Shown one piece after another: positions 1 to 47,443 of a stretch of 47,443 nucleotides of DNA. Under the pieces are notes generated by a model. The model did not search any database. It was not told the DNA's origin and worked only from the letters and a program-made list of their open reading frames with translations. Within the stretch, counting starts at the first letter, position 1. Each line of letters opens with the position of its first letter. Origin of the DNA: Bdellovibrionales bacterium (lineage in GTDB: Bacteria > Bdellovibrionota > Bdellovibrionia > Bdellovibrionales > Bdellovibrionaceae); the NCBI GenBank assembly GCA_005793345.1, contig SXSU01000023.1, positions 1-47,443 on the forward strand, in the 5' to 3' direction. A program made the position numbers and the translations under genes.

Positions 1-1
1 G

Positions 2-409
2 GTATTAGAAAAACTACCGACTAGAGATTCTGTTTTGCCAGCGGTTATTCCTTTAATTATGGCAAAACAAAAAAATATGACTTTAAGTCAATTAGTTGAA
101 GATTTAGCACCATTAGCGACTTACAGTGACTTGATTAGAAGCTTTGACGTAAGTAAATCTCAAGTGGTATTGAAAAAAGCGATTGATAACTTTACAGTAG
201 ATTCTAGAAAGCCTATTAAAGTTGATTTTACTGATGGAGTCAGATTTTATTTTGATGATAAGTCAATAGTTCATTTGCGACCATCTGGAAATGCTCCAGA
301 GTTTAGAATATACACTGAATCAAAAAATAAAAGTAGAGCTTGTGAGTTAGCAAGCATAGCTCGCAAATTTATTGTTGAGAATTCAGTAATGGAGAACTCG
401 AATGTTTAA
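2..409 (+). CDS. Phosphomannomutase/phosphoglucomutase, C-terminal part (5' end outside window)
   Basis: This frame is open from the window edge, so only about the last 135 residues are visible. It interconverts hexose 6-phosphates and 1-phosphates; next to manC, the expected step is mannose-6-P to mannose-1-P for GDP-mannose supply. Visible evidence is an early stretch reading LPTRDSVLPAV, typical of domain 3 of the family, and the phosphate-binding loop RPSGNAPEFR in domain 4 near the end (the RPSGTEP-type motif). The stop overlaps the next start by 8 bases, so translation is probably coupled. Mannose versus glucose preference cannot be read from this fragment. Confidence 0.85.
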   Translation, partial: VLEKLPTRDSVLPAVIPLIMAKQKNMTLSQLVEDLAPLATYSDLIRSFDVSKSQVVLKKAIDNFTVDSRKPIKVDFTDGVRFYFDDKSIVHLRPSGNAPEFRIYTESKNKSRACELASIARKFIVENSVMENSNV

Positions 410-1283
410 TTCACAGGTTTTAAAGAGTATCAGAGGCTTAATTATAAACCCAATAGTTAATACTATGTTGCGAGTAGAGTATTTAAACTCAATGCAATTA
501 TTAACAATTTTACGGCAAAATGATAAATATAAAACACCAAAACACTTAATCCCATATGGTGAAAAAGCATTTTCACAAGGGGATGAAGATGGAATTTTAA
601 ATGAAATTTTTAATCGTATAGACGTAAAATATAAAAAATTTGTTGAGGTTGGAATTGGTGATGGATTAGAAAATAATACGGTAAATCTTTTATTTAAATC
701 ATGGTCAGGGCTCTGGATCGATGGGTCAAAAGAACAATGTGAATTTATTGCAAACAAATTTAAATCGATTCTTGAGCCAAACTCCAAGCAATTAAAATTA
801 GTTGAAACATTTGTATTTCCTAAAAATATTAATGATATTTTAATAAAAAATAATTTTAATACCGAAGTGGATTTGTTTTCGCTAGATATTGATGGAAATG
901 ATTATCATGTAATGGACGCAATAAATTTTAATACATTTAGCCCAAGGGTAATTGTTGTTGAATATAATGCTAAATTTTTGTCTGATACTAGTTGGAAAAT
1001 GCCATATAACGAAAATCATATGTGGGATGAAAAAACTGATTATTTTGGGTGTTCTTTAAAAGCATGGACAGATTTGTTAAACACCAAAAATTATTCTTTG
1101 GTAGGATGTAATATTTTTGGGACAAATGCATTTTTTGTTAGAAATGATTTACTTGGTGATAACTTCTGTGAAGTTAACAATATTAAATTTCACTATGAGC
1201 CAGCACGATATTATTTAATCGGGGGATACAAGAGCGGGCATAGTTGTAATAAAAGTTTTGAATCCGATTATTTTAAAAAATAA
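402..1283 (+). CDS. FkbM-like SAM-dependent methyltransferase, polysaccharide cassette
   Basis: A 293-residue protein with a SAM-binding glycine motif FVEVGIGDGLENNT around residues 80-93, then LWIDGS and FSLDIDGNDYHV. This is the pattern of FkbM-type (Methyltransf_21-like) proteins that often sit in surface-polysaccharide clusters and O-methylate sugars. There is no signal peptide, so it is probably cytoplasmic. It overlaps the phosphomannomutase gene by 8 bases and is followed after 37 bases by the flippase gene. The acceptor is unknown. The assignment rests on the motif pattern, not on full-length recognition. Confidence 0.6.
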   Translation: MFNSQVLKSIRGLIINPIVNTMLRVEYLNSMQLLTILRQNDKYKTPKHLIPYGEKAFSQGDEDGILNEIFNRIDVKYKKFVEVGIGDGLENNTVNLLFKSWSGLWIDGSKEQCEFIANKFKSILEPNSKQLKLVETFVFPKNINDILIKNNFNTEVDLFSLDIDGNDYHVMDAINFNTFSPRVIVVEYNAKFLSDTSWKMPYNENHMWDEKTDYFGCSLKAWTDLLNTKNYSLVGCNIFGTNAFFVRNDLLGDNFCEVNNIKFHYEPARYYLIGGYKSGHSCNKSFESDYFKK

Positions 1284-1320
1284 AAATTAATTTTAGAAAA
1301 TAATAGTTTGAAGGATAAAT

Positions 1321-2859
1321 TTGGATTTTAGCGGTAAAACACTTACAAAAAATATTTTCATCACTTTGATTAGTCAAATTATTCCTGTTTTTTTAGGAAT
1401 TTTACTTGTCCCTTTTATTTTAAGAAAACTCGGTTTAGACCGATTTGGTTTTTTGTCAATGAGTTGGATGATTATCGGATATTTCAGTATTTTTGATTTT
1501 GGATTGAGTAGAGTACTAACAAAAATAGTTTCAGAAAAAATTGGTGAAGTTAAAATTTCAGGTGAGTCAAAAAATTTGGATTTGAGTTCTACTGTTTGGC
1601 CAATAATAAAAGTAATGACAATAATTAGTTTGGTATTAGCGGGAATTGCGATATTAATTGCTCCGTGGATAATTCAATCTTTTTTTAATATTCCAAAATT
1701 ACTTTGGCAAGAATCACAACAATCATTTTTAATACTTTGTTTTGCAGTTCCAATAGTTACTTTAACTGTAGCATTTCGTGGAATTTTAGAAGCATATCAA
1801 GATTTTAAAATTTCAAATTTAATGCAAGCCCTGATTGGTTTTGGAAATTACGTTTGGCCAAGTTTTTGGGTATTTTATTCGTCATCATTAATTGGGGTAA
1901 CATTTGGATTAGTAGTTATTCGTTTAATTGTATTTGTATTTTTATTGAAGCGAGTTTTATATTTTATTCCATTACATAAAAACAAAAAGTTATCTCTTGA
2001 AACGCAAAATAATTTTTATAAAAAATTTATTAATGATCTAATTCATACTTTAAAGTTGGGTGGATGGATTACTGTATCAAATATCATATCGCCAATCGCT
2101 TCTTATCTGGATCGAATAATCTTAGGGTATTTTTTGCCAATCAAAGAATTAAGTTTTTATACAACACCGATGGATGTTTCTACTCGATTATGGTTGATCC
2201 CCAATGTAGTTACTCGTGTTGTTATGCCCAATTTTTCAGGAATTTCGAATTCTAATTTAGAGTTATTAAATTTAAATTATGAAAGAGGTTTAAAATTTGT
2301 ATTTTTTTTAATGGGAGGCCCTGTTTTTATACTTATTGTTTTTGCAAAAGAGTTAATGACTCTTTGGGTTGGTTCTGAGTTTGCTAATTTAAGTTATTTA
2401 ATAGCTCAAATTTTAATAATTGGCGTTTTCTTAAATAGTGTAAGCAGTATTCCATTTTTGTTATTGCAAGCCAGAAATAAAGCTCATATTCCGGCAAAAA
2501 TTAGTATTATATTTGCTCCTGTGTATTTTATAGCATTGATCTATTTAATTCCTAAGTATGGAAGCCTAGGAGCCTCCTTAATTTGGACAATGCAGTTTTT
2601 GTTAAGTATGCCGTTGCTTTTTTATTATTCAAGATTAGAAGTAAAATTTAATTATTTGAAGTATCAGTTTGTGATTTTAGTTTTTATTGGAATCGCATTT
2701 GCTCTCTCGTTTTTAAGTGTAATAATAATTAAATTGATCTCATTTTTTACTTGCTCATTGGGTTTTATATTTTATATTTGGAAATACTATTTTAATGATT
2801 CAGAGAGACTTTTTATAAAGAATCTTAATTCAAAATTTTTTGGAGTAATAAAAAAATGA
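1321..2859 (+). CDS. Wzx-type polysaccharide flippase (oligosaccharide/polysaccharide exporter family)
   Basis: A 512-residue, strongly hydrophobic protein with about 12-14 membrane segments. Its N-terminal signature, with IFITLISQIIPVFLGILLVP followed by a positively charged loop and RFGFLS, is typical of MATE-like Wzx flippases, which move lipid-linked repeat units across the inner membrane. The start is TTG, preceded by AAGGA (1311-1315). No ATG fits the conserved N-terminus better. Its last bases overlap manC by 4 (ATGA), implying one operon with the preceding genes. The substrate is not predictable. Confidence 0.8.
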   Translation: MDFSGKTLTKNIFITLISQIIPVFLGILLVPFILRKLGLDRFGFLSMSWMIIGYFSIFDFGLSRVLTKIVSEKIGEVKISGESKNLDLSSTVWPIIKVMTIISLVLAGIAILIAPWIIQSFFNIPKLLWQESQQSFLILCFAVPIVTLTVAFRGILEAYQDFKISNLMQALIGFGNYVWPSFWVFYSSSLIGVTFGLVVIRLIVFVFLLKRVLYFIPLHKNKKLSLETQNNFYKKFINDLIHTLKLGGWITVSNIISPIASYLDRIILGYFLPIKELSFYTTPMDVSTRLWLIPNVVTRVVMPNFSGISNSNLELLNLNYERGLKFVFFLMGGPVFILIVFAKELMTLWVGSEFANLSYLIAQILIIGVFLNSVSSIPFLLLQARNKAHIPAKISIIFAPVYFIALIYLIPKYGSLGASLIWTMQFLLSMPLLFYYSRLEVKFNYLKYQFVILVFIGIAFALSFLSVIIIKLISFFTCSLGFIFYIWKYYFNDSERLFIKNLNSKFFGVIKK

Positions 2860-4241
2860 TACCAGTTATTTTATCAGGTGGTAGTGGAACAAGATTATGG
2901 CCAATTTCAAGAACCAAATTGCCAAAACAATTTTGCCAAATTTTTGATGACTCACTTCAAAACTTAACTATGCAGAGATTGATGTCGTGGAATAAGCCTT
3001 GGGTCATTACTAACAAAAATTTACAGAATTTAACGATGTTGGGAATGCAGAAGTTTAATATTCCTACACACCAAATATTATTAGAACCTACTGCTCGCAA
3101 CACCGCCCCTGCAATTGCTTTAATTACACACGTTTTAAATCAAAAAGGTATGTCTGATGATGTTGTTGGAGTTTTTCCAGCCGATCACTTGATTGAAAAA
3201 GTTGATTTGTTTGAAAAAGCAATCAACTTGGCTGTAGAAGAAGCTCACAAGGGTTATATTGTAACGTTAGGAATTCAGCCTGACTTCGCTGCGACGGGAT
3301 TTGGTTATATTCATACTTCTGATTCAATTAGATCAAAGAGCTCAGACTTTAATAGTTTTGCAGTAAAAAGTTTTCACGAAAAGCCAGAATTAAAAAAAGC
3401 TGAAGAATTTATTAGAAGTGGTAATTATTTTTGGAACGCAGGTATATTTTTATTTAAAATAAAAGATATGGTTGCGGCTTTTGAAAAACATCAACCAGCG
3501 ATGTGGTCTGTGGTTCAAAAAATAAAAACTGATTTATCGAATTTAGAAGAGTTATTTCCTAAATTAGAAAACATCAGTATTGATTATGCCATCATGGAAA
3601 AATTAGGCGAGCAAAACCTAAGTTGTATCCCTTGTGAAATTGGATGGAGTGATGTGGGATCATGGGATGCAGTCAGTGAAGTCATGTCGACACAAAAACA
3701 AGATTCTAAAATTGAAGTGGATGCAAAAAATAATTTTGTATATTCACAACAAAATAAAAAATATGCACTTGTAGATGTTCACGATTTGATTATTGTTGAT
3801 ACTGCAGATGCAACATTGATAGCAAAGCAAGGCTCAACTCAAAAAGTAAAAGATGTTGTAGATAAATTAAAAAATATAGATCCAAACCTTACTCAAGAAC
3901 ATGTTTATGAAGAGCGTCCCTGGGGACGATATGAAATTTTACGAGATACAGATTTATTTAAATCAAAAGTCATTCATGTGTCGCCACATCAGCAACTGTC
4001 TTATCAATCTCATAATAAACGTGAAGAGCACTGGATCATTACAAAAGGTGTGGGAGAAGTAGTTCTTAATGATAAAATCATTCCAGTAAAAGCGGGCACG
4101 TATGTTAATATTCCTCTTGGAGCAAAACATCGCATGCGCAATACTGGCAATGAAGTTTTGGAGTTTGTTGAAGTTCAAATTGGAAATTATTTTGGCGAAG
4201 ATGATATCATTCGCTATCAAGATGACTACAAGCGAGCTTAA
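2856..4241 (+). CDS. manC: Mannose-1-phosphate guanylyltransferase / mannose-6-phosphate isomerase
   Basis: A 461-residue protein of normal length for the bifunctional ManC/CpsB family, which makes GDP-mannose from mannose-1-P and GTP. The N-terminus has the nucleotidyltransferase loop VILSGGSGTRLWPISR and the FPADH motif near residue 110. The middle has GYIH and the PWG-RYE linker (EERPWGRYEIL) that opens the C-terminal cupin isomerase domain. The cupin has QQLSYQSHNKREEHWIITKG and ends in VEVQIGNYFGEDDIIRYQDDY. It is translationally coupled to the flippase by an ATGA overlap and completes the mannose branch with the phosphomannomutase. Confidence 0.93.
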   Translation: MIPVILSGGSGTRLWPISRTKLPKQFCQIFDDSLQNLTMQRLMSWNKPWVITNKNLQNLTMLGMQKFNIPTHQILLEPTARNTAPAIALITHVLNQKGMSDDVVGVFPADHLIEKVDLFEKAINLAVEEAHKGYIVTLGIQPDFAATGFGYIHTSDSIRSKSSDFNSFAVKSFHEKPELKKAEEFIRSGNYFWNAGIFLFKIKDMVAAFEKHQPAMWSVVQKIKTDLSNLEELFPKLENISIDYAIMEKLGEQNLSCIPCEIGWSDVGSWDAVSEVMSTQKQDSKIEVDAKNNFVYSQQNKKYALVDVHDLIIVDTADATLIAKQGSTQKVKDVVDKLKNIDPNLTQEHVYEERPWGRYEILRDTDLFKSKVIHVSPHQQLSYQSHNKREEHWIITKGVGEVVLNDKIIPVKAGTYVNIPLGAKHRMRNTGNEVLEFVEVQIGNYFGEDDIIRYQDDYKRA

Positions 4242-4380
4242 TGAGTTTAATGATTGATAACGCGAGTTTGAGGACCTCCAAGATTTTAAGAACCAGAAAA
4301 AATAGTCTTAAGACCTCTGTAATAATCATCATATAATGTCGATATTTACAACAATGGTTTATGTTGTGGATTTCATCCAT
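4207..4380 (-). CDS. Possible small hydrophobic protein
   Basis: A 57-codon frame that I do not recognise. It starts at an ATG with a good ribosome binding site (GAGGAGG, about five bases upstream). Its second half is a long hydrophobic or amphipathic helix rich in Leu, Ile, Val and Lys. It runs convergently into the 3' end of manC, overlapping by about 35 bases. The frame continues upstream to 4470 without a better start. It could be a genuine small membrane peptide, a fragment of an older gene, or chance. Confidence 0.25.
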   Translation of the reverse strand: MDEIHNINHCCKYRHYMMIITEVLRLFFLVLKILEVLKLALSIIKLIKLACSHLDSE

Positions 4381-4557
4381 ATTGGCCTCCTCAGAAGTGG
4401 TGGGGGTCAATTCTTTTAAATATTTATAGATTGCCTCAGTCAAAAGGAAATCAATGCAATTTGAGACCAAAGCTAAAAGTATAGTTAGTTTTATCTGATC
4501 CTATTTAATCCGCATTAAGAAAGGCTTTTATAAGAGGAGTACGTTGATACTATTCCC

Positions 4558-4905
4558 TCAACAAATGGATTTGATAATTAGTTTTTGGTAAAATGGAATT
4601 GCGATTCTTTTGATATGATCAATCAAGTCAGGGTTATCAATTCCAGAAAATATTGAAAGATCAATTAAGTAGGGTAAATTTAAATCATCTAATTCGTTTT
4701 TGATACGGCATAAAGTTGTATAATCAATGTCAGAAGTTGATTGAATTGTGAGGTCAATATCAGAGCCTTGTTTATATGTACCTTTAGCTCGAGATCCATA
4801 GAGCAGAACCTTATCAATCTCTTGATAACTAGAAAAAACTTCGTTAATTTTATTTATAACTGTCGAAGACAATCCATATAAATTCTGTTCCTCATTCTTA
4901 CTCAT
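4558..4905 (-). CDS. mntA: MntA-like minimal nucleotidyltransferase antitoxin
   Basis: A 115-residue protein with the minimal nucleotidyltransferase motif GSRAKG...GSDIDL: G37-S38, ten residues, then D49-x-D51, which exactly fits GSX10DXD of MntA antitoxins. In the characterised HepT/MntA (type VII) pair the enzyme adenylylates a tyrosine of the HEPN toxin and silences it. Here it lies directly downstream of the HEPN gene and overlaps it by 8 bases, so both are co-translated. It borders a decayed defence region. The fold and pairing are clear; activity is inferred. Confidence 0.85.
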   Translation of the reverse strand: MSKNEEQNLYGLSSTVINKINEVFSSYQEIDKVLLYGSRAKGTYKQGSDIDLTIQSTSDIDYTTLCRIKNELDDLNLPYLIDLSIFSGIDNPDLIDHIKRIAIPFYQKLIIKSIC

Positions 4906-5305
4906 AATGTGCTAACTTTGATTTAAGTTTGATAAAGAGTTCGTAATAGTCATTAAAAATTGCCGTTGCTACTTTTTCAGCCTTATCTTGAATGTAGGTA
5001 TGAGAGGTTTCAATTCGACTTTGAATCATATTCATCCATTGTTCCCCGTTTTCAATGAGGCCTCTCTTAAACGAAAGTCGAATAGCATAACGGCTACCTT
5101 GAATGCTTGTCTCTCCTTGGGATTCATAAAAATCCTTCATTGTATTCCAGGCTAATTCATAGGTATATTCAAAAGATTTTATTAAGCCTTGGGTTTCAAG
5201 TTTTGTGAGATTTTTTTTATCAATGAACTCTTGGAGTTGTAAGAGGGCTTGTTTAAAGTTAGAAAATCGCTGTTTCCATCGAATATCATTAGAACTTTGA
5301 TTCAT
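4898..5305 (-). CDS. hepT: HepT-like HEPN ribonuclease toxin (HI0074 / nucleotidyltransferase substrate-binding family)
   Basis: A 135-residue all-helical protein of the HI0074 / HEPN family. The catalytic motif RX4HXY is intact: R97, H102, Y104 (RIETSHTY). In HepT the Arg and His form the RNase site and the Tyr is the residue modified by the MNT partner. The start has TAGGGA about six bases upstream. It is the first gene of a two-gene operon with mntA, in the usual toxin-first order. No damage is visible, unlike the neighbouring defence genes. Confidence 0.82.
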   Translation of the reverse strand: MNQSSNDIRWKQRFSNFKQALLQLQEFIDKKNLTKLETQGLIKSFEYTYELAWNTMKDFYESQGETSIQGSRYAIRLSFKRGLIENGEQWMNMIQSRIETSHTYIQDKAEKVATAIFNDYYELFIKLKSKLAHYE

Positions 5306-5351
5306 ATTTAATCCCTAAGAATAATTAATAACAAACTAGATCAGTTTTTAA

Positions 5352-6205
5352 ATCTTAAATCAAGTTGAATTTGTAACAAAAGGCCAAATTCTGGGTGAAA
5401 TTCTGGATGCATATGATTATTTAGAAGAGTCAGATCAAGGAAAAAGCTTCAATGCGTTTTGGGATTTTTTAATGTCTTCAGAAATGCAAGTGGATTTGAA
5501 CTCAATGGTCAATCAAATTCTTAATACTGATGAAATAAAAAATTATATTACTGAAATTGGAAACCCCTATTATATTTTACAGCTTAAGAGATTAAAAGCA
5601 AACCTGCTCCAGGTAGGTAAAAAAGCCTTGCAGTCGAAGTTAAGACTATCAGAAGAGCTTCGTAAATTATTACATCAAAAAAGTTTGCTAGAAAACACAC
5701 AAGTCATGAATGAAATTTATGAAATAAAAAAATTATTTGTGGAAAACAAAAAATTATTTTCAGATTTTTCAGATGAAAAATTTATGAATATGAATTTTAT
5801 GCCAGAAATATTTTTACCGATGGAACGACCAATTGGGCCTTGACTACAGAGATAGATTTTGGGGCAAAACAATTTGAAATAGGCAAGAATTGAACTGATA
5901 TAAAGAGCAAACAACTTGAAGAGCTTAAGGCAAGCTTTAAGCTGGATAAAAAAGAATTATATAATAATTTAAAGAAGTGTTTGGAAAATAAAGATAAAGT
6001 AACATTAAAAGAAATAGTTGAAAAATTTCCAATTCAAAAAGGAATTTCAGAAATAATCGCTTATATTGATATTGCAAATGATAGAGCCGCAAGCAGTATC
6101 GATAGCAAAGCAGAAATCAATATTCACTTCAAATCACGAAATCACTCTCGTGGAAGTGTTGAATTGGACGATGTAATTTTTAAAAAAATGCATGAAAAAA
6201 ATTAA
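5352..6205 (+). pseudogene. Relic jetA (DUF3375; Wadjet JetA, MukF-like), truncated and frameshifted
   Basis: Two open segments together spell the C-terminal part of a DUF3375 protein, the kleisin-like subunit of Wadjet plasmid-defence complexes. Segment one (5352-5843) contains VTKGQILGEILDAYDYLEES and FNAFWDFLMSS. Segment two (frame of 5843-6205) contains EIVEKFPIQKGISEIIAYI. The N-terminal roughly 200 residues are absent: an in-frame TAA at 5349-5351 precedes the segment and no family sequence lies upstream. The reading frame shifts near 5838-5843, and a further in-frame TGA lies at 5891-5893. Several independent lesions make this a pseudogene rather than a sequencing slip. Confidence 0.82.
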
Positions 6206-6219
6206 AGGTGTTAACTTGA

Positions 6220-6876
6220 ATGGAATATAACGAAAAAAAGAGTTTAGAAATAAGACCAGTTTTGGTAAAGTTACTACAAGGTTTTTTAACCCATGAAAAT
6301 AAGAAACAATGGGAGACTTTACTGATTCACCAAGATTATGTCAGAAATTATTTTAAATTTTTAGGTTTATATGTTCATTTAAATCGTGAAGATGGGTTTG
6401 CTTTTTTAAAAACTTCTCCAGATGATTCTTTAAAATTAACAGATGAAGATCTTGATTTGGAGATGCATGAAAATGAAGTTCTGCGCGATTCAGAAGGAGA
6501 TTACAAAGAGGCATCGTTAATTCGAAAAATGCCCCTATCTTTTGAAGTGAGTTTACTTTTAGTATTATTGCGTGAAGCAATTGAACAGTACGATGTAAAA
6601 GTAAGTGATGACTACCGCTTAATTTTAAAGAAGCAAGATATTTATGAAATGCTTAAAACTTTTTACCAATCAACTTACCAAAGTGGAGGCGATGAAACTA
6701 AAATTCTTCGAAAATTTGATGCGCTTATCGTTAAGATTTGCAGCATGGGTTTTATGAAGGAACTAAAATTAAACTCCGGGGTGTATGAGGTTAAAAGAAC
6801 TATCAAAGCTTTTATGAATCCAACTCAACTTAAAGTGATTAAAGAAAAAATGAAAATATATTTGGAGCAACATTAA
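6220..6876 (+). CDS. jetB: JetB-like protein (DUF4194; Wadjet JetB, MukE-like), probably orphaned
   Basis: A 218-residue open frame matching the DUF4194 / MukE-like subunit that joins JetA and JetC in Wadjet condensins. Winged-helix-type segments such as SFEVSLLLVLLREAIEQYD and LRKFDALIVKICSMGFMKEL are recognisable. The frame is intact and of family length, but both partners on either side are broken, so it probably has no complex to join. The ATG at 6220 follows jetA by 14 bases, and jetC's original ATG lies one base after its stop (6878), the usual jetABC order. Confidence 0.75.
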   Translation: MEYNEKKSLEIRPVLVKLLQGFLTHENKKQWETLLIHQDYVRNYFKFLGLYVHLNREDGFAFLKTSPDDSLKLTDEDLDLEMHENEVLRDSEGDYKEASLIRKMPLSFEVSLLLVLLREAIEQYDVKVSDDYRLILKKQDIYEMLKTFYQSTYQSGGDETKILRKFDALIVKICSMGFMKELKLNSGVYEVKRTIKAFMNPTQLKVIKEKMKIYLEQH

Positions 6877-6877
6877 A

Positions 6878-7945
6878 ATGCAAAAAAAGTGAATCCTTAT
6901 TTAAAGATAAACTACAATCGGTTGAGGGGGGATATAAATTAGCAGCCCTTGAAATTCTTAATTGGGGCACTTTCGATGGAAATATTTGGAAATTACAGGT
7001 GGATGGTAATCCTGTCTTGTTGACAGGTGAAAATGGATCTGGGAAGTTGACAATCGTAGATGCACTTTTAACACTATTAGTTTCAAATCAACGTCGCAAT
7101 TATAATTTATCCTCTGGAAGTGGTAGAAGAGAACGATCAGAAGTGACCTATGTTAAGGGGGCTTATGGTCGAGAGCAAGACAAACAGGGAATTGCTAAAA
7201 TTAAATTTTGCAGAAATGAGAATGGGAATTGTAGTGTCTTGCTTGCACGATTTACAAATTATTTACTAAAGGAAAACTTTACTATTGCTCAATTTTTTTG
7301 GTTCGATAGCGGGGAACTTAAAAAGTTTTACGTTACAGCAAATGAAAACTTATCTATTGAAAAACATTTTTCTGAATTTCAAATAGCCAGTTCTTTACGT
7401 ATAAAATTAAAATCAATTTCGCATGTAAATGTTTATGATAGTTTCAGCGAATATCAAATAAATTTCTTGAGTGCTTTTGGTACAAAATCATTGAAAGCCA
7501 TGGATCTTTTTAATCAAGTTGTGGCAATAAAAGAAGTTGGTTCTCTCAGTGAGTTTGTAAGAAAGCACATGTTAGAGCCAAAAAGTGTTCAGGATTTAAT
7601 TGATCAATTGTTTTCAAATTATGAAAATCTCAACTTATCCCACCAAGCAATTTTGAGCGCAAGAAGTCAACTTGACTTTTTAACTCCAATAGGTGAGTTG
7701 AATGATTTACTATGTAAACAAAAAAAAGAACTTGATTTAATAGAGCAAGAAGAAAAAAAGACACCTTTGTTTTTTAACCATAAAAGAAAATCAGTATTGG
7801 ATTTTCAACTTTACTTAGACCAAATCGTGCAATTAAAATACTTCATTCAGAATTAGTAAATCAAAATTATTCAGAAATTATAATTTTAAACACAACCAAT
7901 GAAGAATTTGAAAATAATTTCTGTGAAAAAAAAAACTTCCTTTAA
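6878..7945 (+). pseudogene. Relic jetC (SMC-like ATPase of Wadjet, MukB-like), truncated
   Basis: The N-terminal ATPase part of a Wadjet JetC is readable: LEILNWGTFDG, then GENGSGKLT, YVKGAYGRE and FSEYQINFLSAFGTK. Lesions are visible. The probable ATG at 6878 is followed by seven A residues (6882-6888) that put it out of frame with the body; six A's would restore it. The Walker A residue after Lys is Leu instead of Ser/Thr. The frame shifts near 7835, continues in another phase and ends at 7943-7945. The coiled coils and C-terminal signature half are missing, and JetD is not found. A GTG at 6999 opens the longest clean stretch but begins inside the conserved domain. Confidence 0.82.
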
Positions 7946-8669
7946 CTATTTTCAATTCAATAAATTAAATAAGGAATTCAAAATTACTTTAGCAGATTTT
8001 CCGGAAGTTATTTCAATACTTCTTGAGTTAGGATGGGACGTTTGGGCTGATAATTTAAGAGTAAAGCTTTTAGATAGTTTAAAAATAGATATTTAAACTT
8101 TTGGCTTAGATTTTAGCTTTGAGTTGTATGACAAATCCACAAATTACAAATTTGAAAGTTGGCAATTAATTCATATCTTAAAACGAAAACAGGCTTTTAT
8201 TAAATTAGATGATGGCAGCCTAGGAGTGCTTCCTAAAGATTGGTTAAATAAATTATTTCAAATTATGAAAACATTCAAAAATGACAGTCAATTTACACAG
8301 GCAGATCTTTTTGCGATGTCTCATTATGAAGAAAAATTTGATTTAGATATTGAGGGCGATGAGAGTTACAATCAACAGATACAAAAATTGCAAAATGGAC
8401 TTTATAATGAGGGTCCAATAGCACTTGAGTCAGGTCCTGAATTTAATGGAGAATTATTTGGGTACCAAAAACAAGGATTAGGTTGGTTAAAATTTTTAGA
8501 TGAATTTTACTTGGGTGGTTTGCTGGCTGATGAAATGGGCCTAGGTAAGACAGTTCAAGTGATTGCTTTTTTAGATCTACTAAAAAGTGAAGGAAAACTT
8601 GAAACTACACTTATCGTAGCTCCTAAATCTTTAGTCTCTCAATGTAAAGAAAGTGTTAAAAAATTTTAA
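7899..8669 (+). pseudogene. Relic SNF2-family helicase (N-terminal part only)
   Basis: This frame reads an SNF2-associated N-terminal region (DFPEVISILLELGWDVWAD, then LDDGSLGVLPKDWL) and the first half of an SNF2 ATPase: FGYQKQGLGWLKFL, motif I DEMGLGKTVQ, and motif Ia TLIVAPKSLVSQC. An in-frame TAA at 8094-8096 splits it, and it stops for good at 8667-8669, before motif II. The rest of the ATPase and the entire second RecA lobe are gone. It abuts and overlaps the jetC relic at a run of ten A's (7926-7935), so the junction probably reflects a deletion that joined two defence genes. Confidence 0.8.
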
Positions 8670-8935
8670 AACTGCATGAATCAAAATAAAATTTGCCAAT
8701 CTGATTCAAACAACTGAAAATGATTTTTTCAGTAATTTATCAAAAAGCGAGTTCGAAACTTTATTTTCGTAACCATGATATGAAAATTTAAACATATTTA
8801 TGTGAACCAAGAGAAAGACAGGATTATTTCGAAAATATGCGAAAATCCGAAATAGACTTGTGGAAATCACAGTAGATATTAAAATAAAATGAAGTTTAAT
8901 GAAGGCAGAGGCGAATTGGCTCCCAATTTGCATTA
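8670..8935 (+). other. Gene remnant region, no intact frame
   Basis: The 266 bases between the SNF2 relic and the XPB-like gene hold no convincing gene. Short stretches are rich in Lys, Arg and Glu in changing frames, as expected for eroded coding sequence, but no family could be named. A 75-codon frame on the minus strand (8706-8933) has no supported start or recognisable content. Confidence 0.4.
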
Positions 8936-10336
8936 ATGCAAATTATGGAAATAAAGTTTGATCAAGGTACATATTTAGTAAATGTAAAATCCGAAATTCG
9001 AAGTTCAAAGGAATTAGTTTCGGAACTTCAAAAAAATTTTGGAATGGTTTGGGATAGTAGAGTTCAATTATTTCGAGTCTTAGCAAATAAAAAAACTGAC
9101 TTTATTAAGTACCTCGAATCAATTGATATAAAAATTAAAATTATAGTAAATCCTAAAAAAATCAACTTTATCCAATTTAATAACAATTTAAAATGGAATA
9201 GTGAGATTCAACTTAGAGATTATCAAAAAGATGCGGCTTTAAATTGGATTAAAAATAATAATCGGGGCATAGTAATTTTGCCGACTGGTGCTTGAAAAAC
9301 ACGGCTGAGTATTTATTGTATTTCAAAGGTAAATAAAACCACATTAATATTAGTTCCAACAAGAGTTTTACTTCATCAGTGGATTGAATCAATTAAAGAA
9401 TTTTACTTAGAGGCAATAGGATTATTAGGAGATGGAAATGTAAAAATAGAAAAAATAACTGTTTGTACATTTGAAAGTGCAAAAATTTGGATGGCTCAAG
9501 TTGGAGACCTATTTGATTTAGTAATTGTTGATGAAGCTCATCACTTTATTAGTGATTATGGTAGAGAAATTCTAGAAATGAGCCCGAGTAGTCAAATTCT
9601 TGGTTTATCAGCTACTTTTACTGATGATGTTTCAGAGTTAAAAAAAGTAAAACCATATTTGGGAGATGTTGTATACAAATTAAGTTTATTAGACTTAAAA
9701 GGAAAAGTTTTAGCAAATTATAAACATATTATTCAAGAGGTTAGTCTTAGTAGTGCAGATCAATTTTTTTATAATAAAAAAATGCAAGATTTCAAATCCT
9801 TGATAGATAAACTTCAAAGCGACTCTGAAAATTTACTTAATAAAAAAGAAATTTTTCAATTATTATTAAAATCAAATAAAGGAAAACAAGCATTAAGTTG
9901 TTTACATCAGGCAAAAGCAATTGTTGCTCGTTGTGACTCTAAAATTATATATTTAAATGAGCTTTTGCTGAGATTTAGACATAAAAAGATTCTGATTTAT
10001 ACAGCTGATACAATAATGGCGATGAGAGTTGCAAAAAACTTATTTATAATGCCGATCACAGCTCAGACCACTCAAAAACAACGAAAGATAATAATCGAAA
10101 GTTTTAAGAGAAATGAGATTGGTGCATTAGTTACTTGTAAAGTTTTAAATGAAGGTTTTGATGTTCCCAATGCTGATATGGCGATTATTATTGGAGGGAC
10201 TCAGGGTAGACGTGAACATGTACAAAGAATTGGAAGAATTTTGCGTCCCTCTGAAGGAAAAGTTGCTATTGTTTATGAGTTAATTTGCAAAGGTACTTTT
10301 GAAATTCATCACTCTAATTTAAGGAATACAAACTAA
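8936..10336 (+). pseudogene. XPB-like SF2 helicase with a TGA inside Walker A
   Basis: One reading frame from 8936 to 10336 encodes a complete XPB-type helicase of 466 positions, interrupted by a single TGA at 9293-9295. The interrupted motif reads ILPTGA-stop-KT, where the family has PTGAGKT; GGA to TGA explains it. After the stop the frame continues with LILVPTRVLLHQW (Ia), VDEAHH (motif II, about residue 199), GLSAT (III), LVTCKVLNEGFDVP (V) and QRIGRILRPSEGK (VI). The N-terminus has the XPB damage-recognition-like segment and LRDYQKDAALNWI. A restart at 9491 would lack motif I and be inactive. Sequencing error or rare readthrough are the alternatives. The Bax1-like gene follows after 77 bases. 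Confidence 0.85.
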
Positions 10337-10370
10337 AGTTTGTATTTTCAAACTTTAGTTTGGGTTTTCA
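10325..10370. repeat. Double inverted repeat over the XPB stop codon
   Basis: A 9-bp perfect stem AATACAAAC (10325-10333) / GTTTGTATT (10338-10346) has the XPB stop codon in its four-base loop. A second stem CAAAC (10349-10353) / GTTTG (10358-10362) follows. The two stems are also complementary to each other, so alternative pairings exist. A similar CAAAC-TTTC-GTTTG hairpin followed by ATTTTCAT occurs in the repeat at 31379-31410. It may act as a 3' mRNA stabiliser or attenuator before the Bax1-like gene. Confidence 0.6.
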
Positions 10371-10413
10371 TAATAAGATTACTAAATATAACCAGCTTTA
10401 AATTGGATCAATA

Positions 10414-11703
10414 ATGAAGCAAGTAAAATTACCTTATACAATAGTAAATAATCAAATTATACCTCAGTTTTATAATGAGCTAGACTTTCCATGGTTAAAA
10501 AAACTATTAAATGAATTAGACAAATTTAAAAACAAATCAGTTCTTGAATGGCAAGATTATTCAAAAAGAGGTTTTGACTTTGATAAACCTTATATAATAT
10601 TCATGTTTGCATTATCAGAAATTGAAAAAAAACTTATTGAAGAAAATCTTGAAAGCGAAACTGGTGATAAAATTGACTCTTTTGAGTTGAGACTAAATTT
10701 ATTTAAATCTGTTCAACAAGTTAAAATTAATAACTTTGATGATACTAAAATTGGAATAAAAAAATTTAGACAATTGAGCTATTCCAATATTTTTATTAAT
10801 TATAAGAATGAAAGTTGGGTTCAAAGTTTAACAGATAATTATAAAAAAATAAAAAGTATTAAAGAGTATACTGAAACTCCACTAGAAGATTTTATCGATT
10901 TAAATTTATTTAATGACACTGATGAATTAAAATTAATTAAGGGTACGAATAAATTTCAAGACATAAATTTTTTAATTAATTTTTTAAATTCAAACTTAAT
11001 TCGAAAGTTGATGCTCAATTCTGTTGTAGTAGAAATTGAAACGACTGACCATTGCAAAAGAATCATGAGACAGGCTAAGTTAAGGGGATTAATTTGTGAA
11101 ATAAAAACCAGTGACGGTCTTAAATATAGAATAAGAATTTCAGGTCCGCTATCTGTTTTAAAGGAAACTAAAATATATGGAAAAAGACTGCACGAATTCA
11201 TTCCTATTTTATTTTGGAGTTACAAATTTAAATTAAAAGCAAAATGTAAGTTTTTGGATAGTCAATATTCTGATTTATTTATAGACTCCTCTATGCAATT
11301 AAAACCAGCTAATCCTCCAAAAAATTTTGATAGATTACTAGAAGAAAAATTTTATAAAGAGTTTAGTCAACTTAATCCAGCTTACTCAATCTGGAGAGAA
11401 GCTGAGCCTTTTAAATTAGAAGACAGATTATTTTTTCCTGACTTTACGATCGAAGGAGGGGATTTGGTTAGCCCGATAGTGATAGAGATTGTTGGATATT
11501 GGGGTGATGAATACATTCAAAAAAAAATTGAAGAAATACATACTCTAAAAAATAGAAAATGCATATTTTGTATAAACTCAAAATATAAAATCGAATTTGA
11601 TATCCCAATTACTCAAAATCATCAGTATATTTTTTTTAAAAGAAAAATTGGCGCAAAACAAGTGATGGAGGCTATTAATTTAATAAACTTAAGTTTAAAA
11701 TGA
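10414..11703 (+). CDS. Bax1-like nuclease (DUF790), partner of XPB
   Basis: A 429-residue protein matching DUF790, the family of archaeal Bax1, a nuclease that binds and stimulates XPB helicase in DNA unwinding and cleavage. Recognisable segments are the LRGLICEIKTSDGLKYRIRI / SGPLSVL region (residues about 225-250) and the C-terminal nuclease core with REAEPFKLEDRLFFPDFT and VIEIVGYWGDEYIQKKIEEI; the PDF and EIVG acidic residues fit a PD-(D/E)xK-like site. The frame is intact and ends in TGA. It sits directly behind the broken XPB-like gene, the usual pairing, so it is either free-standing now or evidence that XPB is still made. Confidence 0.75.
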   Translation: MKQVKLPYTIVNNQIIPQFYNELDFPWLKKLLNELDKFKNKSVLEWQDYSKRGFDFDKPYIIFMFALSEIEKKLIEENLESETGDKIDSFELRLNLFKSVQQVKINNFDDTKIGIKKFRQLSYSNIFINYKNESWVQSLTDNYKKIKSIKEYTETPLEDFIDLNLFNDTDELKLIKGTNKFQDINFLINFLNSNLIRKLMLNSVVVEIETTDHCKRIMRQAKLRGLICEIKTSDGLKYRIRISGPLSVLKETKIYGKRLHEFIPILFWSYKFKLKAKCKFLDSQYSDLFIDSSMQLKPANPPKNFDRLLEEKFYKEFSQLNPAYSIWREAEPFKLEDRLFFPDFTIEGGDLVSPIVIEIVGYWGDEYIQKKIEEIHTLKNRKCIFCINSKYKIEFDIPITQNHQYIFFKRKIGAKQVMEAINLINLSLK

Positions 11704-11985
11704 ATTTTTATTTATGAAAGATAGACGCGAGAATGTTTTGATAACTAGAAGCAAAGAATAAAAACTTTTAAAATTAGAAATTAATTTGACTTTTTAAATT
11801 TTTTACTTATTCTGTGTGGTTATTACTACAGGATTGTATTTATCCAATCCATTGAGTTAAATCGAACTAAACCTATCTCCTTTATAGTATCTTCATATAA
11901 TTACATTTTTAGTAACTTCAGATAATGTAGTGGATTTTATTCATAAATTTAGAACTCCAGACATCCTAAAAAGTTAATTAATAAG

Positions 11986-12002
11986 AGTATAAATTTTATA
12001 CT
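11986..12002. promoter_or_regulatory. Inverted repeat, possible operator
   Basis: AGTATAA / TTATACT arms with a three-base spacer form a 17-bp palindrome. A further TATTATACT half-site follows within 20 bases (ending at 12022). It lies about 200 bases upstream of the peptide start. It could be a dimeric regulator site, but no regulator gene is adjacent and AT-rich palindromes arise by chance. Confidence 0.3.
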
Positions 12003-12156
12003 TTTAAATATAAATATTATACTGTTCTATTGATCAAATAATTCTCTAAATTTGCTTAATTTCTTTAAAAATAGAATAAAATTTATTCAATTCGAATAAA
12101 GTAAACTTAAATTCATTGAGAACTGGGCTTTATATTGCAACTCCCAATATTTATAA

Positions 12157-12175
12157 AAACATGAATTTCATGTTT
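12157..12175. promoter_or_regulatory. Perfect 19-bp palindrome upstream of the peptide gene
   Basis: AAACATGAA (12157-12165), T, TTCATGTTT (12167-12175) is a perfect inverted repeat that ends 28 bases before the peptide ATG and 15 before its Shine-Dalgarno sequence. Its position suits an operator just downstream of a promoter, or a 5' UTR hairpin that stabilises a highly expressed short mRNA. No family-specific protein site is recognised. Confidence 0.5.
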
Positions 12176-12203
12176 AAATTGCAAATTAATAAAGGAGTAT
12201 AAA

Positions 12204-12278
12204 ATGGGAAAAAGAAGATCAGAGTTAACTACATTAGGAACTGGCACAGAAGTTATTTCAACAACAAATTCTAAGTAA
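12204..12278 (+). CDS. Candidate RiPP precursor peptide, 24 residues
   Basis: A 24-codon gene with an unusually strong ribosome binding site: AAAGGAG at 12191-12197, six bases before ATG. The peptide begins MGKRRSEL (a short basic leader-like part). The rest is dominated by hydroxyl and glycine residues: Ser/Thr at 6, 9, 10, 13, 15, 19, 20, 21 and 23, Gly at 12 and 14, no Cys. It is followed by two hairpins and then, 106 bases after its stop, by a YcaO-domain gene and an ABC exporter. This is the classic order precursor, attenuator, modifying enzyme, exporter of ribosomally made modified peptides. YcaO enzymes can form oxazolines from Ser/Thr or modify backbone amides. The function is inferred from context; the peptide matches no class I know. 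Confidence 0.62.
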   Translation: MGKRRSELTTLGTGTEVISTTNSK

Positions 12279-12305
12279 AAAATAAATTTTATAAATATTA
12301 CACAT

Positions 12306-12326
12306 GAGGTGATTACCAATCACCTC
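12306..12326 (+). terminator. Hairpin after the peptide gene (attenuator-like)
   Basis: Perfect 9-bp stem GAGGTGATT / AATCACCTC with loop ACC. There is no long T run after it, so it may protect the 3' end of the short peptide mRNA or partly terminate. The inner TGATT...AATCA pairs match second hairpins of the dispersed repeats at 31353 and 36600, with different outer base pairs. Confidence 0.55.
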
Positions 12327-12337
12327 AACTTTCTATT

Positions 12338-12363
12338 AAAACCATAATTTTAATTATGGTTTT
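12338..12363. terminator. AT-rich hairpin between peptide gene and YcaO gene
   Basis: Arms AAAACCATAATT (12338-12349) and AATTATGGTTTT (12352-12363) form a 12-bp stem with a two-base loop, A-rich on the 5' side and T-rich on the 3' side, as in a bidirectional intrinsic terminator. It ends 20 bases before the YcaO ATG. Partial termination here would make the peptide mRNA more abundant than the enzyme mRNA. Confidence 0.55.
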
Positions 12364-12383
12364 ATCATTAGGGAAAAATCTTT

Positions 12384-13628
12384 ATGAATAAAAATTCAAT
12401 TATGGAAATTAATTTAAACAATCAAGTAGTTGAGTCCCAAATGAGAAATAAATTAGATGAATGCCTGCAAGAATTGAAGTTAAATAAGCAAATAATTGAA
12501 CAGTCCTCCGACAAAAGAGTTACTTTTTCTTGTTTATACAATTTAGAGGGAGAAGAAGTATCTGCGGGATCAGGCAATGGATTGTCATCAGAAGTAAAAT
12601 CGTTTGCAGAATCTATAGAACATTTATTTGTATATAAATTTCGATCGCAGATACTAAAAAAAAGTATTTCAGAAATTAAAAATCAAATTGAATTTAAAAA
12701 TGATAAAATTCTAAATGCAATTGATAAGAACGAAAAAATTGAAACGTCTCTTTTTAGATCTCTTTTGGAACCACAAAAATTAATTTATGTACCTACAAAC
12801 TATGTAGAAATGGGTTCGCAAGAACGTGATTTTCATAAACTAACACAGTATTTTTCATCTTCAGGATTTAGTTTTCATTCAAACTTTATTGAGGCCACAT
12901 ATCATGGGTTGTTGGAGCTTATGGAACGTCATATATATTCTAAGTTCTTGTTAGGATACTATAATGCTGTTTCAGTTAATTTTGAAGTTGTTAATTCTGG
13001 GAATGAAGCTGTCGATAAGTGGGTTTTCGAACATGTTAAAAAGATGGAATTACAATTTAACGGAAAAATAATTTTACTTTTGATTATTTCACCATTTGCT
13101 GTGAATACTACTTTGGCGATTTTCTATCCTAATGATAATTCTTCAGATAAAAAAATTCTCATTCCTCAGATAGGCTCGAAGTGCGCTTTAAATTTTGGTG
13201 AATCTTTAGTAGGTTCAATAAATGAATTAAATCAAGTTTTATATTTGTATTCTGATGAAGAAAAAAACGAAGATCAAAAGATTCTAAATAAATTTTTAGA
13301 TGATAAAAATGCATTAAATATTGTTTTACTTAGTGATATAAAGAGTAATGTGAATAGTTATTGTTGCTTTAATGATTCAAGATTAAATTATAGCAAGAGT
13401 GGTGTCGCAAAACTTCTAAAAACAACTGAAGATAAAATAAGTTACTTAATTATTCAACTTAAAGATCTTGGGTATTATCCATTATTCAGAATTATAAATG
13501 AATTTAAAAATGAATGTTGTATCGTGCAAACTTTTATACCTGGCTTTGAAAAATTTAATCTCATTAGAAATGGAATTAAATTAGAGCCACATATGAAAAT
13601 GATAACAAAAAATAATAAAGAGATCTAG
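12384..13628 (+). CDS. YcaO-domain enzyme, candidate RiPP-modifying ATPase
   Basis: A 414-residue protein with the YcaO pattern. GSGNGLSSE (62-70) stands for the GKG loop, with E76 and E79 in SFAESIEHL. The second ATP/Mg site is EATYHGLLELMERH (E170, E178, E181), followed by ALNFGESLVGSINELNQ around residue 270. The C-terminal ending GYYPLF...TFIPGFEKF corresponds to the family's RVxxPGLE segment. YcaO proteins phosphorylate peptide amides with ATP to make azolines, thioamides or amidines. The Ser of the usual Sx3E motif is Lys here, and no proline-rich PxPxP tail is seen. No TfuA, E1-like or dehydrogenase partner is nearby. AGGGA lies nine bases before ATG; the ABC gene starts one base after the stop. 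Confidence 0.8.
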   Translation: MNKNSIMEINLNNQVVESQMRNKLDECLQELKLNKQIIEQSSDKRVTFSCLYNLEGEEVSAGSGNGLSSEVKSFAESIEHLFVYKFRSQILKKSISEIKNQIEFKNDKILNAIDKNEKIETSLFRSLLEPQKLIYVPTNYVEMGSQERDFHKLTQYFSSSGFSFHSNFIEATYHGLLELMERHIYSKFLLGYYNAVSVNFEVVNSGNEAVDKWVFEHVKKMELQFNGKIILLLIISPFAVNTTLAIFYPNDNSSDKKILIPQIGSKCALNFGESLVGSINELNQVLYLYSDEEKNEDQKILNKFLDDKNALNIVLLSDIKSNVNSYCCFNDSRLNYSKSGVAKLLKTTEDKISYLIIQLKDLGYYPLFRIINEFKNECCIVQTFIPGFEKFNLIRNGIKLEPHMKMITKNNKEI

Positions 13629-13629
13629 T

Positions 13630-15312
13630 ATGAATTATATTTTAAAATTTTTTAAAGAAGCCTATTCCTCAAATAAAAAGTTAATAATTATAAATTTATT
13701 ATTAACTACAAGTTATAAAATTCTAATTATTTTATTGCCAGTTGCTGTTGGCAATGCTTTTGATATTTTAAATAAAGTAAAAAGCTTAATGAGCAATTCT
13801 ATCAGCTTAGATTTTTCCATTGCTATTGGTACAATTATATTATTACTGTTATTAATAATATTCGTATCTCCTTTTCAAGCAAAAGTGCAGTCAGAATTAG
13901 TTAATAATATTATTTTGCAAAAATCTATAGACTGGTTCAATACTTTGTTTTCTAAAGATTTTAGATTCTTTATAAATAAAAATGCTGCTCGAAATGCAAA
14001 TATAGTTGAAAGAGCACTTCAAGCTCATGAAAAATTATTAAATCATTTATTTGAAGTCATCTTACCGGTGATTATTGAAATTCTAATTTCAATATTTGTA
14101 TTATCTAAAATTGTCGGTTTTTACTTTATTCCATACTTAATAATAATGATTTTATTTCAACTTAAGTTTACGCTAAAATTAATTAATGAACGTCGACACC
14201 ATATCAGTGAACTTAACGAAATTGAAGATGAATCAGCAGAAATAATAATTGAAGTTTTAAGTAAGGGGTTACTTTATAAAACTTACAACAAAGTAAATTT
14301 AGCACTCAATAGACTCGAAAAAGTATTTAGAGAATATGCTAATAAAAATATTCTTATTAGCAAGAGTGGAAGTAAGTTAAATTTGGTGCCATTTTCATTT
14401 CAGACATTTTCGCAAATTTTTGGACTTATTTTAAGTTTTATTTTAATTCAAAAAAATTTAATATCAATTGGACAAGCGGTTGCTATTTTGGCAATTATGA
14501 ATCGCTTTTCTATATCTGTCAGTGAAAGTGTTGGTGCCTTTAGAGTATTAGATCAATTTAATATTGATATAAAAGAATTACTTTCTTTATTATCTGAACC
14601 TTCAATTTTTCGAATATCAAAAATTTTCAATTCGTATTCAGAACTTTCAAATCCAGAAAATTTAAATATAAAGGAGTTAAACTTAAAACCTTTTGAATAT
14701 TCTAAAAGCGAATTTACAATATTTTCTGACAAAAGTTTTAAATTTGAAATTGGTGATCGAGTAGTTATGACCGGACCTAGTGGGAATGGCAAATCAACAT
14801 TATTAGAGCTGTGTGCAGGTCTAGATCAAAAAAGTCGTGAAATTGTATGTCTTGATCCGAATAAAAGTTTGCAGGATTTTTCAAACGAGGAGCACTTAAG
14901 TTTAGTAATTTTTTCTCCTCAAGATCCATTAATTATCACAGGCAACATTTATGATAATTTATTAATTGAAGAAATAAAACTATCTCCATCTGAGAAAGAA
15001 AAAATCCATACTTTATTGCGAGAGTTAAGTTTAGAACACTTAATATCAAGATCTACTGAACTTTTAAATACTGAGAAAATCAGCGGAGGGGAAGCCAAGA
15101 GAATTTCGATTGCGAGAAGTTTAATGCGATCTGCAAAAGTATATTTATTTGATGAGCCAACAGCTGGACTTAACGAAGAATTACAGAAAAAAGTTTGGGA
15201 TTGTATTTTTACTTATACTAAAGACTCGATACTAATATGTACAACACATGACTCGTCAATTATATCTGAATTTTCTCGTAAAGTTACAGTTTTAAAGGGT
15301 GCTGTCGAATAA
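13630..15312 (+). CDS. ABC exporter (fused membrane and ATPase domains), candidate peptide exporter
   Basis: A 560-residue half-transporter with six membrane segments (about residues 15-300), then an ATPase domain. Walker A is GPSGNGKST (about 381-389), the Q-loop is SPQDP, the signature ISGGEAKR lies near 484, Walker B is VYLFDEPTAG near 503, and the H-loop is CTTHD. All catalytic parts are present. There is no N-terminal C39 peptidase domain, so any leader removal would need another protease. The gene starts one base after the YcaO stop, so the two are co-translated, supporting export of, or immunity to, the modified peptide. Confidence 0.85.
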   Translation: MNYILKFFKEAYSSNKKLIIINLLLTTSYKILIILLPVAVGNAFDILNKVKSLMSNSISLDFSIAIGTIILLLLLIIFVSPFQAKVQSELVNNIILQKSIDWFNTLFSKDFRFFINKNAARNANIVERALQAHEKLLNHLFEVILPVIIEILISIFVLSKIVGFYFIPYLIIMILFQLKFTLKLINERRHHISELNEIEDESAEIIIEVLSKGLLYKTYNKVNLALNRLEKVFREYANKNILISKSGSKLNLVPFSFQTFSQIFGLILSFILIQKNLISIGQAVAILAIMNRFSISVSESVGAFRVLDQFNIDIKELLSLLSEPSIFRISKIFNSYSELSNPENLNIKELNLKPFEYSKSEFTIFSDKSFKFEIGDRVVMTGPSGNGKSTLLELCAGLDQKSREIVCLDPNKSLQDFSNEEHLSLVIFSPQDPLIITGNIYDNLLIEEIKLSPSEKEKIHTLLRELSLEHLISRSTELLNTEKISGGEAKRISIARSLMRSAKVYLFDEPTAGLNEELQKKVWDCIFTYTKDSILICTTHDSSIISEFSRKVTVLKGAVE

Positions 15313-15494
15313 TCGCTTTCAGTCGTTGAATCTTTAGATTTTCAATTTTAAAGGGTATTGAATCTAAATATCGTTAATTTCTAGTTTGTAAATTCATTAT
15401 AGCGATTAGGATCCGACACTTAACTAGTTTAGGTCTATGTCTAGCCCAAAAATATATTAATTTATTTTCTAGTTGATATCAAAATGTAATCATT

Positions 15495-16481
15495 ATGATT
15501 ATGAGCTTAGTAGTAGAATTTTATGGAGTGAGAGGATCACTACCTTTTAATATTAGTCCGACAGAAACTGCAGAAAATTTTCGGCAGATGATGTTTGATT
15601 TTTTTAATTCAGGTTTTACACAAGTTTCTGAATTTGATCAGTATATAAAAACTAAACACATCCCTACTCTTGGGGGTTATGGCACGCATACTACTTGTGT
15701 TTCTATCGAATCAAAAAAAACTGAAATTATAATCGATGGTGGCACTGGAATAAGAGCTCTTGGTAAAAAATTAATGAAAAAGGAATTCTCAAGCGGACAA
15801 GGTGAATGCCATATTTTTATGACTCACTTTCATTGGGATCATATTTTAGGTTTGCCATTTTTTGAGCCCGCATATGTTGCTGGTAATAAAATTCACATTT
15901 ACTCTGTTCAGCCTGAAGTTAGAACATTTATAGAAACAGTTTTAAGTTTTCCGTACAATCCTTATCCTCATGGTTGGAAGTGTGATGTTCAATTTCATAT
16001 TCTTCTCCCACGAACCGAAATTCAATTGCATGATATGAAAATTACACCTTATCAGCTCGATCATCCAGATCCTTGTTGGGGTTATAAAATCGAATCAGGT
16101 GGAAAAGTTTATTCTCATGCAACTGATACCGAGGCAACTCGAGTATCACGAAAAAGCCTTGGACTTGATTTACCTTTTTATCAAGGTGTCGACCTGATTT
16201 TTTTTGATGGGCAATATACTCTAAAGGATCTAGCAGAAAAAATTAATTGGGGACATAGTGCTGCTCAAATTGGTTTAGATTTAGCTATTAGAGAAGGTAT
16301 AAAAAAAATTGTATTTTCACATCATGATCCATTAGCCAATTCTCAACGTATAAAAGCGTTAGAACGACAAACTGAAGAGTATTATGAGTGGAGAATAGAA
16401 CAAGCTCGAAGAAATAAGGAGCAAATTAATGAAGTGGATTGGAGCTTTTCGTATGAAGGGCAAAGAATAGAGTTAAAGTAA
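15495..16481 (+). CDS. Metallo-beta-lactamase-fold hydrolase
   Basis: A 328-residue protein of the MBL superfamily. It has GGYGTHTTCVSIE, IIIDGGTGIRALG, the metal motif THFHWDH at about residues 110-116, LDHPDPCWGYKIE, then DGQYT and a C-terminal SHHDP. The layout resembles PhnP/RNase Z-like phosphodiesterases rather than beta-lactamases. An ATG at 15501 is an alternative start two codons later. It lies 49 bases before a cyclic-nucleotide-binding sensor gene on the same strand, so a role in cyclic-nucleotide or other phosphodiester turnover is possible but unproven. Confidence 0.8.
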   Translation: MIMSLVVEFYGVRGSLPFNISPTETAENFRQMMFDFFNSGFTQVSEFDQYIKTKHIPTLGGYGTHTTCVSIESKKTEIIIDGGTGIRALGKKLMKKEFSSGQGECHIFMTHFHWDHILGLPFFEPAYVAGNKIHIYSVQPEVRTFIETVLSFPYNPYPHGWKCDVQFHILLPRTEIQLHDMKITPYQLDHPDPCWGYKIESGGKVYSHATDTEATRVSRKSLGLDLPFYQGVDLIFFDGQYTLKDLAEKINWGHSAAQIGLDLAIREGIKKIVFSHHDPLANSQRIKALERQTEEYYEWRIEQARRNKEQINEVDWSFSYEGQRIELK

Positions 16482-16530
16482 AAAAAAGAAATTATATGAT
16501 AAAAATGTGTAATTACAGAAAGGAGAAAAA

Positions 16531-18054
16531 ATGAGTTTATTAAGTAGTGAAGATATAGCGCTTTTATCTGATTTGACATATTTAAATAAACTTCCAGGTT
16601 TTCTCTTTGAAAAAGTAATTACTCTTTTTTCTGTTAAAAAATTTTCTATTGGCGAAATAATTTTAAATCAAAACCAAACAAATTCAATTCTATATATTCT
16701 TAAAAGTGGAAAATTGGATATTCTTGTAGATAATGAGCGCATAACTCATATTGAGACTCCAGGTGAACCAGTTGGTGATATAAGCGCAATCCTAGGAAGA
16801 ACAGTAACTGCTTCAATTGTGGCCGCAACAGATGTTGAACTTATTTTTCTTGATCTCGAGTCTTTAGCAGATACTCGAATTGAATATACAAAATTTATTC
16901 AAAAATTTAAAGAAGCCTATATTGATATTTTAGTAGAGCGAATTATAAGAATAAATGAAAAGGCAAAATTATTAGGAGAAGTTTCGCGTAAATTATCAAT
17001 TGTTCAAGAGCAATTAAGAATGACAAAGCTTGAATATGAAAATCAACTTAAATCAAATCAGATGTCATTAAAGAAAAAATCTGTATTGTTTTGTGATGCA
17101 ATTCAAAAGGATCAAGCTCTTGCAAAATTAGCGTTTGGTGGTACTGGTGTAGAAGTTAAAGTTGCAAACACTGAAAACGAATTTGATAAACTAATAAATA
17201 ATAGTAATTTTGATCTTCTATTTTGTGAAATGAGTTTAGCAGATAATCTATTAAATAAAGAAATTAAAGCAGAACAAGTAATTAGTTCAAAATCAACAAA
17301 AAATAAAACATTTTCAAATCAAATTGATAAAACAGTTTTAATGGTAAGACCGACTGGGGATTCATACTTTGGCGATTTGAAAAAATATATTAATATTCCG
17401 AATGTAATTACTATTGCTCATAGAAATAGAAATTCGACAATTAAAAATATTGTAACCTCTGTTAATAAAATATTATATCATGATTTATTTGGTCTTGAAA
17501 AATATTTAATGTGGGGAGTAGAGGTAAATTCAGAATATGTTGTTGATAGTGACAATCGGCATGTTGTGAATTCGAATATGGTTAAATATTTTAAACAAAT
17601 GGGAGTAAGAACCAGCATACTTGATCGAGTATACTCTGTTGCAGAAGAGATGTTGATGAATGCAATTTACGATGCTCCAGTTGATAAGAATGGAAAACCA
17701 ATTTTTAATCATTTACCCCGTACTCAAAAAATAACTCTTGAAGAGAAAATGCGTCCTACTTTACGATATGCTACAGATGGCTTATCAATAGCATTTTCTG
17801 TTGAAGATCCATTTGGTTGTATAAAAAGAGAAACAATTCTTAAATATTTACACGATTGTTCCCAAGGAAAAATTCAAATGGATGTTAAAGAAAAAGCTGG
17901 AGCTGGACGGGGACTTTATCAAATGGTTATGCTTTCAGATGATATAATATTTAATATTGAACATGATGTAAAAACAGAAGTAATTTCAGTTATACAACTA
18001 GAGTTAGAACGAGATTCAGAAAAATTTCCAAGAATCAGTTATTTCTATAAATAA
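16531..18054 (+). CDS. Cyclic-nucleotide-binding, receiver-like and HATPase multidomain protein
   Basis: A 507-residue cytoplasmic protein. Residues about 20-130 form a cNMP-binding beta-barrel (ILNQNQTNSILYILKSGKLDILVD, then GEPVGDISAIL...TASIVAAT). A coiled-coil linker spans about 140-180. Residues about 185-310 look like a degenerate receiver (VLFCDA, FDLLFCEMSLADN, then TVLMVRP). The C-terminus, about 370-490, carries HATPase features: EEMLMNAIYDAP as an N-box and KAGAGRGLYQM as a G-box, as in GHKL/anti-sigma kinases. No phosphorylatable His region is evident, so it may act as a serine kinase or a switch. The ribosome binding site AGAAAGGAG is strong. It is probably co-transcribed with the MBL gene. 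Confidence 0.65.
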   Translation: MSLLSSEDIALLSDLTYLNKLPGFLFEKVITLFSVKKFSIGEIILNQNQTNSILYILKSGKLDILVDNERITHIETPGEPVGDISAILGRTVTASIVAATDVELIFLDLESLADTRIEYTKFIQKFKEAYIDILVERIIRINEKAKLLGEVSRKLSIVQEQLRMTKLEYENQLKSNQMSLKKKSVLFCDAIQKDQALAKLAFGGTGVEVKVANTENEFDKLINNSNFDLLFCEMSLADNLLNKEIKAEQVISSKSTKNKTFSNQIDKTVLMVRPTGDSYFGDLKKYINIPNVITIAHRNRNSTIKNIVTSVNKILYHDLFGLEKYLMWGVEVNSEYVVDSDNRHVVNSNMVKYFKQMGVRTSILDRVYSVAEEMLMNAIYDAPVDKNGKPIFNHLPRTQKITLEEKMRPTLRYATDGLSIAFSVEDPFGCIKRETILKYLHDCSQGKIQMDVKEKAGAGRGLYQMVMLSDDIIFNIEHDVKTEVISVIQLELERDSEKFPRISYFYK

Positions 18055-18060
18055 CTGATT

Positions 18061-18128
18061 ATGATTAAGTCTGATCGCTTCGCGATTATGTGAGACATAA
18101 TCCTTCGCCATTATTTTGTTGTTTGATT
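18061..18128. repeat. Dispersed structured repeat, copy A
   Basis: This copy begins seven bases after the stop of the cNMP-binding gene. The core 18061-18102 contains GATTAAGTCT ... AGACATAATC arms around an ATCGC-TTC-GCGAT hairpin. It then has a CATTATTTTGTTGTTTGATT tail similar to copies B and C, but lacks the second GC-rich hairpin and outer pairing. It also lies downstream of the convergent PBP gene. Confidence 0.75.
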
Positions 18129-18149
18129 GAAGAAATGTTATATTACTCC

Positions 18150-20504
18150 TTATTTTTGAAAAATTAATTCTGTATCTAAAAAGGGTTTATTATCTTTTGG
18201 TAAGATATCTTTATCTCTTAAATCATCTTCAGTTATTACTTTCTTTTCGACTTGATCTTGATTCCAATTAAAATCATTGGGTTCAAGTGTATTTTTTTTT
18301 GTATTTGAAGTTACTGCATTCATATATGTAAGCCATATTGGTACAGCACCATTTGCCCCAGTTAATCCAGTAGAAGTATTGTCATCATAACCTGTCCAAA
18401 CCAAAGTTAAAGTCTCTGGAGTAAAGCCAATAAACCAAGTGTCTTTATTGTCATTTGTAGTTCCAGTTTTACCAGCGGTTGGAATTATAAAACCTGATTT
18501 TGAAATTTGTTGAGCGGTGCCTGTTCTAGCTGTTTCTTTTAAAATTCCAACAAGTACCTGTATGGCCGCCAAATCTTTAAAATCAGATTCTTCAGATTGG
18601 TAATTCCAAAGAATAGATTTATTTTTATCTTGAACTTGAATTAATGTCGTAAACTTTTTCATATGCCCAAGGCGTGCGATATTTAAGTAAATTTGCGCCA
18701 TGTTTTTAGGATTTATACCAAATGATCCTAAACTTAAAGAGGGTACTTTTGGAAGATCAGTATCAATACCGAGTTCTTTCGCGGTATCAATAACTTTTTC
18801 GATTCCCAAATCAATCGCCAATTTCGCAGTTGGTAAGTTTAAACTTTCTTTGAGAGCATAAAACAAAGGTATGTCACCTAAAGATGTTTTTGAATAATTT
18901 AAAGGCTGCCATTTTTGATTCCGTTCTTTATAGACAAAGGGGGTATCGTGTACGACGCTGAGTGGATCATAGTCGTTCATTAGTGCTGTTAAATAGACAA
19001 GTGGTTTAAATGTGGAACCCACTTGTCTTTGTGAGCTTATTGCTCGATTAAACTGAGAAGCTTTAAAGGATCTGCCACCTATTAAAGAATTTACATAGGC
19101 ACTATTTACATCAATAGAAATTAATAAACTTTCTAGTTTTTTATTTTTTGTTAATAGATTTTTTTGAATAGTCTTATTATTTGCTTCCAAAAATTCCAAG
19201 TGAGTTTGAATTGAGTTTTGAGCTTCTTTTTGTGAATCAAGGTTTACAGTGGTATAAATTGAAAGCCCTTCCAGATTATCATATCCGTAGTCTTTAAGTT
19301 GAGATTGTACACCTTGAATAAAATAAGGGATTGAAGTTATGTTTTCTAGAGGTTCTACTTGTGGCAGGGGGGAATTGTCAGCAATATTAAATTCGTTTTC
19401 TGAGATGAAATTATTTTCACTCATTTTTTGTAATACCAAGTGACGTCGGTCCTTTGATTTTTCTGCTCTTGTAAATGGATTAAATAGTCCAGGGCTATTA
19501 ACGATTGCAGCCATCAGGGAACATTCTTGTAAATTTAACTCGTTAATGTGTTTTGAAAAATAATATTCGCTTGCAGCACCATATCCACGAATTTGATAAG
19601 TACCCCTTTGTCCCATATAAATAACGTTAAGATAAGTTTCTAAGATAAGGTCCTTTTCAAACTTTGTTTCAAGTAAAAGGGCCATAAAGATTTCTTGAAA
19701 TTTACGTTTTAAAGTTTTTTCAGAAGTTAAAAAATAATTTTTAACAAGCTGTTGTGTGATTGTACTTCCTCCTTGGGCTTTTCGTTGGAGAATTATATTT
19801 TTTAGGAAAGCTCTTGCTATGCCAGTTACACTAACCCCTTTATGTTCAAGAAAATGAGAGTCTTCGATTGCCATCACTGCATTTAAACAATGAGTTGGAT
19901 ATGTACTTAGCGTTTGAGGTGAATACAAAATTGGCTCTTCACCTAAATATTGCGCGATAATTTTAGGGGGGAGAAAAAAATCGTCAATAGGTTGAAACTT
20001 GAAATGTGGGTCAGATTCCGATGGAGTTATATCTTTGTTTGAATATATCCCAAGTATAATATTTTCTGAACTATAAATTATTGTATCGATATGTTGCTTT
20101 TCAAAATGTGGGTGAAATAATTGGGGCCAGTGGACAATAAAACATTTTATTGTGGAGATTTCTCCAAATTCACTTATTGTAATATCTTGAGTGGAAGTAA
20201 ATTTAAGGCAATTTTCCCCTTCACCGAATAAAAAGTCTTCAGGCATTAGTGGGTTATCAAAAGTTCTGGATCTAAATGTTGAAACACTTTTTTTAATCAA
20301 CTCAGCATCAAAGAGATCGCCCTTTTTAAAATGGGGTGAATTACCATAGAAGATTGTAGGATCTAGTAGTCTTTTATTTTGAATTTTTTCTTGAAGTTCA
20401 TTATTGAAAAAATAAAGTAAAAAAATAAAAGTTACTGCTCCTATCAACGTGATGCTTCCAAAAATTAATAAAGTTGTAACAATAAAACCTTTTTTGTTTC
20501 TCAT
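18150..20504 (-). CDS. Bifunctional penicillin-binding protein, PBP1B-like (class A)
   Basis: About 784 residues from the ATG at 20504; a TTG 12 codons upstream (20540) is possible but overlaps less plausibly. One N-terminal membrane anchor is followed by a UB2H-like segment (about 40-110), which favours PBP1B over PBP1A. The GT51 glycosyltransferase domain shows MAIEDSHFLEHKGVS (catalytic Glu near 214), GGSTITQQLVKNYFL and RKFQEIFMALLLE. The transpeptidase domain shows SxxK as GSTFK (near 495), ESLN, and AGKTGTTND (near 680). All catalytic motifs are intact. It polymerises and crosslinks peptidoglycan in the periplasm. It diverges from the DUF507 operon with only 40 bases between starts. Confidence 0.9.
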   Translation of the reverse strand: MRNKKGFIVTTLLIFGSITLIGAVTFIFLLYFFNNELQEKIQNKRLLDPTIFYGNSPHFKKGDLFDAELIKKSVSTFRSRTFDNPLMPEDFLFGEGENCLKFTSTQDITISEFGEISTIKCFIVHWPQLFHPHFEKQHIDTIIYSSENIILGIYSNKDITPSESDPHFKFQPIDDFFLPPKIIAQYLGEEPILYSPQTLSTYPTHCLNAVMAIEDSHFLEHKGVSVTGIARAFLKNIILQRKAQGGSTITQQLVKNYFLTSEKTLKRKFQEIFMALLLETKFEKDLILETYLNVIYMGQRGTYQIRGYGAASEYYFSKHINELNLQECSLMAAIVNSPGLFNPFTRAEKSKDRRHLVLQKMSENNFISENEFNIADNSPLPQVEPLENITSIPYFIQGVQSQLKDYGYDNLEGLSIYTTVNLDSQKEAQNSIQTHLEFLEANNKTIQKNLLTKNKKLESLLISIDVNSAYVNSLIGGRSFKASQFNRAISSQRQVGSTFKPLVYLTALMNDYDPLSVVHDTPFVYKERNQKWQPLNYSKTSLGDIPLFYALKESLNLPTAKLAIDLGIEKVIDTAKELGIDTDLPKVPSLSLGSFGINPKNMAQIYLNIARLGHMKKFTTLIQVQDKNKSILWNYQSEESDFKDLAAIQVLVGILKETARTGTAQQISKSGFIIPTAGKTGTTNDNKDTWFIGFTPETLTLVWTGYDDNTSTGLTGANGAVPIWLTYMNAVTSNTKKNTLEPNDFNWNQDQVEKKVITEDDLRDKDILPKDNKPFLDTELIFQK

Positions 20505-20544
20505 ATGCTTGACTTTACGCTCTGACACTCGTTTAGTCAAAGAT

Positions 20545-20823
20545 ATGAAATGGACACAAAATCAAATTAATCATTTAGTAGAAGTTGTATTTAAACATTG
20601 GAAAAAAAATAATATTGCCACTTTCAAAGAAGATGAAAAAAAAGTTTTCGAAAAAGCGGTTAATTTAATAAAAAGTGAGTTTCAAAAAGAAGCTGACTTA
20701 GATAGAGAAGTGAATCAAAAGTTAGATGAGCTTGAGAGGACACATGCTGGTGAGTTTCAGCGTCACAAAATGTTTCCAATGCTTAAGGTAAAAATGGCTA
20801 AAGAGAAAAAGGTGATATTATGA
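20545..20823 (+). CDS. DUF507 family protein, first copy
   Basis: A 92-residue small charged protein from the ATG at 20545 (MKWTQNQINHLVEVVFKHW). An earlier ATG at 20449 would lie inside the divergent PBP gene and adds non-family sequence. Helical, with the DUF507 layout: N-terminal helix, FKEDEKKVFEKAVNLI, then a DLDREVNQKLDELER segment. Function is unknown for the family. Its stop overlaps the second DUF507 start (ATGA), so the two are translated as a pair. Confidence 0.7.
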   Translation: MKWTQNQINHLVEVVFKHWKKNNIATFKEDEKKVFEKAVNLIKSEFQKEADLDREVNQKLDELERTHAGEFQRHKMFPMLKVKMAKEKKVIL

Positions 20824-21095
20824 TTCTTTCTGATGAAAGACAACTGCACTTTGCTCGACTCTTAACAGATAAATTATGGAATGATGATTTAGTTGATTTT
20901 TCTGATGACGATGAAGCCTTACGAGCTGCACGCCGTGCAATAACAGAGTTCGTAAAGGATGATAATGAAATTGACACTAAAGCGAGAGAAAAAGTAGCAA
21001 GTCTAAAACGTGGTGTAATAGAAGGCTCACCTGAGTGGGATATTCTATATAAAAAGTATTATGAAGAGGAGTTAAATCGTCGTGGCAAAAGCTAA
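20820..21095 (+). CDS. DUF507 family protein, second copy
   Basis: A 91-residue protein with the fuller DUF507 signature: MILSDERQLHFARLLTDKLW, an acidic middle, EIDTKAREKVASLKR and the conserved end SPEWDILYKKYYEEELNRRG. It is a diverged paralogue of the preceding gene, not a recent duplicate. It overlaps the preceding gene by 4 bases and the GroES-like gene by 14. DUF507 pairs are a familiar feature of Bdellovibrio-type and other deltaproteobacterial genomes; the role is unknown. Confidence 0.8.
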   Translation: MILSDERQLHFARLLTDKLWNDDLVDFSDDDEALRAARRAITEFVKDDNEIDTKAREKVASLKRGVIEGSPEWDILYKKYYEEELNRRGKS

Positions 21096-21657
21096 AAAAG
21101 TAAAAAAAGTATTAAAAGTTAAAAAAACAAGTACTTCAAAAGTACAAGCTAAAATAAAAGCAAAAGTAACAGCTAAAACTAAAGTAAAGCCAAAAGCTAA
21201 AACAGCGGCCGTTAAAAAAGTGGCGGTAAAAGCTAAGGAATTAAAAAAAATTAAATCATCTACTAATAATAATGCTAATTTAACTAAAACAAGTTTAAAA
21301 ACTAGTTCTGCAACAAATAAAGTTCAAATTTTAAAGGTAACTTCAAAGTCAGCAACAAAAAACAATATTTTACCATTAGCCGATAGAATAGTTGTTCGTG
21401 CTATTAATAATAAAGAAAAAAAGACAGCGGGTGGTTTGTACATACCTGATACAGTTCAAATGGATGTTGATAATAAAGAAGCCATCGTTATTGCTGTAGG
21501 ACGTGGATCTATGGATAAAAAAGGCAGAATAAGACCGATTGATTTAAAAGCAGGAACAAAAATTATTTTTTCAAAATATGCAGGTGACACATTTGAATTA
21601 AATGGCGAAGATCTTTTATTCATAAGAGAAAAAGATATTCTTGGAGTAGTAGAATGA
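21082..21657 (+). CDS. GroES-like co-chaperonin with long lysine-rich N-terminal tail
   Basis: A 191-residue protein. Residues about 96-191 are a complete Hsp10 domain: PLADRIVVRAI, mobile-loop-like KTAGGLYIPDT, EAIVIAVGRG, DLKAGTKIIFSKYAG and LFIREKDILGVVE. In the first 60 residues 24 are Lys, with Ala, Val and Thr filling the rest, like histone H1 or bacterial histone-like tails. The start is GTG at 21082 with GAGGAG upstream, inside the DUF507 frame. No groEL is adjacent, and the usual roughly 95-residue length is doubled. The tail could bind nucleic acid or the membrane; this is inference. The stop overlaps the outer-membrane gene by 4 bases. Confidence 0.8.
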   Translation: MAKAKKVKKVLKVKKTSTSKVQAKIKAKVTAKTKVKPKAKTAAVKKVAVKAKELKKIKSSTNNNANLTKTSLKTSSATNKVQILKVTSKSATKNNILPLADRIVVRAINNKEKKTAGGLYIPDTVQMDVDNKEAIVIAVGRGSMDKKGRIRPIDLKAGTKIIFSKYAGDTFELNGEDLLFIREKDILGVVE

Positions 21658-23108
21658 AGTTAAAAAATGAAGGATTTAAATTTAAAAAAATAATTGCAGC
21701 TTCAATTTCATTTATTGGATTGACTGCAACCTTTAATATTGCACAGGCCTACAATATAGATTGGAAAGGGTCCTATCGTGCCGAGTTTGTTGAGATAGAT
21801 AAACCAACATTAACTTCAGGTTCTCGGAAGAGCTTTTTATTAAATCATTTAACTTTATCTCCTAAAATTATTGCATCCGATGGAGTTAATATAGTTTCAA
21901 GTTTTGAAGTTTTTAATAATGCAAATTTTGCGGCTTCTAAAGTTGGTACAGTATGGGGTTCTGGAGTAAATACCACTCCTGGAACAGCAGGGACAAACTC
22001 CCAAAACTCAAATACAATTTCCAACCAACAACCTGTTGGTGATATACAAATCAGCCAATTGTATCTTAATGTAAATGAAGAATACGGTTCATTAATTTTG
22101 GGACGAGCACCTGTTCATTTTGGGTTAGGGGTAACTCATAATTCTGGAACGAGTCCATTTGCCCATTGGTATGAGACACGCGATACAGTAGGATATAAAT
22201 TTTTAATTGGTAATCTTTTTATTATGCCGTCTATTAGTAAGGTTTACCATTCTGACTTTACCCAAGGTGAAGATATTACTGATGAAACAATTCATTTTGA
22301 ATATAATAATCTTGAAACCGGTAATTTACTTGGTTTGTTTTATGAAACCCGTAAAAGTAATTTTGGAAGCAATGATACTCCAACTGCGACGACAACTTTA
22401 AATGGTACAAAAGAGGCTCCGTTTTCTAGAACTTCATATAACATAATATTTGGTAAGACCTATGAAGATTTTGATTTTAAGTTAGAGGGTGCCTTTCAAT
22501 CGGGATCCACTGGTTTAAGATTAGCAGGCGAAGATGTGCGTTTGAATGGATTTGCTTTAATCACAGAGTTTAATTTTAAAAATGGAACAGATTCCTCATG
22601 GAATATTAAAGTTGGAAATGTGAGTGGTGATAATCCAAATACGGCTAATTATGAAGGTTACATTACTAATAGAAATTATGATGTTGCTTTCTTAATGTTT
22701 AATTACCCTATGGGACAAGTTGATGTTTTAAAATCTGGTTTAGGTCGAGATACTACTAAAGCACAGTCTAAAACAATTGATGAAGATGGAATTTCAAACG
22801 CTTTATTTTTTGCACCAACTTATTCTAAAAAACTAAATACCAATTGGACAATGTTAAACACTATTGCCTGGGCTAAATTAAATAATGCTGATATCAGACC
22901 TACAGTATCGTCACCAGTTGAAACTATTAATAGTCAATTGGGTTATGAGTGGGATTTGACATTTGTTTACAAACCTCATGAAAATATAGAGTGGAAAAAT
23001 GTTGCCGCATTTATGTTTCCAGGAGATGCTTATAAAGCTGGTACGATGAATTTAAAAAAATCTTCGACAGTAATTGGTTTACAATCAACAGCTGCTATTT
23101 CGTTTTAA
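21654..23108 (+). CDS. Outer-membrane beta-barrel protein, porin-like
   Basis: 484 residues with a signal peptide (basic start, hydrophobic core, cleavage probably after AQA near residue 32). The rest is rich in alternating polar and aromatic beta strands and ends in Phe (STAAISF), the usual outer-membrane insertion signal. An Asn/Thr/Gly-rich loop lies around 105-130. No specific family is recognised. It overlaps the GroES-like gene by ATGA and is the last gene of the operon, followed by a strong terminator at 23182. Confidence 0.7.
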   Translation: MKLKNEGFKFKKIIAASISFIGLTATFNIAQAYNIDWKGSYRAEFVEIDKPTLTSGSRKSFLLNHLTLSPKIIASDGVNIVSSFEVFNNANFAASKVGTVWGSGVNTTPGTAGTNSQNSNTISNQQPVGDIQISQLYLNVNEEYGSLILGRAPVHFGLGVTHNSGTSPFAHWYETRDTVGYKFLIGNLFIMPSISKVYHSDFTQGEDITDETIHFEYNNLETGNLLGLFYETRKSNFGSNDTPTATTTLNGTKEAPFSRTSYNIIFGKTYEDFDFKLEGAFQSGSTGLRLAGEDVRLNGFALITEFNFKNGTDSSWNIKVGNVSGDNPNTANYEGYITNRNYDVAFLMFNYPMGQVDVLKSGLGRDTTKAQSKTIDEDGISNALFFAPTYSKKLNTNWTMLNTIAWAKLNNADIRPTVSSPVETINSQLGYEWDLTFVYKPHENIEWKNVAAFMFPGDAYKAGTMNLKKSSTVIGLQSTAAISF

Positions 23109-23181
23109 AAACTACTTGAAACTACTTGTACGGCAAAATTAAATTTCAATAAATAAGACATAAAAATCTTAAATAGCAGTA

Positions 23182-23207
23182 GCCGGATAGAAATATCCGG
23201 CTTTTTT
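23182..23207. terminator. Intrinsic terminator
   Basis: GCCGGATA (23182-23189), loop GAAA, TATCCGGC (23194-23201), then TTTTTT. It is a textbook Rho-independent terminator for the operon ending at 23108. It touches the stop of the convergent glycosyltransferase gene, so it may serve both strands weakly. Confidence 0.93.
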
Positions 23208-24225
23208 ATTTATATCCCATTGAACCTTTGGTTTTGATAAATTTAAAAGAATTTATTATTAATCCCCATAAAATACCAATTCCAAAATATAAAATAGTGC
23301 CAGTGTGGATTGGGACTTGAATAAAAAACTCTTTGGGTGATTTTGAAAAAAGTGAAGTTGAAAATACTAACATGATAAAGCTAAATATAAGTGTTTTAAA
23401 AGCTAAGATGGGATTTTGAAAAAGTAGATTTAACCAGTAAGTTACAAAAGATAAACCAATTAATACAATAACAAAAAATAGACCTTGTTTTTTAAAAACG
23501 TGAAATTCAACAAAACTTGGTCCTCGTTCAAACATTCTTTTTACAAATGATTTGTAAGTTTGTCTTGGTTCCCAATAAACAAAAAATTGAGGATCAAATA
23601 AAATTGGGCACTCAGTAACAATTTTTTCGAGTAAGGCATTATCGTCACTTAACACCATTTTAGAATCAAAAGTTGATGCATATTTTAAAAATATGTCACG
23701 GGGTGCAATCAAAGCTCCTGTACCTGTTAAATTTTTATTAAAATTTTCATTGGTAATAAAATGTTGTGTTTTTTTATTTTCAAAATTTTTTCTAAAAATA
23801 AATTCATGGGTCCTTTTCCAATAAAGTGAGTAGGGTGATGCATTTTCATTGATACTTATATCTCCCATTAGGCAATTTGAAGTTGTAAGTAGCTTTTGAA
23901 TTGTTAAGCCCATATTTGATGGGAGGAGAATTCGGCTATCGATAAAAAATAATAACTTACCAGTAGCAATCTCTGCACCACTTAATCTGGCAATAAATCG
24001 ACCTTGATTTGAATTTAAATTATGAACTTTTATTTTTAATTCAGGAAATTTTTTGGCATTATCTACTAAAAGATCAAAGGTATTATCTGTTGATCCATCA
24101 TTTACAAAAATGATTTCACAAGCTATAGTTGAAATTTTTGCTTCTATAAAGCTTGCAATTAGGCCTTCCAAGTAATTTGCAAAGTTATAGGTTGGTATGA
24201 TGAGGCTAACATTTGGGGTATGCAT
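23206..24225 (-). CDS. Family 2 glycosyltransferase, membrane-anchored
   Basis: 339 residues. The N-terminal GT-A domain begins VSLIIPTYNFANYLEGLI and has the nucleotide-sugar residues VNDGSTDNT near 45 and LLFFIDSR near 95 (a DxD variant, D-S-R). Its acceptor region contains the acidic LSDDNALLEKI. The C-terminal about 90 residues hold two or three membrane segments. It follows the glycosylphosphotransferase gene by two bases on the same strand, so it probably adds a sugar to the lipid-linked intermediate made by that enzyme. Confidence 0.85.
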   Translation of the reverse strand: MHTPNVSLIIPTYNFANYLEGLIASFIEAKISTIACEIIFVNDGSTDNTFDLLVDNAKKFPELKIKVHNLNSNQGRFIARLSGAEIATGKLLFFIDSRILLPSNMGLTIQKLLTTSNCLMGDISINENASPYSLYWKRTHEFIFRKNFENKKTQHFITNENFNKNLTGTGALIAPRDIFLKYASTFDSKMVLSDDNALLEKIVTECPILFDPQFFVYWEPRQTYKSFVKRMFERGPSFVEFHVFKKQGLFFVIVLIGLSFVTYWLNLLFQNPILAFKTLIFSFIMLVFSTSLFSKSPKEFFIQVPIHTGTILYFGIGILWGLIINSFKFIKTKGSMGYK

Positions 24226-24227
24226 TT

Positions 24228-25580
24228 TTAACGACCTTTACCCAAAATAATAACCTTTACTGTTCTAAATAAAATCTTTAAATCTAATATAAATGAATAA
24301 TTTTTTATATAATATAAATCGTATTGTAATTTCTCAATGGAATCTTCAACTGAAGCTCCATAGGGGTAAAGGACTTGTGCCCAACCTGTAATTCCTGGTG
24401 GAACAAGATGACGTAATTGATAATATGGGATTTGCTTTTCAAGCATTTCATTAAATTCAGGTCGTTCTGGCCGAGGTCCAATAAAACTCATTTCACCTTT
24501 AAAAACATTAAAAATTTGTGGAAGTTCATCAATACGAAACAACCGAAGGTATTTTCCAAGCCGAGTGACACGATTGTCATTTTGAGAGGCCCATTGCGCT
24601 CCACCAATTTTTTCTGCATTTATAGTCATTGAGCGAAATTTAAAAATTTGAAAAGTACTCCCATCTTTGCCAGTACGAGTTTGTTTATAAATAACTGGAC
24701 CTTGGCTATCGAGTTTAATTAACAGTGCAGTAATTAAAAGTATGGGCCAAGTTAGCAACAACACAATACTTGATACCATTAGATCAAGAAGTCTTTTAAA
24801 ACGTAAGCTGGATTTGCTAAAAGAAATACTAAAACCATCAATTGATAAAAACCAACGGTCATCAATATAAAAAACAGGTACTTTATAAAAAAACTTTTCA
24901 TAAAATTGAAATAAATCAGTTACGGGTTCACCGCTTAATTTTTTGTGCAGTAAAAGAGTTGAAATTTTTTGATCTAATTTTGAATTGGAAGCTAGTATAA
25001 TTCCGCTCCAAGAATTTTCAAGTTGCGATAATATTTGACTACTATCAGAAAGATTATCGCCAGAGGTTGGATAAACTTTTATTGATCCCAGTTGTACTCC
25101 TGAGGAGCAATCCTTATTGAGACGATCTAATATTTTTGATTCACCAAAAGCAAACCAGTTCCATTTTTGTTTTATGCTTTTTAAATGTTTATAAACAAAA
25201 TACTTATAAAATATTGAAATAAAAATATAGATTGTATTTCCAAATAAAAAGACACCTCGTCCAAGTAATCCACTGATTTCTGTTCGAGATAAATAAACAA
25301 AACCTACACTAATTAGTGAAGATGTCGAAATTGAAATAATTTGTTTAAATATAATGGATTGAAAGTTTTCCTCATTGTGCATATCATATGTACCAAAAAT
25401 ATACAAACAACATAAAGATATGAAGGAAGTTAAATATATAAATAAATGATTAAAAGCCTCAGTAATTGGTGAGGCAAATCGGATAGAGTAGGCCAAAGAA
25501 AGTGAAACCAATAATAGTAATATATCTGTAAAAAAAACTAAAAATTTAATTCTCCGAATACGAACTATTTTTGTATTCAT
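24228..25580 (-). CDS. Polyprenyl glycosylphosphotransferase (WbaP/WcaJ type)
   Basis: A 450-residue initiating enzyme of exopolysaccharide or O-antigen synthesis, transferring a hexose-1-phosphate to undecaprenyl phosphate at the inner membrane. Four to five N-terminal membrane helices are followed by a soluble middle region. The catalytic C-terminus starts RFKRLLDLMVSSIVLLLTWP and contains FQIFKFRSM, RIDELPQIFNVFKGEMSFIG, PRPERPEF and PPGITGWAQV, all standard for the family. The end ILGKGR is also typical. It is first in a two-gene unit with the glycosyltransferase. The sugar is not predictable. Confidence 0.9.
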   Translation of the reverse strand: MNTKIVRIRRIKFLVFFTDILLLLVSLSLAYSIRFASPITEAFNHLFIYLTSFISLCCLYIFGTYDMHNEENFQSIIFKQIISISTSSLISVGFVYLSRTEISGLLGRGVFLFGNTIYIFISIFYKYFVYKHLKSIKQKWNWFAFGESKILDRLNKDCSSGVQLGSIKVYPTSGDNLSDSSQILSQLENSWSGIILASNSKLDQKISTLLLHKKLSGEPVTDLFQFYEKFFYKVPVFYIDDRWFLSIDGFSISFSKSSLRFKRLLDLMVSSIVLLLTWPILLITALLIKLDSQGPVIYKQTRTGKDGSTFQIFKFRSMTINAEKIGGAQWASQNDNRVTRLGKYLRLFRIDELPQIFNVFKGEMSFIGPRPERPEFNEMLEKQIPYYQLRHLVPPGITGWAQVLYPYGASVEDSIEKLQYDLYYIKNYSFILDLKILFRTVKVIILGKGR

Positions 25581-25625
25581 ATTTTACTGGCCTCAGACAT
25601 ATATTCTCTTTAATGCTAAAATTAT

Positions 25626-26978
25626 TTAAGCTGATTCAGGAAAGAATAATTTTACTAAATCAACTATACTCATAGTAGTGGCATAAATACCACCAAGTAA
25701 TGTTAAGCCTATGATCGCATTTTTAATTATTTTGTACTGAAATTTTTCTGGTTCTTTGTATAAAAAAGGAATCAAAAACATTCCAGGAATTGCCACTACA
25801 GTACAGAAAAGGAAAAAGTTTGTCCATCCTAATGATTCGCTTAAACCACCAGTTCGAGATGCAAAAATTATCCCAGGTATAGCCATCAAACTAGATAGGA
25901 GGGCATACTGAGTTGCAGTAAACTTTGTATTAGTAACCGACGCCATAAATGCTGCATATGCTGCAGTTCCCATCCCCCCAGTTAAATTCTCAAAGCCGAT
26001 GACACCAATGAGTGTAGGAATACTTTTCCCTGCCTCTGCAAGTATCGCAAAAGTAGCATTTGAAATAGCTTGAAGAAAACCCATAATCCAAAGAGAGCGA
26101 ATAATTCCAAATCGATGAACAAAGAGTCCACCAATTAGCCCACCAATCAAAACAGATATTAGTCCCCAAACTTTTGATATTGCAACAAACTCTTCTTTTG
26201 TAAAACCAGATTTTAAAATAAAAGGAATGGTCATCGTTGAAAGCATATTGTCGCCAATTTTGTATAATATAATAAAAGCTAAAATAGTTAATGCTCCTTC
26301 GCGACTAAAATACTCTTGTAAGGGATGTAAAAAAGCTTCTTTTAAATTTTTAGGAGGTTCACTTGCTTGTTCGCACTTAGGTGCTTTTAGAGTTGCTATT
26401 AAAAATAAAAACATTAGAACAGCCATTACTTGGTAAACAGAGTTCCAGCTTATGTATTTTGAAAGTAAAATTGCCCCTGCTCCAGAAATAAATCTAAAAG
26501 ATAAAAGATACCCATTAACAAAAATACCAGAGCCAAGCCCTAATTCTTCATTAGATAAAACTTCTCTTTTGTACGCATCTAAAACTATATCCTGACTGGC
26601 TCCAAAAATATTACAAAATAAAACTAATATCATTAGTAAGAGAGTTTGTTCTTGAGGTTGGACCATGGACATTCCAATAAGAGCTACTATTAATAAAAAT
26701 TGTGAGATAACGACCCAACCTCGGCGGCGATCTAAAAAAGGAAAGGTATAACGATCCATAAGAGGAGACCACATAAATTTTAAAGAAAAGGGGAGCCTTA
26801 AAAATGCAAATAGTCCAATAGTTTTTAGACTTACATTGACAGTTGGTTCAGTCATCCATGCCTGAAGAGTTCCGAGTGTTAGTGCAAACGGAAGCCCAGA
26901 GGACATACCTAGAATAAATAAATATAACATTTTTGGATGTTTAAAGGCTTTTAGGGTCTCTTTAAATGAAGTTGCCAT
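25626..26978 (-). CDS. AmpG-type MFS permease (muropeptide transporter family)
   Basis: A 450-residue, 12- to 14-helix protein. The ATG at 26978 is preferred, with AAGGA upstream; the upstream GTG at 27020 adds a tail without a binding site. AmpG features are LGMSSGLPFALTLGTLQAWM near the start, SLKFMWSPLMDRY, RRRGWVV and DIVLDAYKREVL. The family imports anhydro-muropeptides for recycling. Paralogues are common, so the substrate is not certain. It stands alone, divergent from the sua5 gene. Confidence 0.8.
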   Translation of the reverse strand: MATSFKETLKAFKHPKMLYLFILGMSSGLPFALTLGTLQAWMTEPTVNVSLKTIGLFAFLRLPFSLKFMWSPLMDRYTFPFLDRRRGWVVISQFLLIVALIGMSMVQPQEQTLLLMILVLFCNIFGASQDIVLDAYKREVLSNEELGLGSGIFVNGYLLSFRFISGAGAILLSKYISWNSVYQVMAVLMFLFLIATLKAPKCEQASEPPKNLKEAFLHPLQEYFSREGALTILAFIILYKIGDNMLSTMTIPFILKSGFTKEEFVAISKVWGLISVLIGGLIGGLFVHRFGIIRSLWIMGFLQAISNATFAILAEAGKSIPTLIGVIGFENLTGGMGTAAYAAFMASVTNTKFTATQYALLSSLMAIPGIIFASRTGGLSESLGWTNFFLFCTVVAIPGMFLIPFLYKEPEKFQYKIIKNAIIGLTLLGGIYATTMSIVDLVKLFFPESA

Positions 26979-27191
26979 AATTGAATTAGTCCTTAGGTTT
27001 GGAGCGCACACAATAACCACTTTTAAAATCCTATTAACAATTAATATATCTGTCTATGAAAAATAATTTATCTCTGAACTTGCGTTAGTAAAAAAATAGT
27101 TTAATTTTTTTGAGAATAAATTAATATTATGTTAGAGTTTCACAAAAGTGCTTATTTGAAAAAAGTACTTATTTTACAGTGGAGTTGTTCA

Positions 27192-28361
27192 ATGTATGTT
27201 TCAAAAAATGAAGCTGTTAAAAAATTAATTCAGGGAGAAGTTGTAGCTATTCCGACAGAGACTGTTTATGGTTTAGCTGCAATTATTTCAAATGATGCAG
27301 CAATAAAAAAAATTTTTGAAACAAAAAAAAGACCTTTTTTTGACCCACTTATTGTTCATGTAAAAAACAAAGAACAAGCAAAATTATATTCTGCAAATTG
27401 GAGTATCATACATGATTTATTAGCTGATAAATTTTGGCCAGGTCCCCTAACTTTGGTTGTTCCGAAAGTTAAAGTTTCAGATTTGATCACTTCTGGATTA
27501 ACAACAGTGGGTTTGCGTTGTCCAAACCATAAAGTAGCACTTGATATATTAAATCAATTGAGTGAGCCATTTGCAGCACCAAGTGCAAATTTATTTGGAA
27601 AAACAAGTCCAACCCAAGCAAAGCATGTGGAGCAAGAGTTTTCTGGTCAAGTATCTGTAGTTGAAGGTGGCGCAAGTGAATTTGGTATTGAATCAACTAT
27701 TATTGCTGTGAATGTTGATGATTTTGAAAAACCAAAAAATATTAAGATAAGTTTTTTAAGATTAGGCAGTATTACTCAAAATCAAATAGAAGCGAGTTTA
27801 AAATATTATTCAGATACCACTAAAGTTAAAATAGAATTTGAGGATGGTCGAAAGAATAAAAAAATATTAGCCCCAGGACAAGTTGAACACCATTATATGC
27901 CAGCGATCCCTATCTTGTGGGTCTCAGAGAATCATTTAATTAAATATTTAGAGAGTAGTGAAAATGAAATTGGATCAGAGCTTATAAATATATCAGAGTT
28001 TACTAAAAATAAAATTCAAATGAACAAGCAAAATACCGATCAAAACAACAATCTAAAAAGTCATCAAATTAAAATACAGATTGATAAGTATAAAGAAAAT
28101 TCTATTAATAGAATACATTTAAAAATTATTGAATTATTAAAGAATTCTACTGGTAATAATTTTGAAAAATATTCTTTGCTAAATTTAAATGAATCTCCGG
28201 TGATTGCGGCTCGAGAACTTTACTCTAAGATGCGCGAGTGTTGCGAAGAAAATTCAGATATTATTATTTGTATAAAACTAAATTCTCAAGTTGGTGAGCT
28301 ATGGGAGAGTATCCATGATAGACTCTCCCGAGCAGCTACGTTTAAAATCTTACAGAGTTAA
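27192..28361 (+). CDS. L-threonylcarbamoyladenylate synthase (Sua5/TsaC family)
   Basis: 389 residues from the ATG at 27192, which has GGAG seven bases upstream; a longer frame from 27129 lacks a site. The YrdC domain shows IPTETVYGLA, the KRPFFDPLIVHV loop, WPGPLTLVVPK, VGLRCPNH and APSANLFGKTSPTQA. A C-terminal Sua5-like domain follows the APGQVEHHYMPA linker. It makes threonylcarbamoyl-AMP for tRNA t6A37. The C-terminal domain is Lys/Asn-rich and diverged, but overall length suits long Sua5 proteins. Confidence 0.9.
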   Translation: MYVSKNEAVKKLIQGEVVAIPTETVYGLAAIISNDAAIKKIFETKKRPFFDPLIVHVKNKEQAKLYSANWSIIHDLLADKFWPGPLTLVVPKVKVSDLITSGLTTVGLRCPNHKVALDILNQLSEPFAAPSANLFGKTSPTQAKHVEQEFSGQVSVVEGGASEFGIESTIIAVNVDDFEKPKNIKISFLRLGSITQNQIEASLKYYSDTTKVKIEFEDGRKNKKILAPGQVEHHYMPAIPILWVSENHLIKYLESSENEIGSELINISEFTKNKIQMNKQNTDQNNNLKSHQIKIQIDKYKENSINRIHLKIIELLKNSTGNNFEKYSLLNLNESPVIAARELYSKMRECCEENSDIIICIKLNSQVGELWESIHDRLSRAATFKILQS

Positions 28362-28479
28362 GCTGACAATTGTGAATATAATATAGCTTTAAATCTGTTG
28401 CTGTACTTTTCTCAATCAGACTTAGTTTATTTTCAGCAAAAGATTTTCCTTCTTTAGTTTCTATACTAATTGTTGTCAT
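28342..28479 (-). CDS. Possible small protein, 45 residues
   Basis: An open frame starting at ATG 28479 with TGGAG five bases upstream, beginning MTTISIETKEGKSF. It runs convergently into the 3' end of the sua5-like gene, overlapping by 20 bases. It fills the otherwise empty gap before the HPF-like gene on the same strand. No family is recognised. The site and start are good for such a short frame, but chance cannot be excluded. Confidence 0.35.
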   Translation of the reverse strand: MTTISIETKEGKSFAENKLSLIEKSTATDLKLYYIHNCQLNSVRF

Positions 28480-28553
28480 ATATCTCCAGGCCGGTAAGAG
28501 TTTAAAGATATAGTTATAGATTGTATTTCAGATTCCTTATTAAATATTTAATA

Positions 28554-28910
28554 TTAATGTTTTATACTTTGTTTGGCGTGTTCAATTTGAGCTGTTCTAT
28601 CATTTTGAGACACAACTTCATCATACATTTGCGAGAGTTTGTTAAACAATTTATTCTTTGCTATGATGATTGCTTCATACACGTTCAAACTTAATCCGTG
28701 TTCTTCCATGACACCTTGATCTTCTTTAATTGTAATAATAATTTTATAAAGATCAGGGTTTGCTAAAACATCTGGATCATCTTTTTTTGAGATGACCGCA
28801 ATACTACCACGAGAGGTAATAAATGGTTCTAAGTCTTGTATTTGTTGATAAATAAATGATTTTACCTCAGCCGAAGATTCCATAATTCTTAAGTTTGCCG
28901 GAGTGTCCAT
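28554..28910 (-). CDS. HPF/RaiA-like ribosome-associated protein (tentative)
   Basis: 118 residues from the ATG at 28910, which has GGAGGA about four bases upstream; a longer frame to 28964 is unlikely. The order of elements resembles S30AE hibernation factors: an early segment SSAEVKSFIYQQIQDLEPF, a strand with IAVISKKDD, a central strand YKIIITIKED, then NVYEAIIIAKNKLFNKLSQMYDE, like the DLYAAID...KLERQL helix. Sequence similarity is faint, and the usual basic patch is weak, so this could be an unrelated small protein. Confidence 0.45.
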   Translation of the reverse strand: MDTPANLRIMESSAEVKSFIYQQIQDLEPFITSRGSIAVISKKDDPDVLANPDLYKIIITIKEDQGVMEEHGLSLNVYEAIIIAKNKLFNKLSQMYDEVVSQNDRTAQIEHAKQSIKH

Positions 28911-29166
28911 AAATCCTCCAATCTTAAAATTTACTTTTACGAAAGTTGATTTTAATATCAACAAAAACTACTCATTTAAATTTATCATACAAATTATAAA
29001 AGATATCGTCTTAATTTAAGAATTTTGCCAATTGCACTTATAATGTTTATTAAGTAGATGATTTGTAAAAAATTTTCTATAAGGATTTTTTTAAAACATT
29101 TTTCTTGAGTAAAAAAATGAAAAAGCAATAAAAATGGCTAGAATTGATACTTCTATGGAGCCTTAA

Positions 29167-30054
29167 TTAGGATTTCAGCTTTTCTGTAAGATAATCAATC
29201 AATAGTCTTACGCGGTTTGGTGGTTCGATTTGATAGGGCCAAACCAAACTTAAATGTTGAACTTCTGAATGCCAATAGGGGAGAACTTTTTCTAGCTCAC
29301 CAGTTGATATAGATATTTTTTGCATTGATTGTGGGGCAAGAGTTACTCCTAATCCCTGTTTAGCAAATTCTAAACATGTAGATAAATTTGAAGCTTTATA
29401 TTTAATTTCAACTGGAGAAAATTTAATTTTATTTATTCCATTAGTTAAGACCCATGGTAATAATCTATTTTGTGGTGTAAAAAGAATACAATTTAACTTT
29501 TTTAACTCTTCTATTGAGCTTGGTCTTAAATTTGAATTTAAATAATCTGGTGAAGCAACTAGTGACATTGGAGCAATAGATATTTTTTTAAATTTAAAAT
29601 TTGAGTTTTGAAGAGAACCAATTCGAATTGCTAAATCAATCCCATTTTTAATTATATCGATATACTTATCAGTTAATACCAAATCAATGGAAATATTTGG
29701 ATATTGTTTGCAAAACTCAGATATAGGTTGTGCTAAAGTATGAGTTCCAAAATCCGAAGGAGCCGTTAGCCTAATTAATCCGGATAAGCCAGTTCGATTT
29801 TCTTTAACTTCTTGTTCGGCCTCTTTTAATTCTTTAAATAAAAGCTGAGTACGATAAAAAAATTTTTCACCTTCGGAAGTTAATTTTATTTTTCTTGTAG
29901 TTCTATGAACTAAAACTAATCCTAATCTTTTTTCAAGTAATTGGAGGTGCCTACTTAAAGTGGATTTTGGTGTCCCAAAATCTAAAGAAGCAGCATGTAT
30001 ACCACCTGATTTTACAATTTGAGTAAAGGATAAAATTTCATTTAAATCATACAT
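29167..30054 (-). CDS. LysR-family transcriptional regulator
   Basis: 295 residues. The N-terminal winged helix-turn-helix (SFTQIVKSGGIHAASLDFGTPKSTLSRHLQLLEKRLG, roughly residues 9-44, split here only by the helix turn) is followed by LVHRTTRKIKLTSEG, standard for LysR. The C-terminal ligand-binding domain contains LIRLTAPSDFGTHTL and DLAIRIGSL. It is transcribed away from the DoxX/pirin pair and is the likely regulator of it. Inducer unknown. Confidence 0.92.
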   Translation of the reverse strand: MYDLNEILSFTQIVKSGGIHAASLDFGTPKSTLSRHLQLLEKRLGLVLVHRTTRKIKLTSEGEKFFYRTQLLFKELKEAEQEVKENRTGLSGLIRLTAPSDFGTHTLAQPISEFCKQYPNISIDLVLTDKYIDIIKNGIDLAIRIGSLQNSNFKFKKISIAPMSLVASPDYLNSNLRPSSIEELKKLNCILFTPQNRLLPWVLTNGINKIKFSPVEIKYKASNLSTCLEFAKQGLGVTLAPQSMQKISISTGELEKVLPYWHSEVQHLSLVWPYQIEPPNRVRLLIDYLTEKLKS

Positions 30055-30061
30055 TTATATA

Positions 30062-30082
30062 TTATCCCATATTTGGGAATTT
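30062..30082. promoter_or_regulatory. Inverted repeat, likely LysR-type operator
   Basis: TCCCA (30065-30069), four bases, TGGGA (30074-30078), extended by A/T-rich partial symmetry, lies just 5' of the LysR start in the divergent intergenic region. The T-N11-A spacing of LysR boxes fits. Autoregulation and control of the doxX-pirin pair are inferred. Confidence 0.5.
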
Positions 30083-30202
30083 AAGTCTATTTAAACCCAT
30101 CTTATCAATTTTAAAACTATAAGTTAGTCTTAGTTTTGAGATGTTAATAATATAAAGATTTAAAATAGGTATTAATTAAAATAACCAACAAGGAGTTTAA
30201 CA

Positions 30203-30577
30203 ATGAATAAAGCTACAACTGGAGTTCGTATAATTTTAGGATTAATATTTTTTATATTTGGATTAAATGGTTTTTTACAATTTATTCCACAGCCACCACT
30301 TGCTGAACCTGCTTTAGGTTTTATGATGGGGTTAATGAAAGCAAGTTACTTTTTTCCAGTATTAAAGGGCACTGAGGTAATATGTGGTTTAATGTTATTA
30401 TCGGGCCGATTTGTTCCTTTGGCCCTGGTTATTCTTTCTCCTATTGTAATTCAAATATTTTTATTTCACACAATTCTGGCTCCAGATGGATTTATAATGG
30501 GTTTAGCTATTTTGATTATGCAAGCTTTTCTTGGATTTGCATATCGTGATAGATTTGAAAAGGTTTTACAAAAATGA
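30203..30577 (+). CDS. DoxX-like small membrane protein
   Basis: 124 residues with four membrane helices. The first is GVRIILGLIFFIFGLNGFLQF, characteristic of the DoxX family; LKGTEVICGLMLLSGRFVPLAL gives the conserved E-x-x-x-G-x-x-L pattern of helix 3. The start follows CAAGGAGT. It overlaps the pirin gene by ATGA. DoxX proteins are linked to thiol/oxidative stress in some bacteria; the function here is unknown. Confidence 0.82.
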   Translation: MNKATTGVRIILGLIFFIFGLNGFLQFIPQPPLAEPALGFMMGLMKASYFFPVLKGTEVICGLMLLSGRFVPLALVILSPIVIQIFLFHTILAPDGFIMGLAILIMQAFLGFAYRDRFEKVLQK

Positions 30578-31278
30578 TAAAGTTAAGAAAATCAGCTAGT
30601 CGTGGTTTTGCGGATCACGGCTGGTTGAAAACATATCACACTTTTTCATTCGCAGATTATTATGATCCAAATTTTATGGGTTTTGGTTCTCTGAGAGTTA
30701 TTAACGATGATTACATTGATGCAAAGGCAGGATTTCCAACACATGGACATCGAAATATGGAAATCATAACTTACCTCATTGAAGGTGCAATTGAACATAG
30801 AGACTCTTTAAATCATTCGCAAGTTTTAAGAGCTGGTGAGGTTCAAGTGATGACTGCAGGCTCTGGTATTTACCATTCAGAAAGTAATCCTTTGAATGAA
30901 GGGAATACTCATTTATTACAAATATGGGTTCAGCCAAATCAATTAAATTTAAAACCAGGTTACAGTCAGAAGTCGTATTTACGAGAATTAGAGTATGAAC
31001 AAAATCTTGTTTTGATAAGTTCTCCTGATGGCAGAGAAAATTCTTTAAAGATAAACCAAAACATGGAAGTCTATGCTTCACGATTGAAAGCAACTAGAGA
31101 AATATTGTTTTCAATGACAAGGACCGGAAGTAAAAAAGCATGGATTCAGCTTATAAAAGGTAATTTAAAATTAAATAATTTAAATATTGAAGAGGGTGAT
31201 GGCGTTTCAATTGAGGATGAAAATGAATTTAAAATTTCCAGTATTACTGATTCTGAATTTATATTATTCGTAGAATAA
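30574..31278 (+). CDS. Pirin-family cupin (YhhW-like, quercetin 2,3-dioxygenase type)
   Basis: 234 residues, the short bacterial pirin length. It opens KLRKSASRGFADHGWLKTYHTFSFADYY, the family hallmark in two adjacent halves. All four metal ligands are present: H57 and H59 (PTHGHRNMEII), H101 and E103 (GSGIYHSE). The second cupin is degenerate. It is coupled to doxX by ATGA and faces the LysR gene, a common stress-response arrangement. Its stop lies within the repeat that follows. Confidence 0.9.
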   Translation: MIKLRKSASRGFADHGWLKTYHTFSFADYYDPNFMGFGSLRVINDDYIDAKAGFPTHGHRNMEIITYLIEGAIEHRDSLNHSQVLRAGEVQVMTAGSGIYHSESNPLNEGNTHLLQIWVQPNQLNLKPGYSQKSYLRELEYEQNLVLISSPDGRENSLKINQNMEVYASRLKATREILFSMTRTGSKKAWIQLIKGNLKLNNLNIEEGDGVSIEDENEFKISSITDSEFILFVE

Positions 31279-31441
31279 ATGCTCATGATTAAGTCTGATC
31301 GCTTCGCGATTATATCAGACATAATCATGAGCATTTATTTTCTTGTTTATTGGGGGTGATTTAGAATCACCCCTTATTATGAAAATCCAAACTTTCGTTT
31401 GTATTTTCATAAAATCTGCTCATGATTAAGTCTGAACGCTT
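31277..31441. repeat. Dispersed structured repeat, copy B
   Basis: H1: outer arms AAATGCTCATGATTA (31277-31291) and TAATCATGAGCATTT (31322-31336) pair fully around inner GTCTGAT / ATCAGAC and the ATCGC-TTC-GCGAT hairpin. H2: GGGGTGATT / AATCACCCC, 31353-31373. H3: 31379-31410, CAAAC-TTTC-GTTTG core with ATGAAAAT / ATTTTCAT ends. A half copy of H1 follows at 31417-31441. The first bases overlap the stop codon of the pirin gene. Confidence 0.85.
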
Positions 31442-31475
31442 GTTTAAATATTTACTGGATATTTGAATGATCATG

Positions 31476-31510
31476 AAAAAAAAGCTGTCATAATTATGAC
31501 AGCTTTTTTT
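31476..31510. terminator. Bidirectional intrinsic terminator
   Basis: GCTGTCATAA / TTATGACAGC (31484-31503), flanked by an A run on the left and a T run on the right. It is positioned to stop the RNA-binding protein gene from the right and any transcript leaving the pirin operon from the left. Confidence 0.92.
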
Positions 31511-31537
31511 GTTTATTTCATTTTTAATAATTTAAAA

Positions 31538-31954
31538 TTAATTATCATCAGAAGAACCATATCTTCTTCCTCCGCCATTGCCGCCGCGATCTCTATCGCC
31601 GCCACCACCGCGTCCTCCGCCACCGAATCCTCCTCGGCCACCACCTCTGTTAAAGCCGCCACCATCACGGTTGCCTCCTCTAAAGCCGCCGCCGCCGCGA
31701 CCACCTTCTGATTCGCGAGCTTCAGATACATTTATACTTCTGCCTTCAAATTCTTTACCATGTAGTGATTCGATTGCATTTGTAGCTTCTTGATCAGATG
31801 ACATTTCTACAAAACCAAAACCTTTACTTCTACCAGAATCTCTATCTGTGATTACCTTAGCTGAATGTACTTGTCCATGGCTTGAAAAGTACTGCATTAA
31901 TTTTTCATCATTAATAGAATAAGGCAAGTTGCCTACATATAATTTTTTACCCAT
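31538..31954 (-). CDS. RRM RNA-binding protein with glycine-rich tail (first copy)
   Basis: 138 residues from the ATG at 31954, which has AAGGAG about nine bases upstream; a frame to 32002 lacks a site. One RRM: RNP2 KLYVGNLPY and RNP1 KGFGFVEM, with the full beta-alpha-beta pattern over residues 1-82. The tail, about 85-138, is Gly/Arg/Asp-rich with RGG-type repeats. Such proteins resemble cold-induced RNA-binding proteins of cyanobacteria. A paralogue lies at 34737-35105 on the other strand. The GC-rich tail coding produces long false frames on the opposite strand. Confidence 0.93.
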   Translation of the reverse strand: MGKKLYVGNLPYSINDEKLMQYFSSHGQVHSAKVITDRDSGRSKGFGFVEMSSDQEATNAIESLHGKEFEGRSINVSEARESEGGRGGGGFRGGNRDGGGFNRGGGRGGFGGGGRGGGGDRDRGGNGGGRRYGSSDDN

Positions 31955-32358
31955 AGGGTTTGTCTCCTTGTTGTCTTTCTTTCTAATGTAGCGCTCTCTC
32001 ATGAGTGAACAAAAACCCTTGATGTAAGCAGCCCAAGACAGTCTAAAGGAATTGTATTTTTAAATCAATTAAACATTCCTTCATATCATTTAGATAAAAA
32101 TATTTAATAATTAAATAAATTATTTTTTATACTCTTAATTATATATACATATGTAAATTTAGGATTTTATCTCAATAAAAAGTGGCACTGATTTTGTTTC
32201 AAATTGAAATATATTTTTAAATATTTATGAATTAAACTCAATTAAATCACCAGTCTTTAGTCTGGTTACAAGAGTGTCTTGCAGAATAGCAAAGAATAAG
32301 ATGAAATATAAATATAAGTAAAGTCTTCACTTAGAGTTTGGGAGGGCTTATCGCAAAT
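31955..32358. other. Intergenic region between the RRM gene and the HNH gene
   Basis: About 400 bases with divergent genes at either end. No coding frame is supportable. The RRM side may carry a long 5' UTR; a short palindrome CTCATGAG lies at about 31999-32006. The middle is very AT-rich and no clear sigma-70 promoter stands out. Confidence 0.5.
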
Positions 32359-32904
32359 ATGGGACTAAAAAAATTTAAGGATGTTTTATTATTGAACTCA
32401 TCATTTGAGCCTATTCGTATTTTATCATGGGAAAGAGCAATGGTTTTATGGTTTTGTGACAAAGTGGATATTTTGGAGTTTCATAACTTACATATTAAAA
32501 CTGCAAAAAATTTATTACAACTTCCCAGTGTTTTAAAATTAAAAAAATATATTTATCCAAAACATTTAAGGAAAGTCCGATTTTGCAGGGAAAATATTTA
32601 TTTACGAGATGAATATTCATGTCAATATTGTGGCGTTAAGTTAAGTTTTAAGGAATTGACTTTGGATCACGTGATTCCATTGTCAAATAATGGTCCACGA
32701 AATTGGTCAAACTTAGTTTCATGTTGTCGTGGATGTAATCAGAAGAAAGCAAATAAAACACTCCATGAAGCTGGAATGAAACTAAGATCAGAACCAAAAA
32801 CTCCTCGATGGTTGCCGAATTTTGAAATGGATCCCAATCAAAATGAATTTCCAGAAATCTGGCTTGAATATTTTGAGTCAAATAAAAAATCAAAAGCAGG
32901 ATAG
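32359..32904 (+). CDS. HNH endonuclease family protein
   Basis: 181 residues from the ATG at 32359; GGGAGGG lies upstream (about 12 bases, slightly far), and a TTG at 32338 is the alternative. The N-terminal part (VLLLNSSFEPIRILSWERAMVL) and the HNH core are typical of a widespread chromosomal HNH family: CQYCG, LTLDHVIPLSNNGP, NWSNLVSCCRGCNQKKANKT, with two CxxC zinc pairs, the catalytic DH and N. It is not linked to a modification gene, so restriction is not implied. The cellular role is unknown. Confidence 0.85.
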   Translation: MGLKKFKDVLLLNSSFEPIRILSWERAMVLWFCDKVDILEFHNLHIKTAKNLLQLPSVLKLKKYIYPKHLRKVRFCRENIYLRDEYSCQYCGVKLSFKELTLDHVIPLSNNGPRNWSNLVSCCRGCNQKKANKTLHEAGMKLRSEPKTPRWLPNFEMDPNQNEFPEIWLEYFESNKKSKAG

Positions 32905-32924
32905 TAAAAGCAAGGAAGTACTAA

Positions 32925-34568
32925 ATGTCATTAAGTCCCCATGATAAATTAATTCGAGATTTAACTAAATATATTACAGCGATAGTGAGTGAAACTAATG
33001 GTATTACATTAATGGATACCATAGATCTTCTTTTATCAAGTGATATGAAAGAAAAAAATAACTCCTGTTTTCAAGCAGTTTCAGAGTTTAGAAAACTGCT
33101 AAATGATTTTGAGTTAGATCTAATAAAAATAAATACATTACTTGACCATATTTTTTCAAAAGCAATGTTTGAATTCTTTAAACATTTTCCCATTAAATTT
33201 AATGAAGAACACATTCATCTCACCGGATCTCTCACAAGTGAGTTTATTTATCCACGACTAATGAAGTTATTAGATGGGCCAAATAAAAAAATTTATGAGA
33301 GAAAAATAAAAGAAGTTTATGGTGATGATGCTTTACCAATACGTAAAAGTCAGGATGTTGAAAATCTTATAGCTCTTAGGGAGGGTGAAGGTTTTGATAC
33401 TTATCTAAAAGTACTTTATCTTGCAAAACTAATTTTAATAGACCGAGAAGCCCATAAAGAGTCAGCTTATCATATGGCTCATGAACTTTATCATAAATAT
33501 AATATTGGTAAAATACGACTTAAGTTTACTTTATCAAGAGCCTCATCAAACTCATCTGAACAAATTCCTGGAGCTGATGATGTTTCATCTGAGGATGTTA
33601 TTTTGGGTTTGTATGATGGATTTATGTCTTTTAAAAAAGAGCGTCCTGACTTTGAATTTATTCTTTCGCCATCATTTAGAAAAGAATCTAATTCTTTTGA
33701 TTCATCAAAATTTACATCTCGTCAAGAGCACTTTTTAGATCAAGTAAATACATTAGTTTCTATGTTAGAACGATACCCCGATTTAGAAAAATGTATGACT
33801 GATGTGGATACTGTAGGTAGTGAAATGGAACTGTATCGTAAAGAGCATTTTAATGAAATGCGTGCAGGATTTCGAAAATTACAATATCGAGGTTTTAAAA
33901 TAAGATCCCACCATGGTGAAACTTGGCATACTTTAAAAAAAGGAATTCAAGCTGTAGATAATGCCATGAATATTTGGCATATTGATACCCTTGAACATGG
34001 TATAAGTTTGGGTATAAATCCAAATTTTTATTTTCATAGAATTTTTCAAAGAGTTATAGAAAAAAATAAAAAACAAGAAGCCATAATAATTGGATCAGAA
34101 ATTTATAAAGAACTTTTAGATCTTGATTGGGGTGGAAATAGATCTGTCTGTGATAAGTTATTACGAGGAGCTCAACTCACTGAAAAAGAAACAACATTGT
34201 TTTTAAAAGCTAAATTTCATACAGCAAGAGAGGTTGAACATTATCAGCACGATGTTTTAAATCGAATGATTGATAAAGGTGTTTCATTAATAGCATTGCC
34301 ATCATCAAATAATAAACTGACAGGTAAGTTTCAAGATTATAAAGATCACCCGTTTTCTTGGTGGGAAAAAAAGAATGTTTCCTTAGGAGTGGGGACTGAT
34401 AATTACGTGACTCTAAATACAAATTACTTAAAAGAACTTTTAATTTTACTATATACTGATTCTAAAAACTTAAAAATCACAAAACTTTTAATGGTAGCGA
34501 CGGGTGAATCTCGTCGACCATATATCAGTCATTTGATGTGGAAGATGAGGAAACTTTCCTTTATTTAA
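32925..34568 (+). CDS. Adenosine/AMP deaminase-like metallohydrolase, long variant
   Basis: 547 residues, much longer than the roughly 340 of adenosine deaminase. Metal-site motifs are HIHLTGSL (H96, H98), SHHGETWH near 330 (His and the catalytic Glu), DTLEHGISLG near 357, and GVGTDNYVTLNT near 490. In classical deaminases the last is TDDP with two Asp; here the second is Asn and Pro is lost. The 90-residue N-terminal helical region and an insertion before SHHGE explain the size. The substrate may not be adenosine. It follows the HNH gene by 20 bases. Confidence 0.7.
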   Translation: MSLSPHDKLIRDLTKYITAIVSETNGITLMDTIDLLLSSDMKEKNNSCFQAVSEFRKLLNDFELDLIKINTLLDHIFSKAMFEFFKHFPIKFNEEHIHLTGSLTSEFIYPRLMKLLDGPNKKIYERKIKEVYGDDALPIRKSQDVENLIALREGEGFDTYLKVLYLAKLILIDREAHKESAYHMAHELYHKYNIGKIRLKFTLSRASSNSSEQIPGADDVSSEDVILGLYDGFMSFKKERPDFEFILSPSFRKESNSFDSSKFTSRQEHFLDQVNTLVSMLERYPDLEKCMTDVDTVGSEMELYRKEHFNEMRAGFRKLQYRGFKIRSHHGETWHTLKKGIQAVDNAMNIWHIDTLEHGISLGINPNFYFHRIFQRVIEKNKKQEAIIIGSEIYKELLDLDWGGNRSVCDKLLRGAQLTEKETTLFLKAKFHTAREVEHYQHDVLNRMIDKGVSLIALPSSNNKLTGKFQDYKDHPFSWWEKKNVSLGVGTDNYVTLNTNYLKELLILLYTDSKNLKITKLLMVATGESRRPYISHLMWKMRKLSFI

Positions 34569-34736
34569 TGATATCTAGGGCGGAGTGTTAAATGTAAATT
34601 GCGCATTAAATTATGCATTTTATTCTAGGATTTTTTAAATAATCGAGTTAAAAGTGCAAGTGCAACAAAGTCGATCTTGAGTAAAAGCCATCAGGCTAGG
34701 TTCTCTTTAGCGGCGCCCAATTCTAATGGAGGAACC

Positions 34737-35105
34737 ATGGGAAAAAAAATATATGTAGGAAATTTATCTTATTCGATGAACGATCAAAGCTTAGCTGATC
34801 TTTTTTCATCTTTCGGAACTGTCGAATCAGCAAGAATTGTAACTGATCGCGACTCAGGTCGAAGTAAAGGTTTTGCATTTGTTGAAATGTCAACAGATGA
34901 AGAAGCTCAAGCTGCTATTTCAAAATTAAATGGAACTGAGCAGTCTGGAAGAGCTATCAATGTTAGCGAAGCTAAACCAATGGCTCCACGTGAAGGTGGC
35001 GGCGGTCGTGGTGGTTTCGGCGGCGGTAGAGGCGGCGGAAATAGAAGTGGCGGCGGCGGTGGCGGTCGTGGTTTCGGCGGCGGCGGTGGACGCGGTCCAA
35101 GATAA
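34737..35105 (+). CDS. RRM RNA-binding protein with glycine-rich tail (second copy)
   Basis: 122 residues from the ATG at 34737 with GGAGG five bases upstream; a frame from 34677 has no site. RNP2 KIYVGNLSY and RNP1 KGFAFVEM are intact, and the segment TDRDSGRSKGF is identical to the first copy. The Gly/Arg tail is shorter. Clearly a paralogue of 31538-31954 with a more basic tail. It has its own terminator. A leader of at least 100 bases containing GC-rich stretches (around 34690-34720) could be thermo-responsive, but no known element is recognised. Confidence 0.93.
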   Translation: MGKKIYVGNLSYSMNDQSLADLFSSFGTVESARIVTDRDSGRSKGFAFVEMSTDEEAQAAISKLNGTEQSGRAINVSEAKPMAPREGGGGRGGFGGGRGGGNRSGGGGGGRGFGGGGGRGPR

Positions 35106-35166
35106 GTTTGATTTTAAGTAATTAAACTTAATTAATTAATTTAAAAATATAATTAAGAATTTAAAA

Positions 35167-35199
35167 AAAACCCATTTTCGTTTTGAAAATGGGTTTTTT
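35167..35199 (+). terminator. Intrinsic terminator of the second RRM gene
   Basis: Arms AAAACCCATTTTC (35167-35179) and GAAAATGGGTTTT (35185-35197), loop GTTTT, then T residues. A strong 13-bp stem with flanking A and T runs, so it can also work in the reverse direction for the gene ending at 35317. Confidence 0.93.
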
Positions 35200-35316
35200 A
35201 TTTATTACAAGTTCATTGAAAATTATCTACCAACAAACAATAAAATCATTGTTTTTGATTAGCCAGATATAAATAAATAAAGCGGTCAAGACTTAATAAT
35301 ATACGGCATTTTATTT

Positions 35317-35856
35317 TTATTTTTTACAAGGACCGACTTTATCTGAAAAATTAATTCCTTGGGAAAACACTGATGTTCCATCTTTTAATTCATAATAAAA
35401 TGATTTATCGCTATCAGATTTAACCATATAGAACTCTTTTACATTTTCAGGATTTTCGTAAATATCAATTTTCGTAAATTCAGTAACTAAATCCTCATTA
35501 TATAACCGTTTCATTAAAATTTTTCCTCCGTAGGCTACTTCTTTAGATAGTAAATTATTAGCCATTACTTTTTCGACAGCATTTAATTCTCTATAAGTGT
35601 AGTTACTTGGATTAGTTAAGACATCATTATAATTATTTTTATCACCACCAATATGAGTAAGATTAGATTTGAAATCAACAATGAGGTTGTCTCCATTTTT
35701 TTCAATAGTACCTTGAACAGTTAACCACAACACCTTATCTTTAAATGAATATGACATAATTGACCCAGGATAGCAGAGGAGTTTAGATTCTTTATTCACG
35801 GCTTGAGAGTTTAATCCAACCAAAATTGTTAATATCATTATTGATAATTTAAACAT
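35317..35856 (-). CDS. Secreted protein of unknown function
   Basis: 179 residues. The N-terminus MFKLSIMILTILVGLNSQA is a signal peptide, with cleavage probably near residue 19. The mature part is beta-rich with two Cys, at LLCYPGS near the start and GPCKK at the very end, which may form a disulfide. I do not recognise the family. It stands alone on its strand, with AAGGAG just before the start. Confidence 0.6.
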   Translation of the reverse strand: MFKLSIMILTILVGLNSQAVNKESKLLCYPGSIMSYSFKDKVLWLTVQGTIEKNGDNLIVDFKSNLTHIGGDKNNYNDVLTNPSNYTYRELNAVEKVMANNLLSKEVAYGGKILMKRLYNEDLVTEFTKIDIYENPENVKEFYMVKSDSDKSFYYELKDGTSVFSQGINFSDKVGPCKK

Positions 35857-36219
35857 TATATCTCCTTTTTAATTTTAAAAATAAAATTAGATGGATACCG
35901 TTCTAAATTTGGTGGGATTAGTTTCCCTTATTTTCCAATGAATGGTATCTGAGTGGATATTAACAAAAAGTGGCTTTGTAAGCTATTAGGTTTAAAATGT
36001 TCTCAGATAGAAAATTTTTTTATTAAAACTTTGATATTAAGGTATTATTAATTTTAGTTTTTAACGCAAGATAAAGTAGATGGAATTATTATTAAAGATT
36101 CAAGATAAAAACTATGTGATTTTAATTTAGAATAATTAACAGTAATACCATAAATAAATTTAATTGAATTGACGGTTTTTATTGACCAAAGAGAGGATTC
36201 TAGTAAACGGAGGAATAAA
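35857..36219. other. Intergenic region, 363 bases
   Basis: Divergent promoters for the secreted-protein genes at either end are expected here. I see AT-rich sequence and no supportable gene. The frame running from 36169 into the next gene lacks a signal peptide and a binding site at its start, so the region is treated as leader. Confidence 0.4.
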
Positions 36220-36525
36220 ATGAAAAAATTGTTAATTTTATTGCTAATAAACATTGGCTTAATTTTACATGCAGTCGCAAGTTTAAATAATCCAACAACT
36301 GATTTGACTCTTTTAGTTCAAGATAAAGAAGTTATTCGAACATTAAAAAATTCTGGAAAAATTCTAAGTCTTCGCCGTATTAGTAATGGTAAATTTGAAG
36401 GTTACCAAATCAAAGCCGAAAATTGCCAAGTTGAAGCCCTAATTTCATCAAATCCAACGGGTGATACTAACTGGGCTTGGCCATGGGATGAAAGTGTTCA
36501 TATCATCTCCTCATCATGCAAATAA
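36220..36525 (+). CDS. Small secreted protein of unknown function
   Basis: 101 residues from the ATG at 36220 with CGGAGGA seven bases upstream. A signal peptide (MKKLLILLLINIGLILHAVA) is followed by a roughly 80-residue mature domain with two Cys: one in AENCQVEAL and one in the C-terminal SSSCK, a likely disulfide pair. The sequence NWAWPWDESVH is aromatic-rich. No family recognised. The stop codon lies inside the following repeat. Confidence 0.65.
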   Translation: MKKLLILLLINIGLILHAVASLNNPTTDLTLLVQDKEVIRTLKNSGKILSLRRISNGKFEGYQIKAENCQVEALISSNPTGDTNWAWPWDESVHIISSSCK

Positions 36526-36653
36526 TTGCATATGATTAAGTCTGATCGCTTCGCGATTATATCATACATAATCATAAGCAATTATTTTATTGTTTGATGC
36601 GGCTGATTTTCAATCAGCCGTATTAACTACTTATGATTAAGTCTGTACGTTTC
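36524..36653. repeat. Dispersed structured repeat, copy C
   Basis: H1: outer arms AATTGCATATGATTA (36524-36538) and TAATCATAAGCAATT (36569-36583) with one mismatch, enclosing the same ATCGC-TTC-GCGAT hairpin as copies A and B. H2: CGGCTGATT / AATCAGCCG (36600-36620). A half copy of H1 follows at 36630-36653. Relative to copy B, outer pairs ATGC/GCAT became TTGC/GCAA and H2 GGGG/CCCC became CGGC/GCCG, so pairing is kept while sequence changes. Confidence 0.85.
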
Positions 36654-36670
36654 TAGATTTTTATTTATCA

Positions 36671-37486
36671 TCAAACTTTAAAAAAATCTAATGTGAGAGT
36701 AGCAATTTCTTCTGAGGGAGAAACTGTAATTTGTTGTTGAAGGTTTTCAATTAATTTTAAAAGTTGAATTTTAATTTTTTCGTAATCATTTCGACTTAAC
36801 GAATACACACTTGTAAAATGTATTGAATCACTAAATGGAGAGCATGAATCTTCAATTGCTTTAAGTCTCCAGTGTTGATGATAAACAGATAAAAGTGGTG
36901 AATTTTTTGAAATATGAATATCACCACTTTTAAATTTCCATGTGATTTTATTTTTAGAAAATTCTTTTTGGATAAGTTGAAATTCGAATAGTTTTTCTAA
37001 AATCCAAATTACATAATCTTCTGGTAACCTTAATCGTTGTGCAATTAAAAAGCTTGTTTGGTATTCGGGAATCGTTAATAAAATATGTATCGCACTCCAA
37101 TGCCAAGATGAATAATAAGTGCTCTCAGTTGAGGATTCATGGATTTTTGTTTTTTTTAAACGTTCAGAAATATCAGTGAGATTTTTTTTTAAGCTATCTA
37201 GTTTGTTATGAGTGTATTTGCGTAATGTTTCTGTACCAGCTTTGTTTAGTTGTTGTAAGAGTAGCGCGTACTCAATTTCATGTTCTGATAAATTCCAAAA
37301 GTGACAAATATTTAATAACTGCTCAATAGTTAAATGGGTTTTATTTTTTAAGACTAAAGTAAGGTAAGCTGGTTGGCAGCCAGCTACTTGGGAAAGCTTA
37401 GTTTGTAGACCCCAACGGGCTTTGTTTTCGGAAATGTTTACTTTTATCCATTTTCGATAATCATTAAATTCTAGTATGTTAGTCAT
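36671..37486 (-). CDS. TIGR02147 family protein, probable DNA-binding regulator
   Basis: 271 residues. The N-terminal part, EFNDYRKWIKVNISENKARWG followed in the next line of helices by LSQVAGCQPAYLTLVLKNKTHLT, matches the TIGR02147 signature (a helix-turn-helix-like domain known from Fibrobacter and Bdellovibrio). The C-terminus is helical with winged-helix-like elements around residues 120-170. It is divergent from a secreted-protein gene, an arrangement often seen for this family. It probably binds the AT-rich palindromic spacer. Confidence 0.75.
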   Translation of the reverse strand: MTNILEFNDYRKWIKVNISENKARWGLQTKLSQVAGCQPAYLTLVLKNKTHLTIEQLLNICHFWNLSEHEIEYALLLQQLNKAGTETLRKYTHNKLDSLKKNLTDISERLKKTKIHESSTESTYYSSWHWSAIHILLTIPEYQTSFLIAQRLRLPEDYVIWILEKLFEFQLIQKEFSKNKITWKFKSGDIHISKNSPLLSVYHQHWRLKAIEDSCSPFSDSIHFTSVYSLSRNDYEKIKIQLLKLIENLQQQITVSPSEEIATLTLDFFKV

Positions 37487-37487
37487 A

Positions 37488-37541
37488 TTTATTAATATTA
37501 TATTAAAAAAATATTAATATTTTAATAAAATTAATATAGCG
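37488..37541. promoter_or_regulatory. AT-rich inverted repeats between divergent genes
   Basis: The spacer between the TIGR02147 gene and the divergent secreted-protein gene repeats TATTAATATT-type half sites in both orientations (37490-37535). It is a plausible operator or overlapping promoters. Base composition alone makes such repeats likely, so the call is tentative. Confidence 0.3.
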
Positions 37542-37595
37542 CGGTGTGCTAATTGCAGTTATATTTCTGGCTATAACTCAGTCAAGGAGAAATTA

Positions 37596-38894
37596 ATGAA
37601 ATTATTAAACAATCTAAGTATCAATAGCTTAACTTTTGTCAAAATTGTTTTATCAATTATTACTTTGGCTTCCTTTCAAAAATCCTACGGAATTGAAACC
37701 GGAAATAGCTCTAGTGGTGGTAATAATTTTTGTCAAAATAAGCCACTTGAATTTTATAAAGATAAAAATCCACTTCAGAATGAAGTTTATAAAAAATATT
37801 TAACCCCATTATTTCGAAATATTGAAAAAGGAGGTTTACCAAAGTTTGCAAAAGCATTAGAAAAAACTTACTCAGATATACATTGGTATTATGTTCCATG
37901 TTTATTGAATCAATTAGCAAATCCATCTACAGCAGCACCTGTTGAAACCGCTCAAGGAATGATTAATTGGATAGATGAGGTATGGGTTCAAACAGACAAA
38001 TTTACAGATACTGGTAATATTGAAATCCAAGGGAGAGCTCTTTTTCATGAAATTATCATGACACTTTTAAGAAAAGTTAATCCTGAATCAAATTCAGAAT
38101 TACATGTAAATACAAGAAAATTAGGTGATGGTATTATTGAAAACCAGAATTCAAGAGAAGATTTAGAAGATTTAATTTCACAATTTAATTTACCTCACTT
38201 TGTTACTTTTGAAATCAATTCATACGTACTCATTCAGCCAAATGAAGTTTCTTCAGCTGATGAAAAATCCAATTCTTTTTTAATTATTAACTCTGGTAAT
38301 TTGTTTTCAATCAAAATTTGTCCTAACGATAAACTTAAAATAATTTCTGATTTACAAACAGAGAATTCAAATGTTGATTTTCCTGGTTCACGCAAAGAAC
38401 TTAAAAAAATAGCGAACTCAAATAGTTGTCATCTATTTAAGAATAGTATTTATACTTATAATCATAAAAAAATAAAAGATTTTATGGATAAACTAAATTT
38501 ACAATTGAAAAGTGAAGAACAAAAAGTAGAATTTAGTAATATAGGATTTGCATTATCATTTGTTGGATTTGTTCCGCGAATTATAACTGCCTTAGCATTG
38601 GAATCAAAAGTAAATCATAAAACTTTCGATAAACATTTTCAATTTAAAAATTATTTCTGGGATGAAATAATTGCTGTAGTGAGTGGTACTTATTATATGT
38701 ATCATACGGAGAGTTTAGTAATAGAAGCCTCTAAGAATTCTGAATTCTTTGATTCAGTTTTTAATCAAACATTTCATACTAATGGAATTGTTCGAATAAA
38801 TTTTGATTCAGAGAGTTCTTACGATACTTTAATTAAAATTTTTGATGATTTAATAAACTTGGGAGTTGTTACTTCTATACCCTCCCTAAACTAA
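37596..38894 (+). CDS. Secreted protein of unknown function
   Basis: 432 residues. A long signal peptide (charged, then VKIVLSIITLASFQKSYG) ends near residue 32. The mature part begins with a Ser/Gly-rich stretch (NSSSGGNNFC). No family is recognised. A segment ALFHEIIMTLLRKVN is reminiscent of a metalloprotease helix but lacks HExxH (it reads HEIIM), so no catalytic claim is made. The ribosome binding site is CAAGGAGA. Control by the divergent TIGR02147 protein is likely. Confidence 0.6.
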   Translation: MKLLNNLSINSLTFVKIVLSIITLASFQKSYGIETGNSSSGGNNFCQNKPLEFYKDKNPLQNEVYKKYLTPLFRNIEKGGLPKFAKALEKTYSDIHWYYVPCLLNQLANPSTAAPVETAQGMINWIDEVWVQTDKFTDTGNIEIQGRALFHEIIMTLLRKVNPESNSELHVNTRKLGDGIIENQNSREDLEDLISQFNLPHFVTFEINSYVLIQPNEVSSADEKSNSFLIINSGNLFSIKICPNDKLKIISDLQTENSNVDFPGSRKELKKIANSNSCHLFKNSIYTYNHKKIKDFMDKLNLQLKSEEQKVEFSNIGFALSFVGFVPRIITALALESKVNHKTFDKHFQFKNYFWDEIIAVVSGTYYMYHTESLVIEASKNSEFFDSVFNQTFHTNGIVRINFDSESSYDTLIKIFDDLINLGVVTSIPSLN

Positions 38895-38905
38895 ACTAAA
38901 CTAAA
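38886..38905. repeat. Four tandem CTAAA units at a gene end
   Basis: CTAAA is repeated four times exactly, starting inside the last codons and covering the stop (38892-38894). Slippage here would alter only the final residues of the secreted protein or shift its stop slightly. Confidence 0.85.
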
Positions 38906-38964
38906 GTAAACAAAATATTAAATTTGAATTGTTGTAAGCGGATACAAATAAAGATTATCAGATT

Positions 38965-39777
38965 TTAATTAAAATCATTAACGTCAGAAATAGTGTTTTC
39001 ATTTGATTGAGTTGTTGAATCGCTGTCGCTTTTTATTTTGTTTGAACTTAGAAAGTTTTCTGCAAATGCATTAGGATTGATTTTATTTACCCAGGCTTGA
39101 TAATTCTTAGCTACAACATCTATAGGTGCAGCTTTTTGAACGGGACCGACATGAATCGTTAAAGAACCAGGGACGGCAAAAATACGTCCCTTGGGCCAAA
39201 GGTTTGAGTTTCCCTCTAAATATAAAAATAAAATTGGTGTATCAGTTTTTTCTGCAAAAATTGATACTCCTCTTTTAAATTCATGAATGTAACCATCCTT
39301 ACTTCGTGTTCCTTCAGGAAATAAAATTAACCAGATCCGCTCAAGGTGACTCAATAAATTGATACACAAATAAATAGCTTCCCCTTTTTTATCTTTCCGG
39401 TCGATGGGAATAGCTCCGAGGCAATGTTGAGAAAAAAAAGTAAATAAAAAATTTGAGAAAAAATAATCTTTAGCTGCAGCAATGTATAAACTCATCCAAT
39501 ATCGAAAAGGAATAGCTGCTGCAATGGCAACTGCATCTAAATGGCTTGCATGATTTGAGATGATTAATAATCGAGGATTTTTTTTATAAACTTCTTTGAA
39601 GCTCCCTTTAACTTTTAGCCGAATATACAATCGAAAAAACCAACCCTTTAAAATAACGGCCCAAAGGCATCTTACTAAAAAGCTTGTAACATCCACATGG
39701 CGAGTAAATAAAGGTAGATGTTTTAAATAATGTGGAAGCTTTGTCCATTGATCGTTGTCGTAGTTCCATTTTTTCAT
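38965..39777 (-). CDS. 1-acyl-glycerol-3-phosphate acyltransferase (PlsC family)
   Basis: 270 residues. It has the catalytic HxxxxD box (SNHASHLDAVA), the second acceptor motif (AIPIDRKDKKGEA, with the family's DR), and the glycerolphosphate-binding LFPEGTRSKDG and VPI-like PILFLYLEGN. It transfers acyl chains to lysophosphatidic acid at the inner membrane. The C-terminal about 35 residues are Ser/Asn/Asp-rich and atypical. It lies 74 bases after the CdsA-like gene on the same strand, consistent with a phospholipid unit. Confidence 0.85.
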   Translation of the reverse strand: MKKWNYDNDQWTKLPHYLKHLPLFTRHVDVTSFLVRCLWAVILKGWFFRLYIRLKVKGSFKEVYKKNPRLLIISNHASHLDAVAIAAAIPFRYWMSLYIAAAKDYFFSNFLFTFFSQHCLGAIPIDRKDKKGEAIYLCINLLSHLERIWLILFPEGTRSKDGYIHEFKRGVSIFAEKTDTPILFLYLEGNSNLWPKGRIFAVPGSLTIHVGPVQKAAPIDVVAKNYQAWVNKINPNAFAENFLSSNKIKSDSDSTTQSNENTISDVNDFN

Positions 39778-39851
39778 AATATAAATTTCTCTTATTTTTA
39801 TAAACTCAAGTTGAGAGATAAATTAAATTTTAAATTTCTGAATTCGTGCAA

Positions 39852-40775
39852 TTATAACTGCGATTCATAGTATTTCATAAAATAATAATAAATTGGTGCA
39901 ACAAAAATAAGGCGGTCCATTCTTTGGAGAAAGTCTCCTCTACCAATAATAAAGGCTCCATAATCTCTGATTCCAAGATCTCGGCGCACAACTGTCATAA
40001 TAAGATCTCCAATACCACCACCAATTGCTGCAATTAATCCAGATGAAAGCCAAAATTTTTCGGCACCTGCGGGTAATAAATGCCTCATTGCAAAGGCCAA
40101 AATAAGAGTAAGAATTATAGAAATACCAGTGGCCTCAACGGTTCGTTTTGGATTTATTCCGTCAACTATTTTAGTTTTTCCAACATATCGATTAATTGCA
40201 AATATAGTATTGTCACAAAATTCTGTTAGAATAATTAAATACATTAATTGGTAGATTCCACTTTCCCATTTTAAAATTAAACCTGTGTGCATAAAAGACC
40301 AGCCCATAAACGCAAAGGCCAAAAGTGTTAAAGAAATATATTGAATCATCCATTTAAAATTATTTCGAATCAAGGGAACTAATAAGCTAAGTCCTAGCAC
40401 AATCATTGGTGCTAAATTGTAATGCTCTATTTGATTTGTATGAACACAATATGCTAACCAAAATATTCCAAAGTAGCAAATTAAAACAAACCAAGAGCGA
40501 TGGTACATTCCTAAAATTTGAAAAAATACTTTTGCGCCGAAAATTGCTAGCAAAGTAAGAGTTATTAATGGAAATGGGCTTGGTAAACCTAATGCACCAA
40601 AGAGTAATGGTGCTGCTATTAACCAACTTTTAATACTTGCCCACGAGGCTATAAAATAATGATTTTTGTTTCTAAAAAAATAAACTATAAATCCTGAAAT
40701 AAAAATAAAAGCTAAGACAATAAAAACCGTTTGACGATAGACTTCACTATACCAAGCGCCATCAATCATATTCAT
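39852..40775 (-). CDS. Phosphatidate cytidylyltransferase-like membrane protein (CdsA family)
   Basis: 307 residues with eight or more membrane helices. The C-terminal CTP-transferase signature is recognisable in IGDLIMTVVRRDLGIRDYGAF and IIGRGDFLQRMDRLI, where CdsA normally has SxxKRxxxxKD and PGHGGxxDRxDS. Several signature positions differ (Lys to Arg, PGHGG to IIGRG), so it is a diverged homologue and may not be the main CdsA. It is next to PlsC, whose product is its expected substrate. Confidence 0.7.
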   Translation of the reverse strand: MNMIDGAWYSEVYRQTVFIVLAFIFISGFIVYFFRNKNHYFIASWASIKSWLIAAPLLFGALGLPSPFPLITLTLLAIFGAKVFFQILGMYHRSWFVLICYFGIFWLAYCVHTNQIEHYNLAPMIVLGLSLLVPLIRNNFKWMIQYISLTLLAFAFMGWSFMHTGLILKWESGIYQLMYLIILTEFCDNTIFAINRYVGKTKIVDGINPKRTVEATGISIILTLILAFAMRHLLPAGAEKFWLSSGLIAAIGGGIGDLIMTVVRRDLGIRDYGAFIIGRGDFLQRMDRLIFVAPIYYYFMKYYESQL

Positions 40776-40791
40776 ATCAAAGTCTCCTTTG

Positions 40792-42183
40792 TTATGTGAT
40801 ATTATAGTCTTTTATTTTTTTATACAAATTAGATTTTGATATTTGCAAGAAATCGGCGGTTTTTTCTACATCGCTTCCGCATTTTAAAAGAGCCATTTTT
40901 ATAACTGATGCTTCATGCCGATTGATGATTTCTCCAAATCCCAATGTAAAATCTATTTGGCCAGTTACAGAATCATTCTCTGCAGAATTTGAAATTATCA
41001 TAGGTTTAATATCAACAGGTCTTATTATGGGAAGTGGTGAAGAAATTAAAATTTGTTCACAAACTCTTTTTAATTCTCGGACATTTCCTGGCCAACTATA
41101 TTTTTTCATGAGTTCTATGGATTCATGAGCAAAACTTTTATTTCGCTTTAATTTTTCAGACTGAAGAAAGTAATCTGCTAGTATTGGAATATCTTCTAAT
41201 CTGTCACGTAAAGGGGGTAATGTAATTTTTTTTCCAGCAATTCTCCAATACAAATCTTCTCTGAACTCTTTATTTTTAACCATTTCAAGTAAGTTGCGAT
41301 TGGAAGCGCAAATCACTCTACAATTAATCAGTTGAGATTCCTTTGCGCCAACTTTTTTTATTTCGCCAGATTCTAAGAAACGCAAAAGTTTAGCTTGTAA
41401 ATTCAATGGTAGAGCTTCAATTTCATCAATAAATAAGTCACCATCTTGCGCGGCTTCGATGATGCCAATTTTATTTTGATCTGCACCAGTAAAAGCCCCC
41501 TTCATATGTCCAAATAATTCGGACTCAAAAAGATTTTCAGGTATGCTTGCGATATTGATTGAAATTAGTGGTCGAAGTGATTCTTGGTTATGAAGTAATT
41601 TAGCAGTGACCTCCTTGCCGCATCCAGATTCTCCTTCAATTAAAATTGGACCATGTTCGCCTCTGAGATTTGCAATTTGTTTACGAATATTTTCTGAGGC
41701 ATTTGAATGCCCAATCCATTTAGCAGAATTATAACTTTGAGATTGATGAGCTACATTTCGAATTTGAACAAGAGCTTCAACTTTAGAAAGTTGATTCAAT
41801 ATTTCTTCTGCGACTAGTGGTTTTGCAAAAAATTTTTGTGCTCCAGCAGCGAGACCTTGTTCCATGAGTTCAATGCTTAAGTTACCTGAAATCGCATAGA
41901 TTTCTAAGAGTGGATGAGATTTTCTTAATTTTTCGACAATTTTTAAACCAGGAGCAATATTTATATTTCCTGTTAAATGCATATCAATAAATGCTGCGTG
42001 AAATGGAAAAGTATAGTTTACGTCATCAGGATTTTGTACAGTAACAACTTTCCACTCTGGTGGCATTATTGTTTTTATACTTTGTGAAATTAATTGATCA
42101 TCATCGACTAGGAGTAAAACATAATTATTTTTTTTGGAATTTATAACCATACATACAGGATGCATGGAGTAAGAAATTTTCAC
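40792..42183 (-). CDS. Sigma-54-dependent response regulator (NtrC type)
   Basis: 463 residues from a GTG at 42183; ATGs at codons 7 and 12 are equally possible starts. A receiver domain (LLLVDDDQLIS, phospho-acceptor D67 in FIDMHL, KPL near 130) is followed by an AAA+ domain with GESGCGKEV, ELFGHMKGAFTGAD (the sigma-54 contact loop GAFTGA intact), DGDLFIDEIEALP, and RLEDIPILADYF. A Fis-type helix-turn-helix ends the protein (DVEKTADFLQISKSNLYKKIKDY). No sensor kinase gene is adjacent, so it is an orphan here. It is transcribed toward the CdsA-like gene, 16 bases away. Confidence 0.92.
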   Translation of the reverse strand: MKISYSMHPVCMVINSKKNNYVLLLVDDDQLISQSIKTIMPPEWKVVTVQNPDDVNYTFPFHAAFIDMHLTGNINIAPGLKIVEKLRKSHPLLEIYAISGNLSIELMEQGLAAGAQKFFAKPLVAEEILNQLSKVEALVQIRNVAHQSQSYNSAKWIGHSNASENIRKQIANLRGEHGPILIEGESGCGKEVTAKLLHNQESLRPLISINIASIPENLFESELFGHMKGAFTGADQNKIGIIEAAQDGDLFIDEIEALPLNLQAKLLRFLESGEIKKVGAKESQLINCRVICASNRNLLEMVKNKEFREDLYWRIAGKKITLPPLRDRLEDIPILADYFLQSEKLKRNKSFAHESIELMKKYSWPGNVRELKRVCEQILISSPLPIIRPVDIKPMIISNSAENDSVTGQIDFTLGFGEIINRHEASVIKMALLKCGSDVEKTADFLQISKSNLYKKIKDYNIT

Positions 42184-42323
42184 TAGTGCTTTTGCGTGAT
42201 GTTACATTTTAATTTAATTATTTATAAGATGAACTGGACTAAAGTTTAAGTTATTATAGGTGTAAATTTAAAATTGAGCGTAAAGTTAACTACTCAGTTA
42301 ATTTTTTATTAAGGAAAATTAAA

Positions 42324-43538
42324 ATGACTAATCATCCACCTGTTAAAATCTTATTAGTTGAAGCTATTCATGAAGTTGCAAAAGAAAAATTAGAGTCCGA
42401 GGGTTTTCAAGTAACTTTATTATCCCATTCTCCTGATGAATCAGAATTAATAAAATTAAGTAAAGAGTTTCAAGTTTTGGGAATTCGCTCAAAGACAAAT
42501 TTAACTGAATATTTTTTAAAACTTAACAATCATCTTTTAGCTATCGGAACTTTTTGTATAGGTACTAATCAAGTAGATTTAGAAAAATCAAATCACTTAG
42601 GTATACCGGTGTTTAATGCTCCTTACAGCAATACTAGAAGTGTTGCTGAACTTGTAATTTCTGAAATTATTGCTTTGTCTCGTCAACTTGGAGATAGAAA
42701 TTCAGGTGCGCATAAAGGTGAGTGGATAAAATCAGCAGTTGGATCACGAGAGGTTCGTGGTAAAACATTAGGTATCATTGGATATGGCCACATAGGAAGT
42801 CAACTGAGCGTACTTGCAGAGTCATTAGGATTAAGAGTGATCTTTTTTGATGTTGTTAAAAAACTTCCTCTTGGTAATGCAATCGCAATGTCCACCATTG
42901 AAGATGTTTTATCGCAAGCAGATTTTGTAAGTTTGCATGTTCCAGAAACTGCACAAACAAAAGATATGATCGGTGAACGAGAACTCACTCTGATGAAGCC
43001 TTCATCTTATTTAATCAATGCCAGCCGTGGAACGGTGGTTGTGATTGATGCTCTCGTTGCAAAACTAAAAGAAAAGCATATTGCCGGTGCGGCGATTGAT
43101 GTGTTTCCGTTGGAGCCGGCTTCAAATAAAGAAAAATTTCAATCACCACTTCAAGGAATGTCAAATGTGATTTTAACTCCTCACATAGGTGGTAGTACAG
43201 AAGAGGCGCAATATAACATTGGTGTTGAGGTTGCTATTAGTTTGTCACAATATATTAAAAACGGTTCAACTACTGGTGCTGTTAATTTTCCAAATGTTGA
43301 TTTACCTGTGCATAAAGGTTGTCGAAGAATTTTAAATGTTCATAAAAATGAACCAGGTGTTCTAGGTGAAATTAATAATATAGTATCAAAAAATGGAGCC
43401 AATATTTTGGGTCAATATTTAGCAACTGATGCCTCAATTGGTTATATGGTAATGGATTTAGAAAAAGCAGAAGCAACAAGGGTTGCAACTGAAATCGAAA
43501 AATTAAATCGCTCAATTAAAACTCGTATTGTGATTTAG
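42324..43538 (+). CDS. serA: D-3-phosphoglycerate dehydrogenase
   Basis: 404 residues, the E. coli SerA length class with one C-terminal ACT domain. It has the NAD-binding LGIIGYGHIGSQLSVLAESL, the active-site residues in LINASRGTVV (Arg), AAIDVFPLEP (Glu region) and LTPHIGGSTEEAQ (His). The ACT-type end contains HKNEPGVLGEINNIV, a typical serine feedback site. It catalyses the first step of serine synthesis. AAGGA lies about eight bases before the start. Confidence 0.93.
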   Translation: MTNHPPVKILLVEAIHEVAKEKLESEGFQVTLLSHSPDESELIKLSKEFQVLGIRSKTNLTEYFLKLNNHLLAIGTFCIGTNQVDLEKSNHLGIPVFNAPYSNTRSVAELVISEIIALSRQLGDRNSGAHKGEWIKSAVGSREVRGKTLGIIGYGHIGSQLSVLAESLGLRVIFFDVVKKLPLGNAIAMSTIEDVLSQADFVSLHVPETAQTKDMIGERELTLMKPSSYLINASRGTVVVIDALVAKLKEKHIAGAAIDVFPLEPASNKEKFQSPLQGMSNVILTPHIGGSTEEAQYNIGVEVAISLSQYIKNGSTTGAVNFPNVDLPVHKGCRRILNVHKNEPGVLGEINNIVSKNGANILGQYLATDASIGYMVMDLEKAEATRVATEIEKLNRSIKTRIVI

Positions 43539-43572
43539 TTAAAAGTTAGAATTTTTTGAAGGGGTATTGGTA

Positions 43573-43782
43573 ATGAGGCAAATTTTTTTAATAATTTTAT
43601 TATTTTTAACTACAAGTTGTGGTCATTGGTCAATTGTTGATAGAGCAAATCAAGACGGATCAGTATGGGTTAAAAAAGGATTTTGGTGGATGAATGATCT
43701 ATATTATTGCACACCTCCTCAAGCAGAAGGTAAGAATACAGTTGAACCAAAATGCTATCAGCCTAAGTATTATTCATGGTAA
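43573..43782 (+). CDS. Small lipoprotein of unknown function
   Basis: 69 residues from the ATG at 43573, with AAGGGG eight bases upstream; a TTG two codons earlier is less likely. The lipobox LTTSC places the lipidated Cys at position 16. The mature part of about 54 residues is aromatic-rich (GFWWMNDLYYC) with two further Cys. It follows serA by 34 bases and may share its transcript. No family recognised. Confidence 0.7.
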   Translation: MRQIFLIILLFLTTSCGHWSIVDRANQDGSVWVKKGFWWMNDLYYCTPPQAEGKNTVEPKCYQPKYYSW

Positions 43783-43808
43783 TTTAGACATGGAGTCTAA
43801 TCTTCATT

Positions 43809-44723
43809 TCAAATTATAGTCTCATGTTTGAAAAGATCTTCCAAAATAATATCTGAATTTTCATCAGCTATTGGAAATGTATTAAAGTTATTTTCGATAA
43901 TGTTTGGTTGTTGAGGTTGGGTAATTGGAATTGAATTATTGGGTGATCCATCTAATGGAGGGTTTGGAGGTTGAGTTGGTTGCGGATTTTTACACATAGG
44001 CAAACTCTGTGTCCAAGCGATGATTTTATCAACTGGTAATTGATCTTCACCCCACCGTTTTGATCTATATCTTAAAACATCATAGTATGCGTTTTGTAAT
44101 ATAATATGATTTGTTTTTTGCGCGAGATTATTTATGATTCCAATTCCGCAAGCAAGATTTAAAAAAGGATTAAAAATGGTTTTTGTTGGATCATTTATTT
44201 CTTTATTTTTATCTTCTTCCCAATTGAATTGATCACAAAAAGGGTAGTGTTTATCTTGGTAAGAGACTTGCATTAGCCCCTCACTCCGCACAGGTCTTTT
44301 TGTTAATTCATCATCACCAAGTGAAGACTCGTGATAACTTGTTGTCATATTAAAATCACTTTCGAGTTGAACAACTGCAGAAATAAAATAAGTCCAAAAA
44401 TCTAATTTATGTTCTAGTTCAGTTAATGTAAAATAATGTTTGCAAAAAGTTGTAACATCTTTGGGACCATTTAATAATGAAGTTGCATTGTTCTTAAGAA
44501 AATCACGAGTAAAAATAGTCCATGATTTTCTGGACTGTAAACTTTCAAAAGATTTTGATTTTGTTTCCCAGCGTGGTGCATTCGGTGAGAGACCAATTAA
44601 GTGAGCAGGTATTCTTGGCGTTTCAGCGCTATAAGAAGGGGATGATAAAACAAGTGCAGCAATGATTAGAATAAAATTAAAAACTATATTTATTTTTTTT
44701 ATAATCAATTTTTTCTTATACAT
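43809..44723 (-). CDS. Secreted lytic transglycosylase-like protein (SLT domain)
   Basis: 304 residues. Signal peptide with cleavage near residue 33 (SYSA). The SLT pattern is present: AVVQLESDFN (catalytic Glu121), SEGLMQVSYQD (usual GLMQI motif), then NPFLNLACGIGIINNLAQ. It cleaves peptidoglycan glycan chains. The C-terminal 70 residues are Pro/Gln/Asn-rich (PTQPPNPPLDG) and probably disordered. It converges with the lipoprotein gene. Confidence 0.75.
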   Translation of the reverse strand: MYKKKLIIKKINIVFNFILIIAALVLSSPSYSAETPRIPAHLIGLSPNAPRWETKSKSFESLQSRKSWTIFTRDFLKNNATSLLNGPKDVTTFCKHYFTLTELEHKLDFWTYFISAVVQLESDFNMTTSYHESSLGDDELTKRPVRSEGLMQVSYQDKHYPFCDQFNWEEDKNKEINDPTKTIFNPFLNLACGIGIINNLAQKTNHIILQNAYYDVLRYRSKRWGEDQLPVDKIIAWTQSLPMCKNPQPTQPPNPPLDGSPNNSIPITQPQQPNIIENNFNTFPIADENSDIILEDLFKHETII

Positions 44724-44958
44724 TTTTATTCCTTTTGAAAATTCTTGTCTAGGTTCTTCTGTAATACAAAGTTGTAACTATAAAAAATTAAGTACTTTGT
44801 CAGCGATATCTGTACTTGTCTTAAAAATTGAACATAATTATTTTATAAATCGTATAAATCCTCTAATTTGAAAGCCGAAAATTGCCATTCTCAATCACCC
44901 CGTATTATAAAAAATTAATTGTTGAATAGTTTTTAGTCCAAAGTATTCTATATTATAT

Positions 44959-45939
44959 ATGAAATCTTTATCTGATCATTTAAGGTTAGTCTTAATTTAT
45001 CTGTTATTACTTTTAATCTCTCCGCTTTCTAAAGGTGCAAAGTGGTCTACCCCCCGTGAAAACCAACCCTCATTTAAATTTGGAATAATATCTGCAACGC
45101 TACAAAATACGTTTCGTGATCAGAAAGATCAGAATCTTACTTCAATAGATTATGAACCCAATTCTGTGACACGATTATTAGTAGGCGTAACATATTTGGG
45201 TTATAGTTTGAGCGGAAGTTTTGCTTCAAGGGCTAATGAAAAAAGTATTTTATCTAAAGGTGAAACAAAGGGAGCAGATTATCAATTCCGTTTTTTTAAA
45301 GAACAAAATACTTTTGATATTTATTACCAAAAATATCAGGGATATTACATTAAAAACTCTTCTGAAATTGACCCACAGTATGTTGGACAAGACAGTTATA
45401 TGCAAAGACCTGATATGCATACTGAACATTATGGTGGTCAGTATTTTAGGAGTTTAAATCCAGAGGAATTTTCATTATCTGCATGTTTTGAGCAAAATGG
45501 ATGGCAAAAAGAAAGTGGAGGAACTTGGTTTTATTATGGCGGATTTGATATTCATCACATAGATGCTGACACTACTCTTATTCCAAATCAATTGATGTCT
45601 ATATATTCGAGTATCCATGATTTTAAAAGAGGTGATTTTACGACTTTGAAACTGGGTTTTGGTGGAGCCTATGCTTTAGTTTTTAATAACTTTTTTTTAG
45701 CGACACAATTAATTTTTGCAGGCGGTCAGCAGAAACAAGTTTATTTAATAAATTCCAATCAAATAAATAAAATTATTCCAACTAATGGATTAAATGTAAA
45801 AGTAGGTCTTGGATATAATGGAGATAAATTTTATTCATCTTTGAATTTTTTTAATGATTCAACTGCATTAAATATTGAAGACAAAAAAATAGATACAGGT
45901 ACGGCAGAGGCAACATTAGTTTTTGGTGTTCACCTTTAA
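44959..45939 (+). CDS. DUF4421-like outer-membrane protein
   Basis: 326 residues with a signal peptide (cleavage near residue 26). DUF4421-type features: IDYEPNSVTRLLVGVTYLGYSLS, GADYQFRFF followed by FDIYYQKYQGYYI, and HTEHYGGQYFRSLNPEEFSLS, then alternating barrel-like strands. The function of the family is unknown; outer-membrane localisation is inferred. The start ATG at 44959 has no obvious ribosome binding site. Confidence 0.6.
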   Translation: MKSLSDHLRLVLIYLLLLLISPLSKGAKWSTPRENQPSFKFGIISATLQNTFRDQKDQNLTSIDYEPNSVTRLLVGVTYLGYSLSGSFASRANEKSILSKGETKGADYQFRFFKEQNTFDIYYQKYQGYYIKNSSEIDPQYVGQDSYMQRPDMHTEHYGGQYFRSLNPEEFSLSACFEQNGWQKESGGTWFYYGGFDIHHIDADTTLIPNQLMSIYSSIHDFKRGDFTTLKLGFGGAYALVFNNFFLATQLIFAGGQQKQVYLINSNQINKIIPTNGLNVKVGLGYNGDKFYSSLNFFNDSTALNIEDKKIDTGTAEATLVFGVHL

Positions 45940-45960
45940 CATTAAGATTTGATTTCTATG

Positions 45961-45989
45961 TTGTAAGTTTATATAGCTCTTGTTATAAT
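45961..45989 (+). promoter_or_regulatory. Sigma-70-type promoter before kdsA
   Basis: TTGTAA (45961-45966), 17 bases, TATAAT (45984-45989). The -10 is perfect and the -35 close to consensus. The start point would be near 45996, giving a short leader that contains part of a GGAGTGATT ... AATCACCCTCC inverted repeat (45992-46015). Confidence 0.6.
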
Positions 45990-46056
45990 ACGGAGTGATT
46001 GAAAAATCACCCTCCCTAAAAACATGAAGATAGATAATAAATTGAAAGGTTTTTTT

Positions 46057-46905
46057 ATGATTCAAAAACTACAACCAGTGGCACCAGTACAAATGAATAC
46101 CCCCTACGGAAATTTCGAGTGGGGAACGCTTAAAAAATGGAATCTTTTTGCTGGTCCAGACATCATCGAAGATGAAGGAATGGTAATTGAAGTAGCTCAA
46201 GAATTAAAAAAAGTGACCACCCAAATGGGAATACCTTGGATTTTAAAATGTAGTTTTGATAAAGCAAACCGTCAAAGTCTTGGAAGCTTTAGGGGACCTG
46301 GTTTGAAACAAGCGTTATCTGCACTTGATAAAATTAAATCAAAAGTTGGTTGTGCGCTTTTAACTGATGTTCATGAAACAATTCAAGTTGAAGCTGTTGC
46401 TGAAATTGCAGATGTGATTCAAATTCCTGCATTTTTATGTCGTCAAACTGATTTAGTAGTTGAAGTTGCTAAAACAAATAAAGTAATGCATATTAAAAAA
46501 GGTCAATTCATGGCTCCATGGGATATGGGACCTATCATAAAGAAAGCCGAAGCTGTTGGTAATAATAAAATTTTATTATGTGAGAGAGGCACTACATTTG
46601 GTTATAATCGATTAATAAACGATATGACTGGATTGGTTGAAATGAGAGAATTAGGAAAACCAGTAATAATGGACATGACACACTCTACGCAAAGACCTGG
46701 AGCAAATAATGGTACCAGTGGCGGCTCTCGCGATTTAGCACCAGCACTTGCTCGTGCAGCAATGGGAGTTGGTGTTGATGGGATTTTTGTTGAATGTCAT
46801 CCCAACCCAGATCAAGCACTTTGTGATGGCCCAACATCAATCAAATTATCTGATATGCCACAATTGTTAGAGCATATAAATAAAATTTGGTTGACACATT
46901 TTTAA
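46057..46905 (+). CDS. kdsA: 3-deoxy-8-phosphooctulonate (KDO8P) synthase, with an unusual metal-site residue
   Basis: 282 residues from the ATG at 46057 (GAAAGG seven bases upstream); an ATG at 46024 has no site. It makes KDO8P for LPS inner core from PEP and arabinose-5-P. Family blocks are clear: SFDKANRQSLGSFRGPGL, IQIPAFLCRQTDL, KKGQFMAPWD, ERGTTFGYN, and DMTHSTQRPG. Three metal ligands remain (His in MTHS, Glu in FVECHP, Asp in LCDGP). The fourth position, Cys in metal-dependent (AGPCxIES) and Asn in metal-independent enzymes, is Asp35 here (AGPDIIED). Confidence 0.92.
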   Translation: MIQKLQPVAPVQMNTPYGNFEWGTLKKWNLFAGPDIIEDEGMVIEVAQELKKVTTQMGIPWILKCSFDKANRQSLGSFRGPGLKQALSALDKIKSKVGCALLTDVHETIQVEAVAEIADVIQIPAFLCRQTDLVVEVAKTNKVMHIKKGQFMAPWDMGPIIKKAEAVGNNKILLCERGTTFGYNRLINDMTGLVEMRELGKPVIMDMTHSTQRPGANNGTSGGSRDLAPALARAAMGVGVDGIFVECHPNPDQALCDGPTSIKLSDMPQLLEHINKIWLTHF

Positions 46906-47072
46906 CATTAAAACTTTAAATCAAACAGAGTTGTTAAAAAACAACTTGTAGACTAATTATAAATTTATTGAAGCACGGTTCTGTATCCAATTTTGCTCAC
47001 TAGATTTTTAATTTTTGCTATGAGAGTATTATATCTGTCGAGCAATAATTTAGTTTCAACAAGGAGATTTTC

Positions 47073-47443
47073 ATGCAAATTCCGTTTATAGATTTAAAAA
47101 CTCAATACAAAGTATTAAAAACTTCCATTGATCAAAGAATTCAAAAAGTCTTAGACCATGGAGCATATATAAATGGTCCTGAGGTAGTTGAGCTAGAGCA
47201 AGCTTTGCAAAAATTTACAGGAAGTCCCTTTGCAATTGCCTGCGCTAATGGAACTGATGCACTTTTATTGCCCCTGATGTCACTGGGAATTAAAACAGGT
47301 GATGAAGTCATTACAACGGCCTTTTCTTTTATTGCTACCGCAGAAGTAATTGTATTAGCAGGTGCAACTCCAGTTTATATTGATATCGACCCTATCACTT
47401 TTAATATGAATGTTTCTCAATTAGAAAAAGCTATTACTTCACA
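47073..47443 (+). CDS. DegT/DnrJ/EryC1-type sugar aminotransferase, N-terminal part (3' end outside window)
   Basis: About 123 codons are visible and the frame is open at the window edge. AAGGAG lies seven bases before ATG. The start IPFIDLKTQYKVLKTSID, then GAYINGPEVVELEQALQKFTG, the CANGTDALLL loop that binds PLP phosphate, GDEVITTAFSFIATAE and GATPVYIDID are diagnostic of PLP-dependent sugar aminotransferases for amino-sugar nucleotides. The catalytic Lys lies beyond the window. With kdsA it points to LPS or O-antigen synthesis. Confidence 0.9.
   Translation, partial: MQIPFIDLKTQYKVLKTSIDQRIQKVLDHGAYINGPEVVELEQALQKFTGSPFAIACANGTDALLLPLMSLGIKTGDEVITTAFSFIATAEVIVLAGATPVYIDIDPITFNMNVSQLEKAITS

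Follow-up and report, generated by a model that had tools for sequence, protein, structure and literature searches.

A short peptide gene, a solitary YcaO gene and an ABC exporter gene form a recurrent, probably RiPP-type unit in Bdellovibrionota genomes and Vibrio plasmids

A three-gene unit, composed of a short peptide gene, a solitary YcaO gene and an ABC exporter gene, is present in at least six loci, and it is probable that the YcaO protein modifies the peptide and that the exporter releases the product, where modification, export and function are all predicted from gene order and sequence. This order of genes is found in the window (the whole stretch of DNA that was analyzed, 47,443 nucleotides), in two other genomes of its phylum (loci L028 and L029) and in three Vibrio plasmids (loci L147-L149), and the YcaO and ABC genes adjoin or overlap in all six units, being one base apart in the window. 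Because the trio, with the same kind of peptide start, recurs in distantly related bacteria, it likely makes and releases a modified peptide. The unit appears to be of the RiPP type in the general sense, as a ribosomally made short peptide is conserved beside a modifying enzyme in all six loci of the YcaO clade. The features of the unit in the window are as follows.

12157 to 12175, no strand: perfect 9-bp inverted repeat with one base between its arms, upstream of the ribosome binding site; a possible operator and putative part of the unit.
12193 to 12197, plus strand: ribosome binding site (AGGAG) for the peptide gene, read from the sequence, with the ATG six bases downstream.
12204 to 12278, plus strand: peptide gene of 24 codons plus stop, translated as MGKRRSELTTLGTGTEVISTTNSK; assigned from its codon fit and from the start kept upstream of related YcaO genes.
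12204 to 12230, plus strand: N-terminal block MGKRRSELT (codons 1-9), kept among 14 distinct peptides; Met plus the likely core.
12305 to 12327, plus strand: hairpin 1, 10 bp, terminator-like, from folding and repeat analysis; a hairpin is also present in L028 and L029.
12337 to 12364, plus strand: hairpin 2, a perfect 13-bp inverted repeat, from folding and repeat analysis.
12384 to 13628, plus strand: solitary YcaO protein, 414 aa (PF02624, E 1.4e-20); assigned from model and fold matches and from its clade.
13630 to 15312, plus strand: ABC exporter, 560 aa (PF00005, E 7.5e-22); related partner genes lie in L028, L029 and L147-L149.

The original prediction described a short open reading frame (ORF) preceded by a strong ribosome site, then two hairpins, a YcaO gene and an ABC exporter gene, and all of these are confirmed in the sequence. 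The peptide, MGKRRSELTTLGTGTEVISTTNSK, has 24 residues, of which nine are Ser/Thr and none is Cys, and the codon fit of ORF 12204-12278 to the coding genes of the window is +12.2 bits, with -8.4 and -20.3 bits for the shifted frames. A GGAG is present at the equivalent place in all six loci. Folding of the 211-nt stretch 12190-12400 gives z = -2.98; an Rfam scan of the window gives no match, and promoter-like sites in the window are no commoner than in shuffles. The ABC protein scores 16.9 bits against the transmembrane model PF00664, below the cut-off of 28, and no peptidase domain was found in it; Pfam was applied to four of the six ABC proteins.

The five related loci were found by YcaO similarity alone, the peptide not being used, and the start common to the six peptides is MG(x)[KR]R[ST]E[IL][NT]. 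A short peptide upstream of related YcaO genes had been proposed earlier as a test of the idea, and it is present in all six clade loci, where it is the sole other conserved neighbor seen. When a looser form of the start motif is considered, it lies upstream in 6/6 YcaO-ABC loci of the clade, compared with 1/21 other YcaO loci. Apart from the window's genome, 20 phylum genomes have a profile match, and regions were fetched for 19 of these (all except G086); in L032 the upstream test concerns the second YcaO gene, the first starting at the contig edge. Eight of the 15 matched plasmid records were fetched, upstream ORFs were listed for seven, and the motif test covers six, leaving out L151 (a near copy of L150) and L162. 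Short ORFs starting with MG also precede YcaO genes outside the clade (L150, L152 and L153), a point against the reading given here, and L153 hints at a family that is wider than the units with an ABC exporter.

A chance ORF is rejected by a shuffle test of the upstream regions and by a DNA-pattern search of the phylum genomes. The motif, which was picked once the peptides had been seen, occurs in an ORF in 7 to 52 per 20,000 two-base-block shuffles for each of five upstream regions. The pattern of ribosome site plus motif is matched in 8 of 368 phylum genomes, and the backwards pattern in 2; three of the eight matches are the known loci, and the other five are placed within, across or antisense to longer ORFs, the fetched DNA around them containing no YcaO gene. 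As a free-standing ORF, the pattern is found in these 368 genomes only beside the YcaO genes described here. The gene table of the Vibrio plasmids, which is incomplete, lists the peptide gene in just one of the three.

Scans of genomes and viral contigs with the window's YcaO or a six-member profile, and a plasmid tblastn search with the window's YcaO, returned no relative, and the patterns used in these scans were probably too narrow, because L028 and L029 turned up afterwards by another route. An initial protein search yielded five homologues lacking DNA context, whose profile added none, and the window's YcaO alone, compared with 59 near genomes, matched only its own genome. No relative of the Vibrio YcaO was found in phages or viral contigs, a plasmid tblastn search with one Vibrio peptide gave the three Vibrio loci and nothing further, and the motif pattern matched 86 stretches of viral contigs, with a YcaO encoded in 0 of the 80 examined.

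The YcaO protein is the single one in the window's genome, which is 83% complete. The six YcaO proteins and five homologues (P0002-P0006, proteins without DNA context) form a clade with support of 89/87, below the 95 of the starred level. E76, E79, E178, E181, R182, E281 and Q284 are invariant in 11/11 clade members, and we take these columns to be the ATP-binding residues. The proline-rich PxPxP C-terminus is present in 0/11 clade members, compared with 5/20 other YcaO proteins. In fold comparisons, the YcaO fold spans about residues 13-395 and no RiPP recognition domain is seen among the matches listed, which is weak evidence and leaves its absence unproven. The best PDB sequence match is McbD (E 2.6e-7). 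Because the trio and its peptide are conserved, the clade is a single one without PxPxP, and TfuA is not found in three phylum genomes, the unit is likely a minimal RiPP-type unit built around a solitary YcaO.

A peptide-profile search, in which 10/10 candidates pass, adds eight new distinct peptides, making 14 distinct members; the likeness of these ten is partly ascertainment, because they were recruited by shared words. Met-Gly, Arg5, Ser/Thr6 and Glu7 are invariant (Gly2, Ser/Thr6 and Glu7 in 14/14), and the codons of the N-terminal block differ synonymously among the loci. The tails vary in length and sequence, the peptides reaching 41 and 44 aa, and have little in common beyond a C-terminal F-[FL]-x-x-L, which is found in 13/14 peptides. 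The exception is the window's peptide, which also has Leu8 and Thr9 in place of Ile and Asn, and it is therefore the least typical member. From the RRSEL-TTL-GTG pattern suggested originally, the RRSEL part is conserved and the TTL-GTG part is not. Similarly, the description of a Ser/Thr-rich, Cys-free peptide holds for the window, but not for the family, in which the Ser/Thr pattern is not general and Cys occurs in 6/14 distinct peptides. Thiazole chemistry was dropped as a proposal, the window's peptide having no Cys and Cys not being conserved in the others. A possible likeness to PqqA was also dropped. NCBIfam models assign no family to six precursors, including that of L153.

We infer that the YcaO protein acts on the peptide. 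Because conservation lies at the N-terminus, with its invariant residues, we tentatively favor a core at this end and a variable follower behind it, as in bottromycin, over a leader with a core. The N-terminal block, with Met removed so that Gly leads, would be the product; the basic N-terminus, first described as a short leader-like end, may thus instead be what is released. The follower, with its F-[FL]-x-x-L (not in the window), would aid docking, and would later be cleaved off by a protease of the host, for which the TldD/PmbA family is a candidate. The YcaO protein would use ATP to modify the peptide and, having no partner, would activate an amide, generating, instead of a thiazole, an amidine or a ring at the conserved Ser/Thr6 or Asn/Thr9; YcaO-made pyrimidones are reportedly a case of Asn chemistry. 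Export of the product would likely be the task of the ABC protein, and the two hairpins of the window would reduce the ycaO-ABC transcripts relative to the peptide transcript. More tentatively, these loci may be the first members of a new RiPP class, carried by distant bacteria on plasmids and in genomes, where a solitary, partner-free YcaO turns the N-terminal GxxR[ST]E[IL][NT] into a modified octapeptide (bearing an amidine at its N-terminus, or a ring that Asn/Thr9 closes), which is released by the ABC pump.

The opposite polarity, in which the conserved first 8-9 residues would serve as a very short leader, with the variable tail (TLGTGTEVISTTNSK in the window) as a hypervariable core, modified by the YcaO and released by the exporter, is conceivable, if somewhat doubtful. 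The conserved N-termini of RiPP precursors are usually leaders, which counts against an N-terminal core, and the tails vary in length and sequence, with eight Ser/Thr as possible sites in the window; however, a discarded leader has no need of a strict Met-Gly or of a conserved Asn/Thr9, the F-[FL]-x-x-L stands at the far end of otherwise dissimilar tails, and the lack of a recognition domain among the fold matches is a further, weak, point against this polarity. It is improbable that the target of the YcaO-ABC pair is a large protein or something other than a peptide, with the peptide as a small accessory or toxin-like protein. The link between peptide and YcaO is one of gene neighborhood, the E. 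coli YcaO, linked to a ribosomal protein, is a precedent, and NCBIfam includes a YcaO model for S12 methylthiolation (NF040716), although no clade member matches it in the NCBIfam table; non-RiPP roles of YcaO proteins in Proteobacteria are also described in the accessible text of PMC8442711. Such a target does not account for a peptide that is the only other conserved neighbor, nor for its restriction, as a free-standing ORF, to these YcaO genes.

Very unlikely is a regulatory leader peptide, where ribosome stalling on the Arg-rich start would switch the hairpins and hence the two downstream genes, for YcaO and ABC exporter, whose products would then act on another substrate. The N-terminus is indeed basic, and a short ORF and a stable hairpin precede the YcaO gene in three of the six loci (the window, L028 and L029), but the three Vibrio loci retain the peptide but have just 23-30 nt before the YcaO gene and lack a stable hairpin (-0.8 to -3.0 kcal/mol); the peptide lengths of up to 41 and 44 aa and the conserved C-terminus also count against this reading. 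The attenuator-like hairpin noted originally is thus not a general trait of the unit.

The favored reading, of a modified and exported peptide, can be compared with the known YcaO systems, and the unit matches no family tested, in agreement with its initial placement outside the named RiPP classes. The conservation pattern would fit an arrangement like that of bottromycin, where the product comes from the precursor N-terminus with the follower behind it, the Gly1 amine attacks a backbone amide, macrocyclization involves a YcaO and a partner protein, and the cluster has no cyclodehydratase partner gene, according to the accessible text of PMC5103208; both bottromycin YcaOs are described as partner-free in that of PMC8442711. 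The bottromycin cluster (precursor BtmD, YcaOs BtmE and BtmF) differs in having two YcaOs, a hydrolase, and methyl-group and P450 tailoring, whereas here there is one YcaO and a pump. In streptamidine (ami), too, the YcaO stands alone, close to ABC transporters and to a short precursor that is unannotated (accessible text of PMC8442711). It requires AmiB (E1-like fold), hydrolase, dehydrogenase and iron-transporter genes, and no AmiB, AmiC, AmiE or FecBCDE-type gene is found among the flanking proteins scanned or the annotated Vibrio neighbors; its precursors have ALV in both motifs, and ALV is absent from all 14 peptides.

A YcaO with ATP-binding residues, a short precursor and an exporter in one cluster are shared with the LAP/TOMM systems (microcin B17, McbBCD). 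Unlike these, there is no E1-like or dehydrogenase gene beside the YcaO in the genes scanned (the flanking proteins scanned give no match of the ThiF or E1-like kind), PxPxP is missing in the clade, the window's peptide has no Cys, and the SagD-type model TIGR03604 scores below its cut-off of 219.25 (window 50.1 bits, L028 35.7, L029 38.7, L147 28.4, L148 28.0). The E1-like model TIGR03882 is found in 0/3 phylum genomes, a weak absence, because 0/14 control genomes passed the cut-off as well and the window's genome is 83% complete. The YcaO-TfuA thioamidated RiPPs share the YcaO and the short precursor; TfuA itself is found in 0/3 phylum genomes, including the 83% complete one of the window, with a positive Methanosarcina control. 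The archaeal discrete YcaOs (Methanocaldococcus MJ1094, Methanopyrus) act on McrA or on unknown targets, and the window's YcaO scores 24.6 bits against TIGR03266 (cut-off 365). Archaeal YcaOs can reportedly form thioamides in vitro without TfuA, and such TfuA-free thioamide chemistry is conceivable for the present unit.

Literature searches on YcaO with Bdellovibrio, Vibrio, RiPPs, plasmids, ABC transporters and bacteriocins gave no title on this system among the matches listed, and the conserved-start peptide strings gave off-topic matches, nothing biological, among those listed; we did not find an earlier description of this kind of peptide-YcaO-pump unit. Known YcaO pathways mostly rely on partner proteins, and a peptide, a YcaO and a pump would be about the smallest possible YcaO peptide pathway, whose chemistry could be tested with two genes. 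The conserved start can guide searches for a gene that is easy to overlook, in a system that is common to Vibrio plasmids and to genomes of the window's phylum.

The window contains every element described in the original prediction, a 24-codon open reading frame with a ribosome site, two hairpins, a YcaO gene and an ABC exporter gene:

12204-12278: peptide ORF, 24 codons, with AGGAG six bases 5' of the ATG
12305-12327 and 12337-12364: two hairpins 3' of the peptide ORF
12384-13628: YcaO gene (PF02624, E 1.4e-20)
13630-15312: ABC exporter gene, starting one base after the YcaO gene

When scored against the codon usage of the window's coding genes, the peptide ORF obtains +12.2 bits and its shifted frames -8.4 and -20.3. 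Neither the YcaO nor the ABC reading frame is interrupted, which favours a functional unit. The window spans 47,443 bases of contig C130; its draft genome is 3.96 Mb in size and 83% complete, and one YcaO is found in it. Just 5' of the peptide ribosome site lies a 9-bp inverted repeat with arms one base apart (12157-12175), a possible regulator site; past its stop the peptide frame remains open for 22 further codons (12279-12347), which may be chance in this AT-rich stretch. Next to the unit, positions 6220-11703 carry a DUF4194/MksE-like gene, AAA and SNF2 fragments, a two-piece XPB-like helicase and a Bax1/DUF790 gene, apparently the decayed remains of a condensin- or Wadjet-like and helicase-nuclease island. 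A cyclic-nucleotide-binding protein (16531-18054) matches the bacteriocin-transport-associated model TIGR03896 weakly (20.9 bits vs 161), probably through a shared domain only.

Related loci were found, none of them via the peptide. A profile of six YcaOs matched 21 of 368 Bdellovibrionota genomes (E <= 0.001), the window's genome included, and in G271 and G137 (loci L028 and L029) an ABC exporter gene comes immediately after a full-length YcaO relative, the two genes overlapping by 14 bases in L028 and by ATGA in L029. Both YcaO genes have on their 5' side a short ORF that is preceded by a GGAG ribosome site and whose peptide has a start of the same type (MGRRTEINIGAILPPITIIESTFFQTLK and MGNRRSEINPVPFLTEEGTTKTEEQFFLLLFN). 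Three Vibrio plasmids (L147-L149) are among the matches when 72,556 plasmid records are searched by tblastn with these two YcaOs (26-32% identity); their gene order is short ORF, YcaO and ABC. One encodes MGKKRSEINSPNDPTCQGIEFNLSAKMKVSKEWEFFDFLFQ, the second MGNKRSEINGPTGPNLEFCFSDQSSKKNSKERDFFAFLLA and the third a near-identical version of MGNKRSEINGPTGPNLEFCFSDQSSKKNSKERDFFAFLLA. As the last two Vibrio loci are near-identical, the independent cases number five. The original prediction held that YcaO relatives lacking an upstream peptide would refute it; a peptide ORF precedes the related YcaO-ABC pairs in both phylum genomes and on all three plasmids.

A six-peptide profile searched against 5.8 billion proteins returned ten out of ten candidates (E 5e-15 to 1.1e-3), four with Vibrio names; two duplicate L147 and L029, giving 14 distinct peptides in all. 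M1, G2, R5 and E7 are identical throughout, although the N-terminal identity is partly ascertainment, the ten candidates having been recruited via shared words. Position 3 is missing in L028, position 4 is always Lys or Arg, and positions 6, 8 and 9 are Ser (13) or Thr (1), Ile (13) or Leu (1) and Asn (13) or Thr (1), respectively. Neither the length nor the sequence of the tail is constant, but 13 of the 14 peptides finish with F-[FL]-x-x-L. The window peptide, the shortest member (24 residues), is the exception, and its residues 8 and 9 are atypical too; it may be either a genuine short variant or a shortened one. Cys occurs in six of the 14, and is not required, since Phe takes its place in close relatives (P0007 and P0009). 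Synonymous codon differences within the conserved block (GGA/GGG/GGT, AGA/CGT, GAA/GAG, ATA/ATC/ATT) indicate that it is the amino acids that are conserved.

The motif MG(x0-2)[KR][ST]E, defined after the peptides were known, occurs within 400 nt 5' of 6/6 YcaO genes of this clade versus 1/21 others, and in 7 to 52 of 20,000 shuffles of five upstream regions. The single other carrier is on a Mycobacteroides chelonae plasmid (L153, 5353-6822), where MGITRTERV...ADFFAPL... precedes a YcaO gene and an MFS transporter follows two genes on; this locus may be a distant member that uses a different exporter. In plasmid loci L150 and L152, too, a short ORF beginning with MG, but of different sequence, lies 5' of the YcaO gene. 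Among 14,048 start-codon ORFs from the window and 20 fetched phylum YcaO loci, a looser motif has five matches, and the three with a ribosome site are the peptides of the window, L028 and L029. At the DNA level, ribosome site plus motif matches in 8 of 368 phylum genomes and the reversed pattern in 2; each of the five further matches falls within, straddles or runs antisense to a longer ORF, and the DNA fetched for them contains no YcaO.

A branch in the tree of 31 YcaOs separates the six peptide-linked sequences and five homologues of unknown context from the rest (support 89/87, unstarred; 92% of 200 bootstrap trees). None of the 11 clade members has PxPxP near the C-terminus, versus 5/20 other YcaOs; a C-terminus rich in proline, or PxPxP, is described as typical of YcaOs that form azolines (PMC8442711; PMC12670281). 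The ABC partners match the window's exporter (L028 30.8%, E 6e-82; L029 27.3%, E 4e-52; Vibrio E 1e-30 to 9e-24) better than the sole other exporter compared (22%, E 2e-16), and no peptidase domain was found in the four ABC proteins scanned. No E1-like protein, dehydrogenase or TfuA was found among the flanking proteins scanned. TfuA has no match in the three phylum genomes, and neither has the E1-like model TIGR03882, the latter a weak result since no control genome reached the cut-off either; TldD/PmbA-family matches occur in all three. In L148 and L149, the annotated neighbours past the ABC gene include, at a distance of 1-5 kb, a GNAT acetyltransferase and a class I methyltransferase, which could be tailoring enzymes there. 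Beside the Vibrio sp. 16 unit (L147, 8673-13149), a TcdA/TcdB-type glycosyltransferase-domain protein and a second, peptidase-bearing ABC system are annotated.

Other YcaO arrangements were also noticed. In L030 (56-2343) and L035 (5899-9080), from genomes of the window's family, YcaO adjoins a ThiF and rhodanese protein (PF00899, PF00581), perhaps as a sulfur-inserting pair, and L032 (1-2261, G337) has tandem YcaO genes at a contig edge. L150 and L151 (5808-8024), on Pantoea and Acinetobacter plasmids, share a 43-residue MG-starting ORF (MGYLNSGISN...), a YcaO and a methyltransferase, possibly another YcaO peptide unit.

ATP-driven backbone amide activation is established for the YcaO superfamily. 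The predicted substrate here is the short peptide, on which the YcaO would act in this way, apparently with no partner protein; release of the product from the cell would fall to the exporter. The Met preceding a Gly is normally removed, so that the invariant Gly2 would provide a fixed free amine; the position-6 hydroxyl, Glu7 and Asn/Thr9 are conserved between loci whose YcaOs share 21-28% identity with that of the window, and the tail is not. The N-terminal block is on these grounds the favoured candidate for the part that becomes the product; in the main rival reading this block is a leader. A product formed from the precursor's N-terminus is described for bottromycin, where the amidine is plausibly closed when Gly1 attacks a backbone amide (PMC5103208). 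It is unlikely that the peptide is instead an attenuator, since no stable hairpin is seen in the Vibrio loci; the role of the window hairpins would then be limited to setting transcript ratios.

No published account of this peptide-YcaO-ABC unit was found among the titles listed by literature searches. As judged from sequence, the unit resembles a RiPP pathway in its working and uses a YcaO, and would hence be already known in kind; what appears to be new is the precursor family, the YcaO clade and the partnerless layout, which match none of the families tested.
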